Origin: Polyangiaceae bacterium
GTDB taxonomy: Bacteria > Myxococcota_A > Polyangia > Polyangiales > Polyangiaceae
Direction of reading: 5' to 3'
Assembly (NCBI GenBank): GCA_020846005.1
Contig: JADLEQ010000019.1
Span: 62,001-126,000, forward strand
Length of the DNA stretch: 64,000 bases
Below, piece by piece: positions 1 through 64,000 of this stretch. Numbering within the stretch: position 1 is the first letter of the stretch; each line of letters starts with the position of its first letter. A program made the translations under genes and the position numbers. The notes beneath the pieces were generated by a model. It did no database searches and was not told the origin of the DNA. It saw only the letters and a program-made list of their open reading frames with translations.

Positions 1-1960
1 TCCGCGCGGGGACGTAGCTGCCCATCTGCGCCAACACGACGAGCAGCGCGGTCTGGCGCAGGAAGGTGCTCTTGCCAGCCATGTTCGGGCCGGTGACCAA
101 CCAGAAGCGCACCCCCGCCGCGTCCAGCGCCACGTCGTTGGGCACGAAGCGCTGGGTGCCCAGGCGCTCGACCACGGGGTGCCGCCCCTCACGGATCGCG
201 AGTCGCTCGCTCGCCTCCACCTCGGGGCGCGTCCAGTCGCTCCGGTGCGCCACCTCGGCCAACGCCATCGCAACGTCGACGCGCGCCAGCAGCCCAGAGA
301 GCGCCCTCACGCGCTCCGCGGCCGCAGCCGCCAGCTCGACCAAGCCGCGTAGGACCTCCAGCTCCCGCTCCCGCTGCCGCTCCTCGGCGTGCAGCAGGCG
401 ATCGGCCAGCTCGTCGAGCTCGACCGTCGTGTACCGCTCACCGGTCGCGACCGTCTGCTTGCGACGGAACTCGGCCGGCACCTTCGCTGCCTGCGCGCGC
501 GTCACCTCGACGTACCAGCCGAACACGCGCGTGAAGCGGACCTTGAGCGAGCCGATCCCCGTCCGCTCGCGGAGACGCGTCTCGATCGCGACCATCTGCT
601 CGGCCCCGCCGCGCGCGAGCGCACCCAGCTCGTCGAGCTCGGCGTCGAAGCCCTCTCGAAATACCGGGCCGTCCGCCACACGCGGAGCCGGGCGCTCGAC
701 GAGCGCGCGCGTCAGCGCATCCCGCACGTCCGCCACGGGATCGACCTCGGCGCCGCCGAGGCCGAAGAGCGCGCGGTCGGCAGGCTCGGGGAGCGAGCCG
801 AGCACCTCGAGCGTCGCGCTGCCCGCGGCGAGCCCGTCCCGCAACAGGCCCAGCTCACGCGACGTGATCTCGCGCATCGACGCGCGGGTCGCGAACCGTT
901 CGAGGTCGCCGACGCCCCGCAGGGCCTCGCGCGCGTCCTCCCGCACGCGCGCGTGTACGACGAAGCACGCCACCTCGTCCTGTCGCCGGCGGATCGCGGC
1001 CACGTCGAGCAGCGGGGACAGCAGTCGCCGGCGGAGCAGGCGCGCGCCCGCCGGGGTCACCGTCGTGTCGATCGTGGCGAGCAGCGTCGTGCGCGGCTCG
1101 CCCGCCAGCGACGCGACCAGCTCCAGATGAGCCTGCGCCGCCGGGTCGAGGCGGAGCACGTCGCTCGACTCCCAGCGTCCCACGCGGCGGACGTCGAGCT
1201 CGAGCCCCGGCGTGCAAGCGCGCGCGAAGCGGAGCGTCCGCGCCGCCGCGCGCACCGCGAGCGGCGGCAGCACAGCGCAGTCCGCGCGCAGAGCGGGGCC
1301 GAGCGCAAGCTCCGCCTCCGCGTCGGAGAGCGCCTCGTCCGCTCGAATCGCGCACGACCGCGCGACCCCGGCGACGAGCCCGCGCAGGCGCGCCAGCGCC
1401 GCAGGGTCGGCTCGCGCCAGGCCCTCGTCCACGGAGACGAGCAGTTCGCGCGGCGCCGCCCGCGCGAGATCGCCCAGCCAGGAGGCCGCGTCGTCGACGG
1501 CCGCGGCGCAGAGCTCGCTCGTGGAGACGTCGAGGAACGCCAGCCCGGCCCCCCGCTCGCTCAGCTCCAGGGCGCCCAGCCAGCCGTTCTGCGACGGCGC
1601 CACGTGCTCTGGGTCGGTGACCGTCCCCGGCGTGAGCACCCGGACGACCTCGCGCGGGACGATGCCGCGCGTCTTCGCCGGATCGGCCATCTGCTCGGCG
1701 ATCGCGACGCGGTGCCCGCGCTCGAGCAGCTTCGCTACGTGCAAGTGCACCGAGACCACCGGGACGCCGCACATGGGGACCTCGTCGGGCTTCCCCTTGT
1801 TGCGACTGGTGAGCGTGAGGTCGAGGAGCCGCGCGACCTCGATGGCGTCCTGCTCGAAGAGCTCGTAGAAATCGCCCAGCCGGAAGAACAGATACGCCTC
1901 GGGGTGGGCGCGCTTCAGCCGCGACCACTGTTCCATGAGCGGCGTGTCCCTCGCGCTCAT
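1..1960 (-). CDS. mutS: DNA mismatch repair protein MutS (3' end cut by window edge)
   Basis: Mismatch-recognition ATPase that binds mispaired bases and recruits MutL. The first 653 codons are present and the frame runs off the left edge. The N-terminus carries the mismatch-wedge motif LGDFYELF with Phe31 and Glu33 (the F-x-E pair) and the conserved segment VPMCGVPV. The Walker A motif GPNMAGKST lies at about residues 624-632, close to the edge, so Walker B, the signature loop and the dimerisation helix lie outside. The usual family length is about 850-900 residues. The ATG at 1960 starts 7 nt after the stop of the upstream lipoprotein gene, so the two may be co-transcribed. Confidence 0.95.
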   Translation of the reverse strand, partial: MSARDTPLMEQWSRLKRAHPEAYLFFRLGDFYELFEQDAIEVARLLDLTLTSRNKGKPDEVPMCGVPVVSVHLHVAKLLERGHRVAIAEQMADPAKTRGIVPREVVRVLTPGTVTDPEHVAPSQNGWLGALELSERGAGLAFLDVSTSELCAAAVDDAASWLGDLARAAPRELLVSVDEGLARADPAALARLRGLVAGVARSCAIRADEALSDAEAELALGPALRADCAVLPPLAVRAAARTLRFARACTPGLELDVRRVGRWESSDVLRLDPAAQAHLELVASLAGEPRTTLLATIDTTVTPAGARLLRRRLLSPLLDVAAIRRRQDEVACFVVHARVREDAREALRGVGDLERFATRASMREITSRELGLLRDGLAAGSATLEVLGSLPEPADRALFGLGGAEVDPVADVRDALTRALVERPAPRVADGPVFREGFDAELDELGALARGGAEQMVAIETRLRERTGIGSLKVRFTRVFGWYVEVTRAQAAKVPAEFRRKQTVATGERYTTVELDELADRLLHAEERQRERELEVLRGLVELAAAAAERVRALSGLLARVDVAMALAEVAHRSDWTRPEVEASERLAIREGRHPVVERLGTQRFVPNDVALDAAGVRFWLVTGPNMAGKSTFLRQTALLVVLAQMGSYVPAR

Positions 1961-1967
1961 CGCCTCG

Positions 1968-4925
1968 TCAGAAGTAGAGCCGCGACGCCGTGACGCTCGT
2001 GAGGCTGATGAAGGAGAGCCCCGCGCTGGAGCCATCCACCACCGCGAGCTGACCGAGCTGCGGCACGAACACCATGGACTCCGGCAGCACCGAGGCGCTC
2101 GAGCCCGCGACGCTCGCCGTGAGCGGCGCGAAGCCCCCGGTGACCACGAACGAGAACGCCATGTCGCGCTCGCTCGGGCGTGTCCCGCGGTATACGGCGA
2201 AGCGGAGCGTCAGGTTCTCGAAGACGCACGGAGACGCCGGATCGATCGGCCCCGTGCCGTCGACCACGCACGCGGCGTCGACGGCCGCGTCGGCGGGGCC
2301 GATCGCGCACTCGGGCGCCACGGACGGATCCGAGGGGATCGCGCAGGCGGAGCTCGAGATCTCGAAGGCCCTCGCTCGCTGGAGCTTGCGGCGTGGCTCG
2401 CAGCTCCGCGTACAGCGCAGGCTGCAGGCGCCGTCCACGCACGGCGCCTCGGCGATGTCGTGACGGAACCCGGACGCCGAACCCCGCACGACCCACTGGT
2501 GCCCGGCGCGGATCGTGTACGCGGCCCTCGCCGGGAAGCAGCACTCGACCAGCGCCAGCCGTCGCGCCGCCTCGTCGCCGCTCAGGCCCCGCGGTGCGAC
2601 GACGAGGCGATCCCGGTACGCCTCGACGACGCGCAGATCGCGCGCCGGGGTCGGCTCGTCCGCGGTGCCGAACACCTCGGTGCACGCGTTGTGACCCTGG
2701 CCCGGCGCGCCGGCGCAGTCGTAGCCCACGCCCTCTCGCCAGTAGGTCTGCTCGGGATCGGGCAGCGCGCCCGTCAGCTGGACGTAGTCCGCGTGTCGCT
2801 CCGCGAACGCGCCCAGCCGGTCGGCGGCGACCCCGAGCTCCTCGCCGAGCCCGCGCACCACGCCCTCATCCTGCACGCCGAGATCGCAGTACCGCGCGTC
2901 GTCGGGGAAGCTGCCGTCGGCGCGCACGAGGCCCGTGGTCCGAGTGCCGGTGATCTGGCCCTCGTAGGCGACCGTGATCTCCTCCTCGGGCGCGTACGAG
3001 CGTGGCTCGATGAAGGACAGCGTGACCGACGCGCGCTCGGCGAGACCGGGATCGATGACGAGATCGTTCTGGCCGCCCCGCTGGTACCGCGACGTGCCGA
3101 CGTACACCTCCGCAGGCTCGCCTCCGCTGAAGTCGACGCCGAGGAGCTGCGGAGGCTCGGGCTCGTCGTCCTCACGGTCCACTGCGAGGGCGCCGCCCAG
3201 CGCGTCCACCAGCCGCGGGAAGTTGCGCAGCGCCGGCGCGCGTACGCCGGTGGTGTCGCTGCTCACGGCGAACGCCGACGTCCGCGCCCGGTGCGGCTGC
3301 ACGACCCCGCAGCTCACCTCGCCGGACACCGTCCGGCGCCCCTCGTCGGTGCCATCGTCCGTGTAGAAAGCGGGCGACGCGGGGTCGCCCGCGCAGCCGC
3401 GGTAGTCGGGCTCGGCGGCTGGGTTCAGCGAGATCGGCCGGCGACAAGGGGCGTCGAAGTCCTCCACGTCGATCACGGCGACCTGGCCGTTGGCGAGCGC
3501 CAAGAACCCGAAGACCCCTCGGAGCTTGCGGGGCGCCGCGCCGGTCGTGAAATCGAGAGCGGTACGATACCGCGCCCCGGGAGACGCGGAGTCGAGCGCC
3601 GGGTCGGGGTCGCAGCGCGCGCCGACGACCGCGAGCCCCGTCACCGGATCGGCGATCGGCACGTCCCGCAGCGCGAAGTCGAGGTCGTGAGCGCGCGACG
3701 AGAAGGCGATGCGGTCCGCCGGCTCGAACGGCAGCCGCGCCGCGCCCGGGCGCACCACCGGCGTGCGCTCCGACGAGCCGGCCGTCACGTCGAACACCAT
3801 CGTGCTGCCGTCGAAGGCGTCGACGGCGTAGGCGAATCGTCGCCCCGTCGACGTGAGCGGGCTCACGGCCACGCGCGAGGTGGTGACCACCCGCGTCGGC
3901 TGATCCAGCGCCATCGGGAGGAGGGGCGGGAGCTCCGCGAGCTCGCACGGGCTCGAGGCCTCCAGCAGATGCACGACCGGCGCGTCGAGATCGGAGACGT
4001 AGAGGGTGTCCCCCTGCAGGGCGAGGTCGCTCGGCCGCGGGAGGTACACCGCCGGCGCCGGGCCGAAGCTCGGCGACGAGCCCACGCAGGCGGGGAGCTC
4101 CGCGAGGTCGGGCGGCAGCCGCTGCGCGATGGGGGTCGGCGGCAGCGCGACGTCCAGCGCGATCACCCGCTCCGGCACGCACGGCGAGTACGTCCCTGGC
4201 TCGCGATCGAGGATCTCCTGGGCGTCGAACACGGCCAGCTCGGACAGCTCCGGCAACGCGACGACGAGCTTGCGTCGGCCCGCCGGCGACGACTCGAGCG
4301 CGAGGTCCGCCGGACAGCGACGGCCCGACGCCGCGACGGCGCGCCCCGGCTCGGATGCCGCGGCCTCCCGAGGCGCGTCGCAGCGCTCGCGGGCCAGGCC
4401 GGCGACCTCGCCATCGATGAGGATGGTCATCGCGCCCGGGGCCGAGGGCAGGGCGCAGGCCGGGAGATCGAGCAGGTCGGGCGCCACGCCGCGCGCGCAA
4501 GTGCTCGGGATCGCTACGATACCCTCCTTCCCGGACTCCGCCACGCCGACGAACGTCGCTACCCCGCCCGGCGTCGCGACGAGGTCACGCGGCTGGGCGC
4601 CCACGGGCACGAAGGAGAACCCCGGCGTCGAGCGATCGACATCGACGACGCTGCCGGCGGTCACGTCCACGACCGCCACCTCGCCGCGTCGGGTCTGGGT
4701 CACGAGCGCGAGCAGGCGGCGCTCCGTACCATCCGGATCGCTGCCCGGACAGCCATCGACCGATCGGCCCGCTCCCTCGGCGCCCGTGCACACGAACGCC
4801 ACGTCGCCGCTCCGCTCGAGCGAGCGCAACGGGAGCGTGATCGGCGTCTCCGAGCACGCCGCCAGACCGACCAGCCACAGCGCCCCGAGGCGGGCCGCGG
4901 CGCCGAGGCGGTCGCGCGCCTTCAC
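1968..4925 (-). CDS. large beta-propeller-like lipoprotein
   Basis: Predicted 985-residue secreted lipoprotein. I chose the GTG start because it sits in a GTGA overlap with the stop of the upstream gene and gives a clean lipoprotein signal: Arg-containing n-region, hydrophobic core, and LAAC lipobox with Cys24. Segments such as DTLYVSDLDAPVVHLLE resemble repeating propeller blades that report named values, as in YVTN/SMP-30-like folds. The C-terminal third has a Cys-rich patch (CVDGACSLRCTRSC). An in-frame open stretch continues upstream but is antisense-type shadow of the neighbouring gene. No enzymatic motif is visible. A role at the cell envelope is inferred only from the signal. Confidence 0.8.
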   Translation of the reverse strand: MKARDRLGAAARLGALWLVGLAACSETPITLPLRSLERSGDVAFVCTGAEGAGRSVDGCPGSDPDGTERRLLALVTQTRRGEVAVVDVTAGSVVDVDRSTPGFSFVPVGAQPRDLVATPGGVATFVGVAESGKEGIVAIPSTCARGVAPDLLDLPACALPSAPGAMTILIDGEVAGLARERCDAPREAAASEPGRAVAASGRRCPADLALESSPAGRRKLVVALPELSELAVFDAQEILDREPGTYSPCVPERVIALDVALPPTPIAQRLPPDLAELPACVGSSPSFGPAPAVYLPRPSDLALQGDTLYVSDLDAPVVHLLEASSPCELAELPPLLPMALDQPTRVVTTSRVAVSPLTSTGRRFAYAVDAFDGSTMVFDVTAGSSERTPVVRPGAARLPFEPADRIAFSSRAHDLDFALRDVPIADPVTGLAVVGARCDPDPALDSASPGARYRTALDFTTGAAPRKLRGVFGFLALANGQVAVIDVEDFDAPCRRPISLNPAAEPDYRGCAGDPASPAFYTDDGTDEGRRTVSGEVSCGVVQPHRARTSAFAVSSDTTGVRAPALRNFPRLVDALGGALAVDREDDEPEPPQLLGVDFSGGEPAEVYVGTSRYQRGGQNDLVIDPGLAERASVTLSFIEPRSYAPEEEITVAYEGQITGTRTTGLVRADGSFPDDARYCDLGVQDEGVVRGLGEELGVAADRLGAFAERHADYVQLTGALPDPEQTYWREGVGYDCAGAPGQGHNACTEVFGTADEPTPARDLRVVEAYRDRLVVAPRGLSGDEAARRLALVECCFPARAAYTIRAGHQWVVRGSASGFRHDIAEAPCVDGACSLRCTRSCEPRRKLQRARAFEISSSACAIPSDPSVAPECAIGPADAAVDAACVVDGTGPIDPASPCVFENLTLRFAVYRGTRPSERDMAFSFVVTGGFAPLTASVAGSSASVLPESMVFVPQLGQLAVVDGSSAGLSFISLTSVTASRLYF

Positions 4926-6547
4926 TTGGACGACCTCGGCGGGGTGGGGCGCGCGACGGAGAGCACGATGGTGGCGTAGGACGGGTGGCGACGATCGAGG
5001 TCGATGACCCCGACGTACGAGTCGGTGAAGTGGGCGACGTAGCCGAGCCCGCGCCGGGGATCGACGACCAGCGGCTGCGGGCCCCGCCCGGTCTCGATGA
5101 CCGCCTCGATCTCGCGCGCCACCGGATCCCAGACGTAGATGGCGCGCGAATCGAAGCAGACGACGAAGACCCGCACGGCGGGCGATCCGTCCCGATCGAT
5201 GATCTCGCCGACGACGACCCGCGACGGCCCGAAGGAGAGGGGCTGGGCGTCGAACGCGCGCGGCAGATCGCTGCCCGGGCGTGTCTGCCCGGCGAGGAGG
5301 CTCGACGGCGCGCGGTTGGCCACGAACACCCCGAGCGCGACGTTGGCGGCCTCGTCCAGGCAGGCCTCGCGCGCGTCGCCCTCCGGCTCTCCAGCGCACG
5401 CGGCCTCGGCCCGCCGCCGCCCCGAGGTGTCCACCGCGATGCCACGGGAGTCGAACCCGAGCGCGTTCGCGGTGATCGCGACGCCGCCGCGATCCGCGAG
5501 GAACGGTCGCGCGGGGCTGGCGGCCGCGTCGTCGAAGTAGGAGAGCAGGCGGACCTCGGCGCTGCTCCGCGAGGTCACGAGGAACGTCGGCTCGTAGGTG
5601 GGCTCGGCGCCACGCGAAGCCGAGGGGGGCACTGCTACGACCGCCACCGGTCGCGACGGCAGGCCGCCGAGCACGAACTCCAGGCGGGGGCCGGAGCCGA
5701 GCTCGCCGTTCTGGCCCCAGTCCGAGACGAACAGCGAGGCCGCGCCCTCCGTCTGGTGCGTGACTACGATCGCCGTGCCGTCGCCCGTCGCGTCGACGCC
5801 GTAGGGCTCCGGCGGCAGGCGCTGCCCGCGCGTGTTCTCCTCCGCGGGATCGTCCCCCCGGCGGTGGTCGTCGTCGCAGCGGTTGCCCGCGCCGGACTGC
5901 CCGCACTCGAGCTCGAACCCCGTGCTGTCGCTCTTCGAGTCGTCGTCGACGTCGATGAACGTCAACGTGGCGTCGCCGCGGACCGGGATGAACAGCCTCC
6001 CTCCGGGCCGCTCGCTGCCGTCGCCCGCGGCCGGTCGGCTCCGATAGATCACGTCGGACGCGAACGCCCCGATGCCGACGCCACCGGCGACGAGGCTCCC
6101 TCCCCCGCCGGCCGGGCGCGCGAGATCGACGGCGCGGCAGCGACCTGGGTGGAGGATTCGCTCGCCCGCGCTCTGCTCGCCGAGCGCGCCGCACGGGCGC
6201 CCAGCGTCCGAGCCGTCTCGCTTCACGCACCAGCGGCTGGGGGCGCCGCCGTTCTCCGCGGTGGGCTCGAGATCGCACCGCTCGTCGCCGGCGCACCCGG
6301 CGTCCTGCTCGCAGCTCCGGGGGACGAGCCGGTGGACGCGGTCGAGATCCAGCGCGAGGAGCGACCCCCCGGTGAACTGGAGGTCGAAGTCGCTGCTCGC
6401 TACGTACAGCCGCGTCCCCGCCGGGCTGAGCGCGAGGCCCGTCGGGAAGTAGATGCGATCGAGCGGGGCCTCGAGGCCCTCGTCCGGGAAGAAGCAGCCC
6501 GTCGCGGCCGCGGCGAGGAGGAGCCACCAGGGACGGGCACCCAGCAT
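4922..6547 (-). CDS. beta-propeller-like lipoprotein
   Basis: 541-residue predicted lipoprotein. The N-terminus MLGARPWWLLLAAAATGC ends in a lipobox-like ATGC with Cys18. The mature part opens with RIYFPTGLALSPAGTRLYVAS, typical of cell-surface YVTN-type propeller blades, and later has WDPVAREIEAVIETGRGP and GLGYVAHFTDSYVGVIDLD, further blade-like units. It overlaps the next lipoprotein gene by 4 nt, and both have the same architecture, so they probably form a pair made together. A TATAGG -10-like hexamer lies 9 nt before the ATG (6557-6562). The ligand or partner is unknown. Confidence 0.8.
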   Translation of the reverse strand: MLGARPWWLLLAAAATGCFFPDEGLEAPLDRIYFPTGLALSPAGTRLYVASSDFDLQFTGGSLLALDLDRVHRLVPRSCEQDAGCAGDERCDLEPTAENGGAPSRWCVKRDGSDAGRPCGALGEQSAGERILHPGRCRAVDLARPAGGGGSLVAGGVGIGAFASDVIYRSRPAAGDGSERPGGRLFIPVRGDATLTFIDVDDDSKSDSTGFELECGQSGAGNRCDDDHRRGDDPAEENTRGQRLPPEPYGVDATGDGTAIVVTHQTEGAASLFVSDWGQNGELGSGPRLEFVLGGLPSRPVAVVAVPPSASRGAEPTYEPTFLVTSRSSAEVRLLSYFDDAAASPARPFLADRGGVAITANALGFDSRGIAVDTSGRRRAEAACAGEPEGDAREACLDEAANVALGVFVANRAPSSLLAGQTRPGSDLPRAFDAQPLSFGPSRVVVGEIIDRDGSPAVRVFVVCFDSRAIYVWDPVAREIEAVIETGRGPQPLVVDPRRGLGYVAHFTDSYVGVIDLDRRHPSYATIVLSVARPTPPRSSK

Positions 6548-6613
6548 GCGGGCGCGCCTATATCACGCGCGGCGCCGCCGGGTCGTGATTCGACCGCTCC
6601 CCCCAGGATTCCG

Positions 6614-6802
6614 TCACCCGAGGTCGAGGATGACGACCCCGCGCGGCCCATCGTCCGCCTCTTCCGTCGGCTGCGGCGGCCGCCTCGGGCGCGGCATGTC
6701 CTTCGGGATCTCGAGCCGGGGCCGCTCCGCATCTTGACGACGCCGCTCCGCCTCCGCCTCCTCGCGGCGCCGGATCTGCTCGATGATGAATGGAGGAAGC
6801 AT
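6614..6802 (-). CDS. small conserved hypothetical protein (62 aa)
   Basis: A 62-residue hydrophilic protein starting MLPPFIIEQIRRREEAEAER. It has a charged helical N-terminal half (Arg/Glu-rich) and a Pro-rich tail ending in GVVILDLG. The open frame extends further upstream, but that extension runs into the 15-bp repeats of the divergent gene and is implausible. The ATG at 6802 is preceded by a good sigma-70-type promoter. I recall short proteins with an LPPFII-EIRRRE opening in other bacteria but cannot name a function. It has no signal peptide or membrane segment. Confidence 0.6.
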   Translation of the reverse strand: MLPPFIIEQIRRREEAEAERRRQDAERPRLEIPKDMPRPRRPPQPTEEADDGPRGVVILDLG

Positions 6803-6855
6803 CCGCGACCTCGATCTCCGAACGGCGCCGGCTCGGAGCCGCACCTTCAATCCGT

Positions 6856-6883
6856 AATCTAGCCAGGCCGACCCGCGGGTCAA
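6856..6883 (-). promoter_or_regulatory. sigma-70-type promoter with embedded palindrome
   Basis: On the minus strand, TTGACC (6878-6883) is followed by a 16-bp spacer and TAGATT (6856-6861), pointing at the 62-aa gene. The -35 region overlaps the perfect 12-bp palindrome GACCCGCGGGTC (6870-6881), a plausible repressor site. The promoter assignment is by motif only. Confidence 0.5.
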
Positions 6884-6917
6884 GTTATCCCGCCGCGGGC
6901 GTGGTACCGTGGCTGCA

Positions 6918-8308
6918 ATGGGCCTCCGCGCTCGGCCGCTCCGCGCTCGGCCGCTCCGCGCTCGGCCGCTCCGCGCTCGGCCGCTCCGCGCTCGGCCGCT
7001 CCGCTGGGCGGCGTTGGTGGGCGCGCTCCTCCTCGCCACCCCGCTCCCGGCCCGCGCCGCGTTCGAGGCCTCGGACCCCGCCTGGGAGGGGACGAGCGAG
7101 CTCTACGCGCTCGCGAAATCGGTGCTGGGCGCCGAGCGGATCGTCCTCGTCGCGACGCTCGACTACTCGGAGCTCACCCCGGCGGACGGGCTGCTCGTCG
7201 TCCACCCGGAGGCGGAGCTCGACTATGACGAGCTCAGCGCGTTCCTTCGCGCGGGCGGGCGCGCGGCGATCGCAGACGACTTCGGCCGCGCGGACGCCGT
7301 GCTCGGGCGCTTCCAGATCCGGCGCATCCCGGCGCCGCTTCGCCCCGCGCACGCGCTCCGGCGGAACGCCAGCCTCCCGATCGCGGTGCCGGCCGCGCAG
7401 GTCGTCGCCGGACAGGAGCAGGGGCGGCACCCCGTCGTGGCGAACGTCCAGCAGGTCGTCACCAACCACCCGGCGGGGCTGCTCCACCCCAACCTGACGC
7501 CCGTGCTCGAGATCCCGGCCCTCGGCGAGCCGACCGTCACGCTCGCGGCGACGGGCATCATCGCCGGGCGCGGCCGGCTGTTCGCACTCGCCGACCCCTC
7601 GGTGTTCATCAACCTCATGCTCCGTTACCCGGGCAATCGCGCGTTCGCGCAAGGGGTCGTCGAGTACCTCGTCGAGGACGACTCCTGGGGCCCGCGCCGC
7701 GGGCGCTTGTACGTGGTGGCCAACCGTTTCCGACAGAAGGGCCACTTCGGAGGCGGCACGAGCTTCGGCCAGGAGCTCCGAGACCAGGCGACGGCGTTGC
7801 TCGAGAGCGTCGATTCGCTGCACACCGACGGCTTCCCTCCCCTGGTGTCCCAGCTCCTGGCGGCGCTGGCCTCGCTCGCCGCGGCGGCGTGGACGGCGAC
7901 GACGGCCCTCAAGGTCTACCGGCAATCGACGCCACGGTACGCGAGCGCGACCTCGCCGCTGGCGCTCGCCGGCGTTGCGGGGCGGGCCGCGGTGCTCGGC
8001 GCGCCGACGACCCACCGCGCGCTGGTCGTGCTCGAGCTCCGCTCGGCGCTCCTCGAGGCGCTGGCCGACCGGGCTGGGCTCCCCCCGCTCACGTCCGCCG
8101 CGGAGGTGCTCGCGGCGATCGAGCGCGAGCGATTGCTCGGGCTGGACACCCAGCGCGTTCTGCGTAACGTGCTGGCGGAGATGAGCCGGGCCGAAGCCGC
8201 CGTGTCGAGCTCGAGCGGGCTTCGCGTGTCCGATCGGGACGTGGTCCGCCTCCGCGCCGACGTGGCCCGGATCCTGGACGAGGCGGGCGCGGCGAGGAGA
8301 TCGCTCGC

Positions 8309-8312
<4 letters not shown>
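6918..8312 (+). CDS. DUF4350 domain membrane protein
   Basis: 464-residue exported or membrane protein. The ATG at 6918 (alternative GTG at 6909) is followed by five perfect ARPLR repeats, then a hydrophobic core (WAALVGALLLATPLPARAA) with a likely signal-peptidase site. Residues of about 50-230 fit DUF4350: an alpha/beta segment ending in GGRAAIADDFGRAD. A membrane helix lies near residue 315, followed by a cytoplasmic helical tail. DUF4350 genes commonly sit with MoxR ATPases and DUF58 proteins; here the MoxR gene overlaps by 4 nt and DUF58 lies 4 kb downstream. A TACCGT -10-like element 7 nt upstream suggests a leaderless message. Confidence 0.75.
6930..7004 (+). repeat. five perfect 15-bp tandem repeats in a signal peptide
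   Basis: Five identical copies of GCTCGGCCGCTCCGC run without a gap. They encode (Ala-Arg-Pro-Leu-Arg)x5 in the positively charged n-region of the DUF4350 protein. Copy-number change would keep the frame and alter only the signal's length and charge. Confidence 0.97.
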
Positions 8313-9280
<968 letters not shown>

Positions 9281-9286
9281 GGCGTG

Positions 9287-9601
9287 ATGTCCGGACGCGT
9301 CCGCCCGCGCACCGCCCGACGCGCCGCCGAGCGCGCCGCCGACCGCCGGCTGGAGAAGCGCGAGCGGGCTCGGGCCGCCGAGGAGGGCGGATCCGCCGCG
9401 AACCCGACGTACGTCACGTCGGGCTCCCAGGTCGAGGCCCGCGCCACCTCGCTCCCGTGCCCGAACTGCGGCGGCCACTGCCGCGTCCTCGATCACACCG
9501 CCGAGGCGATCGCCGGGCGCTCGCTGCGCGTGCTGCGCGTGGAGTGCGCCCGCTGCGCGTGGCGAGGCGAGACCTTCGTCGCGGTCGTCCAGCCGAGCTG
9601 A
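9287..9601 (+). CDS. small zinc-ribbon protein
   Basis: 104 residues from ATG (a GTG one codon earlier is possible). The N-terminal half is very Arg/Ala-rich and probably disordered. The C-terminal half has a CPNCGGHC...CARC pair, which fits a four-cysteine zinc ribbon. It begins 6 nt after the MoxR stop, so it is probably in the same operon. No specific family is recognised; RNA or protein binding is possible but not shown. Confidence 0.7.
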   Translation: MSGRVRPRTARRAAERAADRRLEKRERARAAEEGGSAANPTYVTSGSQVEARATSLPCPNCGGHCRVLDHTAEAIAGRSLRVLRVECARCAWRGETFVAVVQPS

Positions 9602-9611
9602 CGCGCGCGGA

Positions 9612-10232
9612 TCAGCCGCCGCCGCAACCCGGACGCCCGGCACCGGGCCCGGCGCACAGCTCCTGCGCGCGGACGCGGAGCGCCTCGGCCTGCACCGGAT
9701 CGGGCGCGACGCCGAGCCCGAGCTCGTGGATGCGCGCGAGCGCGACGCAGGCGACCGGCTGCCGCCCACGGCACCGCTCGGCGTAGGCGACCACCGCGCG
9801 CGAGCGATACGCCAGCAGCTCGTCCGCCCTGCGGTCGGGCCGCGACGCGAGCTCGAACGCGACGCGCGCGCAGGCGTCGGCCGCGCCCCGAGCGCAGGCG
9901 ATCCGGGCGTCGACGGGCTGCGGCGGAGGCGGCGGCAGCTCCCACTCGGCCACCGCGGCCCTCCCCGGGGGCGCCGCGACGGCAGCAGCGGCAGAGGTGG
10001 AGGGCGCGCCGCGCGCGCCCTCCACGGCAGCTTCCGGCGCGGGGCCTGGGTCACCGGCGGCCGGCGGCGCCGCCGGGCGTGACGGCGTCGCGCGCGGAAG
10101 CGCGGCCCCCCCCCGCCCGGCGGCCGGCGCCGGCGCCGTGGCGCGGCGCAGCGGGACGACGAGCGCGATCACGGCGCCGAGGGCCGCGCCCGCCGCCGCG
10201 GCGCGCCACGCCGAGAGTCCGTGTGCCAGCAT
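9612..10232 (-). CDS. single-pass membrane protein with Sel1-like, Cys-containing C-terminus
   Basis: 206 residues from the ATG at 10232; longer forms from upstream starts would add an unlikely Pro/Arg-rich leader. One N-terminal membrane helix (AAGAALGAVIALVVPL) is followed by an Ala/Pro-rich linker and a domain from about residue 110. That domain has the spacing seen in Sel1/TPR-like repeats, including ACARVAFEL, CVALARIHELGLGV and a terminal CAGPG. It is convergent with the zinc-ribbon gene and breaks up the plus-strand cluster. Function is not recognised. Confidence 0.6.
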   Translation of the reverse strand: MLAHGLSAWRAAAAGAALGAVIALVVPLRRATAPAPAAGRGGAALPRATPSRPAAPPAAGDPGPAPEAAVEGARGAPSTSAAAAVAAPPGRAAVAEWELPPPPPQPVDARIACARGAADACARVAFELASRPDRRADELLAYRSRAVVAYAERCRGRQPVACVALARIHELGLGVAPDPVQAEALRVRAQELCAGPGAGRPGCGGG

Positions 10233-10329
10233 GAGACGCGCGGATGATGGCACGGCAGGCGCCGGCCCGCTCGATCGTCGGGGCCGCCCGGCGGGGGGCG
10301 TGGTATCCGTCGGGGCCCGCCCCGCGGCC

Positions 10330-12120
10330 ATGACCTCGCGCCTCCGCCTCGCCTTGGCCGCGCTCGCCCTCGGGACCTCCGGACTCTCGACCGCCGGGCG
10401 CGCCCGCGCCGAGAGCGCGCACTCGGCTTACGAGCAGGAGTCGATCGACGCCGCGCTCCGCGCCCGCGGCCAGGTGATCGATCCGGCGCCCGAGGGCAAG
10501 ACGATCGAGGGCATGGATCTCCTCACCCTCCCGGTCTTCGAGGAGCGCGATCCAGCGCCGGGCTTCCTCAACGGGGTCCACGTGACGACGCGCTGGCACG
10601 TCATCGAGCGCGAGCTGCTCTTCGCGACCGGGGACCGGTGGCAGAGCGCGCGGGTGGAGGAGTCGGCTCGCAATCTCCGCGAGCTCTCCCAGCTCTCGCT
10701 GGTCCTCATCGTCCCCGTCCGCGGGACCCGTCTCGACCGGGTGCGGGCGCTCGTCATCACCAAGGATGTCTGGAGCTTGCGCCTCGACAGCTACTTCGAG
10801 GCCGTGAACGGCAGGCTGACCACGCTGCTCGTGCGCCCCGCGGAGACGAACGTCGCGGGCACGCACGCCACCGCCGGCGTGTTGCTCGGCCTGGGGCCGG
10901 ACACCTACGTCGTCGGGCTGGCGGCCGGCGATCGCCGCATCGCCGGCTCGCGGCTCCAGGCGATCGGCTCCGCCAACCTCATCGCCAACCGCGCGACGGG
11001 GGACCTGGAGGGGAGCTTCGGCTGGTTCTACTACGGCCGCCCCCTCTGGTCGCTCGAGGCGACGTGGGGCTTCGACACGCTCGTCGCGTGGCGAGACGAA
11101 ATCTTCCGGCGCTACGTGGGCACGCGGGACGGCGTCGGGGTGCGGCGCTACGACTCCCCCGCCACCCCGGAGGTCGACGATCTACCGTGGGAGTACGCCT
11201 CGGAGCGGCTCTTCGCCAGCCACCAGGTGGTGCGGTCGTTCGGCCGAGCTTTCAAGCACGACCTCGGCTTCGGCGTGGAGGCGGATCGGAGGGCGTTCCG
11301 CCTCAGCGGCGGCGTGGGCGGGCCCGCCGCGCGGGACTTCCTGCGCGACGAGGTGCCGGTGGGCGACACCCGGGTGAGTCCGTACGTGCAGCTCCACGCC
11401 CACACCAGCGAGTACCGGAGCGTGCTCGACTTCAACACGCTGGGGCTGCAGGAAGATTACAAGCTCGGCCACGACGTGTACGTGCGGATCTACCCCGCCG
11501 CCGAGGGCGCCGGATCCACGCGGACGCTCCTCGGGCTGTACGCCGCGGGCACGTACACCGTACCGCTCGGGGACGGGCTCGCGCGCGCGCTCGTCGCCGT
11601 CACGCGGGAGGAGGACACCCGCGACCGCGACGTGGGGCGCCTCGAGGCCGCGACGCGGATCGTCACCCCACGGCTCGGCTTCGGGCGGTTCGTCCACGAC
11701 ACCGGGCTCGTCAATCACTGGGACAACCACCTGAACGAGCGGCTGGTGCTGGGTGGGGACTCCCGCCTGCGCGGCTTCGCGCCGTTCGAGCTCATCGGTG
11801 ACGACGTCGTCGCGAGCAACCTGGAGCTCCGGACCTCGGCGCTGGACGTGCTCAAGGTCCAGGTGGGCGGCGTCCTCTTCCACGACGCCGGCGGCGTCGC
11901 CGATCGGCTGCCCGAGATCGCGGTGCACCAGAGCGTCGGGGTCGGCCTCCGCCTCGTCTTCCCGCAGTTCGACCGCGCCGTGGTGCGGATCGACTGGGGG
12001 TTCCCCCTCGAGCACGAGCGGGACCCGCTCCCGGGCGCCTTCTACGCCACGGTGGGCCAGGCGTTCGAGATGCCGCTCGCGCGCCCCCCCGGATCGGGGG
12101 CGCTGCTCTTCGATCCGTGA
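10330..12120 (+). CDS. Omp85/BamA-family outer-membrane protein
   Basis: 596 residues. The signal peptide is MTSRLRLALAALALGTSGLSTAGRARA-like, with a likely cut after ARA. Residues of about 75-160 look like a POTRA-type domain (beta-alpha-alpha-beta, ending VRALVITKDVWSLRLD). The rest alternates amphipathic strands, as expected for a 16-stranded barrel. The segment GGDSRLRGF near residue 475 corresponds to the conserved loop-6 RGF/RGY motif of the family. It has only one POTRA-like unit, so it is closer to the short surface-antigen/TamA-like group than to the essential BamA with five. Substrate is unknown. Confidence 0.8.
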   Translation: MTSRLRLALAALALGTSGLSTAGRARAESAHSAYEQESIDAALRARGQVIDPAPEGKTIEGMDLLTLPVFEERDPAPGFLNGVHVTTRWHVIERELLFATGDRWQSARVEESARNLRELSQLSLVLIVPVRGTRLDRVRALVITKDVWSLRLDSYFEAVNGRLTTLLVRPAETNVAGTHATAGVLLGLGPDTYVVGLAAGDRRIAGSRLQAIGSANLIANRATGDLEGSFGWFYYGRPLWSLEATWGFDTLVAWRDEIFRRYVGTRDGVGVRRYDSPATPEVDDLPWEYASERLFASHQVVRSFGRAFKHDLGFGVEADRRAFRLSGGVGGPAARDFLRDEVPVGDTRVSPYVQLHAHTSEYRSVLDFNTLGLQEDYKLGHDVYVRIYPAAEGAGSTRTLLGLYAAGTYTVPLGDGLARALVAVTREEDTRDRDVGRLEAATRIVTPRLGFGRFVHDTGLVNHWDNHLNERLVLGGDSRLRGFAPFELIGDDVVASNLELRTSALDVLKVQVGGVLFHDAGGVADRLPEIAVHQSVGVGLRLVFPQFDRAVVRIDWGFPLEHERDPLPGAFYATVGQAFEMPLARPPGSGALLFDP

Positions 12121-12150
12121 CCGCCGCGGACCGGGCCGTCACCGGGGCCA

Positions 12151-12159
12151 TGCTAGACG
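12151..12159 (+). promoter_or_regulatory. extended -10 element upstream of the DUF58 gene
   Basis: TGC-TAGACG forms an extended -10 element (TGn plus hexamer) ending 6 nt before the GTG start at 12166. No good -35 is visible. The spacing predicts transcription starting at or next to the start codon. Confidence 0.3.
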
Positions 12160-12165
12160 ACCGGT

Positions 12166-13740
12166 GTGCAGATCCACCCCACACGCGCCGCCGTGGACGT
12201 CGCGATGGCCGGGATGGTCGTGCTCGCCACGGGCGTCGTGACGCGCGAGGCGGCGATCGTCGCGTGGGGCGGCGCGTTGGTGGTCGGCCTGGCCATCGCG
12301 CGCGCGGTGACCCACCTTTCGGTCGCGCGGATCCGCTCGGCGGGCTTCGAGATGTTGTGGAGGAACGAGCCCAAGTCCCGCGTCGTGGCGCGCGGGGAGA
12401 CCGTCGAGCTCGCCGCCGAGATCCGCAACCGCGACTCGCGGGCGGCGCGCTTCGTCGCGCTGCGCGTCGTCGCGTCCCCGGAGGTGCTGGTCGAGGTCGA
12501 GCCGCGGGAGGGCGAGGTGGCCGCTCAGGGCCGGCTGGCCGCGACGGTGCGAGTGACGCCGCTCCGCGTCGGCCGCCAGGGACTGCACGGGCTGTCGCTC
12601 GAGGTCCAGGGCGCCCCGGGGCTGTTCGAGGTGCCCCTGACGTTCGCCAATCCGCTCGGCCTGGAGGTGCGACCGGCGCCAGCCGGGGTGGCCCGCCGCT
12701 CCGCCCGCGGTGGCCGCAGCCGCCGCAGCGCCGAGGTCGGGCGCGCGGGCGCCGTGGCGGGAGACGGCGACGAACTGCGCGAGCTGCGCGAGCACCGCGC
12801 GGGTGACCCGTTCAAGCGCATCGCGTGGAAGGCGTCCGCGCGGCGCGGGGTGCTCCTGGTGCGGGAGTTCGAGCGCGAGGAGCGCGAGGTGGTGTGGCTC
12901 GTGCTCGACGCCTCGGTGGAGCTGTGGTCCGGCGCGCCCGGGCGCGCGCCGCTGGATCTCGCGATCGACGAGGTCGCGCTCGTTGCCCAGCGCCACCTCG
13001 CGCGCGGGGATCGGGTCGGGCTGCTCATCGTCGCGGCGCGCGTGCTGGCCGAGGTGCGCCCGGACCGAGGCCCCGCCCAGGGCGCGCGGATCGACGCCGC
13101 GCTCGCCCTCGCGGCCGGCACCCTCGATCACGACCGATGCGACCTCGACGAGGCCGAGGTGGCACAGCGCGTCGTGGAGCACATGCGGCCGCTCGATCCG
13201 GAGGCTGCTCACCGCCTCTCGCCGACCGACCTCGACCGCGTGGCGCGCCGCGCGGACCGCGTGCGCGCGCGCGCGGTGTTCGGGAGCTCCGAGATCGTCG
13301 GCGCCACACCGCGCGATCGAACGCTGCGCCGATACCTCGCCGCGTTCGGGCTGACGGCGCCGCCCCGGCAAGAGCCAGAGCGCCCGCGCACCGATCCACT
13401 CCTCGCGGAGGCGCTGGCGCGGCTGGCCCGCGAGAGGCCGAAGCCCAGCGTGATCTTCGTGTGGTCGCCCCCCGCCGAGCTCGGCGAGCGGCCCGCGCTC
13501 GAGGCGGCGCTCCGCGCGCGGTCGAGGCGAGTCGCGCTGCACTGGATCCCGATGACGCAGGCCCACGCCGCCGCGCCGGGCGCTTCGGATGTGGCGACCG
13601 CCGCGAGCGAGGCGGTCGCGCTCCGCGCGCGCGTGGCGGAGGCACGGGGAGGTCGTGCGCTCGCGGCGCTGGGCGTCCGGGTGGAGCGCCTCCGCTCCGG
13701 CGCCCCGCGCCGCGCGGATCCCCCCGAGGGCAACCGGTGA
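12166..13740 (+). CDS. DUF58 domain protein
   Basis: 524-residue membrane-anchored protein with two hydrophobic helices near the N-terminus (residues about 8-45). The diagnostic DUF58 motif, AGDPFKRIAWKASAR, lies at about residues 210-225, followed by a von Willebrand-like fold (VWLVLDASVELW, with a metal-site-like DAS). DUF58 proteins work with MoxR ATPases in envelope or assembly functions; the likely partner here is the 8309 gene. The GTG start is preceded by an extended -10 element. The C-terminal 250 residues are longer than in minimal DUF58 proteins and contain an Arg/Ala-rich tail. Confidence 0.85.
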   Translation: MQIHPTRAAVDVAMAGMVVLATGVVTREAAIVAWGGALVVGLAIARAVTHLSVARIRSAGFEMLWRNEPKSRVVARGETVELAAEIRNRDSRAARFVALRVVASPEVLVEVEPREGEVAAQGRLAATVRVTPLRVGRQGLHGLSLEVQGAPGLFEVPLTFANPLGLEVRPAPAGVARRSARGGRSRRSAEVGRAGAVAGDGDELRELREHRAGDPFKRIAWKASARRGVLLVREFEREEREVVWLVLDASVELWSGAPGRAPLDLAIDEVALVAQRHLARGDRVGLLIVAARVLAEVRPDRGPAQGARIDAALALAAGTLDHDRCDLDEAEVAQRVVEHMRPLDPEAAHRLSPTDLDRVARRADRVRARAVFGSSEIVGATPRDRTLRRYLAAFGLTAPPRQEPERPRTDPLLAEALARLARERPKPSVIFVWSPPAELGERPALEAALRARSRRVALHWIPMTQAHAAAPGASDVATAASEAVALRARVAEARGGRALAALGVRVERLRSGAPRRADPPEGNR

Positions 13741-14597
13741 CCGGGGTCGAGGCGCCCGCGGCGCGCCTGGCCCGCGAGGGCCTCCGCCCGAAGAAGCGCT
13801 TCGGCCAGTGCTTCCTCGCGGACACCGGCCTCGCGGCGCGCATCGCGGAGCTCGCCGCGCCCGGCCCACCGGGCACGGTCGTCGAGATCGGCGCTGGGCT
13901 CGGCGCGCTCACGCGGCCCCTGCTCGAGCGCGCACAACACGTCGCTGCAATCGAGCGCGACCGGGATCTCGTCCCCCTCCTGCGCCAGGACTTCTCGGTG
14001 GCGCTCGGCGCGGGGCGCCTCCACCTGGTCGAGGCCGACGCGCTCGGCGTCGACTGGCCCGCGCTCGCCGCCGGGCGACCGGCGCCGCACACGCTGGCGG
14101 GCAACCTGCCGTACTCGATCACGGGCGCGCTGCTCGAGCGCGCCGTCGAGGGGAGCGCGGCGTTCGAGCGCTGCGTCTTCCTCGTCCAGCTGGAGGTGGC
14201 GGACCGCCTCGTCGCGCCCGCGGGACACCCGGCGTATGGCGCGCTCAGCGTGTTCGTGGGCGCGCCGTTCGTGGCCCGACGGGCGTTCATCGTGCGCCGC
14301 GGCGCGTTCCAGCCTCAGCCCGGGGTCGACTCGGCGGTGGTGGTGCTCGAGCGCCGTGAGCGCGCGCTCACCGCGGAGACGAGCACGTTCCGGGCGCTGG
14401 TCCGCGCGGCGTTCGCCCAGCGACGCAAGACGCTCCGCAACGCATGGGGTCGCCTGGAGCACCACCCGGCAGCGGCGATCGAGCGCAGCGCGCGCGCCGC
14501 CGGCGTCCGCCTCGACGCGCGCGGCGAGACGCTCGACGTGGCCGCGTTCGCGCGGATGGCGGCGTCCCTGGACGCCGGGACGGGTGGCGCAGGGTGA
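13737..14597 (+). CDS. rsmA: 16S rRNA adenine(1518/1519) dimethyltransferase RsmA (KsgA)
   Basis: 286 residues. It dimethylates two adjacent adenosines in the 3'-terminal helix of 16S rRNA using S-adenosylmethionine. Motifs in order: KKRFGQCFL (residues 19-27; the usual form is LGQHFL), the SAM-binding EIGAGLGALT near residue 51, and the catalytic NLPYS near residue 123. The C-terminal helical domain ends with the conserved AFAQRRKTLRN. Length matches the family. The GTG start overlaps the DUF58 stop by 4 nt. Confidence 0.95.
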   Translation: MTGVEAPAARLAREGLRPKKRFGQCFLADTGLAARIAELAAPGPPGTVVEIGAGLGALTRPLLERAQHVAAIERDRDLVPLLRQDFSVALGAGRLHLVEADALGVDWPALAAGRPAPHTLAGNLPYSITGALLERAVEGSAAFERCVFLVQLEVADRLVAPAGHPAYGALSVFVGAPFVARRAFIVRRGAFQPQPGVDSAVVVLERRERALTAETSTFRALVRAAFAQRRKTLRNAWGRLEHHPAAAIERSARAAGVRLDARGETLDVAAFARMAASLDAGTGGAG

Positions 14598-15061
14598 GCT
14601 CGCGGGCACCTGCCTGGCGCGCCGGCGCCCCGCTCGCGTGCGCCGCGGCGATCCTCTCCTGCGCGCCCCAGGGGGGTGAACGGGCGCAGGGTACTTTCGG
14701 GGTGCTGTGGGGCGGGCAGGTCCAGTCGCGCGCGACCCTCCCGCTCGAGCTGGATCGCTCGCGACAACGGATCGGGTTCCGCGTGGACTTCCCGCGCCCG
14801 CTCACCACGGAGACGCTGCTCGAGTGGGAGCTCGAGATGCCGGCCACTCGACGTCGACCGGCGCCGACGGGCCGGATCACCCGCCTCGGCCAGGTGAAGG
14901 TGCCGCCCGGCCGGCTGCGGGTCGAGCAGGAGACCCCGCTCGAGGCCGACGATCCCCCGGGGACCTGGCGCGTGCGGATCCTGGCCGGCGGCGAGGTGGT
15001 GCTCGAGCGCAGCTTCGAGGTCGTCGCGGGCGGGAGCCGGCCCGCAGCGTCGGCGCGCTGA
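14594..15061 (+). CDS. small secreted lipoprotein
   Basis: 155 residues from a GTG in a GTGA overlap with rsmA. The signal has an Arg-rich start and hydrophobic stretch APLACAAAILSC ending in an ILSC lipobox. The mature part, about 125 residues, looks all-beta (GTFGVLWGGQVQSRATLPLELD, GTWRVRILAGGEVVLERSFEVV) and ends with an immunoglobulin-like strand pattern. No family is recognised. A longer open frame begins inside rsmA but has no signal at its start. Confidence 0.65.
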   Translation: MSSRAPAWRAGAPLACAAAILSCAPQGGERAQGTFGVLWGGQVQSRATLPLELDRSRQRIGFRVDFPRPLTTETLLEWELEMPATRRRPAPTGRITRLGQVKVPPGRLRVEQETPLEADDPPGTWRVRILAGGEVVLERSFEVVAGGSRPAASAR

Positions 15062-15100
15062 GGGCGGCCGCTCGGGCGGGTCCGCCGGCGGCGTCGCGGC

Positions 15101-15129
15101 TTGACCCACGCCGGGACGCCGGCTTGGAT
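15101..15129 (+). promoter_or_regulatory. sigma-70-type promoter of the amidohydrolase pair
   Basis: TTGACC (15101-15106), 17-bp spacer, TTGGAT (15124-15129). The -10 ends 6 nt before the GTG start at 15136, so the message is probably leaderless. Confidence 0.5.
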
Positions 15130-15135
15130 GCTCGG

Positions 15136-16722
15136 GTGAAGGCGTTGACCGGCCTCGTGTCGATCGCGATCGCCGCGGGCTGCGCGGCGCGCCCGGCGCC
15201 GCCCGCCGCGTCGGCGCCGGCGGCTCCTGCTCCGGTCGCGGTGCCGGACGCCCCGTGGCGCGCCGCGGCCGAGGCCCCCTTCGCGCGAGAGAGCGGGAAG
15301 CCGCTATTCCTTCGCGGCGCGCGGCTCCTGCTCGGCGACGGCCGCGCGCTCGAGCGAGGCGCCGTGCACGTGGCAGAGGGCAGGATCGTCGGCGTGCACG
15401 AGGGGGATCCGCCGGCGCCCGCCGGCGCGGTCGTCATCGACGCGACCGGCAAGTGGGTGACCCCCGGGCTCATCGATACCCACTCCCACTTGGGCGTGTA
15501 CCCCTCCCCTCGCGCCGACGCCCACGCGGACGGCAACGAGGCGACCGCGCCGGTGACCGCCGCGGCGCGCGCGGTGGACTCCATCTGGGCGTTCGATCCG
15601 GGGTTCGAGCGCGCGCTCCGCGGCGGCGTCACCACGCTCCAGGTGCTGCCCGGCTCCGCCAACCTGATCGGTGGCCGCGCGGTGACGATCAAGCTCCGGC
15701 GCGCGACCGACCCGCGAGCGCTCCGCGTGGCCGGCTCGCGTGACGGCCTGAAGCTCGCGTGCGGGGAGAACCCGAAGCGCGTCTACGGGTCACGAAAGCA
15801 GGACCCGAGCACACGCATGGGAAGCGTCGCCGGGCAGCGCGCCGCCTTCGCGCGCGCGCGGCGGCTGATCGTGGAGTGGGATCGGTGGCGCTCTCACGAG
15901 CGGCGGCGGCTCGAGGAGCACACCGAGGCGACGCGACGTTGGCGCCATGCGCGCGCCGAGCGGCGCGAGCGAGAGCGGGCCTGCGCCGACCCGGGGAGCG
16001 CCGGGCCCACGGCGCGACAGTGCCGGGAGTGGCGCCGCGACTGGGCGCGCGAGGACGACGACCCGAGCACCACGCGCGCGCCGGTGCCGGAGCCTGGCGA
16101 GCTGCCGCCCGCGCGCGACCTCGAGCTGGAGACACTGGCCGGCGCGCTCGAGGGGCGCCTCCTCGTGCACGTCCACTGTTATCGCTCGGACGACATGATG
16201 GCGATGCTCGCGCTGGCCGACGAGGCAGGCTTCCGGATCCGCTCGTTCCACCACGCGCTCGAGGCGTACAAGATCGTGGACGTGCTCGCTGAGCGCGGCA
16301 TCGCCGTCTCCACCTGGGCGGACTGGTGGGGCTTCAAGCTCGAGGCGTTCGACGGCATCCCCGAGAACGCCGCGCTCGTCGAGCTCGCCGCGGGGCGCCC
16401 CGTCATCCACTCGGACTCCGCGGAGGGCATCCAGCGCCTGAATCAGGAGGCCGCCAAGGCCGTATGGGCTGGCAAACACGCTGGGCTCGACCTGGACGAG
16501 CGCGTCGCGCTCCGCTGGGTGACGATGAACCCCGCGTGGGCGCTCGGGCTGGAGGAGCGCGTCGGGCTGCTGGAGGCGGGGAAGGACGCCGACCTCGTCG
16601 TGTGGAGCGCGGACCCGCTGAGCGTCTACGCGCGCGCCGAGCGCGTCATCGTCGACGGCGTCGAGCGCTTCGACGCCGCGGCGCCCAGCGAGCCCTGGAG
16701 CGACTTCCAGGTGGCGCCATGA
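15136..16722 (+). CDS. amidohydrolase-family lipoprotein
   Basis: 528 residues from GTG. The short signal LVSIAIAAGC ends in a lipobox. The metal-dependent amidohydrolase fold has its ligand set intact: HSH at residues 116-118 (DTHSHLG), the His in VHVHCYRSDDMM near 345, the His in SFHHALEAYK near 370, and the Asp in IHSDSAEG near 424. A positively charged coiled insertion (about residues 235-290, ERRRLEEHTEATRRW) interrupts the barrel. Such proteins are usually annotated as imidazolonepropionase-like or dipeptidase-like; substrate cannot be assigned. It overlaps the next gene by 4 nt (ATGA). Confidence 0.85.
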   Translation: MKALTGLVSIAIAAGCAARPAPPAASAPAAPAPVAVPDAPWRAAAEAPFARESGKPLFLRGARLLLGDGRALERGAVHVAEGRIVGVHEGDPPAPAGAVVIDATGKWVTPGLIDTHSHLGVYPSPRADAHADGNEATAPVTAAARAVDSIWAFDPGFERALRGGVTTLQVLPGSANLIGGRAVTIKLRRATDPRALRVAGSRDGLKLACGENPKRVYGSRKQDPSTRMGSVAGQRAAFARARRLIVEWDRWRSHERRRLEEHTEATRRWRHARAERRERERACADPGSAGPTARQCREWRRDWAREDDDPSTTRAPVPEPGELPPARDLELETLAGALEGRLLVHVHCYRSDDMMAMLALADEAGFRIRSFHHALEAYKIVDVLAERGIAVSTWADWWGFKLEAFDGIPENAALVELAAGRPVIHSDSAEGIQRLNQEAAKAVWAGKHAGLDLDERVALRWVTMNPAWALGLEERVGLLEAGKDADLVVWSADPLSVYARAERVIVDGVERFDAAAPSEPWSDFQVAP

Positions 16723-18047
16723 CGGCGCGAGGGTTCTCCCGGCGCGAGTGGCTGGCGCTCGCGGGTTGTCTCGGCGCCCCCAGCGCGCTCGCGCAGCCGC
16801 GCGCAACCGCGCCGGCGAGCCCAGCAGCGGAGACGCTCGTGGTCCGCGCGGCCGCGCTGCTCCGTCCCGGACTGCCGCCGCTACGCGACGTCGCGGTCAC
16901 CGTCGCCGATGGGCTCGTCCGCGAGGTGACCGGGACGCCGGTCGACGCGCGGGAGTTCTCTCCGCCGGAGGGCACGATGACCGCCGGCTTCGTCGACCTT
17001 CTGACGAGCACGGGCCTCGTCGAGGTCGAGCTCGAGGCGACCTCACGCGACGACTCGCACCCGTCCCCGGATCCGATCCGCGCCGCGTTCCGCGCGGCGG
17101 ACGCCTACAACCCAGCGTCGATGGTGATCCCCGTCACCCGCATGGGCGGCCTCACCTCGGTCGGGGTCGTCCCGCGCGGCGGGCTCGTCGCCGGGCGGAG
17201 CGCGTGGGCAGACTTGGCAGGGGATACCGCCCAGGAAGCGCTCGCGGTGCCCGAGCTCGCGCTCCACGTCGCGATCGACGACGGCGGCCCCGACGGCGAG
17301 CACGTCTCACGCTCGACCTCGATCCTGCGACTCCGCGAGCTGCTCGAGGACGCTCGGGTGTTCGCGCGCAGCCCGGCCGCGTTCGAGCGCAACCAGCTCT
17401 ACCGGATGAGCGCGAGCCGACTCGATCTCGCCGTCGTCGGGCAGGCGCTCGCCGGCAAGCTCCCCGTCGTGTTCCACGTCGACCGCGCGAGCGACATCCT
17501 GGTCGTTCTCGCGCTCGCGAACGAGTGGAGACTGCGGGCGGTGGTGGCGTCGGCCGCCGAAGGCTGGCGCGTCGCCCGGCAGCTCGCAGCGGCGAAGGTG
17601 CCGGTGATCGTCAACCCATTCGACGACCTGCCGCGATCGTTCGCCGCGCTCCAGGCGAACGAGGGCAACGCCGCGCGGCTCGCGGCCGCCGGTGTGACGG
17701 TCTGCTTGTCCACCGGCGAGACGCACAACGCGCGCAAGCTCCGCCAGGCGGCGGGGAACGCCGTGCGCGCAGGCCTCCCCTACGACGACGCGCTGCGCGC
17801 GGTGACGTCGAGCCCGGCGCGGGCGTTCGGGCTCGACGCCCGATACGGCAGCGTGGAGCCGGGGAAGATCGCGAACCTCGTCGTCTGGTCGGGGGACCCA
17901 TTCGAGACACGGGTGCGCCCGACGGCGCTCTACGTCCGCGGCCGGCAGCTCGCCCTCCGCAGCCGACAGACGACGCTGTTCGGTCGGTACAGGAGCCTCG
18001 CCGAGCGCTCTCGCCAGGCGCGCGATCGCGCAGCACGGACACGTTGA
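16719..18047 (+). CDS. amidohydrolase-like protein lacking the HxH metal motif
   Basis: 442 residues with a twin-arginine-type signal (FSRREWLALAG, residues 6-16) and cleavage near SALAQ, so export through Tat is likely. The fold matches the amidohydrolase partner upstream (PGKIANLVVWSGDPF at the C-terminus). The segment that should read PGxIDxHxH is instead AGFVDLLTSTGL near residue 88, with no histidines. One expected His remains (VVFHVDRASDI). It may be a catalytically dead subunit or use different ligands. It is translationally coupled to the intact enzyme, which suggests the two products form a complex. Confidence 0.8.
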   Translation: MTARGFSRREWLALAGCLGAPSALAQPRATAPASPAAETLVVRAAALLRPGLPPLRDVAVTVADGLVREVTGTPVDAREFSPPEGTMTAGFVDLLTSTGLVEVELEATSRDDSHPSPDPIRAAFRAADAYNPASMVIPVTRMGGLTSVGVVPRGGLVAGRSAWADLAGDTAQEALAVPELALHVAIDDGGPDGEHVSRSTSILRLRELLEDARVFARSPAAFERNQLYRMSASRLDLAVVGQALAGKLPVVFHVDRASDILVVLALANEWRLRAVVASAAEGWRVARQLAAAKVPVIVNPFDDLPRSFAALQANEGNAARLAAAGVTVCLSTGETHNARKLRQAAGNAVRAGLPYDDALRAVTSSPARAFGLDARYGSVEPGKIANLVVWSGDPFETRVRPTALYVRGRQLALRSRQTTLFGRYRSLAERSRQARDRAARTR

Positions 18048-18133
18048 GCCCGACACCGGGCCGCCCTCGGCCTGCGCTCGAGATCCGGCAGGGCTGAACA
18101 GGCGTGCCGGGGCGCCGCCCGCGAAGATGACGC

Positions 18134-18162
18134 TTCCGTCGGGCTGCGGCGCGTTGTAGCGT
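18134..18162 (+). promoter_or_regulatory. putative promoter of the zinc-ribbon/pentapeptide/bactofilin operon
   Basis: TTCCGT (18134-18139), 17-bp spacer, TAGCGT (18157-18162). The -10 hexamer and spacer match the promoters upstream of 39783 and of the ilv leader. It leaves a roughly 20-nt 5' leader before the ATG at 18189. Confidence 0.4.
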
Positions 18163-18188
18163 GGTGGTCGCGAGCGCGAGCTCTCACG

Positions 18189-19676
18189 ATGGCGGGCGCA
18201 GAGGTCATTCAGTGTCGAGGCTGCGGCGCCTGGGTCGACCGCAGCGCGCGGTTCTGCGTGGAGTGCGGCGCCCAGATGCCGCGCGAGGAGGGCCCGCCGA
18301 AGACGTCGCGCGGGCAGGGCCTCGGGGCGACTCAGGCCGCAGCCCCGGACGCGAAGAAGTCACGGCGCGGTGAGGCCACGATCTCGGGCATGCCGCGGAG
18401 TCAGCCGCCACCCGCCGAGCCCAAGCCAGGCCAGCGCGCGGCCCGGGCGCTCGGCGCGACGGTCCTCGTCGAGCCGGCCGCAGCGCCCGTCACGCCCACG
18501 CGCGAACCGGCGCTGCCACAGGCCGACGCGCTCTCGCCCACGGGGTCGGCTCCGGTAGCGCCCGTCGGCATCCAGCAGACGGCCCCGACCGCCATGGCGA
18601 CGCCCGCCGCGGTGGCGCGCGCGCGTGTCGACCTGGTCGCGCCGGAGCCGGCGCCGTACACGGCGCGTGCGGGAGCTGCGATGGCTGCCGCCGGAGCCCT
18701 CCCGGCGGTCGACACGGTCGCGAGCGGCGGCGACGCGCCCCCCTTCAGTCAGCTCCTCAACGACCTCGACACCGGGTTCGACGCGATCCTCACCCAGGGC
18801 GGCGGCGCGCCGGCGGCGGGCGGCGTCCCGGCGCCGGAGGCGGCCGAGCTGTTCCAGCAGATCACCGGGCTGCACGCGCGCCCGCTGCGCGACTTCATGA
18901 TCGAGCTGCGTCTCGGCGACCCGCCGAAGGAGTGGCTCGACGTGTGCGGCCCGGCGACGGGATCGCTGCGCAAGAACGCCGAGCAGTTCGGGCTCCAGGA
19001 GCTCGCGGCCGCGCTCGGCGGGTTCGCCGCCGCGCTGGCGCAGGCGGACGCCACCGAGGGCACCGTCGTGACCGGCGCCGCGCGCGAGGCGCTCGAGTCG
19101 GCGTGGGCCGAGCTCGTGCGCGTCGCGCCCGCCGCGTTCGAGGTGAAAGACGAGAGCGACCGCCGGGAGCCGATCATCGTGCAGTCGCTGCTCCGCCAGG
19201 TCGCGGGGGTCGGTCGGGTGACCCTCGACCGGCTGCACGCCGCGGGGATCTCCGCGCTCTCGATGTACTGGGCCGCCCGCGCCGACGAGCTCGCCGCGGC
19301 CGCCGGGATCGCCCCCGAGGTAGCAGCGGCCATCGTCGCGCGGTTCACGCGCTACCGCGACGAGCTCGCCAGCGTCACGCCGACCGCCGACCGCGCCCCG
19401 GAGTACGCGCAGCTCGGCGAGCTCGTGAGCACGCTCGGTACGCAGACGCAGGCCTACGAGCAGGCGACGGGGTGGTCCGGCCGCCCCGACGGCGATCGGC
19501 GGCGGCTCCGGCGCGAGCGCGAGGAGACGCTGCAGGCGATCCAGGTCGTGCTCGCGCGCCTCGGGGAGCTCGAGCTGGTCCGCGGGCTCGAGCGACTCCC
19601 GTTCCACCGCAAGGTCGAGGAGCTGTCGAGCTTCCTCGCGCGAGCTCGGGCCAGCACGGAGGCGGCGAGGAGCTGA
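18189..19676 (+). CDS. zinc-ribbon and helix-hairpin-helix protein
   Basis: 495 residues. The N-terminus has a rubredoxin-like zinc ribbon (Cys9, Cys12, Cys23, Cys26; CRGCGAWVDRSARFCVECG). A disordered Ala/Pro-rich linker runs to about residue 190, then an all-helical domain. Near residues 335-395 a helix-hairpin-helix-like unit (VAGVGRVTLDRLHAAGISAL) appears, followed by a coiled-coil-prone tail (LRREREETLQAIQVVLARL). No named family is recognised. Its stop shares one base with the start of the pentapeptide gene, so the two are coupled; with the downstream bactofilin this points to a scaffolding role, which is inference. Confidence 0.75.
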   Translation: MAGAEVIQCRGCGAWVDRSARFCVECGAQMPREEGPPKTSRGQGLGATQAAAPDAKKSRRGEATISGMPRSQPPPAEPKPGQRAARALGATVLVEPAAAPVTPTREPALPQADALSPTGSAPVAPVGIQQTAPTAMATPAAVARARVDLVAPEPAPYTARAGAAMAAAGALPAVDTVASGGDAPPFSQLLNDLDTGFDAILTQGGGAPAAGGVPAPEAAELFQQITGLHARPLRDFMIELRLGDPPKEWLDVCGPATGSLRKNAEQFGLQELAAALGGFAAALAQADATEGTVVTGAAREALESAWAELVRVAPAAFEVKDESDRREPIIVQSLLRQVAGVGRVTLDRLHAAGISALSMYWAARADELAAAAGIAPEVAAAIVARFTRYRDELASVTPTADRAPEYAQLGELVSTLGTQTQAYEQATGWSGRPDGDRRRLRREREETLQAIQVVLARLGELELVRGLERLPFHRKVEELSSFLARARASTEAARS

Positions 19677-20890
19677 TGGCGGATCTCACGCGCGAGCAGG
19701 TGATCGAACGGGCGCGAGCGGGCAAGGGCTTCGCTCGCGAGGACCTGCGCGAGCTCGACCTCTCGGGGCTGGAGCTCGAGGGGGTCGATTTCGGGCGCGC
19801 CGAGCTCGACGGCGCGAACCTCGAGAACACGAAGCTGCGCGGCGCGAGCTTCAAGAACGCGAGCCTGCGCGAGGCCTTCCTCCGCGGGGCCGACCTCGCC
19901 GAGGCCAACTTCGACAAGGCGGACCTCGAGGGTGCCAACCTCGAGCGCGCGACGATCGCGGGCGCGAACCTCTCGCGAGCCAACCTCGAGGGCGCGAAGG
20001 CCGTCGAGGCGCGGCTGGCGGGCGCTCGCCTGACCGGCGCGCAGCTCGCGTCCGCCGATCTGGGCAAGGCCGATCTCGAGGGCGCAAACCTCGACCACGC
20101 GGAGCTCGCCGAGGCCTACCTGGGTGGTGCGCGCCTCCGCGGCGCTCGGATGGCCGCGGCCGCGATGAACGGCGCTAACCTCGAGGAGGCCGACCTCACC
20201 GGCGCGAGCCTGGAGGAGGCGTCGCTCGAGGGCGCGATCCTGCGCGCCGCCGATCTCTCTCGCGCGAGCCTGGCGGGCGGCGACCTGCGGCGCGCCCAGC
20301 TCACGGGCGCGCGCCTCATCGAGGCGGATCTCCGGCGCACCAAGCTCGAGTCGGCCAACCTCGAGGGGGCGACGCTGACGGGCGCGCGGCTGGCGGGCGT
20401 GGAGGCCCCCGGCGCTCGAGTGGCCGGGATGGTGGCCGACTGGGTCGACGCGAGCCCGGAGGGCGACGGCAGCCGTCGCGTCGCGGCCTCCGGCGTGGCG
20501 GCGCTGCTCGAGGGCAAGGCCGCGCCAGTCGCTCGTTACTTCGGCGAGGGCGACGTCCTCCGCAACGCGACCCTCGAGTTCGGCGATGGCTCGAGCGTCC
20601 AGATCGACAGCCGGTTCGAGAACTGCTCGCTCACCATCGGCCGGGGCACGGAGCTCGTCGTCGGCGAGGCCGGCGTGCTCAGCCAGTGCACGATCTCCGG
20701 AGCCGGCAACGTCACCATCCACGGGAGCTTCTTCGAAGCGAGGAGCCCGGGGATCGTCGGGCCGAGCCAGCTCGTCGTGAGCTCGCGCGGCGCCGTCGCC
20801 GGGACGGTCGAGCAACTACCCGAGGGAACTCGCTTTGCCTTTGCGCCGGGGTGCAGACTCCGGCTCGAGATCACCAAGAGTCGGCGATGA
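19676..20890 (+). CDS. pentapeptide-repeat protein with bactofilin-like C-terminal domain
   Basis: 404 residues. From about residue 25 to 250 it is a continuous series of A(D/N)Lxx pentapeptides (e.g. ANLENTKLRGASF), which fold as a right-handed quadrilateral beta-helix. After a short linker, residues of about 280-395 show the different, Gly/Val-rich strand pattern of bactofilin-type beta-helices (LTIGRGTELVVGEAGVLSQC, GNVTIHGSFFEARSPGIVG). Two stacked beta-helix types in one chain are unusual. No signal peptide. The start overlaps the upstream stop by one base (TGATG), and a bactofilin gene follows 34 nt later. Confidence 0.85.
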   Translation: MADLTREQVIERARAGKGFAREDLRELDLSGLELEGVDFGRAELDGANLENTKLRGASFKNASLREAFLRGADLAEANFDKADLEGANLERATIAGANLSRANLEGAKAVEARLAGARLTGAQLASADLGKADLEGANLDHAELAEAYLGGARLRGARMAAAAMNGANLEEADLTGASLEEASLEGAILRAADLSRASLAGGDLRRAQLTGARLIEADLRRTKLESANLEGATLTGARLAGVEAPGARVAGMVADWVDASPEGDGSRRVAASGVAALLEGKAAPVARYFGEGDVLRNATLEFGDGSSVQIDSRFENCSLTIGRGTELVVGEAGVLSQCTISGAGNVTIHGSFFEARSPGIVGPSQLVVSSRGAVAGTVEQLPEGTRFAFAPGCRLRLEITKSRR

Positions 20891-20924
20891 CCGACCCCTG
20901 CCCTTCGAGAAACGGACGACCCAC

Positions 20925-21305
20925 ATGAGCAACGGCGACAAGCGAACGCTGATCGAAGAGGGAACCGACTTCCGAGGCTCGATGTCGTCGAGCTGTCCGG
21001 TCGTCGTGAAGGGGCGGATCGAGGGCGAGCTGACCACCCCATCGCTGACGGTCGCGCGCAGCGGCGCCGTGCACGGCAAGGCCAACCTCGGAGAACTCAC
21101 GAGCGAGGGCGAGCTGTCCGGCGCCTTCGACGCCGACACCGTACGCCTCGCCGGGACGGTGAAGGACGGCACCTCCATCCGAGCCAAGTCGCTCGAGGTG
21201 AAGCTCGAGGCGTCCGACAAGATGCGCGTCGTGTTCGGCGACACGACGCTCTCCGTCGGCGATGAGCCACGCGACGAGGGCGGCAAGCGCAAGCGCGGCG
21301 AGTGA
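20925..21305 (+). CDS. bactofilin (polymer-forming cytoskeletal protein)
   Basis: 126 residues, the usual small bactofilin size. Bactofilins polymerise without nucleotide into filaments and place envelope or chromosome-segregation factors; myxobacteria have several. The DUF583 core is clear: GSMSSSCPVVVKGRIEGELT, SLTVARSGAVHGKANLGELT, ELSGAFDADTVRLAGTVK. Short charged tails flank it (N-terminal SNGDKRTLIEEG, C-terminal Lys/Arg-rich GGKRKRGE). Likely in the same operon as the preceding bactofilin-like fusion protein. Confidence 0.92.
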   Translation: MSNGDKRTLIEEGTDFRGSMSSSCPVVVKGRIEGELTTPSLTVARSGAVHGKANLGELTSEGELSGAFDADTVRLAGTVKDGTSIRAKSLEVKLEASDKMRVVFGDTTLSVGDEPRDEGGKRKRGE

Positions 21306-21329
21306 GGGACGGCCCCGCCCGCCGCCCCG

Positions 21330-22673
21330 TCAGCGATCCGCGCGGGCGAGCGCGCCGAACCGCGCCGCGAGGACCGCGCACGAGAGGAGGCTGGCGAGGA
21401 GGATCGCCTGGAGGAGCCCGGGGACGCCGCCGCCCCGCGCCTCGGCGAGCCACCAGCCTAGCGCGGGCATGACGAGCGCGTACGCGAGCACGTGGCTCCC
21501 CGTCGGGAACCAGTTGTCGCCTCGTGCGCGGAGCGCCTGCGCCATCACCACCTGTCCTCCGTCGGGCGCGAGGACGATCGCGGCGATCGCGGCCGACGCG
21601 ACGACGACCGCCGCGATCGCGGAGTCGGTCGTGTACGCATGGGCGATCGGGCCGGCGAGCAGGAGCAGCACCGCGCCAGCCAGCGCCATGAACCCCGTGT
21701 TCAGCCCCAGCCCGGCCCAGCCCGCGCGACGGGCGGCGGGTAGGTCTCCCCGCCCGATCGCCTCCGAGACGAGCACGCTGGTCGCCGTACCGAGGCCGAG
21801 CGCCACCATGAAGACCAGCGCCAGCACGTTGAGGACGATCTGATACGCCGCGACCGAGGCGCTGCCCAGGCGGCCGGCGATCACGGTCATGGCGGCGAAC
21901 GCGGCCATCTCGATGGCGTGGCTCGCCGCGGCCGCGGCGCCGATGCGCAGGAGCGCACGAGCGCCGGGGGCCGCGAGGACGCGCTCACGCACGCCGAACG
22001 CCACCGCGTCCCGGCTGAACAGCACCCAGCCGACGACCGCCAGCGCCATGAACCCGCGCGCCACGACGGTGGCCCAGGCGGAGCCCACCGCGCCGTGCGC
22101 GGGAACCCACGCGAGGTTCAGCGCGAGGTTCATCAGGTTGGCGACCCAGATGACCACGGTGCTGGCGAGTGGCTTGCGGATCGCCTCCAGGAAGAACGCG
22201 CTCGCGACGTACACGAGGTGGAACGGGATGCTGATGGCGAGCACGCGCGCTACCCGCCCGCTCCGCTCTGCGAGCTCCGCCTCGATCCCCACCGCGCCGA
22301 GGAGCCAGGCGGCGCCGCTGGCGATGGCGACCGCCCCGACCCCGCCCGCTACCACGGCGATCGATACTCCACGGCGCCACACGCTCCAGGCCGCGCTGGG
22401 GCGCCCCTCGCCGATCACGCGGGCCGCGAGCACCTGGACTCCCGTCAGCAGCCCGATGGCGGCGACCAGCAGCACTCCCGTCGGCGCCCAGCCGAGCGCC
22501 TGGTGGGCGAGCTCGCCCGGCGCGTAGCGTCCGACGACGACCGTGTCGGCGATCGACATCCCCATGATGCCGAGCCGCGCGACGGCCACGGGGACCCCGA
22601 GCCGCAGGAGCGCGCCCACGAGCCCGCCGCGCGCGGCGGTCGCTGGATCCGCGGCGACGACGACCTCGGGCAT
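21330..22673 (-). CDS. MATE-family multidrug exporter
   Basis: 447 residues, about 12 membrane helices. MATE proteins export cationic drugs or metabolites by Na+ or H+ antiport. Family-type segments include RLGIMGMSIADTVVVGRYAP near the start (helix 1 region) and GTATSVLVSEAIGRGD in the second half, which repeats the pattern of the first. I chose the ATG at 22673; the open frame extends to 23831 but that part is antisense to the PAP2 gene. Substrate cannot be told from sequence. Confidence 0.88.
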   Translation of the reverse strand: MPEVVVAADPATAARGGLVGALLRLGVPVAVARLGIMGMSIADTVVVGRYAPGELAHQALGWAPTGVLLVAAIGLLTGVQVLAARVIGEGRPSAAWSVWRRGVSIAVVAGGVGAVAIASGAAWLLGAVGIEAELAERSGRVARVLAISIPFHLVYVASAFFLEAIRKPLASTVVIWVANLMNLALNLAWVPAHGAVGSAWATVVARGFMALAVVGWVLFSRDAVAFGVRERVLAAPGARALLRIGAAAAASHAIEMAAFAAMTVIAGRLGSASVAAYQIVLNVLALVFMVALGLGTATSVLVSEAIGRGDLPAARRAGWAGLGLNTGFMALAGAVLLLLAGPIAHAYTTDSAIAAVVVASAAIAAIVLAPDGGQVVMAQALRARGDNWFPTGSHVLAYALVMPALGWWLAEARGGGVPGLLQAILLASLLSCAVLAARFGALARADR

Positions 22674-22762
22674 GGCGCGGCGGTGTACTCGCTCACGAGG
22701 CAGGACGCCAACGCAGGCCCGGGCGTCCCGCCGGCCCCGCGAGGACGGGAGCGACCGACGAC

Positions 22763-23806
22763 CTACCCGGTACCCGCTGGCGCGCGCGGCCGGCGGCGGA
22801 GGCGCCACTCCGGCCAGCTCGGCGCGAGCCCGTCGCGAGAGCGCCGCGACAGCTCGGCGTGGGTGAAGCGCACGCTCACGACGAGCGCGCCGTACGCGAG
22901 CAGGAGGCCCGCGAGCACGTCGATCACCCAGTGCCAGCGCAGGAACATCGTCGCGAGGATGATGTTGACGGCGCAGAACGCGACCACCGGCCAGCTCCAC
23001 CGAAACGGCAGCTTGTCGCGGTGGCGGAACGAGAAGAGGAGCAGGAACGTCGGCGCCGCTGTGTGGAGCGACGGGAAGATGTCCATCATCGAGCCGCCGG
23101 AGCGCACCGCCTGCATCACGATGTCGTGCCAGAGCCCAGCGGGGAAGGCGTGCTCGAACGCGCCCGGCACGGCGTGGTACGGCCCAAAACCGGGGACGAG
23201 CATGTACGTCAGGTGACCGACGCAGAACAGGAGGATCAACCCGAGCGCGAACTCGCCGAGCACCCGCCGGTGGCGGGCGAACAGCAAGATCGGGACGACG
23301 TGGATGGCGAGCAGGAAGAAGTAGCCGAAGTAGAAGAACGCGAACCACTCGGTCGTCACCGCCGTGACCCATCGGTCCATCCAGATCGCGGGCTCCACGC
23401 CGAAGAGGGCGAGATCGAGGGCGTGGAGCTCGTGGTCGAGCGTCGAGGTGTTGACCAACGGGAGCAGCCCGCCGAGAAAGAAGTAGCTGAGCTGTACGCT
23501 GCCGTAGATCGCGAGCCGATAGAGGAGCGGCGCCACGACCCCATCCCGCAGGACGGCGCCCCGGACGAGCCCGAGCACGACCATGAGCAGCGCGAGGTTC
23601 GTACCGAACCGCGCGAGCGCTTGCCGCTGCGCCTCGCTGGCCGGCGCGCTCGCCGCGATGAGGGTCATCAGCGAGAGGAACGTGAGGACGACCCAGTCCT
23701 GAGCGGCCATCTCCCGGAGCCAGGTCGACCGCACCGCCGCCGGGGCGGCGCGCTGATCCAAGAGTACGCGCGGGTGGCCGAGATCCATCGGGACTTCCGG
23801 TTCCAT
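22763..23806 (-). CDS. PAP2-superfamily membrane phosphatase/transferase
   Basis: 347 residues with about six membrane helices. The PAP2_3-type active site is visible: FPSLHTAAP near residue 243 (phosphatase motif 2, catalytic His) and HWVIDVLAG near residue 291 (motif 3, nucleophile His with Asp four residues on). This subgroup resembles inositol-phosphoceramide or lipid-phosphate head-group enzymes and often acts on membrane lipids. An alternative ATG lies six codons downstream at 23788. The substrate is not determined. Confidence 0.8.
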   Translation of the reverse strand: MEPEVPMDLGHPRVLLDQRAAPAAVRSTWLREMAAQDWVVLTFLSLMTLIAASAPASEAQRQALARFGTNLALLMVVLGLVRGAVLRDGVVAPLLYRLAIYGSVQLSYFFLGGLLPLVNTSTLDHELHALDLALFGVEPAIWMDRWVTAVTTEWFAFFYFGYFFLLAIHVVPILLFARHRRVLGEFALGLILLFCVGHLTYMLVPGFGPYHAVPGAFEHAFPAGLWHDIVMQAVRSGGSMMDIFPSLHTAAPTFLLLFSFRHRDKLPFRWSWPVVAFCAVNIILATMFLRWHWVIDVLAGLLLAYGALVVSVRFTHAELSRRSRDGLAPSWPEWRLRRRPRAPAGTG

Positions 23807-23978
23807 GCGACCGGCGTGCCGAGCATGCCACGGCACGAGCGCGAGGCGGCCGCGGGGAACGGAAGGACCAAGTGTGTGACGTGCATGCGAACTGGCGTTC
23901 GCGACCGTGAAGCCGAGTTCGCAGTCACGCCTCGGTGGGATCCGCGCCGCCACGCCGGCCCGCGGGCGCGTCGGCGGA

Positions 23979-24758
23979 TCACCGCCGCTGGCGATCCGCC
24001 GTGGCCCGTGCGGGCTCCTCGCCCTCCGACCCCTCGTCGGCCTCGCGCGGCCCCCGCTCCTGGGTCGCCGCTCCGGTCGCGACGCGAAGTTTGCGCGGCT
24101 CGAGGCTCTGGAGCACGACATCCCCATCGGCGCCGAGCCGCGTGAGCACACCCTCGACCGCGCCGAGCCGGGCCACGAGCGCGTCCGCCTCGTGCTGATC
24201 GAGGCGCAGCGCGCTCGCGAGCTCGACCGGCGAGAGCTCGCCGAGCTCGGTGGCCACGTCGGAAGCGACCGACTCCCACGCGCCGTCGAGCGCGCGCTCG
24301 CGCGCCTTGGCGCGCTGCGCTGCGACGTAGGCGGCCCAGGCGACGAACAGCCAGGGCGCGCCGAGCACGGCGAGGGTCAGCAGGGTCGGGACCAGCGCGG
24401 GTGAGGCGATCGCCAGCACCGCCCCACCGAGGAGCGCGGCGATCGTCGCGGACCCCGCCGCGACGATCGCGCCGAGCCGCCACGCCGCGAACTGGAAATC
24501 GAGCCTCCGCGCCTCCTCGAGCGCGGGCTCCTCGCGGCCCGTCCGCTCGACGCGTGTGTCGTCGAGCGTCACCCGCGGGCCGCCACACACGACGCAGCGC
24601 TGTCGCAGCGTCGTGTGGCGCTCCACGTCGCAGACCGTGCCGCAGTGCGGGCAGCGATCGCGCTCGTCCCCCTGGCGCGCGACGGTCGACGGGTCGCGGC
24701 GGCGACGGGATCGGCGCCCCCGCCCTCCCCCGCCGCCGCGTGCCCCGCGTGGGGTCAC
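23979..24758 (-). CDS. membrane zinc-ribbon protein
   Basis: 259 residues from a GTG in a GTGA overlap with the purQ stop. A Gly/Arg-rich start is followed by a zinc ribbon (CPHCGTVCD ... CVVCGG, about residues 35-60) and two adjacent membrane helices (AAWRLGAIVAAGSATIAALL; LLTLAVLGAPWLFVAWAAYV). The C-terminal cytoplasmic region (ELSPVELASALRLDQHEADAL) looks like a small winged-helix or helical domain. No family is recognised. Coupling to purQ is positional and need not mean shared function. Confidence 0.7.
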   Translation of the reverse strand: MTPRGARGGGGGRGRRSRRRRDPSTVARQGDERDRCPHCGTVCDVERHTTLRQRCVVCGGPRVTLDDTRVERTGREEPALEEARRLDFQFAAWRLGAIVAAGSATIAALLGGAVLAIASPALVPTLLTLAVLGAPWLFVAWAAYVAAQRAKARERALDGAWESVASDVATELGELSPVELASALRLDQHEADALVARLGAVEGVLTRLGADGDVVLQSLEPRKLRVATGAATQERGPREADEGSEGEEPARATADRQRR

Positions 24759-25456
24759 GCGCAGGCCCGCGACTGCCTGGACGCGCACCACTCGACGGCC
24801 GCGTCGAAGATCGAGCGGCCGTCCGTGTTGCCGACGTACGGCTCCGCCGCGCGCTCGGGGTGGGGCATCATCCCGAGCACGTTCTTCGAGGGCCCGCCGT
24901 AAACCCCGGCGATGGCGTCCAGTGAACCGTTGAACTCGTCGGGTGACGCTCCACTCGCGAGGCGGTAGGTCAGCGCCACCCGCCCCTCGCTCCGCAGGCG
25001 CGCGAGCGCCTCGGCGTCGACGTGGTAACGCCCCTCGCCATGCGCGACGGGCAGCCGGAGCCGTACGCCCGCGCGCGGCGTGAACGGGCCCTCCGCCTCG
25101 ACGGTCACCCAGCGGTCGCTGCACTCGAAGCGCAGGTGGGCGTTCGCGACGAGCGCGCCGGGGAGCAGCCCCGCCTCGGTCAGCACCTGGAAGCCGTTGC
25201 AGACGCCGAGCACGAGCCCGCCGCGCGCAGCGTGGGCGCGAACGGCCGCGATGACCGGGCTCGTGCGCGCGACCGCGCCGCAACGGAGGTAGTCGCCGTG
25301 GGCGAAGCCGCCCGGCAGCGCCACCAGCTCGGTGTCCGGAGGCAAGTTCGGCTCCCGGTGCCAGACGGTCCGCGCCGACGCTCCCGCGAGCGTCAGCGCG
25401 CGACACATCTCGACCTCGGCGTTCGAGCCAGGGAACACGATCACGGCGGCGCGCAT
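24755..25456 (-). CDS. purQ: phosphoribosylformylglycinamidine synthase subunit PurQ
   Basis: 233 residues, glutaminase subunit of the FGAM synthase step of de novo purine synthesis: it releases ammonia for PurL. The class-I amidotransferase triad is complete: Cys in VLGVCNGFQVL near residue 84, and His and Glu in MMPHPERA near 197-199. The N-terminus AVIVFPGSNAE and the segment LPGGFAHGDYLRCGAVA are typical. purL, purS and other pur genes are not in the window, so this is a separated subunit. The ATG gives the usual family length. Confidence 0.95.
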   Translation of the reverse strand: MRAAVIVFPGSNAEVEMCRALTLAGASARTVWHREPNLPPDTELVALPGGFAHGDYLRCGAVARTSPVIAAVRAHAARGGLVLGVCNGFQVLTEAGLLPGALVANAHLRFECSDRWVTVEAEGPFTPRAGVRLRLPVAHGEGRYHVDAEALARLRSEGRVALTYRLASGASPDEFNGSLDAIAGVYGGPSKNVLGMMPHPERAAEPYVGNTDGRSIFDAAVEWCASRQSRACA

Positions 25457-25575
25457 CGCCTCGGACGTACCGCGACGAGGCGGGGGAGTCCACGCGAGCA
25501 GGCGCGCCGATCGCGCGCGCGCCACCCCGCAAGCGGCGGGCGGGGCGGCTCCTCGCCCCGCGTGGGGTGCGGGAA

Positions 25576-25604
25576 TTGACCGAGCGGCCGGCGTCCCGTA
25601 CTGT
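25576..25604 (+). promoter_or_regulatory. sigma-70-type promoter
   Basis: TTGACC (25576-25581), 17-bp spacer, TACTGT (25599-25604). The -10 ends 6 nt before the GTG at 25611, so transcription probably begins at the start codon. Confidence 0.55.
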
Positions 25605-25610
25605 TGCGAC

Positions 25611-27122
25611 GTGAAACGCCGCCTCGTCGTGCCCGTATCGGTCGGGGTCGCCCTCGGGATCGCGTGGGCTTGCGCGAGCCCAGGAGAGATCGACGAGCCG
25701 TCGCCGCGCCAGGACTCCGGCGCGGAGGACGCGACGACGGACGGCCCCGCCGTCGACTCCGGCTCCGGCGGCGGTGGCGGCTCGGGCGGTGGGTGGCCGA
25801 CCGGCGGCGCCGGCGGGACCGGCGGCGGCTGGCCCGGCGGCGACTTCGGTGACGGCTGCGTCGCGGACTCGGGCTGCAAGTCGGGCGAGTGCACCGACGT
25901 GGGCCAGAAGGACCAGAACCGCGTGTGCACCCAGCCCTGCACCGAGGGCACGGCGTGCCCCTCCGGGGGCTACTGCGCTTGGATCGACGGGCGGGGCTAC
26001 ACCTGCATCCCCGACGCGGACAGCCAGTGCGCGCCGTGCACCACGGACGCGGACTGCACCTCCGCCGGCGACAAGTGCCGCGCGGCGCCAGACGGCTCTC
26101 GCTTCTGTGCGCGCGACTGCGGCTTCGACGGCGCGTGCCCGACGGGCGCCGAGTGCGCCGCCGACGCAGGCGAGGCGCCGGACGGCGGCGTCGCGGGAGA
26201 CGCCGGGGGGCCCACCAAGCCCCCACGCCAGTGCGTCCCCCAGGCAGGCGGCTCTTGCCCGTGCGATGCGCGGCGCAACGGCGTGACGCGGACGTGCTCC
26301 AAGACCGAAGGCACCCTCACCTGCGAAGGCCAGGAGACCTGCAACGGCGCGACGAGCGCGTGGGAGGGGTGCACCGCGGGCACGCCGTCCCCCGAGACGT
26401 GCGACGGAGCGGACAACGACTGCAACGGCTCGCGCGACGACGGCGACCCCGCGGCGCTGTGCGCGGCGCAGACCCCGGTGCCGAACGCGTCGTGGACCTG
26501 CGACACGACGCTCGGCAGCTGCGTGATCGGCGCCTGCACGACCGGGTTCATCAACTACCCGCCCAGCCTCCCGCCGAGCGCGGGGTGCCCCTGCCCGATC
26601 GAGGCGAGCGAGCCGGCGAACGACGCGTGCGCGACGGCGATCGACGTGGGCAGCGTGACCGACGATCCGGCCAGCGCCGCGCCGCTGTCGATCTCCGGCC
26701 GGCTCACCAGCGACGCCGACGTGGACTGGTTCCGCTTCCAGGCCGTCGACTTCGACGAAGCGACGACCAACAACTACCACGTCAAGATCGGGTTCCTCGA
26801 GCCGGCGACCAACGCGGAGTTCGTGTTCGACGTGATCCGCGGCGACGCCTGCGCCGAGCCAGACGCCGCGCACGCCTCGTTGGTCGGCTACGACTGGTGC
26901 GTCAACGGCGTCGGCTCGCAGCCGGGCCAGGGGGAGCAGACCTGCTCGGCGGAGGGGGCGATCCACTGCGGCCCCCACACGAGCACGTACCTGATTCGCG
27001 TGCGGCGCGTCGCGGGCGCGACCGGCACCTGCGACCGCTACACCCTCCAGATCACCGGCCGCGGAGTGGACGGCGATTGCGACTTCAACGATACGACCGG
27101 GCAGTGCGATCCCTGGCCGTGA
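25611..27122 (+). CDS. cysteine-rich lipoprotein with DNDCNG motif
   Basis: 503 residues from GTG, with hydrophobic signal VSVGVALGIAWAC (lipobox-like AWAC). A long Gly/Ser/Asp linker (GSGGGGGSGGG) separates it from a Cys-rich domain (about residues 80-330) containing many CxxxxxC units and ETCDGADNDCNG, a motif typical of myxobacterial surface proteins. The C-terminal part (about 340-500) is a beta-sandwich-like domain with DVDWFRFQAVDFDE, as in pre-peptidase C-terminal-like secreted domains. Probably surface-exposed; function unknown. Confidence 0.8.
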   Translation: MKRRLVVPVSVGVALGIAWACASPGEIDEPSPRQDSGAEDATTDGPAVDSGSGGGGGSGGGWPTGGAGGTGGGWPGGDFGDGCVADSGCKSGECTDVGQKDQNRVCTQPCTEGTACPSGGYCAWIDGRGYTCIPDADSQCAPCTTDADCTSAGDKCRAAPDGSRFCARDCGFDGACPTGAECAADAGEAPDGGVAGDAGGPTKPPRQCVPQAGGSCPCDARRNGVTRTCSKTEGTLTCEGQETCNGATSAWEGCTAGTPSPETCDGADNDCNGSRDDGDPAALCAAQTPVPNASWTCDTTLGSCVIGACTTGFINYPPSLPPSAGCPCPIEASEPANDACATAIDVGSVTDDPASAAPLSISGRLTSDADVDWFRFQAVDFDEATTNNYHVKIGFLEPATNAEFVFDVIRGDACAEPDAAHASLVGYDWCVNGVGSQPGQGEQTCSAEGAIHCGPHTSTYLIRVRRVAGATGTCDRYTLQITGRGVDGDCDFNDTTGQCDPWP

Positions 27123-27125
27123 GGC

Positions 27126-27719
27126 TCAGGGCGGGGCGGCGAGCGCCTCGAAGAACGACGCGAGCATCCGGTAGGTGAGCCCCCAGACGACCCGGCCGCC
27201 GATGTCGAAGCCGGGCAGCGGGATCTGCTTGCCCTCCCACGTCCACGGGACCTGGGTGAGCCCCTCGCCGCGCGCGAGCGGCGCGAGGTCGACCCACAGG
27301 AGCTCGGCCACCTCGGCGCTCGCGGCCCACGGCGCCCCGCGGTGCAGCTCGAAGACGAACGACGACACGTACAGGTCGGTCGGCTTGCCGTACGCCCAAA
27401 CCGGGATCTCCGGCAGCTCGCCGAGGAGGGTGGCGTCCGTCGCGAGGTCGAGGCCGACCTCCTCGCGCGCCTCGCGGACTGCAGTGACCATCAGCGTCTC
27501 ATCGCTCGGGTCGTGCCTCCCACCGGGGAAGGCCATGTGCCCGGACCACGGATCGCCTTCGCGCTCGGCGCGCCGCATGAGCAGCGTCTCGACGCCGGTG
27601 CCCCCGGACCGGAGCACCATCGCGACCGCGGCGTGACGCCCGGCCAGCTCAGACCGGGCGGCCGAAGGGCGCCGCGCGAGCGCCTGGCGGATGGCCGGGA
27701 GGTCCGGGTCCGGCGTCAC
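27126..27719 (-). CDS. Nudix hydrolase, CoA-diphosphatase-like
   Basis: 197 residues from GTG. The Nudix box is intact: GGRHDPSDE followed by TLMVTAVREAREEVGLD, with the REAREE metal-binding core. The run-up LLMRRAEREGDPWSGHMAFPGG matches the NudL/YeaB-type arrangement (substrate usually CoA or other nucleotide diphosphates). Convergent with the Cys-rich lipoprotein gene at a distance of only 3 bp. Its GTG overlaps the ACAD gene's end by 4 nt. Confidence 0.85.
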   Translation of the reverse strand: MTPDPDLPAIRQALARRPSAARSELAGRHAAVAMVLRSGGTGVETLLMRRAEREGDPWSGHMAFPGGRHDPSDETLMVTAVREAREEVGLDLATDATLLGELPEIPVWAYGKPTDLYVSSFVFELHRGAPWAASAEVAELLWVDLAPLARGEGLTQVPWTWEGKQIPLPGFDIGGRVVWGLTYRMLASFFEALAAPP

Positions 27720-28858
27720 TCGAGGAGCCCGCGGGCGATGACCATCCTCTGGATCTCGCTCGTGCCTTCGTAGATCGTCGTGATGCGGACGTCGCGGAGG
27801 TGACGCTCGACGGGAAAATCCCGCACGTACCCGTACCCTCCCAGCACTTGCATGGCGCGGTTGCACACGCGGTTGGCCGCCTCGCTGGCGTAGAGCTTCG
27901 CCATGCTGGCCTCCTGCGTGAACCGGTCGCCGCGATCCTTCAGCGTCGCGGCGCGCCAGGTGAGCATCCTCGCCGCGTCGAGCTCCGCCGCGGAGTCGGC
28001 CAGCATGAACTGCACCGCCTGGTGCTCGGCGAGCGGCCGACCGAACGCGACGCGCTCCTTCGCGTAGCGCGTAGCCGCCTCGAGCCCCGCCGTGGCGATC
28101 CCGATCGACTGCGAGGCGATCCCGATCCGGCCGCCGTCGAGCGCCATCATCGCGATCCGGAAGCCGACCCCCTCCTCGCCCAGCCGGCAGCTCGCCGGGA
28201 CGCGGCAGGCGTCGAAGGTGAGCGGCACCGTGTTCGAGCCACGGAGGCCGTGCTTGTCCTCGGCTCGCCCGACGACGAGCCCGGCGGCGCCTCGCTCGAC
28301 CAGGAAGCACGAGATCCCACGCGGGCCGGGGCCCCCGGTGCGTGCCCACACCACGATCACGCCGGCGTGGGCACCGTTGGTGATCCACTGCTTCTGGCCA
28401 TCCAGGACGTAGGTGTCGCCGTCGCGCCGGGCGATCGTCGTGAGCTTGGCTGCGTCGCTCCCGACGGCGGGCTCGCTCAGCGCGAAGGCGCCCGTGAGGT
28501 GCGCGCCGCTCGTCAGCAGCGGGAGGTGATGCGCGCGCTGCGCGTCGTCGCCGAACGCCTGGATCACCTCGCCGACCATGTTCGTCACCGCCATGGTGAC
28601 GGCCGTGGAGGCGCAGGCGCGCGCGATCTCCGTCATCGCCAGCGAGTACGCGAGCGCGCCGGCCTCGGCTCCCCCGAATTCCTGCCGGACGTTCACGCCG
28701 AGTAGCCCGAGCTCCGCGAGGCCGCGGACCAGCTCCTCGGGAAAAGCCGCCTCGCGGTCCAGCTCGCTGGCCCGCGGCGCGACCCGTCGCTCCGCGAACT
28801 CGCGGGCCGTTCGCTGGATGAGCTGTTGGGACTCGGTGAGAGAGAGATCGAGCGACAA
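27716..28858 (-). CDS. acyl-CoA dehydrogenase (380 aa)
   Basis: FAD-dependent dehydrogenase that puts a trans-2 double bond into acyl-CoA, passing electrons to ETF. 380 residues, the normal short/medium-chain length, from a TTG start that aligns with the conserved opening LSLTESQQLIQRTAREFA. Family signatures: FALSEPAVGSDAAKLTT (FAD binding), QVLGGYGYVRDFPVER, and IYEGTSEIQR, in which the catalytic Glu is present. A longer frame reaches 29089 but lacks conserved sequence. A four-base overlap couples it to the Nudix gene. Confidence 0.9.
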   Translation of the reverse strand: MSLDLSLTESQQLIQRTAREFAERRVAPRASELDREAAFPEELVRGLAELGLLGVNVRQEFGGAEAGALAYSLAMTEIARACASTAVTMAVTNMVGEVIQAFGDDAQRAHHLPLLTSGAHLTGAFALSEPAVGSDAAKLTTIARRDGDTYVLDGQKQWITNGAHAGVIVVWARTGGPGPRGISCFLVERGAAGLVVGRAEDKHGLRGSNTVPLTFDACRVPASCRLGEEGVGFRIAMMALDGGRIGIASQSIGIATAGLEAATRYAKERVAFGRPLAEHQAVQFMLADSAAELDAARMLTWRAATLKDRGDRFTQEASMAKLYASEAANRVCNRAMQVLGGYGYVRDFPVERHLRDVRITTIYEGTSEIQRMVIARGLLE

Positions 28859-29045
28859 GGGACACCCGGGGGCGAGGCGCCTCGGGCGGACTTGCCGGAG
28901 GGACGCGCTCGGCGCGAACGTCCCGCGGAGTGGCGCGCCGGTCAAGGGGGGCGCGACCAGCCGGCCGCACGGAGGCGCCCCGCCGGAGAGCGGGGACCCT
29001 CCGTGCGACGCCCCAGGGCGCCAGGACTGTTGTAGCCTGCAGGCC

Positions 29046-30797
29046 ATGAAGCGCCTCCCCCACCGGTCGCCGCTCGGCGTGGCGGCCACGCTCCTCCTCG
29101 GCTCCGCGACCGCCCACGCCTTCCCCGCCGCGTTCGTGGGGAAGTCCGCGGGTCAGCGCGTCGCGCACTCGGCGCACGTCGTCGTCGTGAAGCAGGGCGA
29201 CTCCACCGTCGTCACCACGATGGTCGACTACGACGGCCCGACGGACGCTCCGTTCGCCATCGTGGCGCCCGTCCCGGCGGATGTCACGCCAGAGCGGGTC
29301 GTCGCGCTGAAGCGCGAGCCCATCGATCGGCTCGAGAAGCTGACGGCGCCCAGGTTCCACGAGTTCTGGGAGATGGATCCCTGCGAGCCCGGCCCGGCCC
29401 AGCAGGAGTGGGAGCGCGACCTCACGGCGAGCTCGGGGACGGACTTCCTCGGCGGGGGCTCGCCCCAGCCCCAGGCCGGCAAGGTGGCGAAGGAGCTCGT
29501 GGTCTCGACCGACACGGACTTCCGACCCAAGGAGTACGCCGTGAGCGTCGTGGCGTCCGGCGTGGCCGACGAGCTGAAGCGACGCGGCTACCTCGACTTC
29601 GATCGTGTCGCGACGGACGCCGAAGCGTATATCCAGCAGGGCATGAAGGTGATGATCGCGGAGGTCGATCCGAAGACGCTCGAGATGATCGGCGCTAGCC
29701 GGGCCATGCTCGCCCCCCTCCGCTTCTGGACGGACCAGCCGTACACGAGGCTACCGAGCCGGATGGGCCTCGCCAACCTGGCGAAGGCGCAGGAGCTGCT
29801 CGTCTACGTCCTCGATCCGAAGCAGCGCTGGGAGGTGAAGGGCTACGCGAACGCCTTCGCGCCGACCAACGTGGAGGTCTCCTTCGAGGTGAAGGAAAGG
29901 ATGGGGGAGTTCTGGGCGGGGCTCCACGACCGCTTCCTCGCGAAGCACCCGCGGACGTTCCTCACCGAGTACTCTTGGCCGACGGAGGGGTGTGGCCAGC
30001 CGTGCCAGAACGAGGCCCTCCTCCTGAGTGAGCTGCTGACGCTGGGCGGGGACGTCTTCGAGTCGAAGCTGCCGAAGGAGATCCGCGAGCCGAAGCCCCC
30101 GGAGCCGACCGAAGACGAGAAGAAGGCGGCCAAGGCCGAGCTCGCCAACCTCCCCGCCGCCGACCGGCCCAAGCGCGAGAAGGTGATGAAGGAAGAGCGC
30201 GTCACCATCGCGCGTGTGAAGGCGCTGGTCGACCGGCAGAGGTACGTGCTGACCCGACTCCACTACCGCTACGACGCGGCGACGCTCCCGACGGATCCGG
30301 AGCTGGTCCCCGCGGGCGGCCACGTCGCCGGCGGCGCGGGGCTCCCCAAGGGCGAGAAGGGCGAGATCTCGACCGAGGTGAAGCCGGCGGAGCAGGCCCG
30401 CTACCAGACCCGGATGAACCATTTCCATCCGTGGAAGGGCATGCAGCAGTGCAACGCCCCCGAGCGTTGGCGCTGGGGGAAGCCGCCGCGCACGTACCGC
30501 GGCCTGCGCAAGGTGTGGGTGGCGGAGGATCTCGCGCGGAAGAACCGCACGCAAATCGATCCGGCCCAGCACGTGCATACCCCGGTCCCAGCGCTCGACC
30601 TCGCCGCGGTGCCGAAGGCCGGAGACGCCGCCGCAGCACCGAGCGCGAGCGCCGCGCCGAGCGCGAGCGCGTCGGGGGCGCCGGAGAAGTCCGGGTGCGG
30701 GATCGCGGGCGCGGTGCGTGGTAGCGGCGGCGCCGGCCCGGCGTGGTGGGCGCTGTTCGCGATCGCGCTGCTCTCGCGGCGACGTCCCCGGCGCTGA
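29046..30797 (+). CDS. DUF2330 protein with MYXO-CTERM tail
   Basis: 583 residues. A signal peptide (SPLGVAATLLLGSATAHA) precedes FPAAFVGKSAGQRVAHSAHV and DGPTDAPFAIVAPVPADV, which match the start of the DUF2330 domain. A charged linker (PEPTEDEKKAAKAELANLP) follows, then an Ala/Ser-Pro-rich stretch and the C-terminal tail: Cys551 in SGCGIAG, hydrophobic WWALFAIALL and RRRPRR. That is the MYXO-CTERM pattern (lipid-anchored Cys, sorting by a myxosortase). Likely attached to the outer surface. Catalysis unknown. Confidence 0.85.
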   Translation: MKRLPHRSPLGVAATLLLGSATAHAFPAAFVGKSAGQRVAHSAHVVVVKQGDSTVVTTMVDYDGPTDAPFAIVAPVPADVTPERVVALKREPIDRLEKLTAPRFHEFWEMDPCEPGPAQQEWERDLTASSGTDFLGGGSPQPQAGKVAKELVVSTDTDFRPKEYAVSVVASGVADELKRRGYLDFDRVATDAEAYIQQGMKVMIAEVDPKTLEMIGASRAMLAPLRFWTDQPYTRLPSRMGLANLAKAQELLVYVLDPKQRWEVKGYANAFAPTNVEVSFEVKERMGEFWAGLHDRFLAKHPRTFLTEYSWPTEGCGQPCQNEALLLSELLTLGGDVFESKLPKEIREPKPPEPTEDEKKAAKAELANLPAADRPKREKVMKEERVTIARVKALVDRQRYVLTRLHYRYDAATLPTDPELVPAGGHVAGGAGLPKGEKGEISTEVKPAEQARYQTRMNHFHPWKGMQQCNAPERWRWGKPPRTYRGLRKVWVAEDLARKNRTQIDPAQHVHTPVPALDLAAVPKAGDAAAAPSASAAPSASASGAPEKSGCGIAGAVRGSGGAGPAWWALFAIALLSRRRPRR

Positions 30798-30844
30798 GGG
30801 CGCTCCGGCGTCCGGCGCCGTTCCCGCCGCGCTCGGGCGAGGCG

Positions 30845-30868
30845 CGCGCCCCGTCACCGGTGGGCGCG
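30845..30868. terminator. hairpin between convergent genes
   Basis: CGCGCCC pairs with GGGCGCG across a 10-nt loop. It sits in the 74-bp gap between the converging DUF2330 and acyltransferase genes and could stop both. No U-tract follows on either side. Confidence 0.4.
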
Positions 30869-30871
30869 GCG

Positions 30872-31615
30872 CTACGGGGCGCGTCGGGACCGCAGCTCGC
30901 GCGCGGACGCCGCGATGCGATCACGGCAGGTGTCGCGGAGGGTCGCCACGTCGTCGAGCGTCATGCCCTGCGTCTCGACCGGCTCGAGGATCCGCACCAC
31001 CGCGTGCGCCTCGTGCAACAGGAAGGAGCCCTTCTGCATGCAGTCACGCGTGCCGTGGAGAGCGAGCGGGAGCACCGGGACGCCACACTCCACCGCGAGC
31101 TGAAACGCACCGTCCTTGAACGGGAGCAGCTCGCCGTCCGGGCTCCGCGTGCCCTCCGGGAACACCATCACGCTCATGCCGGCCCGGAGCGTCGCGCGGC
31201 ACTCGGCGAGCATCTCCACCACGCTCTCTCGCTCACCGCGCCGGAGCGGGATGTCTCCGCCGAGCGTGAGGAGCCAGCCGGTGAGCGGTTGCCGGAAGAG
31301 CTCCTGCTTCGCGATCCAGCGCATGTCCCACGGGAGGTGCGAGAGCAGGAAGGGATCGGCGTTCGACTCGTGGTTGCTGACCACGACATACGGCCGCGTC
31401 TTCACGTCCGCGGGCGCCACGCCCTCCACCTCGAACCGCCACAGCGGCGTCAGCTGCGAGGTGAGCTTGCCGAAGCGACGCATCCACCGCCCCTGGTGGC
31501 GGCGGGTGAGATCCTCACGGTGGCGGATCGCGGAGACCGCCATGAGCGGGAGGAAGGCGAGCGCCGTCCCGACGAATTCGGCGTACGAGTAGGTGGCGAG
31601 CAGGGCGCGGCGCAC
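30872..31615 (-). CDS. 1-acyl-sn-glycerol-3-phosphate acyltransferase (PlsC family)
   Basis: 247 residues from GTG. It transfers an acyl chain to the sn-2 position of lysophosphatidate. The family blocks are present: NHESNAD (HX4D catalytic pair near residue 83), GDIPLRRGERES, and FPEGTRSPDGEL (glycerol-phosphate binding, near residue 153), followed by FKDGAFQLAVECGVPVLP. One N-terminal hydrophobic segment probably anchors it to the inner membrane. Separated from the GH1 gene by a terminator-like hairpin, so independent transcription is likely. Confidence 0.92.
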   Translation of the reverse strand: MRRALLATYSYAEFVGTALAFLPLMAVSAIRHREDLTRRHQGRWMRRFGKLTSQLTPLWRFEVEGVAPADVKTRPYVVVSNHESNADPFLLSHLPWDMRWIAKQELFRQPLTGWLLTLGGDIPLRRGERESVVEMLAECRATLRAGMSVMVFPEGTRSPDGELLPFKDGAFQLAVECGVPVLPLALHGTRDCMQKGSFLLHEAHAVVRILEPVETQGMTLDDVATLRDTCRDRIAASARELRSRRAP

Positions 31616-31652
31616 GGTGCGGCTCCAGACGGCCGGGCATCGTGGCGGAAAC

Positions 31653-31678
31653 CCGAACCGGGCGCTGTCACGGTTCGG
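31653..31678 (-). terminator. hairpin downstream of the GH1 gene
   Basis: CCGAACCG and CGGTTCGG form a perfect 8-bp stem with a 10-nt loop directly after the GH1 stop codon on the minus strand. Only a short T run (GTTT) follows. Confidence 0.5.
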
Positions 31679-33028
31679 TCACGGCGAGAGCGCGTTCCGG
31701 CGCGCCACCTCGGCGTACCAGCGCGCGCTGTCCTTCGGCGTGCGGCGCTGCGTGGGGTAGTCCACGTGGACCAGGCCGAAGCGCTTCGAGTACCCGTGCG
31801 CCCACTCGAAGTTGTCGAGCCAGCTCCAGACGAAGTACCCGCGGACCCGAGCGCCGTCGGCGATGGCCCGGTGGAGCCGCGCGAGGTACCCACGCAGGAA
31901 GGCGACGCGATCGGCGTCGTGCACCTGCCCGTCGGCGACCGGGTCGGCGAACGCGGCGCCGTTCTCCGTGACGTACACCACCGGGTTCCCGTAGTCGGCG
32001 CGGAGCCGGTCGAGGACCTCGCCGAGCGCGTCGGGCCGGATCTCCCAGCCCATGTCCGTGTACCTCGCGCCGTCGATCCGATGGTGCTCGTCGGCGAGCG
32101 CCTCGAGGAGCGGGGTCTCCGGGTGGTGCCGGACGAAGTACCGCGTGTAGTTGTTCACCCCCACGAAATCGAGCGGCTGCGCGATGACGGCGAGATCCTC
32201 CTCGGGGTACCGCACGCCGAGCGGGCTCAGGAGCTCGAGCAGCTCCGGTGGATACGCGCCGAGGAGCACCGGATCGAGGAAGTAGCGATTGAAGAAGGCG
32301 TCGAAGCGGCGCGCCGCGGCGGCGTCCTCCGCGGACGCCGAGCGGGGGTGCATGGGCGGGGTCTGCATCGCGATCCCGACCGGGAGCCGCGCTCGCTCCG
32401 CGCGGACGGCCCGGACGGCCTCGCCGTGCGCCAGGTTGATGTGATGCGCGACGCGCGGGTACCCGACGAAATCCTGGACGCCCGGCGCGTGGGTCCCCAC
32501 CACGTAGCCGAAGAGACCGAAGATCTGCGGCTCGTTCAGCGTGACGATCCACCGCAGCCGATCGCCGAGGGCGCGCGCGACGACTCCAGCGTAGTCCGCG
32601 AACCACCCGGCGACGTCGCGCGAAGCGAAGCCGCCTTCGTCCTGGAGCGCCTGCGGGAGGTCCCAGTGATAGAGCGTCGCCATCGGCGCGATGCCGGCCT
32701 CGAGCAGCGCATCGACCAGGCGCGAGTAGAAGTCCAGCCCCGCGGGATGGGGTGGTCCCTTCCCCGAGGGCTGGACGCGCGGCCAGGCGACGCTGAAGCG
32801 ATAGGCGCCGAGGCCGAGCTCGCGCATCATCGCCACGTCTCCGGCGTAGCGATGGAAGTGATCGCAGGCCACGTCCCCCGTGTCGCCGTGGCTCACCTTC
32901 CCCGGGGTGTGGGAGAACCGATCCCAGATGCTCTCGCCTCGGCCCCCCTCGTGGGCGCCCCCCTCGATCTGGTACGCTGCGGTCGCGGCGCCCCAGACGA
33001 ACCCCTCGGGAAACTGCAGCTCCGTCAT
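31679..33028 (-). CDS. glycoside hydrolase family 1 beta-glucosidase
   Basis: 449 residues, the full GH1 (beta/alpha)8 barrel with no signal peptide, so cytoplasmic. Opening FPEGFVWGAATAAYQIEGG is the family N-terminus. The acid/base Glu is in TLNEPQ near residue 167 and the nucleophile Glu in YVTENGAAF near 355; WSWLDNFEW near 403 helps form the sugar site. The ATG at 33028 gives the consensus length. It hydrolyses beta-linked glucosides or related sugars; the exact sugar cannot be told. Confidence 0.95.
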   Translation of the reverse strand: MTELQFPEGFVWGAATAAYQIEGGAHEGGRGESIWDRFSHTPGKVSHGDTGDVACDHFHRYAGDVAMMRELGLGAYRFSVAWPRVQPSGKGPPHPAGLDFYSRLVDALLEAGIAPMATLYHWDLPQALQDEGGFASRDVAGWFADYAGVVARALGDRLRWIVTLNEPQIFGLFGYVVGTHAPGVQDFVGYPRVAHHINLAHGEAVRAVRAERARLPVGIAMQTPPMHPRSASAEDAAAARRFDAFFNRYFLDPVLLGAYPPELLELLSPLGVRYPEEDLAVIAQPLDFVGVNNYTRYFVRHHPETPLLEALADEHHRIDGARYTDMGWEIRPDALGEVLDRLRADYGNPVVYVTENGAAFADPVADGQVHDADRVAFLRGYLARLHRAIADGARVRGYFVWSWLDNFEWAHGYSKRFGLVHVDYPTQRRTPKDSARWYAEVARRNALSP

Positions 33029-33097
33029 GCTCTCGCGGCGCGCTCCGCGAGGCAGGGTACCACGGCGGGCCGGGCGCGCGCGGCGCGGGCGCACGCC

Positions 33098-34810
33098 TCA
33101 GACGACATCGAAGGGATAGCCGCCGTCCTCGTACGTCCGCCCGGCGATCGCCTTCCTGAGCTCGTCGTCGTTGCGCTCGAGCCCGGTGAGGCCGGCGTTC
33201 ACCCGACGCTCCGCCGCGCCGGAGAAGATGGTGGCGAGATCGAGCTCGCGCCTCGACCCCGCCTCACCCCGGGCGCGGAGCGCAGCGGTCGTCCGCGAGA
33301 GCACCGCCGCCATCGCGAAGAGGTCGATGGCGACGTTGGCCAGCCGCGCCTGCGTGTTCTGCTTCTCGACCAGCTCCGTCCCGTGCTCACGGACCAGCCG
33401 CTCGACCGCCTTGCCGAGCCGATCCACCGCCGCCTCGTAGGCCGCAGCCTCGCGCGCGAGCGCCGGGTGCGCGCTCACCGGCCGAGGCCGCTGGAACCGC
33501 TCCCGCACCGATCGGATCGCGAGCTCGCGGAGCTGCGACAGCCCCTTGACCGGCTCGGCCAGCACCTCGCGGTCGCGGTCGCGGCGGTCGGCGGGCCCGC
33601 GCACCCCGCCCAGCGCGAGCCGCCCACGGAGGACCTCGTTCGTGCCATCGAGCAGCAGCCAGGCGCGCGCGTCGCGCATTTGCCGCTCGAGCGGGTGAGG
33701 CCGGACGTAGGCGCCGGCGGCGCCTACCTGGAGCGCCTCCCCCACGACCCGCTGGAGCGCCTCGCTCACGGCGACGCGGGCGGCCAGGCTCTCCAGCGTC
33801 ACGTCCGCGCCGCGATCGGCGAGCCCAGCGGCGAGGTAGACGAGCGACTCGACGGCGAAGGTGTCCGCGAGCGCGCGGACCAGGCGGTCCTTCAAGATCG
33901 AGTACTCGCCGATCGAGCGACCGACGCTCCGCCGGTCCACCAGGCGCTGCACGAGGAGGTTCACCGTCGCTCGGCACTGCCCGACCCCGGCCGCCGCCAG
34001 GAGGATGCGCGCGTCGCGGAGCACCTCGCGCGCGACGCCGATGCCGTCGCCGACGGCGCCGATGAGCGCTCCCGCCGGCACGCGAACGCCGTCCAGCTCG
34101 AGGGTGCAGACGTGGGCGCCGCGCACGCCGGAGGTGTCGCGGCGCCCACCGCTCCGGACGCCCTCGCCGCGCTCGACGATGAACACGCCGAGGCGCGCGC
34201 GGAGCCCGGCCTCGAGCGGGTTCGTCCGGGCGACCACGGCCACCAGCCCCGCGCGGTCGCCGTTCGTGACCCACGGCTTCGAGCCGCGCAGCACGTAGCC
34301 GCCATCGGGATGCGGCTCCGCCACCGTGCGTAGGGTCTCCGGGTCGCTCCCGCTCTCGCGCTCCGTGAGGGCGAACGCGGCGAGCACCTCGCCGCGGGCG
34401 AGCGGCGGGAGGAGGCGGGCCTTCTGCTCCGGGGTCCCGGCCACGACGATCGTGCGCGCCCCGGTGGCGACGTGCGCGGCGAGCATGACCGCAACCGACG
34501 CGTCGTGCGCCGCGACCTCCTGGAGCACCCTCGCCTGGGCGAACATCGAGAGCCCGCCGCCCCCGGCCTCGGCCGGGATCCCGAGACCGAAGAGCCCCGC
34601 ACCGCGCAGGGCCTCGAACACCGGCTCGTCGATCTCGCGCTCGGAGTCGATGCGCTCGGAGTCGATGACGCGCGCCGCGAGCTCGCGCACTGCTCCCAGG
34701 AGGCCGAGCACTCGCTCGCGCTCTGTTCCAGCGAGGCCGGGGTACGAGGCCACGAGATCGTCGGCCACCTCTCCGAAGAAGAGCCCGTGCACGAAGCCCG
34801 GCGCGGTCAC
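33098..34810 (-). CDS. acyl-CoA dehydrogenase, long form (570 aa)
   Basis: 570 residues from GTG, overlapping the PgpH-like stop by 4 nt. N-terminal and middle domains carry FALTERESGSDPETLRTVA (FAD), PWVTNGDRAGLVAVVART and GEYSILKDRLVRALADTFAV. After the core there is a further helical domain of about 150 residues (SQLRELAIRSVRERFQRP), as in the VLCAD/ACAD9-like group. At the site of the catalytic Glu (usual YEGT-NxR) the sequence is LLDGTNEVLR, so Asp replaces Glu. Function as a fatty-acyl-CoA dehydrogenase is plausible but the substitution lowers certainty. Confidence 0.85.
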   Translation of the reverse strand: MTAPGFVHGLFFGEVADDLVASYPGLAGTERERVLGLLGAVRELAARVIDSERIDSEREIDEPVFEALRGAGLFGLGIPAEAGGGGLSMFAQARVLQEVAAHDASVAVMLAAHVATGARTIVVAGTPEQKARLLPPLARGEVLAAFALTERESGSDPETLRTVAEPHPDGGYVLRGSKPWVTNGDRAGLVAVVARTNPLEAGLRARLGVFIVERGEGVRSGGRRDTSGVRGAHVCTLELDGVRVPAGALIGAVGDGIGVAREVLRDARILLAAAGVGQCRATVNLLVQRLVDRRSVGRSIGEYSILKDRLVRALADTFAVESLVYLAAGLADRGADVTLESLAARVAVSEALQRVVGEALQVGAAGAYVRPHPLERQMRDARAWLLLDGTNEVLRGRLALGGVRGPADRRDRDREVLAEPVKGLSQLRELAIRSVRERFQRPRPVSAHPALAREAAAYEAAVDRLGKAVERLVREHGTELVEKQNTQARLANVAIDLFAMAAVLSRTTAALRARGEAGSRRELDLATIFSGAAERRVNAGLTGLERNDDELRKAIAGRTYEDGGYPFDVV

Positions 34811-36582
34811 GACGTCCGCTCCGGCCCCGCCGCGGGGAGGCGTCGGGGGCGCTCGTCGCGCTCGCCGTCCCCCACCGCCCGCAGCGCCATGACCACGGAG
34901 CCCTCCGTCGACGGGCGGACGTCGACCTGCGGCGACGAGTCGCGCACCGCGCGCGTCGGCACCCCGAACTGCTGCGCGCGCTCGACCTGCCACGGATACT
35001 TGATCCGGTGGTGGTTCATGTTCACGAGCGTGTCCGTCATGCGGGCGGCGATCACGCGGAGATCCTGCATGTCGAGCCCCGACTCGTCGAGCTGCCCGGA
35101 CAACAGCTTGGTGAAGATCACGCGCTGGACCATGTTCTCGAACGCGGCGCGGCCCGGGGGGTCCACCGTCCTCGAGGCAGCCTCGATCGAGTCGACGAGC
35201 ATCAGGATGGCCGTCTCTTTCGTCTGAGGTTTCATCCCGGGGTACCGAAAGCTCACCTCCTTGAGGTTCTTCGGGTTGCCGGTCTGCTGGCACTTGTTCC
35301 AGAAGTACTCGACGAGCTGGGTCCCGTGGTGCGTATACGCGAACTCCGTGACCGACTCGGGGACTCCGGCTTCCCGCAGCGTCCGCGTGCCGACGACGAC
35401 GTGCGCCATGATGGCGTCGGCGCTCACGTCGGGATCCAGCCCTTCGTGCGGCGAGGGCTCGTCCGGGCCGAGGTTCTCGACGAAGTACTTCGGCTGAATG
35501 GCCTTCCCCATGTCGTGGTAGTAGGCGCCCACGCGGGTGAGCAGCGCGTCGGCCCCGATCGCGGCTGCCGCCGCCTCGGCCAGGTTCGCCATGGCGCGAG
35601 AGTGCTCCCAGCTCCCCGGCGCGTCGCGCGAGAGCCGCTGGAGGAGCGGCTGCTCGAGATCGGTGAGGTCGAGCAGCCGCTCGCGCGGCACCTGCCCGAG
35701 CAGGCGCTCCGCCGGGGATCGCAGGAGCGCCGAGGCGACCCCGCCGGTCACCCCGCCGCCGACGCACGCGAGGAGCGAGCTCCCGAGTCCGGCCTGGAGG
35801 TCCGCCCAGACGTCGAAGCGACCCTCGAACCCGGCGAGGATCGCGACCAACAGCGCACCTGCGCTCGCGCCCGCGAGCGCCCCCGCGATCACCATCTGCA
35901 GGCGATGCTTGCGGTCCAGGTAGAACAGCGTGGCGCTCGTACCGCGCACGAGCATCACGCTGAACAGCACCACGTCGAAGGACAGCAGAGACGCGACGAC
36001 GAGCGCGAGCACCACCGTCACCAGGAACCCGGTGCGACGGTCGAAGCTCGTAGCGATCCAGAGGGGGACCGCCGAGATCGGGATCCAGTACTCGGGCAAC
36101 GCGGTCCACAGCAGGATGAGCTTCGCGGCGATGGCGAGGAGCGCCATCGCGACGAGCAGACCGGCCTGCGTGCGCACGAGTCGGAGCCGGTTCTGACCGA
36201 ACCTCCGCAGATAGCTCAGCAGGCCGAACGCCAGCGCGAAATGGATGGCGAACGCGCCGGCGATCCGCCCGGCGCCGAGGGGCGCCGCGAGCGTGTGGGC
36301 GAGCGCGACCTGGTGAACCGGGTCGCCGGGGAGGACCACCGCCCCCCGCGGCACGAGCGCGCGCCGGCTCTCGTAGCGGAGCCGAGGGAGCCCCGTCGTC
36401 GGGTCGCGACCGAGGAGCGGGCCGTACGGCGAGCGGAGCGTGACCACCGCCGGCCGCCCCACCACGGGCGCCCAGGCCGGGACGAGGCGATCGGCGAGCT
36501 GCACGAACGTCAGCAGCGCCGCGAACGCCGCGGCCATCACGAGCCCGAACGCAAGGCCGGCCTTCACGCGCGTGCGCAGCAT
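34807..36582 (-). CDS. pgpH: PgpH-like HD-domain cyclic-di-AMP phosphodiesterase
   Basis: 591 residues: one N-terminal helix, a short extracytoplasmic loop (about residues 33-105), then a run of membrane helices to about residue 270 and a cytoplasmic HD domain. The HD motif is intact: SWEHSRAMANLA, YYHDMGK near residue 355, HHGTQLVEYFW and MLVDSIEAASR. This architecture is that of the 7TMR-HDED/PgpH family, which degrades c-di-AMP. The extracytoplasmic part is much shorter than in typical members. It diverges from folP-cdaA-cdaR, whose CdaA makes the same nucleotide. Confidence 0.88.
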   Translation of the reverse strand: MLRTRVKAGLAFGLVMAAAFAALLTFVQLADRLVPAWAPVVGRPAVVTLRSPYGPLLGRDPTTGLPRLRYESRRALVPRGAVVLPGDPVHQVALAHTLAAPLGAGRIAGAFAIHFALAFGLLSYLRRFGQNRLRLVRTQAGLLVAMALLAIAAKLILLWTALPEYWIPISAVPLWIATSFDRRTGFLVTVVLALVVASLLSFDVVLFSVMLVRGTSATLFYLDRKHRLQMVIAGALAGASAGALLVAILAGFEGRFDVWADLQAGLGSSLLACVGGGVTGGVASALLRSPAERLLGQVPRERLLDLTDLEQPLLQRLSRDAPGSWEHSRAMANLAEAAAAAIGADALLTRVGAYYHDMGKAIQPKYFVENLGPDEPSPHEGLDPDVSADAIMAHVVVGTRTLREAGVPESVTEFAYTHHGTQLVEYFWNKCQQTGNPKNLKEVSFRYPGMKPQTKETAILMLVDSIEAASRTVDPPGRAAFENMVQRVIFTKLLSGQLDESGLDMQDLRVIAARMTDTLVNMNHHRIKYPWQVERAQQFGVPTRAVRDSSPQVDVRPSTEGSVVMALRAVGDGERDERPRRLPAAGPERTS

Positions 36583-36619
36583 GGGAACGCCGGTCGGCGC
36601 GGGGCGGCGACCGGCCGCA

Positions 36620-36649
36620 ACCGTAGCCGACGGAGCGCGGGTCGGGCAA
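36620..36649 (-). promoter_or_regulatory. putative promoter for the PgpH-like gene
   Basis: On the minus strand TTGCCC (36644-36649), 18-bp spacer, TACGGT (36620-36625), giving a leader of about 30 nt before the ATG at 36582. Confidence 0.4.
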
Positions 36650-36729
36650 CGACCCCGCGACTCCGGCGCACCGCCCGGGCGCCCGCCTCGCGCCCGGTGC
36701 CCGACGAATAGTGACCGGATGTCGCTAGG

Positions 36730-36758
36730 TTGAGCGTGGGCCCAGGTCTTGCTAGAGT
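36730..36758 (+). promoter_or_regulatory. putative promoter for folP-cdaA-cdaR
   Basis: TTGAGC (36730-36735), 17-bp spacer, TAGAGT (36753-36758), ahead of a GAGG ribosome-binding site at 36766-36769 and the TTG at 36776. It lies about 80 bp from the divergent promoter. Confidence 0.45.
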
Positions 36759-36775
36759 TGGTCGCGAGGCTGACC

Positions 36776-37645
36776 TTGGGGCACTTCCACCAGCTCGAGA
36801 CGGCAGCCGCTCGCCAGGGCGCCGCGGTGATGGCGGTGGTCAACGTCACCCCTGACTCCTTCTTCGACGGCGGGAGGTGGGCCACGCCGGACGCCGCGCG
36901 GCGCCGCGTGGACGAGGTGCTCGCCGAGGGAGCCGACATCGTAGATCTCGGCGGGGAGTCGACCCGCCCGGGCGCGCCGCCCGTCCCGCCCGCGGCGCAG
37001 TGGGAGCGCGTGGAGACGGCGCTCCGGCACGCGGTCGCCCGAGGCGCGCTCGTCTCCATCGACACGACGAGCCCCGAGGTCGCCGCGCGCGCGCTCGGCG
37101 CCGGAGCGCGCATCGTGAACGACGTCTCCTGCCTGGCGGACGTGGAGCTCGCGCGCGTGGCCGCGCGCGCGGGCGCCGTGCTGTTGCTCATGCATTCGCG
37201 GGGGACCATGGAGGCCATGCGCGGCTTCTCTGCGGTGCCGGAGGAGGCCTACACGGACGTGGTCGGAGAGGTGCTCTCCGAGTGGAGAGCGGCCCGAGCT
37301 CGAGCCGTCGAGGCGGGGATGCCGCCGGCCCACGTGTGGCTGGACCCGGGGCTCGGCTTCCACAAGTCCGCACGCCACTCGCTCCAGCTCGTCGCGCGTT
37401 CGGCGGAGCTCGCGCGCGCGGGCGCCCGCCTCGCGATCGGCCCGAGCCGCAAGTCGTTCATCGACGCGGTCGATCCGGCGGCCCCCGCCGAGCGGCTGGG
37501 GGGGACGATCGCCGCGTGCGTGCTCGCGGTCGCGGGCGGGGCGTCCGTGGTGCGTGTCCACGACGTGCAACCGGTGCGGCAGGCGCTGCGGCTCGCGTGG
37601 GCGGCGCGGCCGGCGCGAGCCGAGAACGGCGGGCCAAGTGCTTGA
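36776..37645 (+). CDS. folP: dihydropteroate synthase
   Basis: 289 residues from TTG at 36776, chosen because a GAGG site sits 6 nt upstream and the candidate promoter ends at 36758; TTG codons at 36758 and 36749 are alternatives. The enzyme condenses dihydropterin pyrophosphate with p-aminobenzoate in folate synthesis. Motifs: NVTPDSFFDGG, GGESTRPGAPP, the IDTT strand, DPGLGFHK and GPSRKSFID, all in (beta/alpha)8 order. The end overlaps cdaA by 8 nt. folP next to cdaA is known from deltaproteobacterial loci. Confidence 0.93.
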   Translation: MGHFHQLETAAARQGAAVMAVVNVTPDSFFDGGRWATPDAARRRVDEVLAEGADIVDLGGESTRPGAPPVPPAAQWERVETALRHAVARGALVSIDTTSPEVAARALGAGARIVNDVSCLADVELARVAARAGAVLLLMHSRGTMEAMRGFSAVPEEAYTDVVGEVLSEWRAARARAVEAGMPPAHVWLDPGLGFHKSARHSLQLVARSAELARAGARLAIGPSRKSFIDAVDPAAPAERLGGTIAACVLAVAGGASVVRVHDVQPVRQALRLAWAARPARAENGGPSA

Positions 37646-38771
37646 GAGCGTCGTCACGTACTTCTCGAACCGCAGCCTCGTCCAGCTCGGGCGCGACGCG
37701 CTCGACGTGACGATCGTCTATTACGTCGTCTATCGGGCGCTGCTCGTGTTGCGGGGCACCCGCGCGATGCAGGTCGGCGTGGGGCTGGGCCTCGTCTTCC
37801 TCGTGTACCTGACCGCCAAGCTGTTCCACCTGGTGACGGTGCTGAGCCTCCTCAGCACGTTGATCTCGAGCATTTTGCTGATCATCGTGGTCGTCTTCCA
37901 GAACGACATCCGGCGCGGCCTGATGCGTGTCGGCAGCGGCGCGTGGTTCGGCCGGTGGTCGCGCGCCCAGGAGACGGCCGTCATCGACGAGGTGGTCGAG
38001 GCCGCCACCGAGCTGGCGCGACACCGCACGGGCGCGATCATCGCCTTCGAGCAGGAGGCGAACCTCGACGAGTTCGTCGGCGTCAACAAGGGGACCACGC
38101 TCGACGCGGCCGTCTCGCGCGAGCTGCTCGTCACGCTGTTCCAGCCGGTCGAAGAGAACCCGCTGCACGACGGCGCCGTCGTCATCCGAAACTTCCGGAT
38201 CGCGAAGGCGGGTGTCTTCTTCCCGATGCCGGACGTTCGGGTCGTGGACCAGAGCTTCGGGTCGCGACACCGCGCGGCCCTCGGCATCACGGAGGAGACG
38301 GACGCCGTCGTGATCGTGGTGAGCGAGGAGCGGGGGACGATCTCGTTCTGCTTCCACGGCAACATCGCGTCGAACCTCGACGGGCCCAAGCTGCGGACGA
38401 TGCTCGACGCGGTGTTCGCCCCGAAGGTGCGGACGAAGGCCGAGTCGAAGCGCACCGCCGCGCCGCGGGAGAGCGCTCCAGAGCCCGTCTCGGTCGCAGT
38501 GCTGGAGGCGCCGAACCACCTCACCCCGCTCCGCATCTCGATGATCCCGGACGAGGCCCCGCCGACGCAGCGTCCGCCGCGCGTCGCGGGCGACTCCGAG
38601 CCGCCGCCGCCGCTCCGAGCGCGCCCGGCGGCGGAGTCGGAGGCGAGGCCCGCGCCGCTGCGCGCGAGCGCGCGCGCGGACGTCGCATCCGGGCGCGACT
38701 CCGTGCATGAAGACACGGGGACGGCCTCGGCCGACGAACCCCCGACGAGCCCGCGCGGAGGCGGCCCGTGA
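37638..38771 (+). CDS. cdaA: diadenylate cyclase CdaA
   Basis: 377 residues from GTG. It makes cyclic di-AMP from two ATP. Three membrane helices (about residues 18-95) precede the DAC domain. The cyclase motifs are complete: HDGAVVI near residue 176 (DGA) and SRHRAALGI near 210 (RHR). A Pro/Arg-rich, probably disordered tail of about 120 residues follows (DEAPPTQRPPRVAGDSEPP) and is longer than in Bacillus CdaA. It is coupled to folP upstream and to the CdaR-type gene downstream. Confidence 0.93.
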   Translation: MLESVVTYFSNRSLVQLGRDALDVTIVYYVVYRALLVLRGTRAMQVGVGLGLVFLVYLTAKLFHLVTVLSLLSTLISSILLIIVVVFQNDIRRGLMRVGSGAWFGRWSRAQETAVIDEVVEAATELARHRTGAIIAFEQEANLDEFVGVNKGTTLDAAVSRELLVTLFQPVEENPLHDGAVVIRNFRIAKAGVFFPMPDVRVVDQSFGSRHRAALGITEETDAVVIVVSEERGTISFCFHGNIASNLDGPKLRTMLDAVFAPKVRTKAESKRTAAPRESAPEPVSVAVLEAPNHLTPLRISMIPDEAPPTQRPPRVAGDSEPPPPLRARPAAESEARPAPLRASARADVASGRDSVHEDTGTASADEPPTSPRGGGP

Positions 38772-39721
38772 GCCCCGCCTGGGAGTGGCTGCGCGGCGCG
38801 TTCTTCGAGAACGTGGCGCTCAAGGCGTTCGCGTTCGCGTTCGCGATCGGGCTGTTCGCGTACCTCCACGGTCAGGAGGATCCCCAGCTGCGCACCGTCC
38901 CCGTCGGCGTCGTGCTGCGGCTGCCCACGGAGGAGCCCGCGCGCCGAGAGCTGATGACGCCGATCCCGGCGAGCATCCACGTCACCGTCCGCGGGAGCGC
39001 GCGTGCCATCGACGCATTGATGCAGACCGGCGTCCCCCCGGTCGAGATCGACCTCCGAGATTCGACCTCCGACTCCATCACGTTCGCGGGCGAAATGTTC
39101 CAGCTGCCACCGGGGATCGGCGTCACCATCGTCGATCCCCCGAGCATCTCCCTCGCGTGGCAGGACGTGATCTCCCGCCAGGTCCCCGTGCAGGCCTCGG
39201 TCACCGGTCGACCCACCGAGGGCTTCGTCGTCAAGGGGGAGCCCGAGGTCGATCCGAAGGTGGTGACGGCGTCGGGCCCGCGGAGCCTCGTCGAGGTGAT
39301 CCAGCACGCGCGGCTCGCCGCGTTCGAGGCGTCGGGGTTGACGGAGGGGACGCACCAGCGCCTGCTCGCGATCGATCCGCCGCCGGGGCGCGTCTCTTGG
39401 GTCGGTCCGGGCACGGCGACGGTCACGGTGGTGGTGGCGCGCCGCGTCAGCGAGGTGCGGTTCGAGCAGCGGCCGGTCGAGGTCGTGGGCGTCGCGAACG
39501 GCAAGAGCAGCCCGCGGACGGTCGACGTGACGGTGATCGGTCCGCCCGAGATCGTTCGCGCGCTCCGGCCGGAGCAGGTGGTGCCGCGGGCCGATCTGTC
39601 GACGGCCCCGGGCGTCGATGTCGTCGAACAGAAGCACGGCAGCGCCCAGGTCCGCGTGCTGGTCGACCTCGAGCAGGCGACCGCAGAGATCCAGCCGCCC
39701 ACCGTCACCGTCCGTTGGTGA
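38768..39721 (+). CDS. cdaR: YbbR-domain regulator of the diadenylate cyclase (CdaR-like)
   Basis: 317 residues from a GTG overlapping cdaA by 4 nt. One N-terminal membrane helix (ALKAFAFAFAIGLFAYLHG), then an extracytoplasmic series of YbbR repeats (e.g. QDVISRQVPVQASVTGRPTE, and VRFEQRPVEVVGVANG). In Bacillus and other bacteria, CdaR binds CdaA at the membrane and tunes c-di-AMP output. glmM, which often follows in Firmicutes, is not here; a DUF1232 gene is next. Confidence 0.88.
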   Translation: MSPAWEWLRGAFFENVALKAFAFAFAIGLFAYLHGQEDPQLRTVPVGVVLRLPTEEPARRELMTPIPASIHVTVRGSARAIDALMQTGVPPVEIDLRDSTSDSITFAGEMFQLPPGIGVTIVDPPSISLAWQDVISRQVPVQASVTGRPTEGFVVKGEPEVDPKVVTASGPRSLVEVIQHARLAAFEASGLTEGTHQRLLAIDPPPGRVSWVGPGTATVTVVVARRVSEVRFEQRPVEVVGVANGKSSPRTVDVTVIGPPEIVRALRPEQVVPRADLSTAPGVDVVEQKHGSAQVRVLVDLEQATAEIQPPTVTVRW

Positions 39722-39744
39722 CGCCCGAGGGGCCGCGCGGGCGC

Positions 39745-39773
39745 TTCCGACCCCGGGGGCTGGGTGGTAGCGT
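39745..39773 (+). promoter_or_regulatory. putative promoter for the DUF1232 gene
   Basis: TTCCGA (39745-39750), 17-bp spacer, TAGCGT (39768-39773). The -10 ends 9 nt before the ATG at 39783. Confidence 0.4.
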
Positions 39774-39782
39774 CCCGCCGCC

Positions 39783-40322
39783 ATGTCCGACCTCGAATCT
39801 CGCTGTCTCGATGCCTTCCCTGCCTGGCTCCGTACGCTCGCAGACGACGCCCGCGCGATCGCGAGCGTCCTCGAGTGGGAGACGCTGCCCGAGCCGACAC
39901 GGAGGAAGCTCGCCGCAGCGCTGAACTACCTGTTCAAGTCGCTGGATCTGATCCCCGATGGCATCGAGGATCTCGGCTTCGTCGACGACGCCTTCGTGCT
40001 GCGCGTCGCGGCGGCCGCGGCGAAGGAGTGTGGAGGCGTCGAGGCGTCGCAGGCCGTGGTCCGGCTCGCCGAGGAGGCCGCGCTCGTCGCGGAGCTGCTC
40101 GGGGACGACCACGCGCGGCTCGAGCGCTACGTCGCGGGCCTGGAGAGCATCGCGGCCCGGGGTCGCTCTGTGGACGACATCGTCACGGACACGAGCGTGC
40201 GCGCGGCGCTGGTGAGCGAGGTCCGGTCGTGGGCGGACACCTACCAGGCGCCGACCTTCGCGCGCGACGAGAAGAACCTGGTCAAGCTCCGCTCGTTCCT
40301 GGCGAAGAAGCTCCCCGCCTGA
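39783..40322 (+). CDS. DUF1232 protein
   Basis: 179 residues. The DUF1232 signature is clear: [28 protein letters not shown] (the DLIPD...DDA core near residues 52-74). The domain is small, helical and often membrane-associated. The C-terminal half is charged and helical ([23 protein letters not shown]). No enzymatic motif. Function of the family is unknown; I see no obvious link to the cdaR gene 62 nt upstream. Confidence 0.8.
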
Positions 40323-40347
40323 GCGCCGGTGCCGCCGCTTGGCGCGC
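40323..40347. terminator. possible hairpin between convergent genes
   Basis: GCGCC and GGCGC flank a 13-nt loop in the 25-bp gap between the DUF1232 gene and the minus-strand gene at 40348. The stem is only about 5 bp, with no T run. Confidence 0.3.
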
Positions 40348-40794
40348 TCAGGCGTGCGCGGCGACCAGCGGCGGCTCGCTCCCGAGCCGGAGACCGAGCT
40401 CGACTCGCGCGGCCCGCGCGTCCGTCGTGAGGGCAGCGGCCAGCGCCGCGAGGGACCCAGCGCCGCGCCCACCGCCCTCGGCGGCGAGGACGAGCCTCCC
40501 GCCACCACGGGAGCCGAGGTGCGCCACGAGCCCGCGCGCCAGCACGGCGCGGGCGGCGACCGCGGGCGCCCCGACCTCGCCGTTGGAGATCAACACGATC
40601 GTCCCGAGCTGCCAGCCGGCGCCCTCGAGCCGGGTGACCCGGCTCGCCACCTGAGTGACGAGCGAGCCCGGCTCACCCGCGTAGTGCTGCGCGACGACGG
40701 CGACGTCGCCCGTGTCCGCCGGAGGCAGCCAGCGCGGCCAGCTCCCTCCGAGCTCGATCACCACCAACGTGGCCCGGCGCGCCCTGATGTTCAT
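40348..40794 (-). CDS. hypothetical protein (148 aa)
   Basis: 148 residues from ATG. It begins [20 protein letters not shown] and alternates strands and helices, with [20 protein letters not shown] near the middle. The overall pattern could be a small alpha/beta fold, but I recognise no family. No signal peptide or membrane helix. The amino-acid composition (Ala/Gly/Leu-rich) is normal for a coding gene here. Confidence 0.55.
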
Positions 40795-40902
40795 GGCTCC
40801 GCGCAGGGCCTACGCGATCCCGGCGTCCGCGGCCAAGAATCCCGAGCCGGCGCGCGCCGGCCGCGGGTGACCCGCGCGCGGTTCCGGTCCATCATCGCGC
40901 CC

Positions 40903-41907
40903 ATGTCGACGAGCACGGGCGTCATCGCCTTCTGGAAGAACTACGACCGAAAGCTCTACCTGCGCGCCGCGCAGCTCGCCGAGGAACTCGGGTACGACTC
41001 CTTCTTCATCCCCGAGGCGTGGGGCTACGAGATCTTCACCCTGCTCACCGAGATCGCGCTCGTGACCAAGCGCATCCGACTCGGCACCGGCATCGTCAAC
41101 GTGTTCAGCCGCTCCGCCGGCCTGATCACGATGACGGCGGCGACCGTGGACGAGATCAGCGAGGGGCGGCTCATCCTCGGCATCGGTACGAGCGGCCAGC
41201 GCGTGATCGAGGGCTTCCATGCCCGGGAGTTCAAGCGCCCGCTGACGCAGGTGCGCGACGTGATCCGCGTCGCGCGCACGCTCCTCTCCGGCGGCAAGCT
41301 GAGCGACGCGGGCGCGGAGAACGCCGACTACCGTCCCTTCCAGCTCGCGATGACGCCGGTCCGCCCGCACATCCCGATCTACGTCGCGTCCCTGAAGCAG
41401 AAGGCGGTCGAGTCGATCGGCGAGCTGGCGGACGGGTGGCTGCCCACCTTCTGGCCGTACGAGCGTATCCCGGATGGCAAGGCCTGGATCGCCGCCGGCG
41501 CGGCGCGGGCAGGGCGTGACCCGTCGCAGGTCGTCGTCGCCCCCTTCACCACGGCGCTGCCCATCGCCGGCGGGGGCGGCGACCGGATGGCGAAGGACAT
41601 CATCGCCTTCTACGTAGGAGGCATGGGGGACTACTATTTCGAGCTCCTGAGCGGCTTCGGCTACGCCGACGAGTGCAAGCGCGTGGCGGAGCTCTACGCG
41701 GACAAGTCGACGCGATCGCAGGCGGCGGACGCCGTCTCCGACCGAATGCTCGAGGCGCTCGCCATCTCGGGCGACCCGGAGCACTGCGTGGCCGAGCTGC
41801 AGCGGCGCCGGAGCTTCGGGATCGACCACCCGATCCTGAACCTGCCGACCGGCATGCCGTGGGAGATCATCGAGGGCTTCCTCCGCGCGATGGCGCCGAG
41901 GGGCTGA
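40903..41907 (+). CDS. LLM-class (luciferase-like) flavin-dependent oxidoreductase
   Basis: 334 residues from ATG. It has the bacterial-luciferase/F420-dependent TIM-barrel features: [81 protein letters not shown], and [13 protein letters not shown]. Members use FMN or coenzyme F420; the cofactor cannot be settled here. No F420 genes are in the window. A GTG 30 nt upstream is a less likely start. Confidence 0.9.
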
Positions 41908-41912
41908 TCCCA

Positions 41913-41938
41913 GCGGGCGCGGGCCCCCGGGCGCCCGC
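41913..41938. terminator. strong hairpin after the LLM gene
   Basis: GCGGGCGC and GCGCCCGC form a perfect 8-bp stem around a 10-nt loop that can pair further. It begins 6 nt after the LLM stop and lies 36 bp before the converging lipoprotein gene. No U-tract. Confidence 0.55.
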
Positions 41939-41974
41939 GAGGGGTGCCCACGATCCGGAGCCACCTGGGCCCCG

Positions 41975-42262
41975 TCAGCGGAAGCACTGCTCGACGATCT
42001 CCTCGGAAGTCTTCGCGCCGCGCACGCACTGCATCGCCTCCGGCGTCACGCGCTTGCCGACGCAGTCGCGCTCGGCGCGCTCGGCGTGCTTCGCCCGCTC
42101 CTCGAGGACGCGCCGCTCGTCGACGGGCAGTCCCCCGGACTCCTTCGCGAGCTCGAGGCGCACGATGCGCTCCGCGATCTCCTCGCACTGCTCCTTCGTC
42201 GCCGGCTTGCCGCAGCCCACGGCGAGCGCGGCGACCAGCGCGGTCCGCAGCAGGGGGCGCAC
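41975..42262 (-). CDS. small cysteine-containing lipoprotein
   Basis: 95 residues from GTG with a compact signal VRPLLRTALVAALAVGCG and lipobox AVGC. The mature part has four more Cys residues (KEQCEEIAERIV, RDCVGKRV, MQCVRG, EQCFR), consistent with a small disulfide-bonded helical domain. Short lipoproteins of this kind are frequent in myxobacteria. I do not recognise a named family. The open frame continues far upstream antisense to the TPR gene, which I reject. Confidence 0.65.
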   Translation of the reverse strand: MRPLLRTALVAALAVGCGKPATKEQCEEIAERIVRLELAKESGGLPVDERRVLEERAKHAERAERDCVGKRVTPEAMQCVRGAKTSEEIVEQCFR

Positions 42263-42395
42263 GGGGCGAAGCCACGGGGGTGGGCGAGTCGGGGGCAAGG
42301 CGGGCGAAGGATTGTGGCGCGGCCGGTCCGGGGCAAGGCCATCCTGGGCGACCCCAGGCGGCCGGCCGGATTCTGGACGGGCTGCGCCCGACTGG

Positions 42396-42401
42396 TACGA
42401 T
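42396..42401 (+). promoter_or_regulatory. -10-like hexamer 5 nt from the TPR start codon
   Basis: TACGAT with a TGGACG hexamer 16 bp upstream. The spacing predicts transcription from the ATG at 42407 itself. Confidence 0.35.
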
Positions 42402-42406
42402 TCCGC

Positions 42407-43141
42407 ATGCCCCGATCGCGGGCGGCCAGCGCGGACCCGACTCCGGAGCTCTGGCTCCGTAGGGCGTCGCTCGCCCGGACGTCGCCGGAGCGGGCTCGGC
42501 TCGCCCGCCGGGGCCTCGCGCGGGCCGGCGCGGATCCGTCCACACGCATGCTGCTGCTCCGGCAGGTGTACCTGGCCCACATGGAGGCGCGGCGGTTCGA
42601 GGAGGCGCTCGAGACGGCACGGCAGATGCTGCCGCTCGAGGTGCTCACCGACGTGGCGCACCAGGACGCCGCGCGCGCCTGCCTCGGCCTCGGTCGGCGA
42701 GCCGACGCCATCGAGCACCTGCGCCTGGCAGGGCGGACCGGCCCGGCCGGTCGCCGCGCGTTCCACCTGTGGACGCTCGGCAGCGTGCAGCTCCTCGGGG
42801 GCGAGGCGCGCGAGGCGCTCGGTGCGCTGGAGCGCGCCCGGCGCTGGGCGACCGCCGATCGGCCGCTCTACGCCGCGCAGGTGGCGCTGGCCCGCGCGGC
42901 GCTCGGCGACGATCCGGGCGATCTCGGCCGCCTGCGGGAGGAGCTCGAGGACGCGCCCTGTGGACGCGGCTACGGCCAGCTCGTCCTCGGCGAGCTCGCC
43001 GTCCTGCTCGGCGACCCAGTCGCCGCGCGGAGACACCTGAAGAGCTTCGTCCGGCGCGCGAGCGGCGGGCGCGTCGCGCTCGCGGTGGGGCTCGAGGCCG
43101 AGATCGCGCGCGCCCGCGCGCTGCTCGCGAGCCTCCGCTGA
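42407..43141 (+). CDS. TPR-repeat protein
   Basis: 244 residues. Tetratricopeptide-like helix pairs run through the chain: LLLRQVYLAHMEARRFEEAL, DAARACLGLGRRADAIEHL, WTLGSVQLLGGEAREALGAL. No signal peptide or membrane helix, so probably a cytoplasmic interaction scaffold. A TACGAT -10-like hexamer (42396-42401) ends 5 nt before the ATG, with TGGACG 16 bp further upstream, suggesting a leaderless transcript. Confidence 0.75.
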   Translation: MPRSRAASADPTPELWLRRASLARTSPERARLARRGLARAGADPSTRMLLLRQVYLAHMEARRFEEALETARQMLPLEVLTDVAHQDAARACLGLGRRADAIEHLRLAGRTGPAGRRAFHLWTLGSVQLLGGEAREALGALERARRWATADRPLYAAQVALARAALGDDPGDLGRLREELEDAPCGRGYGQLVLGELAVLLGDPVAARRHLKSFVRRASGGRVALAVGLEAEIARARALLASLR

Positions 43142-43197
43142 CCGGCCCGGTCGCATCCTGGGTGGAACCAGGCGCGGCTTCTGGCAGTAATTGGCGC

Positions 43198-44511
43198 ATG
43201 CCGTCGCCTCCCCTCCCCCGCGCCGCCGTCGCGGCGGCCGCCGCCCTGATCGCCGGGCTCACCCCCGGCGCAGCTGCGGCCGCCCCGACGGACGCGTTCT
43301 CCTCGGCCCTGGCGCAAGGCCCCGTCGCGGCTGGGCTGGCGGCCTTCGTCGGTGGCCTGGCGGTGAGCCTCACGCCCTGCGTCTACCCGATGGTCGCGGT
43401 GACGGTCAGTGTGTTCGGCGCGCGGCAGGCGGGAGGCCGCCTCGCCGGTCTCCTCCTCTCCAGCGCTTTCGTGGCCGGGATCGTCGCGATGTTCGTGCCG
43501 CTCGGCGTCGTCGCGGGACTGAGCGGCGCGCCGTTCGGCAGCGTGCTGTCGAGCCCGTGGGTGATCGGCGGCATCAGCGTGCTGTTCCTCGCGCTGGCCG
43601 CCAGCATGCTCGGCGCGTTCGAGCTCACGCTCGGCTCCTGGCTCACCAACCGCCTGGCTCAGCTCGGTGGCACGGGGCCGCGCGGCGCCTTCCTGCTCGG
43701 GCTCGCGTGCGGGCCGATCGCCGCGCCTTGCAGCGGGCCGGTGCTGACGGGCATCCTGCTGTTCATCGCGCAGACGCGAGATCCGGTGCTGGGCGCCGGC
43801 GCGATGGCGACGTTCGCGCTCGGGCTCGGCGTGCCGTTCTTCCTCGTGGGTGCGTTCGCCCTCCAGCTCCCGAAGGGCGGGCGCTGGATGCTGCACGTGA
43901 AGAGCGCGCTCGGCCTCGTGCTCATCGTAGCCGCGCTCTATTTCGCCGCCACGGCGTTCCCCGCGGTGGCGAAGCTCGTCCCGAGCTCGACGACGGCGCT
44001 CGTCGTGTACGCGGCGGTCGCCGCGCTGGGCCTGGCGCTCGGCGCGGTGCACCGCTCGTTCGAGGAGCCGGGGTCGGGCGTGAAGATCGCGAAGGGCGCC
44101 GGGATCCTGCTGGCAAGCGTCGCCGCGTTCGCGGCGCTCACGGCGGCGACCACGCCGGAGCGGACGCTCGAGTGGGCCCCGCTCCCCTACCCGGCGGCAC
44201 GGGCGCAGGCGGTCGACGCCACCCGCCCGCTGCTGGTCGACTTCACGGCGTCGTGGTGCGCCGCGTGCAAGGAGCTCGACAAGCTGACGTTCGCCGATCC
44301 GGCGGTCAGCCGCGAGGCGGGGCGCTTCGTCGCCGTGAAGGTGGACGCAACGAACGAGGACGAGCCAGCGGTCGCGGCGGCGATGCGAGAGCTCCGTGTC
44401 GTCGGCCTCCCGACGGTGGTGCTCCTCGACTCCACCGGCAAGGAGCAGGCGCGCTTCACCGATTTCGTGGAGGCCGGGCCGTTCCTCGAGGCGCTGCGCG
44501 GCGTCCGCTGA
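43198..44511 (+). CDS. DsbD-like thiol:disulfide interchange protein
   Basis: 437 residues. A signal peptide leads into a membrane domain of about eight helices with the two redox cysteines of DsbD-beta: SLTPCVYPMVAV near residue 60 and CGPIAAPCSGP near 177. The C-terminal thioredoxin-like domain has SWCAACK near residue 353 (CxxC) and VVGLPTVVLLD (cis-Pro). The N-terminal DsbD-alpha domain is missing, giving a CcdA-plus-thioredoxin form. It moves electrons from cytoplasmic thioredoxin to periplasmic thiol proteins. Confidence 0.92.
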   Translation: MPSPPLPRAAVAAAAALIAGLTPGAAAAAPTDAFSSALAQGPVAAGLAAFVGGLAVSLTPCVYPMVAVTVSVFGARQAGGRLAGLLLSSAFVAGIVAMFVPLGVVAGLSGAPFGSVLSSPWVIGGISVLFLALAASMLGAFELTLGSWLTNRLAQLGGTGPRGAFLLGLACGPIAAPCSGPVLTGILLFIAQTRDPVLGAGAMATFALGLGVPFFLVGAFALQLPKGGRWMLHVKSALGLVLIVAALYFAATAFPAVAKLVPSSTTALVVYAAVAALGLALGAVHRSFEEPGSGVKIAKGAGILLASVAAFAALTAATTPERTLEWAPLPYPAARAQAVDATRPLLVDFTASWCAACKELDKLTFADPAVSREAGRFVAVKVDATNEDEPAVAAAMRELRVVGLPTVVLLDSTGKEQARFTDFVEAGPFLEALRGVR

Positions 44512-44530
44512 GCGCGGCGCCTCGTGGCGC

Positions 44531-45376
44531 TCAGGGCTCGAAGTCGCCGCCGCCCGGCGGCGGGGGCGGCGGAGGCTTCGGCGGCGCAGGCGCCGGACCT
44601 GGATTCGCGGGCGCCGGAGCCGCCGGCTTCGGCGGCGCGGGGGTGCCTGGCTTCTTCGGCGGCGGGGAGCCCGCTGCAGGCGCGGCCACCTCCGTCTGCG
44701 CCGCCTCGACGAGCGCTGCGAGGAGCGCGGCCGCGCTCTTGCGGATCGTGCCCGCGCGCTCCGCCATCAGCGGGAGCAGCTGCCGAGCATCCGCCAGGTT
44801 GCGGCGGACCTCGACGCGCCGGACGCCGTTGAAGCGCTCGGCGAGCGCGCGATCGAGCCCGGCCAGCTGGGAGTCGAGCTGGGCGATCTCCTTGGCGCGC
44901 TGGCCCATTCGAGCGACGAGCCGCGCGAGGCTCTTGGCCGACTTGCCGAGGCGCTCGACGAACTCGGCGTCGTCGCCGCCCGGCTCAGCGCCGCTCCGCG
45001 AGACGGTGAGGTCGCCGTCCTCGTCGTCCTCGTCGTAGCCGAGCTTGAGCCCCGTGCCCGCGCTCTCCAGCGCGCCGATCCGCTTCGCGAGGCGGCGACC
45101 AATCATCGACGGGGTCGCCTCGTCGTCCTCGAGGCCGAGCTCCTCCGCGAGCCATGCGCGAACGGTCTGCTCCTGCTCGGGAGCCGCCGCCAGATCGACC
45201 TGGACCTCGTGCAAGGACTCGAAGAAGGCGTCGAACTGCTCGTCGCCTGCGACGTAGCGCTGCCCCTTGCCGACGACGCTCTCCGCAGGCCGCTGGGGCT
45301 GACACGCGGGCGCGCCCGCGACCTCGATCGCGGCGACGAACACGAGGGCGAGCGCCCGGGCGGACGCGCGCCTCAT
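44531..45376 (-). CDS. lipoprotein with coiled-coil and polyproline tail
   Basis: 281 residues. Signal RALALVFVAAIEVAGAPAC (lipobox-like PAC) leads to a charged helical region (about 30-215, with LDSQLAGLDRALAERFNGVR, coiled-coil-like). The C-terminus is Pro/Ala-rich and ends in PPPPPPPGGGDFEP. No family recognised. The ATG overlaps the GYF_2 protein's stop by 4 nt (ATGA), so the two are made together, and the polyproline tail may bind a partner. Confidence 0.7.
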   Translation of the reverse strand: MRRASARALALVFVAAIEVAGAPACQPQRPAESVVGKGQRYVAGDEQFDAFFESLHEVQVDLAAAPEQEQTVRAWLAEELGLEDDEATPSMIGRRLAKRIGALESAGTGLKLGYDEDDEDGDLTVSRSGAEPGGDDAEFVERLGKSAKSLARLVARMGQRAKEIAQLDSQLAGLDRALAERFNGVRRVEVRRNLADARQLLPLMAERAGTIRKSAAALLAALVEAAQTEVAAPAAGSPPPKKPGTPAPPKPAAPAPANPGPAPAPPKPPPPPPPGGGDFEP

Positions 45377-47502
45377 CGCCCGCACCTCACCGAGGCGACC
45401 CACAGCTCCTGCTTCTTTCCCGACTTCACGAGATAGGCGACGACCACGTGCTCACCTTGCGTCCAGGCGACGGCTTGCCCAGCGTTCGCGCCGTCCTGCG
45501 AGAGCGTGAGCGGCGGACCGACCACGCCCAGCCCGGCATCGAGCGTCTGGGCTCGCACTTGATAGCCGCCGGTCGAGCCCTCCGTCCAGGCGAGCAGCCA
45601 GCGACCACCCGGGAGCGGCGAGAGCGCGGGCGCGAGCGCCTCGCCACCGGGCCCTCCCGACGGGAGCGAGAACGCCACGGCCGAGCCGGGCGCGCCCCCG
45701 GCCGGGCCGACCGCGAGCCGGATCCCCCACCGCGACGACTTGTCGGGCCGGGAAGCGAAGGCCACGAGCGCGGCGGTCTCGCTGGCGGCCACGACGGGCG
45801 TACCGAGCAGGGCGCCCGCGTCCCGCACCGGCGCGAGCGCCGACCGCTTCGTGCCATCCGGCTCCAGCCAGCCGAGCTCGATGGATCCGCCCATCCCGCC
45901 ACGGCGGAAGGCGACGGCGTGTCCCCGCGCCGTGGTGGCGACGCGCGGCTCCGTGATCTCGCGCCCGACGTCGGCCCACAGCACCTCCGGCGCGCCGTCC
46001 TCGACGCTGCGGGCGACGCCGCCTGCGTGCAGGCCGATCGCGAAGCGCCGCGCGGCCGCGACGGTGCGCGGTGCGCCGAGGGCGCCGCCCCGGGCCTCCA
46101 CGTAGAACCTGGAGCCCGTCGCTGGCATGGGGACGACGGCGCGCGCTCCGCGCGGCGCCCGCTCGTCGAACCTGCGATCGTGGTCGAGCGTCGCCGGGGA
46201 CACCTCGTGCCCCTGCGCCCGCCCTCGCTCGAGCCACCCGACCAGCACGTTCGCGTCGGCCGGGCCGGCGCCGAGCTGCGGGACCGTGCCGGGCTCCACC
46301 TCCGCCGCGAGGCGGCGGCTCTGCCGCGCCAGCGCACAAGCCGCCGGCGACGCCGGCGCGCTCGGCGCCTCCACCGGCGCGCGCGCCGCCGTCTCGGCGG
46401 GCGCGGCGGTCGTCGGCGCGGCGGGGGCCACGACCGGGGCGACGACGGGCGTCTGCGGCGCGCCGCCGCGGCTGATGACGAGCGCCGCGACGATCATCCC
46501 CAGCGCCACGACGACCGCGCCGAGCAAGAGGACCGCGCCCGACGGGCCCGCGGCCGGCGCGGGCGGGGGCTGGACGGCCTGCGGCGCGGGGGGCGGCACC
46601 GAAGGCGGGGCGGCAGGGAGCGGCGCCTCGCGCAGCGCGGGTGGCGGCGCGGGAGGCGGGAGGGCGACCGCGGGGATCACCGGAGGCGGCGGCGGCGGGG
46701 CGGACGGCTTCTTGGCGGAGGACACGAGCAGGGCGGCCGCGGCGGCCGCGGGCGCGGGCGGGTCGTGCGTCGGCGCCGTGGGGGGCTCGGACTCCGCGTC
46801 GCCCGTGACGGCGGGCTCCGGGGTGGCGGAGCGCTCGGTGATGCGGAGATCGGGCAGGGGCGTGGCGAGCGCCGCCGCCACCGTCGGCGCGGCTCCGATG
46901 CCCGCCGGGACCGCGCGAGGCGGCGGCGGGACGGCTCCGGGAGGTCGCAGCGTGTGGCTGCCCTCGGTGTCCTGCGGCTCGGCCAGCGTGGGCATCGGAG
47001 CGCGGTGCGGCTCGGGCGGTGGGGGGGGGGGGGGCGGGGTCGGCGGGGGTGGGGGCGGGGGTGGAGGAGCCGACGCGCTGGCGGCGGCGCGCCCTACGAG
47101 CGCGGCGGCTCCGCTCGAGCGAGAGGCGGCGGAGGGCGGCGCGCCCCCGCCGGGCGGCGGGGGCGGTGGAGGCGGCGCCGAGGCGCGCGCGCCGCCCGGG
47201 CGGACGAGCGCGGTGGCGGCCTCGCGAGCCTTGTAGGGCGCGTAGCGATCGACCGGAGGCGCGGGAGGCTCCGACCGATCGGGCTCCAGCGCGGGCTCGA
47301 CGACCGGCTCCGTCTTCCCCGCCGGGATGCGGGCCGCGAGCTCCGCCGCCTGGGACGCGTGCAGCCAGCGCGCCCACCCGGGACGCCACACCAGCGTGTA
47401 CGCCGGGAGCTGCTCGCTCGAGAGCATCGACCCGAGCTCCTCCGCGTCCACGATCGCGACGACGCCATCGGCGTCCGCCCAATGCCACTCGGTTGCGTTC
47501 AC
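45373..47502 (-). CDS. GYF_2-domain membrane protein with polyproline region and propeller-like C-terminus
   Basis: 709 residues from GTG. The N-terminal 50 residues match a bacterial GYF_2 domain (WHWADADGVVAIVDAEELG ... YTLVWRPGWARWLHASQAAEL). Then about 250 residues of Pro/Ala-rich sequence include runs of 8-9 prolines and are coded partly by a C14 tract. One membrane helix follows (about 320-345, VLLLGAVVVALGMIVAALV). The C-terminal 320 residues look like propeller blades (RWGIRLAVGPAGG, GRWLLAWTEGSTGGYQVRAQ). GYF domains bind proline-rich peptides, so self-binding is possible. N-terminus in, C-terminus out is predicted. Confidence 0.8.
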   Translation of the reverse strand: MNATEWHWADADGVVAIVDAEELGSMLSSEQLPAYTLVWRPGWARWLHASQAAELAARIPAGKTEPVVEPALEPDRSEPPAPPVDRYAPYKAREAATALVRPGGARASAPPPPPPPPGGGAPPSAASRSSGAAALVGRAAASASAPPPPPPPPPTPPPPPPPPEPHRAPMPTLAEPQDTEGSHTLRPPGAVPPPPRAVPAGIGAAPTVAAALATPLPDLRITERSATPEPAVTGDAESEPPTAPTHDPPAPAAAAAALLVSSAKKPSAPPPPPPVIPAVALPPPAPPPALREAPLPAAPPSVPPPAPQAVQPPPAPAAGPSGAVLLLGAVVVALGMIVAALVISRGGAPQTPVVAPVVAPAAPTTAAPAETAARAPVEAPSAPASPAACALARQSRRLAAEVEPGTVPQLGAGPADANVLVGWLERGRAQGHEVSPATLDHDRRFDERAPRGARAVVPMPATGSRFYVEARGGALGAPRTVAAARRFAIGLHAGGVARSVEDGAPEVLWADVGREITEPRVATTARGHAVAFRRGGMGGSIELGWLEPDGTKRSALAPVRDAGALLGTPVVAASETAALVAFASRPDKSSRWGIRLAVGPAGGAPGSAVAFSLPSGGPGGEALAPALSPLPGGRWLLAWTEGSTGGYQVRAQTLDAGLGVVGPPLTLSQDGANAGQAVAWTQGEHVVVAYLVKSGKKQELWVASVRCGR
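47021..47034 (+). repeat. G14 (C14 on the coding strand) homopolymer in the GYF_2 gene
   Basis: Fourteen consecutive G on the plus strand, i.e. CCC codons for proline on the minus strand. Such a run is prone to slippage, and a change of one base would frameshift the product before the membrane helix. Confidence 0.97.
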
Positions 47503-47520
47503 TTCGGAGCTCCGCGGCGA

Positions 47521-48234
47521 TTATGCGCCAGACGGCCCGGACGTCCCCCAATTCTCGTCGACACCTCCCCGATCGAGCTCGGATGCGGCGCGGGCGACCG
47601 CGATCACCCCCACCACGTCGGCCCCGGCGCCGCGCAGGGCGCCGACGCACGCGGCCGCGGTCGCCCCGGTCGTCACCACGTCGTCGACGAGCACGACGCG
47701 CCCCGCGACCGGCCGGACAGCGACGAAGGCGCCCGCGGCGGCGGCGAGCCGCTCCGATCGGCCGCGACCGACCTGGGTCCCGGTCGGGTCCACCCGGCGC
47801 AGGGCCGGCGGGAGGAGCACGACGCCGGCGGCTCGTGCGAGCCCCCTCGCGAGGAGCGCTGCCTGGTTGTAGCCCCGGGCGACCCGACGACCGGGCGGCA
47901 TCGGCACCGGCACGAGCCCGGGGGCTCCCCCCAGCTCGGCCAGCAGCGGCGCCAGGCCGGCGCCGATCCGCGCGCCCAGGTCGGGGCGCCCGCCGTACTT
48001 CAGGCGCTGCACGGCCAGCGACCAGGGCGGGGCGTAGGGCGCCCGAGCGACGACCGGGACGCCGGCGGCGTCGCCGACCGACGGGAGCGCGCGCGCGGCG
48101 CCGAGCGCCTGGCAGTCCGCGCAGAGCAGGGCGGCGCAGCCCGCGCCCGACCGGACATCGGCGCCGCACGCCACGCAGTCGAGCGGCGCCAGCCAGTCCA
48201 GCCACCACGCGGAGGTGCACGAGCGCCAGGGCAC
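47521..48234 (-). CDS. comF: ComF-family phosphoribosyltransferase-like protein
   Basis: 237 residues. The N-terminal zinc ribbon has CVACGADV and CADCQ; the type-I phosphoribosyltransferase motif VVLVDDVVTTGATAAAC is near residue 180. ComF proteins are needed for DNA uptake in naturally competent bacteria, but many homologues are in non-competent species. Segment VPVPMPPGRRVARGYNQAALLA is typical. The start ATG is plausible but a later start is possible. It sits in the 44531-49744 operon. Confidence 0.85.
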   Translation of the reverse strand: MPWRSCTSAWWLDWLAPLDCVACGADVRSGAGCAALLCADCQALGAARALPSVGDAAGVPVVARAPYAPPWSLAVQRLKYGGRPDLGARIGAGLAPLLAELGGAPGLVPVPMPPGRRVARGYNQAALLARGLARAAGVVLLPPALRRVDPTGTQVGRGRSERLAAAAGAFVAVRPVAGRVVLVDDVVTTGATAAACVGALRGAGADVVGVIAVARAASELDRGGVDENWGTSGPSGA

Positions 48235-48271
48235 GGCCCTCGACTCGGCCGCGGGCCACCCGCGGTTTCGC

Positions 48272-48670
48272 TCAGCCGAGGCCGAGGAGGCGGCTCATCG
48301 AGAGCTCGTCCGCCGGAGTGAACGGGTGCTGCTCGAACTCGGCGCTCGTGACCCACTTGAACGCGTTCACGTTACGCTCCATCGGCTCGCCCTCGTCGAG
48401 CCGGCACTCGTAGAGGTGGAGCTCGACGGTGTAGCGCTCGTACGGGTGGGTGACGGAGCTGATGGGCGCGAGCGGCGTGACGCCCAGCCCGAGGCGGTGG
48501 CGGACCTCCCGCTTCAGCGCCTCGGCGTCCGTCTCCCCCGGCTCGACCTTGCCGCCCGGAAACTCCCACAGGAGCGGGAGCACTGCCGTCGGCCGGCGCT
48601 GCGTGATGAGGTACCGCCCGTCGCGCTCGATCACCGCCGCGACGACCCGCAGGGTCGGGACCTCGGCCAA
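48272..48670 (-). CDS. Nudix-fold protein with degenerate Nudix box
   Basis: 132 residues, the size and opening (VVAAVIERDGRYLITQRR) of MutT-type proteins. The box begins normally (GGKVEPGETDAEALKREV) but the next residues are RHRLGL, where REUxEExGU needs two Glu; these are His and Arg here. The metal-binding pair is therefore lost and hydrolase activity is doubtful. It may bind a nucleotide without cutting it or act as a regulator. It starts 3 nt after the FHA gene's stop, so it is in the same operon. Confidence 0.8.
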   Translation of the reverse strand: MAEVPTLRVVAAVIERDGRYLITQRRPTAVLPLLWEFPGGKVEPGETDAEALKREVRHRLGLGVTPLAPISSVTHPYERYTVELHLYECRLDEGEPMERNVNAFKWVTSAEFEQHPFTPADELSMSRLLGLG

Positions 48671-48673
48671 GCG

Positions 48674-49744
<1,071 letters not shown>

Positions 49745-49812
49745 GCTGCCGCCTCCGCGTCCTGACGGTCGCCCTGGGGAGTCCTGCGCCGTTCGTGGCG
49801 CGCAAGCCCGCG

Positions 49813-49840
49813 ATTATCCATGGACTCACGCCAGGGTCAA
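49813..49840 (-). promoter_or_regulatory. sigma-70-type promoter of the FHA-ComF-GYF operon
   Basis: On the minus strand TTGACC (49835-49840), 16-bp spacer, GATAAT (49813-49818). The predicted leader to the ATG at 49744 is about 60 nt. Confidence 0.55.
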
Positions 49841-49925
49841 GCGCCGCGGGCGCCGGGCTGGCTCAGGCGGCGCCGGGCTCGGTTGCGCGCCGCGACAGGG
49901 GGGCCGGGCGCCCGCCGGGCGCGGG

Positions 49926-50537
49926 TCACGGGGTCAGCCGCGCGAGCGCTTGCCGGAGCGCCGCGTCCAGCGGGGCGTCGTCCGCGATCGGCCCGAGGTC
50001 GCGGATCGCGCGCTCTGCCTCCTGGGGCCGGTAGCCCATGTGGGTGAGCGCGGCGAGCAGGCGCGGGCGGTTGCCCCCGGTCGCCGAGGGCGCGCCGCGG
50101 CTGCCCGCCGCGCGCGCGCCGACCTGAGGGAGCTTCTCCTTCAGCTCGAGCGTGAGCCGCTCCGCGGTCTTCTTTCCGATCCCCGGGACCCGAGCGAGGC
50201 GTGAGAGATCGGAGGCCGCGACCGCCTCCGCCAGGTCGGCGGGGGGCAGCGCGCTCAGCAGGCCGAGCGCCGTCTTCGGGCCCACGCCGGGAACGCCGAG
50301 CAGGAGCCGGAACACGCGCCGCTCGACCTCGTCGGCGAAGCCGTAGAGCACCAGCGCGTCCTCCCGGACGTGCGTGTGGACCGCCAGCATTACCGGGGAC
50401 GCCGGGTCGGCCGAGCGCCTCGCGCGACCCACGGCGCCGATCGGCGTCAGCACCTCGTAGCCGACGCCCCCCACGTCGAGCACGACGAGCCCCTCGGGCT
50501 CCTCGGCGACGATCGTTCCCGTCAGTCGTCCAATCAC
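49926..50537 (-). CDS. ruvA: Holliday junction DNA helicase subunit RuvA
   Basis: 203 residues, full length, from GTG. RuvA tetramers hold the four-way junction open and load RuvB. Domain I has GRLTGTIVAEEPEGLVVLDVGGVGYEV, domain II carries two helix-hairpin-helix motifs (LLLGVPGVGPKTALGLLS; LARVPGIGKKTAERLTL) and domain III (LLAALTHMGYRPQEAERAI) binds RuvB. ruvB and ruvC are not adjacent in the window. Confidence 0.96.
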   Translation of the reverse strand: MIGRLTGTIVAEEPEGLVVLDVGGVGYEVLTPIGAVGRARRSADPASPVMLAVHTHVREDALVLYGFADEVERRVFRLLLGVPGVGPKTALGLLSALPPADLAEAVAASDLSRLARVPGIGKKTAERLTLELKEKLPQVGARAAGSRGAPSATGGNRPRLLAALTHMGYRPQEAERAIRDLGPIADDAPLDAALRQALARLTP

Positions 50538-50568
50538 CGCGCGCAGCCTAGCGCACCGACGCGAGAGG

Positions 50569-50597
50569 TTGGAGAGGCTACGACGCCGTGGTACCCC
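50569..50597 (+). promoter_or_regulatory. putative promoter of the 63-aa lipoprotein
   Basis: TTGGAG (50569-50574), 17-bp spacer, TACCCC (50592-50597). The -10 ends 6 nt before the ATG. Confidence 0.35.
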
Positions 50598-50603
50598 GGC
50601 GCC

Positions 50604-50795
50604 ATGCGTGCCTCCACGCTCCTCAACGCGATGATGCCGGCGACGGCGCTCGCGACGGCGCTCGCGGCCGGGCTCACCCTGGCGCTCGGCAGCCTCTCCG
50701 GCTGCGGCGGCTCCAACAGCGAGACGCCGCCGCCGCTGGAGCCCGATCCCGAACGACCGCCGGTCGCGGCGAGCGCGTCAGCGGCCGCACGGTGA
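50604..50795 (+). CDS. very small lipoprotein (63 aa)
   Basis: 63 residues. Signal ATALAAGLTLALGSLSGC ends with an LSGC lipobox, leaving a mature peptide of about 30 residues, mainly Pro/Ala/Ser (TPPPLEPDPERPPVAAS). No domain is recognisable. It faces the minus-strand TPR gene. Function unknown. Confidence 0.5.
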   Translation: MRASTLLNAMMPATALATALAAGLTLALGSLSGCGGSNSETPPPLEPDPERPPVAASASAAAR

Positions 50796-50850
50796 CGTCA
50801 GCGCACGACCCGCTCCTGGAGCGCCGCCTGGCGGGGCGGGGGAGCCGGGC

Positions 50851-51714
50851 TCAGAACGCGCCGCCGACGCCGACGCCGACGAAGCCGCGATCCACCACGG
50901 GGACGACCCGGGTCGCCTGGCGCCGGGGCGTGGAGCCCGCGGCCGCGGGCGTGGGCTGGAGGAAGTACCAGGCGAAGCCGCCCGCCGCGACAGCGAGCCC
51001 CCCTACCGTCAGGATCCCTCCGAGCGTCTGGCTCGAGCGAGCGTCGTTCGCCTTGGCCTTGATCGAGTCGTCCGGGCAGGTGCGGTTCGGGCACTGAGCC
51101 TCGTAGTCCTTCACGTCGGCGGCGGCAGGAAAGTAGAGGACCATGCCCACGACCGCGAGCACGCCGCCGCCGATCCCGACGTAGAGCGGCAGCGCGGATC
51201 GCCCGCCGCCGCCAGGGCTCGGTTCGGGCTCCTCCGGCGCTGACGCCGTGCCGGTCGGCGCCGTGGGCGGTGGCGCGGCGGTGGCGGCGGGCCCCGTACC
51301 TGCAGGGGAGGACTGCTCCTTGGCGATCTGCTCGTTCAGGAGCTCGATGCGTCGCTGGATCTGGTCGCGCTCCGGGTGGCTCGGGTTGCGCGCGTTGAAC
51401 GTCTCCAGCGCGAGGACCGCGTGGCGCCGCTTGCCCGCCAGCTCGTAGGCGCGCGCGAGGTTCTTCAGCAGGGCGTGCGCGGTGCAGTCGCGCCGATAGG
51501 CGTCCTCCCAGTAGGTGATCGCGCGCGAGTAGTCGCCCTCGTTGAACGACGCCTGGCCCGCTTGGAACGCACCCTTCGCCGCCGCAACGTCACCCTCGCT
51601 CGGCTCCGTCTTGCACTCGGGGTACGGCTTGGGGTCGCCGTCGGCCGCGCCGACTGCGAGCGGCACCGACGCCAGCGCCAGGCCCAGGATCGCGGATCGG
51701 AAGCGGGAGTTCAT
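50851..51714 (-). CDS. secreted TPR protein with membrane helices
   Basis: 287 residues. Signal peptide LGLALASVPLAVGAADG, then a TPR-like stretch (ASFNEGDYSRAITYWEDAYRR; LLKNLARAYELAGKRRHAVL) as far as about residue 125. A Pro/Thr linker and two membrane helices (LYVGIGGGVLAVVGMVLYF; LGGILTVGGLAVAAGGFAWYF) follow. It resembles the TPR-plus-helix arrangement of the divergent PEGA gene at 51905, so the two may be related envelope proteins. Confidence 0.7.
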   Translation of the reverse strand: MNSRFRSAILGLALASVPLAVGAADGDPKPYPECKTEPSEGDVAAAKGAFQAGQASFNEGDYSRAITYWEDAYRRDCTAHALLKNLARAYELAGKRRHAVLALETFNARNPSHPERDQIQRRIELLNEQIAKEQSSPAGTGPAATAAPPPTAPTGTASAPEEPEPSPGGGGRSALPLYVGIGGGVLAVVGMVLYFPAAADVKDYEAQCPNRTCPDDSIKAKANDARSSQTLGGILTVGGLAVAAGGFAWYFLQPTPAAAGSTPRRQATRVVPVVDRGFVGVGVGGAF

Positions 51715-51739
51715 GGCCACGCAGCCGCGATCGATAGCA

Positions 51740-51796
51740 CAGCCCGTCCGCGGTGAGGAACCGCTTCGCCGGAAGCGAGCCAGCCCGTCCGCGGTG
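51740..51796. repeat. 16-bp direct repeat flanking a hairpin, between divergent genes
   Basis: CAGCCCGTCCGCGGTG occurs at 51740-51755 and 51781-51796, 41 bp apart (about four helix turns). Between them CGCTTC-GCCG-GAAGCG (51762-51777) is a perfect 6-bp hairpin. It lies in the control region of the 51714 and 51905 genes. Confidence 0.7.
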
Positions 51797-51904
51797 GTGG
51801 GAGCGCATGGGCCCGGCAGCGCCCCCCCGCCGGGCGATCGGCCCGCGGACCCGGCCGCGCTGGCCCTCTTGTGCCCGCCGTCGCTTTCGGGGAGGCTTCG
51901 GCCC

Positions 51905-53590
51905 GTGACCCGCATTGGTTGGTCGGGCGTCGCCCGAGCTCTCGCACTCGTGGCCCTGGTCCTCGTCGCGCTGGCGACCCCGGCGCCCGGCTCGGCGCAG
52001 GGCCGCGACGCCACCTCGGAGCGCCTGGAGAAGATCCGCCTCCGAATGGAGAAGGGCCAGTCGCTCTATCTCGCCAAGAGCTACGCCGCCGCCGCCCGGG
52101 AGTTCGAGGAGGGCTACAAGGAGCACCCCTACTCCGCGTTCCTCTTCAACGCGGGCGTCTGCTACCAGAAGCTGGACGAGGTCGACAAGGCGCTCACGGC
52201 GTTCCGCGAATACCTGCGGGTCGACCCGTCGGCGCCGGACGCCGACAAGGTCCGCGCGCGCATCGCCGCCTTGGAGGCGCGCAAGGCGGCCACCGCGCCG
52301 CCGCCGCCCCCGGACGGAGGAACGCCGGCCGGCGACGCCGGGACGGCCACCGACGCGGGCACCCCCGAGGCCGGGCCGCCGCCGCCGCCCCCGGCGACGC
52401 CGGAGGACGACGAGGGCGCGATGAAATCGCTCGTCGTCATCGAGACGGACCCGGAGGGCGCGCCGCTCCGCCTGTACCAGCGCGTCCAGACGGGCGCGGC
52501 GCCGTTCACCGTGGGAGGAGCGAACCCGGGCTGGAAGGAGGTCGGGCAGCACCGCGCTCCCGTCAGCCTGTCGCTCGCGGTGGGCAAGTACCACGTCGTC
52601 GTCGAGCGCTTCCGCGACTTCAACGTGAGCGAGACGGACATCGACGTCTCGCCGGGCCATGTCCACCACTTCAAGGCGAACCTGTCCCAAGGCGCGTTCA
52701 TGGCCTTCCTCCGGGTGACGGCGAACGTCCGGGGCGCGTACGTCTTCCTCGACGAACAAGCCAAGCTCCAGAAGAAGGAGTGGGGGCTCACGCCCTATGG
52801 CCAGCTCGTGCGCGCGGGGCGCCACCCGCTGCGGGTGGAAGCGCCGGGCTTCGAGCCGTTCGAGTCGACGGTCGACCTGAAGAATGGCCAGCAGGCCGAG
52901 GTCACGGTGACCCTCCGGCGGGTGAGCTACGGCTTCCTCCGCGTCGACGCGAACGCGGCGGAGGTCCGAGTGCGGCTGGACGAGCAGCCGGTGGGTTTCT
53001 GGAAGAGCGGGACCGAACCGCTCATGGTGCGAGCCAAGGCCGGGCGCCACAAGCTCACGATCACGGGAGACGGCCGCAAGACCTACGAGGGCGAGGTGTT
53101 CGTGCCGGACGGCATGGTCCTCCCCATCCGCGCGAAGCTCATCCCCAAGTACCCGCGCGGGGCCGCGTGGACGCAGGCGATCATCGGCGGCGTCGTCATC
53201 GGCGCCGCGACCTACTTCGGCATCGAGTCGAACCGGCTGCACACGAACCTCGAGCGCGATCGCGATCTCGGCGTGTTGGACGAAGACGACGAGCGCATCA
53301 CCCGCGGCAAGCTCTACGCGATCGGCGCCGACGCCGGCTTCGCCGTGGGCGGGGTGCTCGGGCTGCTCTCCGTCTACAGCTTCCTGAAGGATCCGCTGCC
53401 CGAGTCGACGATCACACAGGGAAAGAAGCGGGAGTTCGACGACCCGCGCAAGAAGCGCCCGGCCGCCCGACAGGCCCCGCCTCGCGCCGTGGGCGCGCGC
53501 GGCCTCGGGCGGGCGACACGGCCCAGGGAGCCGTCCGGGGTGACGCCGATCGTCAGCGGCGGCCTGGTCGGAGTGGGAGGTACGTTCTGA
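51905..53590 (+). CDS. TPR and PEGA-like envelope protein
   Basis: 561 residues from GTG with a GGGGAGG ribosome-binding site upstream. Signal peptide (LALVALVLVALATPAPGSAQG), TPR-like repeats (LYLAKSYAAAAREFEEGYKE; KLDEVDKALTAFREYLRVD), then a Pro/Asp/Gly linker. Next come PEGA-type beta repeats (YVFLDEQAKLQKKEWGLTPY; VRAGRHPLRVEAPGFEPFES), which usually sit at the cell surface. Two C-terminal helices (AIIGGVVIGAATYFGI) and a basic tail end it. First gene of the 51905-57594 run; the next overlaps by one base. Confidence 0.75.
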   Translation: MTRIGWSGVARALALVALVLVALATPAPGSAQGRDATSERLEKIRLRMEKGQSLYLAKSYAAAAREFEEGYKEHPYSAFLFNAGVCYQKLDEVDKALTAFREYLRVDPSAPDADKVRARIAALEARKAATAPPPPPDGGTPAGDAGTATDAGTPEAGPPPPPPATPEDDEGAMKSLVVIETDPEGAPLRLYQRVQTGAAPFTVGGANPGWKEVGQHRAPVSLSLAVGKYHVVVERFRDFNVSETDIDVSPGHVHHFKANLSQGAFMAFLRVTANVRGAYVFLDEQAKLQKKEWGLTPYGQLVRAGRHPLRVEAPGFEPFESTVDLKNGQQAEVTVTLRRVSYGFLRVDANAAEVRVRLDEQPVGFWKSGTEPLMVRAKAGRHKLTITGDGRKTYEGEVFVPDGMVLPIRAKLIPKYPRGAAWTQAIIGGVVIGAATYFGIESNRLHTNLERDRDLGVLDEDDERITRGKLYAIGADAGFAVGGVLGLLSVYSFLKDPLPESTITQGKKREFDDPRKKRPAARQAPPRAVGARGLGRATRPREPSGVTPIVSGGLVGVGGTF

Positions 53591-54936
53591 TGCCCCGCCG
53601 TTGGATGTCGTGCTCGTTGCTCGCGCTCGCCGCGTGCGGCTGCTCGTGGACACGTTTCGATGAGGTCTCCGAGGACGCTCCGGTCGTCCAGCTCAAGCGC
53701 CCCGAGGAGACGAGCGGCTTCGGCGTGAGCCTCGCCACGGCGGCGATCACCGGCCGCAGCCAGGTCCTCGTCGGCGGCGCCTCGGGGATCTCGGCGGCGG
53801 CGACGTTCGAGCTCGGCGACGGGCAGAACCCGACGCTCGACTCGATCGATCTCGGAGCCTGCCGCACCGGAGACGCCCTGTGTTTCCTTGGAGATCGCAC
53901 CGCGGGCCTCCCCGTCGCCACCTACCCTGGGGGTGTACCGGGCGCCGGCACGCTGTGTTTCGCGCTCGGGCTGGGCGAGACGAACCTGAACCAGCGCGGC
54001 GTCCTGTTCCGCTGCGACGACGACACCGAGTACGCGCAAGCGGCGCCGGAGCCGGCCAACGCGCTCATCGATCAGGCCGTGCAGGGCTTCGCCCGCGCGG
54101 TGGTCACGCTCGCTTCGGACCGCGACGGCGAGCCCGCGGTGATCGTGGGCTCGCACGAGCTGCAGCGCTCCTGGTTCTACTGGCCCGGGACGATCAACTC
54201 CCCGATCTCACTCGTCCCCTCCTCGGCCACCCCGGACGAGAGCTACGGCACGACCGTCGCGATCGCGCGGGTTCCCGGCGCCCGGATCTTCGCCGTGGGG
54301 GCCCCCGCGGAGGGGCACGTCTGGCTGTACCGGTCGAGCGACGGCGCGACGGTCGAGCCGCTCGGTTGCCTGGCGCTCAGCGCGGGGTTCGGCCGCGCGC
54401 TCGCGGCCGGCCCGGTCGTGAGCTCGGCCAACGACGACCTGGTCATCTCGGACGAGCGGCAGGTGATGGTCCTGGCGGGCACGGCCCTCGCGCAGCTCCC
54501 GGCGTCGGCGTCGAGCGAGTGCTCGTTCGGCGGGCTCCCGGCGGGCGGCGTCGTCGCTTCCTTCACCTGCGCGAGCGAGCACGGGCTCGAGAGCTGCGGG
54601 CGGTCACGCTTCGGCGCGGCGCTCGCGGTGGGCGACGTGGACGGCGACGGCGACGGCGAGGTCGCCGTGGGCGGCCCCGGCTTCTCGCTCCGCGGCGAGC
54701 GCGAGGCCGGTGGCGTCATCGTGTTCGACGCCGAGGGGCCGAACCCAGAGCGGCGGACGGACGTCAAGTTCCTGTCTTCGGGCGAGGAGGGCGATCAGCT
54801 CGGACAGGCCGTCGCGATGGCGCGCATCGGCGAGCGGGACGTGCTGATCGCCGGGGCCCCGGGCGGGAAGAAGACCGCCGTCTTCTACTGCACGAGCCTC
54901 CTCACGGGCGGTGCGGCGGGTCCTCGCTGCCAGTGA
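53590..54936 (+). CDS. FG-GAP/integrin-like repeat lipoprotein
   Basis: 448 residues. Lipoprotein signal ([12 protein letters not shown]) with several Cys near the cut site. The mature chain is a seven-bladed FG-GAP-type propeller in outline: [43 protein letters not shown] (calcium-binding DxDGDG), and [23 protein letters not shown]. Calcium-stabilised adhesion or surface ligand binding is likely. The start shares one base with the preceding stop. Confidence 0.8.
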
Positions 54937-54958
54937 CCTTCGCGGGGCGGAGGGGAAG

Positions 54959-56394
<1,436 letters not shown>

Positions 56395-56398
<4 letters not shown>

Positions 56399-57594
56399 CC
56401 GCGAGGGGCGGGCGCTGCGCCGCAACGGCCGTCGCGATCGCGGCCGCGGCGGCGTGTGGCCGCGAGCCGGCTCGCGAGGACCCGCCGCCGGCTGCGAGCA
56501 GCGCCCAGAGGACGCTCGGCCCGCCGGAGCCACCCCCTCCCCGGCTGCCCGGGATGGTGTGGATCCCGGGCGGCGCGTTCGTCGCGGGGACGCCGCCGGA
56601 CGAGCTGCCACGCAAGCCGCACGAGGAGCCGCCCGGCGAACAGATCATCTTGCAGGGCTTCCACATCGACGTGCTCGCGTACCCCAACGAGGAGGGAGCG
56701 ATCCCGCTCACCAACGTGAGTCAAGCGCGAGCGGGTGAGCTCTGCGCGGCCCAGCGGAAGCGCCTCTGCACCGAGCTCGAGTGGGAGCGTGCGTGCAAGG
56801 GCCCCGACGATCTCACCTACGAGTACGGGGATCTCCACCGCGCGGAGCGCTGCGGGACGGGCGCGGCCGCGGCGCCGAGACCTGCGGGCCTGCGGGCCGG
56901 CTGCAAGAGCGACTTCGGGGTGCGTGATCTGCACGGCGGCGCGTGGGAGTGGACGGCGAGCCCGTGGGGGCGGGGCACGACGGAGCGCTGGGTCGCGGTG
57001 CGCGGCGGCAACGGGACCCCGAGCGAGGTGGTCGGGCGCTGCGCGAACGCGGCCCCGCGCAGCCCCGACGCGGCGAGCCCGGACGTGGGCTTCCGGTGCT
57101 GCGCAGGCGCGGCGAACCCCGCCGAGGTCACGCTCCGCCTCGAGCGCGGCCGGCGGCTCGAGCTCGACCCGTCGCCGGACGCCGAGCTGGCGGCGAGGCT
57201 CGTCACGGCCGCGCGCGCCGCCACGCCCCCGTTGGCCCTCGCGGGTGAGATCGAGATCGACCGCTCTTGGACGTGGCGTCCCGTCGCCAACGAGTCGCTC
57301 GCGCTCGTCGCCGGTTGCACCCGCGCGCGCGACGCAGAGTGCGTGATGCTGCTCGGGCGCGGACGCGGACCCGCGCCGCGCTACATCGGCTGGGTGAGCA
57401 CCGGGGGGTGGCTCGCCACCGTGCACCCGGACGCCGACGCGATCGATCTCTGGGTGGTCGGCGGCGACGAGCAGGGGCAGTTCAAGCTGCTGCTCCGGTG
57501 GACGTGGGGCACGGTCGCCGTCGGCCGCCCCGAGCGGCCGCTGCGGCCGGTGCCGCGGCCCGCCGCGTCGAAGCCGCGCGGCAAGGCGCGCTGA
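56395..57594 (+). CDS. FGE-sulfatase-fold lipoprotein without active-site cysteines
   Basis: 399 residues from a GTG overlapping the NtrC stop by 4 nt. The signal ends AAAAACG. The middle (residues 50-240) is the formylglycine-generating-enzyme/SUMF1 fold: [65 protein letters not shown]. The paired cysteines of true FGE (near the GGSFxC block) are absent, so sulfatase activation is unlikely. The last 150 residues are a different beta domain. Confidence 0.8.
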
Positions 57595-57611
57595 CTCGGC
57601 GACGCGCCGCC

Positions 57612-58769
57612 TCAGCGGCTCGCCACCAGCGCGCCGCTCTCGGTGGACCACACGCGGACCGCGCCGCGCCCGCCGACCGCGACGAGCGCACCGTCCGCTG
57701 ACACCACGACGTTCCGGTCCGCGGTGACGCGCGCCTCCCAGTCGTCCGACGCGAGATCGGGGCCGTCCTCGCCGAGCGCTACGTCGAGGCGGCCCGGCCC
57801 GTCGAGGTGGATCACGGCCAGGTGCCACACGCGCGGGCGCCCCTTCCCCTGCTCGACGTGGACCACCGCGAGGCGCTCGCCGCCGCTCGCCACGTCCCGC
57901 ACGTCGCCCGGGAGCGCGACCGTCCGAAGGGCCCGGAACGACGGCGCCACCTGCGCCAGCACCGCGCGGCCGTCCGCGTGCACGAACACCGCGCGATCGA
58001 CCCGCGTGGTCGGCAAGACCCTGAGGATCGCACCGAGCTCGAGCCCCTCGAGGACGAGGCGCGCGGGCCGCCCTCGCCCGCCGCGCCGGAACAGCCCCTC
58101 GGCGGTCGAATAGAGGAGCGTGCCGTCGCGGGTCGCGCCGAGCACCCGTCCGTCGTGATCGGCGAGCTCGAGCGGGAGATCGCCGGCGAGGTGGAGAGCC
58201 CCGCGACGCGGGTCGAGCGCATACTCGTAGAGCGCGGTGCCGAAGCCGGGCGCGACCCAGACGCGCGTCGCGTCGGCGAGATCGGGGTGGACGACCGCCT
58301 CGGGGAAGAGCGAGACCCGACCGACGGTCACGGGCGCCTTGCCGCGCGCGTCGAACCACAGCGACGCGTCGCGGCCGAGAGCGAGCAGCGCGCCGTCGGG
58401 CAGCGCGACGACGCGCCTCGCGCCCGCGAGCGGCGCCTCCATCGACGCGCCCGCGTCGACGCGGAGATCGTGGACCTCGACCCCCGTCGCGGTGACGCGC
58501 GCGAGCCGCCCGCGGCCGAGGGCCAGCACCTGCGCCGGCGTCCGCGCGGGCGCGACGCGCAGCGTCCCGCTGCGGATCTCGGCGAGCGCCTGGGCGGAGC
58601 CGGCCTCCGGCAGCGCGGCGTCCGGTCGCGCCGCGACGCCGCCCTCCACCGATCGGGGCGGGTCCGTGGGCGGCTCCCCCGGCGAGCGCTCGCACCCGAG
58701 CGCCACGAGCGCCGCGACCACGATCGCGATCCGACGACGCGGCTCCGGACGACTCGAGCGAGGGGACAA
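57612..58769 (-). CDS. WD40-like propeller lipoprotein
   Basis: 385 residues from TTG; a GGAG site 6 nt upstream supports this start. Signal (RRRIAIVVAALVALGC) with lipobox ALGC. After a Pro/Asp linker come propeller-like blades such as RVVALPDGALLALGRDASLWF, and the terminal blade NVVVSADGALVAVGGRGAVRVWS with a WD-type ending. Likely a secreted scaffold; target unknown. Longer frames upstream run through antisense sequence and are rejected. Confidence 0.7.
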   Translation of the reverse strand: MSPRSSRPEPRRRIAIVVAALVALGCERSPGEPPTDPPRSVEGGVAARPDAALPEAGSAQALAEIRSGTLRVAPARTPAQVLALGRGRLARVTATGVEVHDLRVDAGASMEAPLAGARRVVALPDGALLALGRDASLWFDARGKAPVTVGRVSLFPEAVVHPDLADATRVWVAPGFGTALYEYALDPRRGALHLAGDLPLELADHDGRVLGATRDGTLLYSTAEGLFRRGGRGRPARLVLEGLELGAILRVLPTTRVDRAVFVHADGRAVLAQVAPSFRALRTVALPGDVRDVASGGERLAVVHVEQGKGRPRVWHLAVIHLDGPGRLDVALGEDGPDLASDDWEARVTADRNVVVSADGALVAVGGRGAVRVWSTESGALVASR

Positions 58770-58902
58770 GCGGGGCTCCGGCGCGACGGCCCCGCGGCGC
58801 GCGGGGACCGCGGCGAGTCTACCGCTGCTGCCCGCACCGCCGCCGGGGCACCTCGCGGTCCGCGCGCACCGATCCGGCCGGTCTCTGCTATGGCACGGCT
58901 CG

Positions 58903-59421
58903 ATGCGCGCCCACCGCCCGCTCGTCGTCGCCCTCGCGTGCGCGGCCCTCCCGGCGACACCGGCGTGCGGCCGACTGTCTCGGGCGCGGGAGTGCCTCGC
59001 GCTCGCCGACACGGTCAACGCTCGGCTCGCCACCATCGAGGCCGAATTCGGGCGCAGCGCCCGGGACGCCCGGGCGTACGAGGCGGCGGCGGCGGCGTAC
59101 GCCGAGCTGGCCCTCGTGGTGCGCGCCCACCCGATCTCGGCGCCGAACGTCCGGCGCGCCGCAGACGACTACGCGGCTCACGCGGAGCGCTGCGCGAAGG
59201 CGGCGACCCAGGTGAGCCAGGCGCTCGGCAGCCCCGTCGACACCAAGCCCACTGACGCCAGGCCAGCCGCCGCCAAGTCCGCCGACGCCAAGCCAGCCGA
59301 CGCCAAGCCCGCCGACGCCAAACCCACCGACCCTCGCGCGGCCGAGGCGAAGGCCGAGGTGGATCGCCTCCTGCGCGCCGAGCGGTCGATGGTGAGCAAG
59401 CTAGAGCAGGCCTGCCGCTGA
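58903..59421 (+). CDS. small lipoprotein with DAKPA tandem repeats
   Basis: 172 residues. Signal PLVVALACAALPATPAC (lipobox-like PAC), a helical domain of about 70 residues (ECLALADTVNARLATIEAEF; DYAAHAERCAKAATQVS), then six DAKPA-type repeats and a helical tail (RAERSMVSKLEQACR). A TGC-TATGGC extended -10 lies 8 nt upstream of the ATG. No family is recognised. Confidence 0.65.
   Translation: MRAHRPLVVALACAALPATPACGRLSRARECLALADTVNARLATIEAEFGRSARDARAYEAAAAAYAELALVVRAHPISAPNVRRAADDYAAHAERCAKAATQVSQALGSPVDTKPTDARPAAAKSADAKPADAKPADAKPTDPRAAEAKAEVDRLLRAERSMVSKLEQACR
59239..59328 (+). repeat. six imperfect 15-bp repeats (DAKPA)
   Basis: Six consecutive 15-bp units close to GACGCCAAGCCCGCC encode DTKPT, DARPA, AAKSA, DAKPA, DAKPA and DAKPT. 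They form a flexible Pro/Lys linker and, like the 6930-7004 repeats, are in-frame. Confidence 0.85.
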
Positions 59422-59449
59422 AGCGCCCGCCGCGAGCGGCCGCCCGGCC

Positions 59450-59478
59450 TTGACGGGCCGCGTCAATCGAGCTAGCGT
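59450..59478 (+). promoter_or_regulatory. promoter of the ilv operon
   Basis: TTGACG (59450-59455), 17-bp spacer, TAGCGT (59473-59478). The predicted start (about 59485) is within a few nt of the leader-peptide GTG at 59487. Confidence 0.6.
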
Positions 59479-59486
59479 CCGCCTTC

Positions 59487-59588
59487 GTGACGAGCCTCGC
59501 GCCCAGCCGCCCCCTGCCGCCCGCAGGCATCGTGCTCGTCGTCATTGGACTCGCGCTCGGGCTCCTTAGCCCGGGTGCGGGTGCCTAG
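59487..59588 (+). CDS. ilv leader peptide (33 aa)
   Basis: A 33-codon reading frame from GTG to TAG lying between the ilv promoter and a terminator hairpin. Codons 15-27 read I-V-L-V-V-I-G-L-A-L-G-L-L, 10 of 13 being branched-chain residues, including the rare-for-this-genome ATT and CTT. This is the composition of an attenuation leader that senses charged tRNA for Ile, Val and Leu, the products of the pathway downstream. It is too short for a normal gene. Only the sequence supports it. Confidence 0.7.
   Translation: MTSLAPSRPLPPAGIVLVVIGLALGLLSPGAGA
59558..59573 (+). promoter_or_regulatory. pause-type hairpin in the leader peptide
   Basis: CGGGCT-CCTT-AGCCCG is a perfect 6-bp stem with a tetraloop inside the last third of the leader frame, where a transcriptional pause would let the ribosome catch up. 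Confidence 0.45.
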
Positions 59589-59622
59589 CGAGCCTCCTCC
59601 AGAGCCGCAGCCCCCGCGCCCG
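59572..59622 (+). promoter_or_regulatory. putative antiterminator pairing
   Basis: CGGGTGCGGG (59572-59581) can pair with CCCGCGCCCG (59613-59622) over 10 bp with one G-U. The right arm overlaps the left arm of the terminator (59609-59616), so the two cannot form together. The left arm lies in the last codons of the leader frame and is covered when a ribosome reaches the stop codon. Confidence 0.55.
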
Positions 59623-59640
59623 ACACCGGGTCCGGGGGCT
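59609..59640 (+). terminator. attenuator terminator hairpin
   Basis: AGCCCCCG and CGGGGGCT form a perfect 8-bp stem. Inside, after one C-C mismatch, a G-U pair and CCCG/CGGG close an ACAC tetraloop. The following TTCGTCATTT is only moderately T-rich. It lies 20 nt before the ilvB start. Confidence 0.6.
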
Positions 59641-59659
59641 TCGTCATTTCGAGCCCACC

Positions 59660-61466
59660 ATGACCATCGCCGCCCACGCTTCCGCCCCGCCACCGCCACC
59701 CGCCACCGCCCCCGAGCTCGCCCCCGCCGCGTCCGCCGAGACGGAGACGCTCACGGGCGCCGAGATCGTCTGGGCCTCGCTCGTGCGCGAGGGCACGTCC
59801 GTGTGCTTCGGCTACCCGGGCGGCGCGATCATGCCGGCCTACGACGCCCTCCCCAAGTACCCGCGCCTGCGGCACGTGCTCGTGCGCCACGAGCAGGGCG
59901 CCGCCCACATGGCGGACGGCTACGCCCGCGCGAGCGGCGAGGTGGGCGTGGCCGTAGCGACCTCGGGCCCCGGCGCGACCAACCTCGTCACTGGCATCGC
60001 CACGGCGATGATGGATTCGATCCCGATCGTCTGCGTGACGGGCCAGGTCCCGGCCGGACTGATCGGGAGCGACGCGTTCCAGGAGATCGACATCACCGGC
60101 ATCACCCTGCCGATCACCAAGCACAACTACCTGGTGACCCGCGCGGAGGACATCGCGCCCACGATCCGGGAGGCGTTCTGGGTCGCGCGCTCGGGTCGCC
60201 CCGGGCCCGTCCTGGTGGACATCACCAAGGACGCCCAGCAGCAGACCGCGACCGTCAGGTGGGGGGACGCCGCGCCTCGGCGCCGCGGCTATCGACCCGA
60301 GCACTCTCCGCAGCCGGCCGAGCTCGATCGCGCCGCCGAGCTGCTCGCCGCGGCGCGCCGCCCCGTCATCCTCGCGGGGCACGGCGTCGTCCGCAGCGGC
60401 GCCAGCGCGGGGCTGCTCGAGCTGGTCGCCCGCACGGACATCCCCGTGGCGTCCACGCTGCTGGGGCTCGGCGGCTTCCCGGCGTCGAGCCCGCACGCGC
60501 TCGGGATGATGGGCATGCACGGAGAGGCGTGGGTGAACCAGGCCATCCAGGAGGCCGACCTCCTCGTCGCGCTGGGCATGCGGTTCGACGACCGCGTCAC
60601 CGGCAACCTCAAGACGTACGCGCCGAACGCCCGCAAGATCCACGTCGAGCTGGACCCGGCCGAGATCCACAAGAACGTCCGCGCCGACGTCGCGCTGGTC
60701 GGCGACCTCCGCGAGATCCTCGCGCTCCTCCTCCCGCGACTCGAGCGCGGCGTGCGCGCCGAGTGGCGGGCCCGCATCGACGCGCTGAAGGGCGAGAGCG
60801 CCGTCCGCGACATCAAGGATCTGCCGGACCTCGGCAAGCTCTACGCCGCGCACGTCGTGCACGACCTGTGGCGACTGACGGGCGGCGACGCGCTGGTCGT
60901 CACCGACGTGGGGCAGCACCAGATGTGGGAGGCGCAGTACTACAAGCACGAACACCCGCGGAAGCTCGTGACCTCGGGCGGCCTCGGCACGATGGGGTTC
61001 GCGCTGCCGGCGGCCATCGGCGCGAAGCTCGCGTGCCCCGAGGAGGAGGTCTGGGTCGTCGTCGGAGACGGGGGCTTTCAGATGACGTCCTGCGAGCTCG
61101 CCACCTGCGCCCAGGAGGGCGTGAAGCTGAACATCGCCATCGTGAACAACGGCTATCTCGGCATGGTGCGGCAGTGGCAGGAGTTCTTCTACGGCGGGCG
61201 CTACGTCGCGACGCCGATCAAGAGCCCGGACTACGTGAAGCTCGCGGAGGCGCACGGCCTGCTCGGCCTGCGCGTCACCGAGCGCGCCGGGATCGCGGAG
61301 GCGGTCGCGGCGGCCCGCGCGTGCCCCCACACCGCGATCGTCGAGTTCCGCGTCGAGCAGGAGGACGCCGTCTACCCCATGGTCCCGGCCGGCGCCGACC
61401 TGCACGCGATGATCCGCCGCCCGCTCCCCCGCGGGGAGTCCCACAACCCGATCTTCGAGACGGGCG

Positions 61467-61477
<11 letters not shown>
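59660..61477 (+). CDS. ilvB: acetolactate synthase large subunit
   Basis: 605 residues. It makes 2-acetolactate (valine, leucine) and 2-aceto-2-hydroxybutyrate (isoleucine) using thiamine diphosphate, FAD and Mg2+. An N-terminal extension of about 30 residues (Ala/Pro-rich) precedes TGAEIVWASLVREGTSVCFG. The catalytic Glu region is VLVRHEQGAAHMADGYAR. The ThDP motif runs GDGGFQMTSCELATC to VNNGYLGMVRQW. It is the first structural gene after the leader and overlaps ilvN. Confidence 0.96.
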
Positions 61478-63087
<1,610 letters not shown>

Positions 63088-63094
63088 GCCGCTC

Positions 63095-64000
63095 ATGACC
63101 CTCCCCCTCGCGCCGGATCACGTCCGGATCTTCGACACCACGCTCCGTGACGGCGAGCAGTCGCCCGGAGCCACGCTCACCTCCGCCGAGAAGCTCGACG
63201 TGGCGCGCGGGCTCTCCCGCCTCGGCGTGGACGTGATCGAGGCCGGCTTTCCCGCGGCGTCCCCGGATGATCTCGAGGCGGTGCGGACCATCGCGCGCAC
63301 GGTCGGTTGCGAGCCCGTCGCGGGACGGCCCGCGCCCGCGCCGCCGATCGTGTGCGCCCTGGCGCGGGCGGCCGAGGCCGACATCGACGCCGCCGCGAGC
63401 GCGGTCGCGCCGGCGCGGCACGGGCGCATCCACACCTTCCTCGCGACCAGCCCTATCCACCGAGAGCACAAGCTCAGGATGTCGCGCGCCGAGGTCGTGG
63501 AGCGGGCGCGCCGGATGGTCGGCTACGCGAGGGCGCGGTGCGAGGACGTGGAGTTCAGCCCGGAAGATGCGGGCCGCACCGAGCCGGAGTTCCTCTACGA
63601 GGTGCTCTCCGCGGTGATCGCCGAGGGCGCCACGACGCTCAACATCCCCGACACCGTCGGCTATACGCTGCCGCAGGAGTACGGCGCGCTCCTCGAAGGG
63701 ATCGTCCGGCATGTCCGAGGGGTCGCGGACGGCAAGGCCATCGTGAGCGTCCACTGTCACGACGACCTCGGGCTCGCCGTCGCCAACACGCTCGCGGGCG
63801 TGCGGGCCGGCGCTCGGCAGGTCGAGGTGACCGTGAACGGCATCGGCGAGCGGGCCGGCAACACCTCCCTCGAGGAGGTCGTGATGGCGCTGCGCGTCCG
63901 ACGCGCCGTCTTCGGCCTGGAGACTTCCATCGACACCACGCAGCTCTGCCGGACGAGCAAGCTCGTCAGCACGCGGACGGGCATCGTCGTGCAGCCGAAC
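63095..64000 (+). CDS. leuA: 2-isopropylmalate synthase (3' end cut by window edge)
   Basis: 302 residues before the edge; the full family is about 500-550. First committed step of leucine synthesis: condensation of acetyl-CoA with 2-oxoisovalerate. HMGL-like signature [17 protein letters not shown] with catalytic Arg, metal ligands in [15 protein letters not shown], and [16 protein letters not shown]. The regulatory leucine-binding domain would lie outside. It continues the ilv operon after a 7-nt gap. Confidence 0.94.

Follow-up and report, generated by a model that had tools for sequence, protein, structure and literature searches.

The window analysed here, a stretch of 64,000 nucleotides from a Polyangiaceae bacterium (contig JADLEQ010000019.1), contains between positions 18189 and 21305 three open reading frames on the + strand that are packed as a tight operon. 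The locus raises the question of what a pentapeptide-repeat protein and a helix-hairpin-helix (HhH) protein do next to a bactofilin gene, and whether the three belong together. We call the genes, in their order, A, B and C. The stop codon of A overlaps the start codon of B by a single base (TGATG at 19674-19678), a gap of 34 bp lies between B and C, and all three reading frames lie where the initial annotation of this locus had placed its adjacent, coupled genes. Upstream, an amidohydrolase-like reading frame on the same strand ends at 18047, 141 bp from A; the downstream neighbour of C is on the opposite strand. The features of the locus are as follows:

18189..19676, + strand: gene A, open reading frame of 495 amino acids, adaptor candidate; core kept in 41 of 43 loci
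Order of domains in A: zinc ribbon, long linker, short acidic motif, four-helix bundle, HhH, C-terminal helices
18213..18266, + strand: Cys4 zinc ribbon of A (C9, C12, C23, C26), from the sequence and from sub-threshold matches to zinc-ribbon profiles
18282..18728, + strand: Pro/Ala-rich low-complexity linker of A, presumably disordered; its length differs among relatives
18753..18791, + strand: short acidic motif of A, LLNDLDTGFDAIL, which recurs ahead of the A core
18831..19139, + strand: four-helix bundle of A with an HPt/CheA-P1-like shape (model pLDDT 91.8; 1tqg, Z 11.8)
19188..19340, + strand: helix-hairpin-helix of A, HHH_5-like (HHH_5 in 27 of 36 relatives; 2nrt, Z 8.6)
19395..19670, + strand: C-terminal long-helix region of A (AlphaFold2 model)
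19676..20890, + strand: gene B, 404 amino acids; pentapeptide-repeat solenoid, linker and predicted bactofilin-fold domain
19733..20440, + strand: pentapeptide-repeat quadrilateral solenoid of B, about residues 20-255 (PF00805; HetL, 3du1); net acidic
20450..20530, + strand: variable linker of B, 26 residues; lowest model confidence
20531..20881, + strand: predicted cryptic bactofilin-fold domain of B, residues 286-402, from structure superposition; no profile match
20925..21305, + strand: gene C, 126 amino acids, stand-alone bactofilin with its domain at 20946-21212 (PF04519)

The three genes are linked in two phyla

Among 184 genomes of the order to which the window belongs, A is present in 39 and B also in 39; 37 genomes have both, two have only A and two have only B (Fisher p 6e-34, which is only a guide because the genomes are related to each other). 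B is followed by a bactofilin gene C in each of 30 loci of this order, counted with a bactofilin profile that was partly built from wrong-strand translations of three loci (L001, L003 and L004). When about 85,000 species genomes were scanned, 43 loci were identified, in soil and sediment bacteria of the Myxococcota and Acidobacteriota. The myxococcotal loci include Minicystis rosea DSM 24000 as well as Sorangium and Labilithrix bins, and the acidobacterial loci are from Blastocatellia and Chloracidobacterium. On these public contigs, searched with a clean profile that had been built up starting from C, C directly follows B in 43 of 43 loci and A directly precedes B in 41 of 43, with the strand always being the same; the order genomes and the public contigs overlap, so that 30 and 43 are not independent counts. 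In a broader sample of 379 Myxococcota genomes, for which ten candidates were scored per genome, at least seven genomes have the trio, all of them from the order of the window. The initial annotation had proposed to look for the trio in other Myxococcota: it recurs there and, in addition, in Acidobacteriota.

The two loci in which A does not directly precede B are L090, which is at a contig edge, and L093 (also G138). In the latter, the zinc ribbon, the linker and an acidic stretch resembling that of A (SLSEIDASFGEL) continue in frame into the beginning of B, with the core of A missing, suggesting that the anchor of A and the B protein work in one complex.

An all-against-all comparison of the flanking reading frames identified none that is conserved outside close relatives; Labilithrix-like genomes share an upstream dnaE. 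A larger operon was considered and rejected, as no flanking gene is conserved beyond these Labilithrix-like genomes. Since no other neighbour is kept beyond close relatives, it is selection acting on the three genes alone that keeps them linked. A function in anti-phage defence is not indicated: none of A, B and C has a match in PADLOC-DB at E-values up to 0.01.

Gene C encodes a bactofilin

Judged by its sequence, C is a standard bactofilin, as had been annotated: Pfam matches residues 8-96 to PF04519 with an E-value of 8.8e-13 (48.8 bits at a curated cut-off of 27.9), and a profile of the C family retrieves both solved bactofilins, 2n3d and 6ria, from the PDB sequences. At other places in the genome there are four further bactofilin domains, of which three are arranged in tandem.

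A membrane-targeting start of the MFSKKKK type has been reported as a bactofilin consensus (PMC12448750). At the N-terminus of the C proteins a membrane sequence of this kind is found in none of 43. An MFSK-like start is also missing from the other bactofilins of the genome, and its absence from C is therefore not special to the cassette.

Gene B encodes a pentapeptide rod and a predicted bactofilin-fold domain

Residues 20-255 of B consist of A(D/N)LXX repeats that form a quadrilateral solenoid, in agreement with the initial description of the first half of the protein: Pfam finds the Pentapeptide family (PF00805) in eight stretches with an E-value of 1.8e-64. An AlphaFold2 model of the full-length protein was built from 36 sequences (mean pLDDT 93.2), and its N-terminal 240 residues superpose on HetL (3du1) with a Z-score of 33.4 and an rmsd of 1.1. 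HetL is a stand-alone heterocyst regulator, whereas the solenoid of B is fused to a predicted bactofilin-fold domain and encoded next to a bactofilin gene.

The solenoid has a net charge of -13 (median of -11.5 in relatives) and shares its fold with the gyrase inhibitors MfpA and Qnr (Z about 20). An acidic rod of this type could act as a DNA mimic on gyrase, as Qnr or MfpA do, with the bactofilin domain merely localising it; we regard this as highly improbable, as the solenoid is far nearer to HetL and to designed solenoids than to gyrase inhibitors and B stays far under the cut-offs of the Qnr models of NCBIfam.

The solenoid is followed by a linker of 26 residues (26-51 in relatives) that varies in length and composition and in which the confidence of the model is lowest (pLDDT about 65-87). 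The remaining residues 286-402 are predicted to adopt a bactofilin fold: they superpose on 6rib, a filament structure of the Thermus bactofilin, over the full 101 residues (Z 15.7, rmsd 1.8), on BacA of Caulobacter (2n3d, Z 14.3) and on 6ria (Z 14.2), and, among the structure matches listed, only bactofilin structures align to the C-terminal half alone.

The identity to 6rib is 19%, and homology to bactofilins at the level of sequence was considered and rejected: PF04519 is not found in the C-terminal half of the window copy at E-values up to 10 and in none of 24 relatives at E-values up to 0.5, the C-terminal 120 residues or so have no bactofilin match in a search of NCBIfam or of the PDB sequences, and hhalign aligns the domain with the C family with a probability of 11%. 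The initial annotation had described the second half as bactofilin-like from about residue 270 and expected the resemblance to be visible in a profile search. The structure prediction that it proposed indeed returned a bactofilin fold, the domain starts at about residue 286, and the resemblance to bactofilin profiles did not materialise. We accept the fold in spite of this, because for the fold the structural match overrules the profile test. According to the model, B thus consists of a pentapeptide rod, a variable linker and a cryptic bactofilin-fold domain; the latter is divergent in sequence and may no longer be able to polymerise.

The combination of two solenoids in one protein had led to the suggestion that B caps, seeds or templates the filament of C: the pentapeptide solenoid would block one end of the beta-helix and thereby limit or nucleate filaments. 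The bactofilin fold of B does sit C-terminal to another solenoid, and bactofilin filaments have been described as non-polar (PMC12448750), so that a subunit would act as an end-piece if one of its faces were blocked. Continuous stacking is, however, not indicated by a linker that is variable in length and modelled with the lowest confidence, and with such a linker the N-terminal face of the bactofilin domain need not be blocked. We therefore do not favour capping, seeding or templating by B and consider it improbable.

The N-terminus of A is exchangeable

Gene A of the window starts with a Cys4 motif (C9-x2-C12 ... C23-x2-C26). The initial annotation had described A as a zinc-ribbon and HhH protein. 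The HhH is matched in most relatives (see below); the zinc ribbon is specific to one clade. The window copy and 14 of 43 loci have it, and the four cysteines are not conserved throughout the A family. About 17 loci have an amphipathic, basic N-terminus instead, for example MGFFDRFFGKKKE, MGFFDRFFGKKKEEP or MGLFSKLFNKEGED; 15 of these were recognised by pattern and two (L092 and L103) by eye. The two forms take up the same position at the N-terminus of A, and no A protein was seen to have both. Neither form is present at this N-terminus in the Labilithrix group and in a few other cases, and thus either the anchor is not universal or start sites are uncertain.

When a tree is constructed from the concatenated sequences of A, B and C, for which no root was inferred, the loci with a zinc ribbon group into a single clade (SH-aLRT 97); the amphipathic form is found in the acidobacterial clade and on several myxococcotal branches. 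This distribution fits a scenario in which the zinc ribbon took the place of an older, membrane-type anchor in a single lineage, a direction of change that we infer from an unrooted tree. N-termini such as MGFFDRFFGKKKE resemble the membrane sequence of bactofilins of the MFSKKKK type, and we hypothesise that membrane binding is outsourced from C to A.

The pattern of the acidic motif (LLNDLDTGFDAIL in the window) is found in 27 of the 41 relatives that have A. All relatives with A have only the helical core in common, which is about 290 residues long.

The helical core of A

In the AlphaFold2 model of the core (m865e92375c34; pLDDT 91.8, pTM 0.85), a four-helix bundle is followed by a helix-hairpin-helix and by long C-terminal helices. 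Foldseek returned no match to the whole fold at an E-value of 1e-3 or better. The bundle alone resembles histidine phosphotransfer (HPt) and CheA P1 domains (1tqg, 1i5n and 9h6e, Z 9.5-11.8). Among the best solved matches are CheA P1 of Thermotoga (1tqg, Z 11.8) and, from plants, the HPt protein AHP1 (9h6e, Z 10.9), and A could accordingly be a signalling receiver, with its bundle docking the receiver domain of a response regulator without phosphotransfer and thereby controlling the assembly of B and C. Yet for helical bundles a Z-score below about 13 may merely reflect a common arrangement, and the designed bundle 3u3b scores as high as the HPt structures (Z 12.3); the likeness to HPt is suggestive, but of a degree that common helical bundles also reach. 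In the column of the phospho-histidine, aligned by eye to the HPt motif, one of 36 relatives has a histidine and the others have arginine, alanine, glutamine or other residues. Near the cassette, no conserved receiver or kinase gene was found. Altogether we think a role of A as a signalling receiver unlikely.

The HhH of the window copy (residues 334-384) matches HHH_5 with an E-value of 1.4e-3 and 20.3 bits, which is under the Pfam cut-off of 27, but HHH_5 matches 27 of 36 relatives at E-values up to 0.1, with a best E-value of 2.4e-9. Profile matches across the relatives thus argue that the HhH is a real feature of the family. In structure comparisons it matches the C-terminal half of UvrC (2nrt, Z 8.6) and the HhH of RadA/Rad51. 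This likeness would be consistent with A being a nucleoid anchor: by binding DNA through HhH and zinc ribbon, A would connect the chromosome to the bactofilin polymer in the way that BacNOP-PadC anchors ParABS; Myxococcus bactofilins are known to organise chromosomes (PMC5703909). The GxG motif of the first hairpin, which is characteristic of HhH motifs that bind DNA, is, however, present in only seven of 36 relatives, the window copy included, most relatives have an acidic core (down to -27), and the zinc ribbon is missing from A in most lineages, being replaced elsewhere by the amphipathic N-terminus. Because the hairpin is degenerate, the core acidic and the zinc ribbon dispensable, DNA attachment by A, which the initial annotation had proposed, is unlikely, and a nucleoid anchor in the sense of BacNOP-PadC quite improbable. 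Pfam lists no ParB-like domain for A or any of its 36 aligned relatives.

A putative bactofilin-based scaffold

Taking together the gene order, the near-obligate linkage in two phyla, the domain anatomy, the exchange of the N-terminus of A and the fusion of the anchor to B with the modelled bactofilin fold of B, we see an even chance that A, B and C form one bactofilin-based scaffold cassette, in which C polymerises, B co-assembles and displays its rod, and A tethers the assembly; polymerisation, co-assembly of B with C, membrane binding and every physical interaction are what we infer here. C would be the filament-forming bactofilin and B would join the C assembly via its beta-helical bactofilin-fold domain. 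The rigid pentapeptide rod of B, on its flexible linker, would project from the filament and may space or bind a client. The N-terminus of A would serve as an exchangeable anchor, a zinc ribbon here and an amphipathic membrane-type helix in other clades, followed by a long flexible tether and the short acidic motif. The helical core of A, with its HPt-like bundle without phospho-histidine and its HhH, would make protein-protein contacts with B and C or with a client, and A would in this way tether the assembly to the membrane or to a partner of the zinc ribbon.

There is precedent in Myxococcus xanthus for an arrangement of this kind: the bactofilins BacNOP recruit clients via the adaptor PadC, which is encoded adjacent to them and has a long disordered N-terminus (PMC5703909). 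A stronger version of the scaffold reading, which we put forward tentatively and consider somewhat doubtful, is an obligate heteropolymeric bactofilin system: C and B would co-assemble without detectable sequence similarity, the solenoid of B would be displayed along the filament at fixed spacing, and the anchor on a dedicated third protein, membrane-type or zinc ribbon, would have been swapped during evolution to retarget the scaffold.

Relation to known systems

BacNOP-PadC is the nearest described system. As in the cassette, bactofilin genes adjoin an adaptor gene, the host belongs to the Myxococcota, and PadC, like A, combines a long disordered N-terminus with a folded C-terminal domain. 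However, PadC carries a ParB-like domain, whereas A has an HPt-like bundle and an HhH; furthermore, BacNOP are canonical bactofilins while B is a pentapeptide fusion whose predicted bactofilin fold is unseen by profiles. The logic of bactofilin plus adaptor is thus common to both systems, and the pentapeptide, HPt-like and HhH domains are not. To the bactofilins BacA of Caulobacter (2n3d) and of Thermus (6ria, 6rib), C is related by profile and the C-terminal domain of B by its full-length fold; unlike these canonical bactofilins, B is not significantly similar to the family in sequence and has in addition a solenoid of some 240 residues. The modelled bundle of A resembles the four-helix architecture of CheA P1 and HPt domains, but A has no conserved phospho-histidine and the cassette includes neither a kinase nor a receiver.

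Searches of the literature, largely confined to sources other than subscription journals, found no report linking bactofilin with pentapeptide repeats or helix-hairpin-helix, or polymer-forming cytoskeletal proteins with pentapeptide repeats; for bactofilin in Polyangi-, the same sources yielded nothing beyond a general review on Myxococcus. In agreement with the initial annotation, the three-part bactofilin scaffold cassette therefore appears to be undescribed. Bactofilin-fold partners like B, invisible to profile searches, may go unnoticed elsewhere. The parts of the cassette are manageable in size and Minicystis rosea DSM 24000 offers a named strain as host, so that the decoration, anchoring and retargeting of bactofilin filaments become directly testable.

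Genomic surroundings of the trio

Directly 5' of the adaptor candidate gene A, the window has two tandem genes for amidohydrolase-like proteins:

14707-18047, + strand, tandem genes for two amidohydrolase-like proteins (ORF ends 16722 and 18047)

A comparison of the flanking ORFs of the trio loci did not identify these genes as conserved neighbours of the trio.

Away from the trio, the same genome (G000) has three bactofilin genes in tandem (L001, L003 and L004; contig C44, 52321-53301), and this tandem triple resembles a BacNOP-type cluster. No gene for a ParB protein like the adaptor PadC was found adjoining them in G000, as the single ParB_N-domain protein found in this genome is encoded on contig C9, not C44.

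Variation among trio loci

Gene A is altered at several loci: at L069 it is shortened and divergent, at L094 (4483-6236) it is broken across two overlapping reading frames, which is a frameshift or an assembly error, and at L093 (5567-7369, the site of L016) its zinc ribbon and linker are joined in frame to the start of B and the A core is absent. The trio of L106 falls firmly inside the Chloracidobacterium/Blastocatellia clade, although the record title reads Actinomycetota; as the scaffold is named Acidobacteria, the label is probably wrong.

Within B, a stretch that includes a short predicted helix comes after the pentapeptide solenoid:

20441-20509, semi-conserved stretch WVDxSxxGDGSxRVxG...AxLSG (B residues about 256-278)

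This stretch may cap the solenoid.

Follow-up and report, generated by a model that had tools for sequence, protein, structure and literature searches.

The analysed stretch of DNA (the window) is 64,000 nt long and belongs to a Polyangiaceae genome of 5.7 Mb, with the locus described here on contig 19. Three genes of the locus are coded on the plus strand: folP for dihydropteroate synthase (36776-37645; TIGR01496, 248.8 bits), cdaA for a diadenylate cyclase of 377 aa (37638-38771), and a cdaR-like gene for a YbbR-domain protein of 317 aa (38768-39721). folP overlaps cdaA by 8 nt (37638-37645), and cdaA overlaps cdaR by 4 nt (GTGA, 38768-38771). The gene of a candidate PgpH-type c-di-AMP phosphodiesterase of 591 aa, recognized by domain profiles and structure matches, is located on the minus strand (34807-36582). 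Its end shares 4 nt (GTGA) with an acyl-CoA dehydrogenase gene (33098-34810, minus strand), which lies downstream and is often conserved as a neighbour of pgpH. Between pgpH and folP is an intergenic control region (36583-36775) with two outward promoter candidates, recognized from its sequence and from counterparts in relatives. An earlier note on the same DNA had described a PgpH-like HD gene divergent from folP-cdaA-cdaR, a coupling of folP to cdaA by the 8-nt overlap, and a CdaR-like partner at 38768, and profiles and sequence confirmed all three. The longest ORF of folP begins at 36749, and its start is probably TTG at 36776, judging from TTGGGG at this place, which lines up by eye with GTGGGG of relatives. 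Elsewhere in the window, a DsbD-thioredoxin protein (42769-44511, plus strand) has TsoB, a rhodanese/DsbD fusion-like selenoprotein model, as its best NCBIfam match, with 269.7 bits against a cut-off of 805.

The cdaA product consists of a transmembrane region, a DAC domain (122 bits) and a disordered tail. It scored 221.5 bits with the CdaA equivalog model TIGR00159 (cut-off 188.8), and 20.5 bits with CdaA_N, slightly under the cut-off of 23.8. It aligns with 9g69 across the membrane and catalytic parts (E 1.2e-39). The DGA and RHR motifs, which the earlier note gave as complete, were found as HDGA and SRHRAA, and HDG and RHR are unchanged in an alignment of 14 CdaA sequences of the family. 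The protein is a standard full-length diadenylate cyclase for which c-di-AMP synthesis is predicted, and it is the sole match of the DAC profile in its own genome. Many of its named relatives are recorded as Polyangiaceae, among them Sorangium, Polyangium, Minicystis, and Labilithrix. In four other Polyangiaceae genomes (G144, G150, G159, and G171), a second, lower-scoring CdaA-like match is present on another contig. The tail begins after about residue 264, is rich in Pro, Ser, and Arg, and measures about 112 residues (38430-38768), close to the 120 estimated before. Its sequence is unconserved, yet it is long and of low complexity throughout Polyangiaceae (53 tails), with medians of 137 and 125 residues when these tails are split by presence of PgpH, and no conserved motif was seen among 12 tails inspected. 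Tails outside the family are mostly shorter, with 9 to 116 residues in those 10 of 14 loci in which the motif search succeeded. In the cdaR product, YbbR repeats were recognized in two stretches by PF07949 (4e-15).

The listed ORF of the PgpH-like gene (34807-37218, minus strand) was rejected as too long; a conserved start MLRTR is at ATG 36582, and thus the protein has 591 aa. It is composed of a first transmembrane helix (TM1), a short extracytoplasmic segment (about residues 34-103), the 7TM-7TMR_HD region (PF07698, 39.1 bits, cut-off 29.4), and an HD domain at about residues 305-540. The HD part matches that of Listeria PgpH Lmo1466 (4s1b) with E 4.5e-52. The AlphaFold2 model has a mean pLDDT of 83 and shows a long helix at residues 10-33, two strands and a helix in 54-99, membrane helices, and the HD domain. 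When the model was searched in Foldseek, 4s1b and 4s1c were the sole hits at E < 0.001 (4s1b, E 1.6e-14), and its HD fold can be superposed on the solved complex of PgpH with c-di-AMP. Residues H327, H356, D357, H394, H418, H419, and D464, which we take to be of the HD metal-site type, do not vary among 27 PgpH copies. The genome contains 12 HD-domain matches, among which only this gene is matched by the PgpH profile. Its sole DHH match is a frame of RecJ length (590 aa), and a search of this genome with A3, a dedicated DHH-DHHA1 profile, gave no match. Of the two hydrolase types that were searched for, PgpH and DHH, the genome therefore offers this PgpH gene as its only candidate. The 4s1b match and the invariant residues support the earlier prediction of a c-di-AMP-type HD phosphodiesterase, and the enzyme probably degrades c-di-AMP to pApA.

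A profile scan of the window protein for PF07697 (7TMR-HDED) gave no match, and this domain is missing in all 27 scanned PgpH proteins of Polyangiaceae. In a sample of 140 genomes of the phylum, 79 have 7TM-7TMR_HD and 65 have 7TMR-HDED, the latter being exactly the PgpH-bearing genomes outside the class of the window (65/65, against 0/14 inside it). Absence of HDED in the whole class was considered and rejected, as 20 further PgpH proteins of the class include 16 without and four with the domain, and one genome (G198) codes for both an HDED-less short PgpH and a canonical HDED-bearing one (L271, L278). Since PF07697 is absent, the window protein is designated here as PgpH-type, HDED-less rather than as canonical PgpH. 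To our knowledge, no function has been assigned to HDED, which in PgpH is large and extracellular, and a clade of enzymes lacking it represents a natural deletion experiment on this domain. HDED is described as part of PgpH in the review PMC12072042. The HD protein might alternatively act as a regulator in the membrane and increase c-di-AMP. This has been reported for Porphyromonas gingivalis, where a PgpH-type gene is linked to a DAC gene and its deletion lowered c-di-AMP (PMC9259658). Proximity to a DAC does thus not make an HD enzyme a net hydrolase, and loss of HDED makes classical sensing unlikely, which fits such a role. We regard this alternative as improbable, because the residues of metal-site type are invariant in the 27 copies, the HD fold superposes on a complex with c-di-AMP, and the protein is distributed as the mirror image of a hydrolase-like DHH protein (see below), as expected of a hydrolase.

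In the control region, the candidate promoter core of folP is TTGAGC-N17-TAGAGT on the plus strand (36730-36758; TTGAGC at 36730-36735 and TAGAGT at 36753-36758), with counterparts TTGC..-N17-TACC.. read by eye in several relatives. The weaker pgpH candidate, paired by eye on the minus strand, is TTGCCC-N18-TACGGT (TTGCCC at 36649-36644, TACGGT at 36625-36620). The distance between the -35 boxes is about 80 bp, in agreement with the spacing given before for two candidate promoters. A generic promoter and terminator scan of the control region revealed no site at its threshold. The suggestion of shared operators in 36583-36775 found no support when 6-8-mers were compared among 15 intergenic regions (27 were tried, and 12 were dropped as the folP landmark was not found), none being clearly above shuffles. 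Co-regulation of folP-cdaA-cdaR and pgpH is thus something we infer from gene order. The c-di-AMP riboswitch RF00379 was not found in the genome of the window; it is present in six of 60 Polyangiaceae genomes (G142, G150, G157, G158, G170, and G172; L160-L165).

The gene order was compared across the phylum and within the family. Forty stretches were taken from the phylum sample; 34 of them contain cdaA, all 34 with FolP just upstream and 31 with a recognisable CdaR. The folP-cdaA(-cdaR) operon is therefore old and ordinary, and folP as the first gene, which had been thought worth attention together with the opposite hydrolase, is not special to this locus. folP is reported to adjoin a diadenylate cyclase gene also in Spirochaetes (PMC6335563). 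Among 60 genomes of the family, CdaA was found in 57 and PgpH in 35, and PgpH faces the operon in 34 of these 35. The divergent synteny, whose absence in relatives would have spoken against the earlier note, thus holds within Polyangiaceae but not across Myxococcota. In 32 genomes the two matches are 136-563 nt apart, including one (G184) whose stretch ends in folP and in whose assembly CdaA was not found. The distance is 1903 nt in G151. In G144, folP is missing from the locus and pgpH directly faces cdaA, which indicates that the link of pgpH is with cdaA. The only exception is G169, with PgpH on a different contig. The 80 named loci, 10 of which may coincide with stretches already sampled, comprise 30 with the strict divergent order, two variants (L100 and L125), 13 too short upstream to judge, and 35 with room and no PgpH; Sorangium cellulosum, Polyangium, and Minicystis rosea are among those with divergent PgpH. 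In class members outside the family, PgpH and cdaA are on different contigs in six of six genomes, and no cdaA was found near PgpH on 20 further stretches of the class, although one of them (L269) contains folP, as a match at a distance of about 8 kb. The divergent PgpH next to the cyclase operon is thus specific to Polyangiaceae, with PgpH located elsewhere in the other families tested. As a separate observation, four genomes of one other family of the phylum (f12: G025, G044, G078, and G104) have a full-length PgpH about 10-13 kb from DAC, divergent and on the same contig.

The divergent pairing could also be an inherited order with no regulatory role, in which pgpH landed beside the operon by chance and was kept there by slow rearrangement. 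The family PgpH proteins form one clade, as expected of a single origin, a shared operator was not found in the 15 intergenic regions, and the neighbouring acyl-CoA dehydrogenase is often kept too, all of which is what such an order would leave behind. The pairing has, however, persisted in 34 of the 35 genomes, which represent many genera, and the two matches are mostly separated by 136-563 nt. This speaks rather for a maintained link, as do G144, where pgpH faces cdaA although folP is missing, and the fact that pgpH is usually lost entirely and was seen elsewhere in just one of the 35 genomes (G169). We consider the chance order possible, though we lean away from it.

Presence and absence of PgpH switch at least 11 times over the 67 rows of a tree of FolP, CdaA, and CdaR, in which the outgroup row G022 was scored as PgpH-less, and nine times inside the family, a count that this scoring does not affect. 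As the PgpH proteins of the family form one clade (support 99), a single arrival followed by several losses is the simplest reading. Twenty-five genomes of the family are PgpH-less, and the cdaA locus was found in 23 of them. The acyl-CoA dehydrogenase gene that otherwise follows pgpH faces folP in 12 of these 23 loci, within 300 nt in 11 cases; six loci end too early to judge, and five show no acyl-CoA dehydrogenase there. Single stops occur in the PgpH matches of G179, G169, and G022, and none of these genes was called broken. A pseudogene in G179 was considered and dismissed, because the named copy on the same contig (L157) runs from start to stop over 573 aa, so that the stop is the gene's own end.

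A DHH search of relatives yielded a standalone protein that is about 360 residues long and is called DHH-DHHA1 here; in G036, for example, it is coded at L227:1041-2144. In all three copies scanned, DHH is over its cut-off and DHHA1 reaches 20-21 bits, under the Pfam cut-off of 25.9. Profile A3 was built from 17 of 27 short DHH proteins (six contributed by genomes with PgpH and 11 by genomes without it), and matches were accepted at E up to 1e-20. It matched in 40 of the 60 family genomes, namely in all 25 PgpH-less and in 15 of the 35 PgpH-bearing ones (Fisher 8.4e-7, a test that treats related genomes as independent, which they are not). Earlier counts with PF01368 (19/25 and 8/35) were superseded, as A3 found more. 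When only high-quality genomes are considered, the protein is present in 13/13 PgpH-less and 10/26 PgpH-bearing genomes (p 2.8e-4). No family genome (0/60) is without both proteins, while 8.3 would be expected if they were independent (25 x 20 / 60). In the phylum sample (n=140), the two proteins are nearly exclusive: both are present in six genomes, PgpH alone in 73, the DHH protein alone in 46, and neither of them in 15 (Fisher 2.3e-17). The last count is an upper bound, since PF07698 misses PgpH of some class members (G022, G089, and G125, detected only by profile A2); in three of the 15, PgpH was matched once a better profile was used. Some cyclase-bearing genomes have neither enzyme by these profiles. 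The 38 phylum families sampled are divided into 17 with PgpH only, 12 with DHH only, five with both, and four with neither. Among 52 DHH hits in the phylum, 29 are below 135 bits, and the two of these that were inspected (L244 and L250) are a relative with an N-terminal extension; 23 are above 180 bits, only two of which co-occur with PgpH (G006 and G009). Six phylum genomes have no DAC match; two of them (G120 and G123) have no match of either hydrolase profile and the other four keep one, and this gives mixed support for a shared cyclase/hydrolase pathway.

The distribution suggests that the DHH enzyme may replace PgpH in PgpH-less lineages. The same complementarity might come from clade history, or the DHH protein might serve an unrelated purpose such as degradation of nanoRNA or pAp. 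The protein is only distantly similar to solved DhhP/NrnA (E about 1e-5), with Mn-pyrophosphatases matching slightly better, and the PgpH and DHH labels are strongly clustered on the tree. A test of independent pairs, which controls for ancestry within the family, was not significant with so few pairs (about three in the expected direction, none against, three undecided; median p 0.25). Against this alternative, the class without both enzymes is empty in the family (0 of 60, 8.3 expected), and the split recurs throughout the phylum, with 17 families on the PgpH side and 12 on the DHH side. It has a real share of the probability, if clearly the smaller one.

The reading we prefer, at a probability of about 0.65, is a module for c-di-AMP turnover with an HDED-less PgpH beside the cyclase, followed by losses of PgpH and takeover by the DHH-DHHA1 protein. 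CdaA would produce c-di-AMP at the membrane and be tuned by its CdaR partner, which would act on the periplasmic side. Degradation of c-di-AMP would fall to the PgpH-type HD enzyme in the membrane, whose gene runs in the opposite direction. As the hydrolase subfamily is without the extracellular HDED domain, signal input would probably come mainly via CdaR and via expression driven by the intergenic region that both sides share. The gene of the hydrolase would have arrived beside folP-cdaA-cdaR a single time, in the family ancestor or close to it. It would later have been lost several times, in lineages owning the standalone DHH-DHHA1 protein, and there this protein most likely performs the hydrolysis of c-di-AMP (or pApA) instead. 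More tentatively, and at somewhat less than even odds, c-di-AMP breakdown in Polyangiaceae might have been switched repeatedly from a sensor-less PgpH subfamily beside the cyclase to an undescribed soluble DHH-DHHA1 hydrolase, with CdaR/CdaA as the only input; the exchange would then be tolerated since hydrolysis would have ceased to be coupled to sensing of the outside. Taken as a whole, the locus combines known components in an order that is real, conserved, and particular to the family; its hydrolase is a variant, and the pattern of replacement is suggestive. The earlier note did not mention that HDED is absent, that PgpH was lost several times, or that PgpH and the DHH-DHHA1 protein are complementary. 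The pattern of PgpH or DHH points to a candidate, directly testable, for an additional c-di-AMP hydrolase of the phylum.

Myxococcota seem to be a phylum in which c-di-AMP is little studied. A literature search by title and abstract, mostly outside subscription journals, found no paper on this locus, on an HDED-less PgpH, or on exchange of PgpH and DHH, and titles and abstracts likewise gave no paper on c-di-AMP turnover in Myxococcota or Myxococcus xanthus. A full-text search for diadenylate cyclase, folP, and cdaA together gave no paper either. Among known systems, the window hydrolase resembles PgpH of Listeria monocytogenes (Lmo1466, YqfF family) in having seven transmembrane helices and an HD domain with an equal metal-site pattern, and in matching 4s1b/4s1c. 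It differs in the absence of HDED, with about 70 outside residues between TM1 and TM2, and in its gene facing the cyclase operon. In Firmicutes, the cdaA-cdaR (ybbR) module stands together with glmM. The module of the window is alike in that a CdaA with DGA and RHR motifs is followed, with a 4-nt overlap, by a YbbR-domain CdaR; it differs by folP upstream and by the long disordered tail of CdaA, and no glmM match was obtained among ten neighbouring genes scanned. The DHH protein of the relatives, which is missing from the window genome, shares with DhhP/NrnA (Rv2837c, 5jju) the DHH and weak DHHA1 domains, a length of about 360 aa, and the motif GGGR..GGF, but the relationship is distant (5jju, E 7.7e-6). 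In P. gingivalis, the DAC gene PGN_0523 and the PgpH-type phosphodiesterase gene PGN_0521 are described as "two nearby genes" in PMC9259658, so linkage of DAC with a PgpH-type gene is already known from there. The two genes are near each other as in Polyangiaceae, whereas cdaR of P. gingivalis has the unlinked number PGN_1486, unlike the cdaR of the window, which adjoins cdaA.
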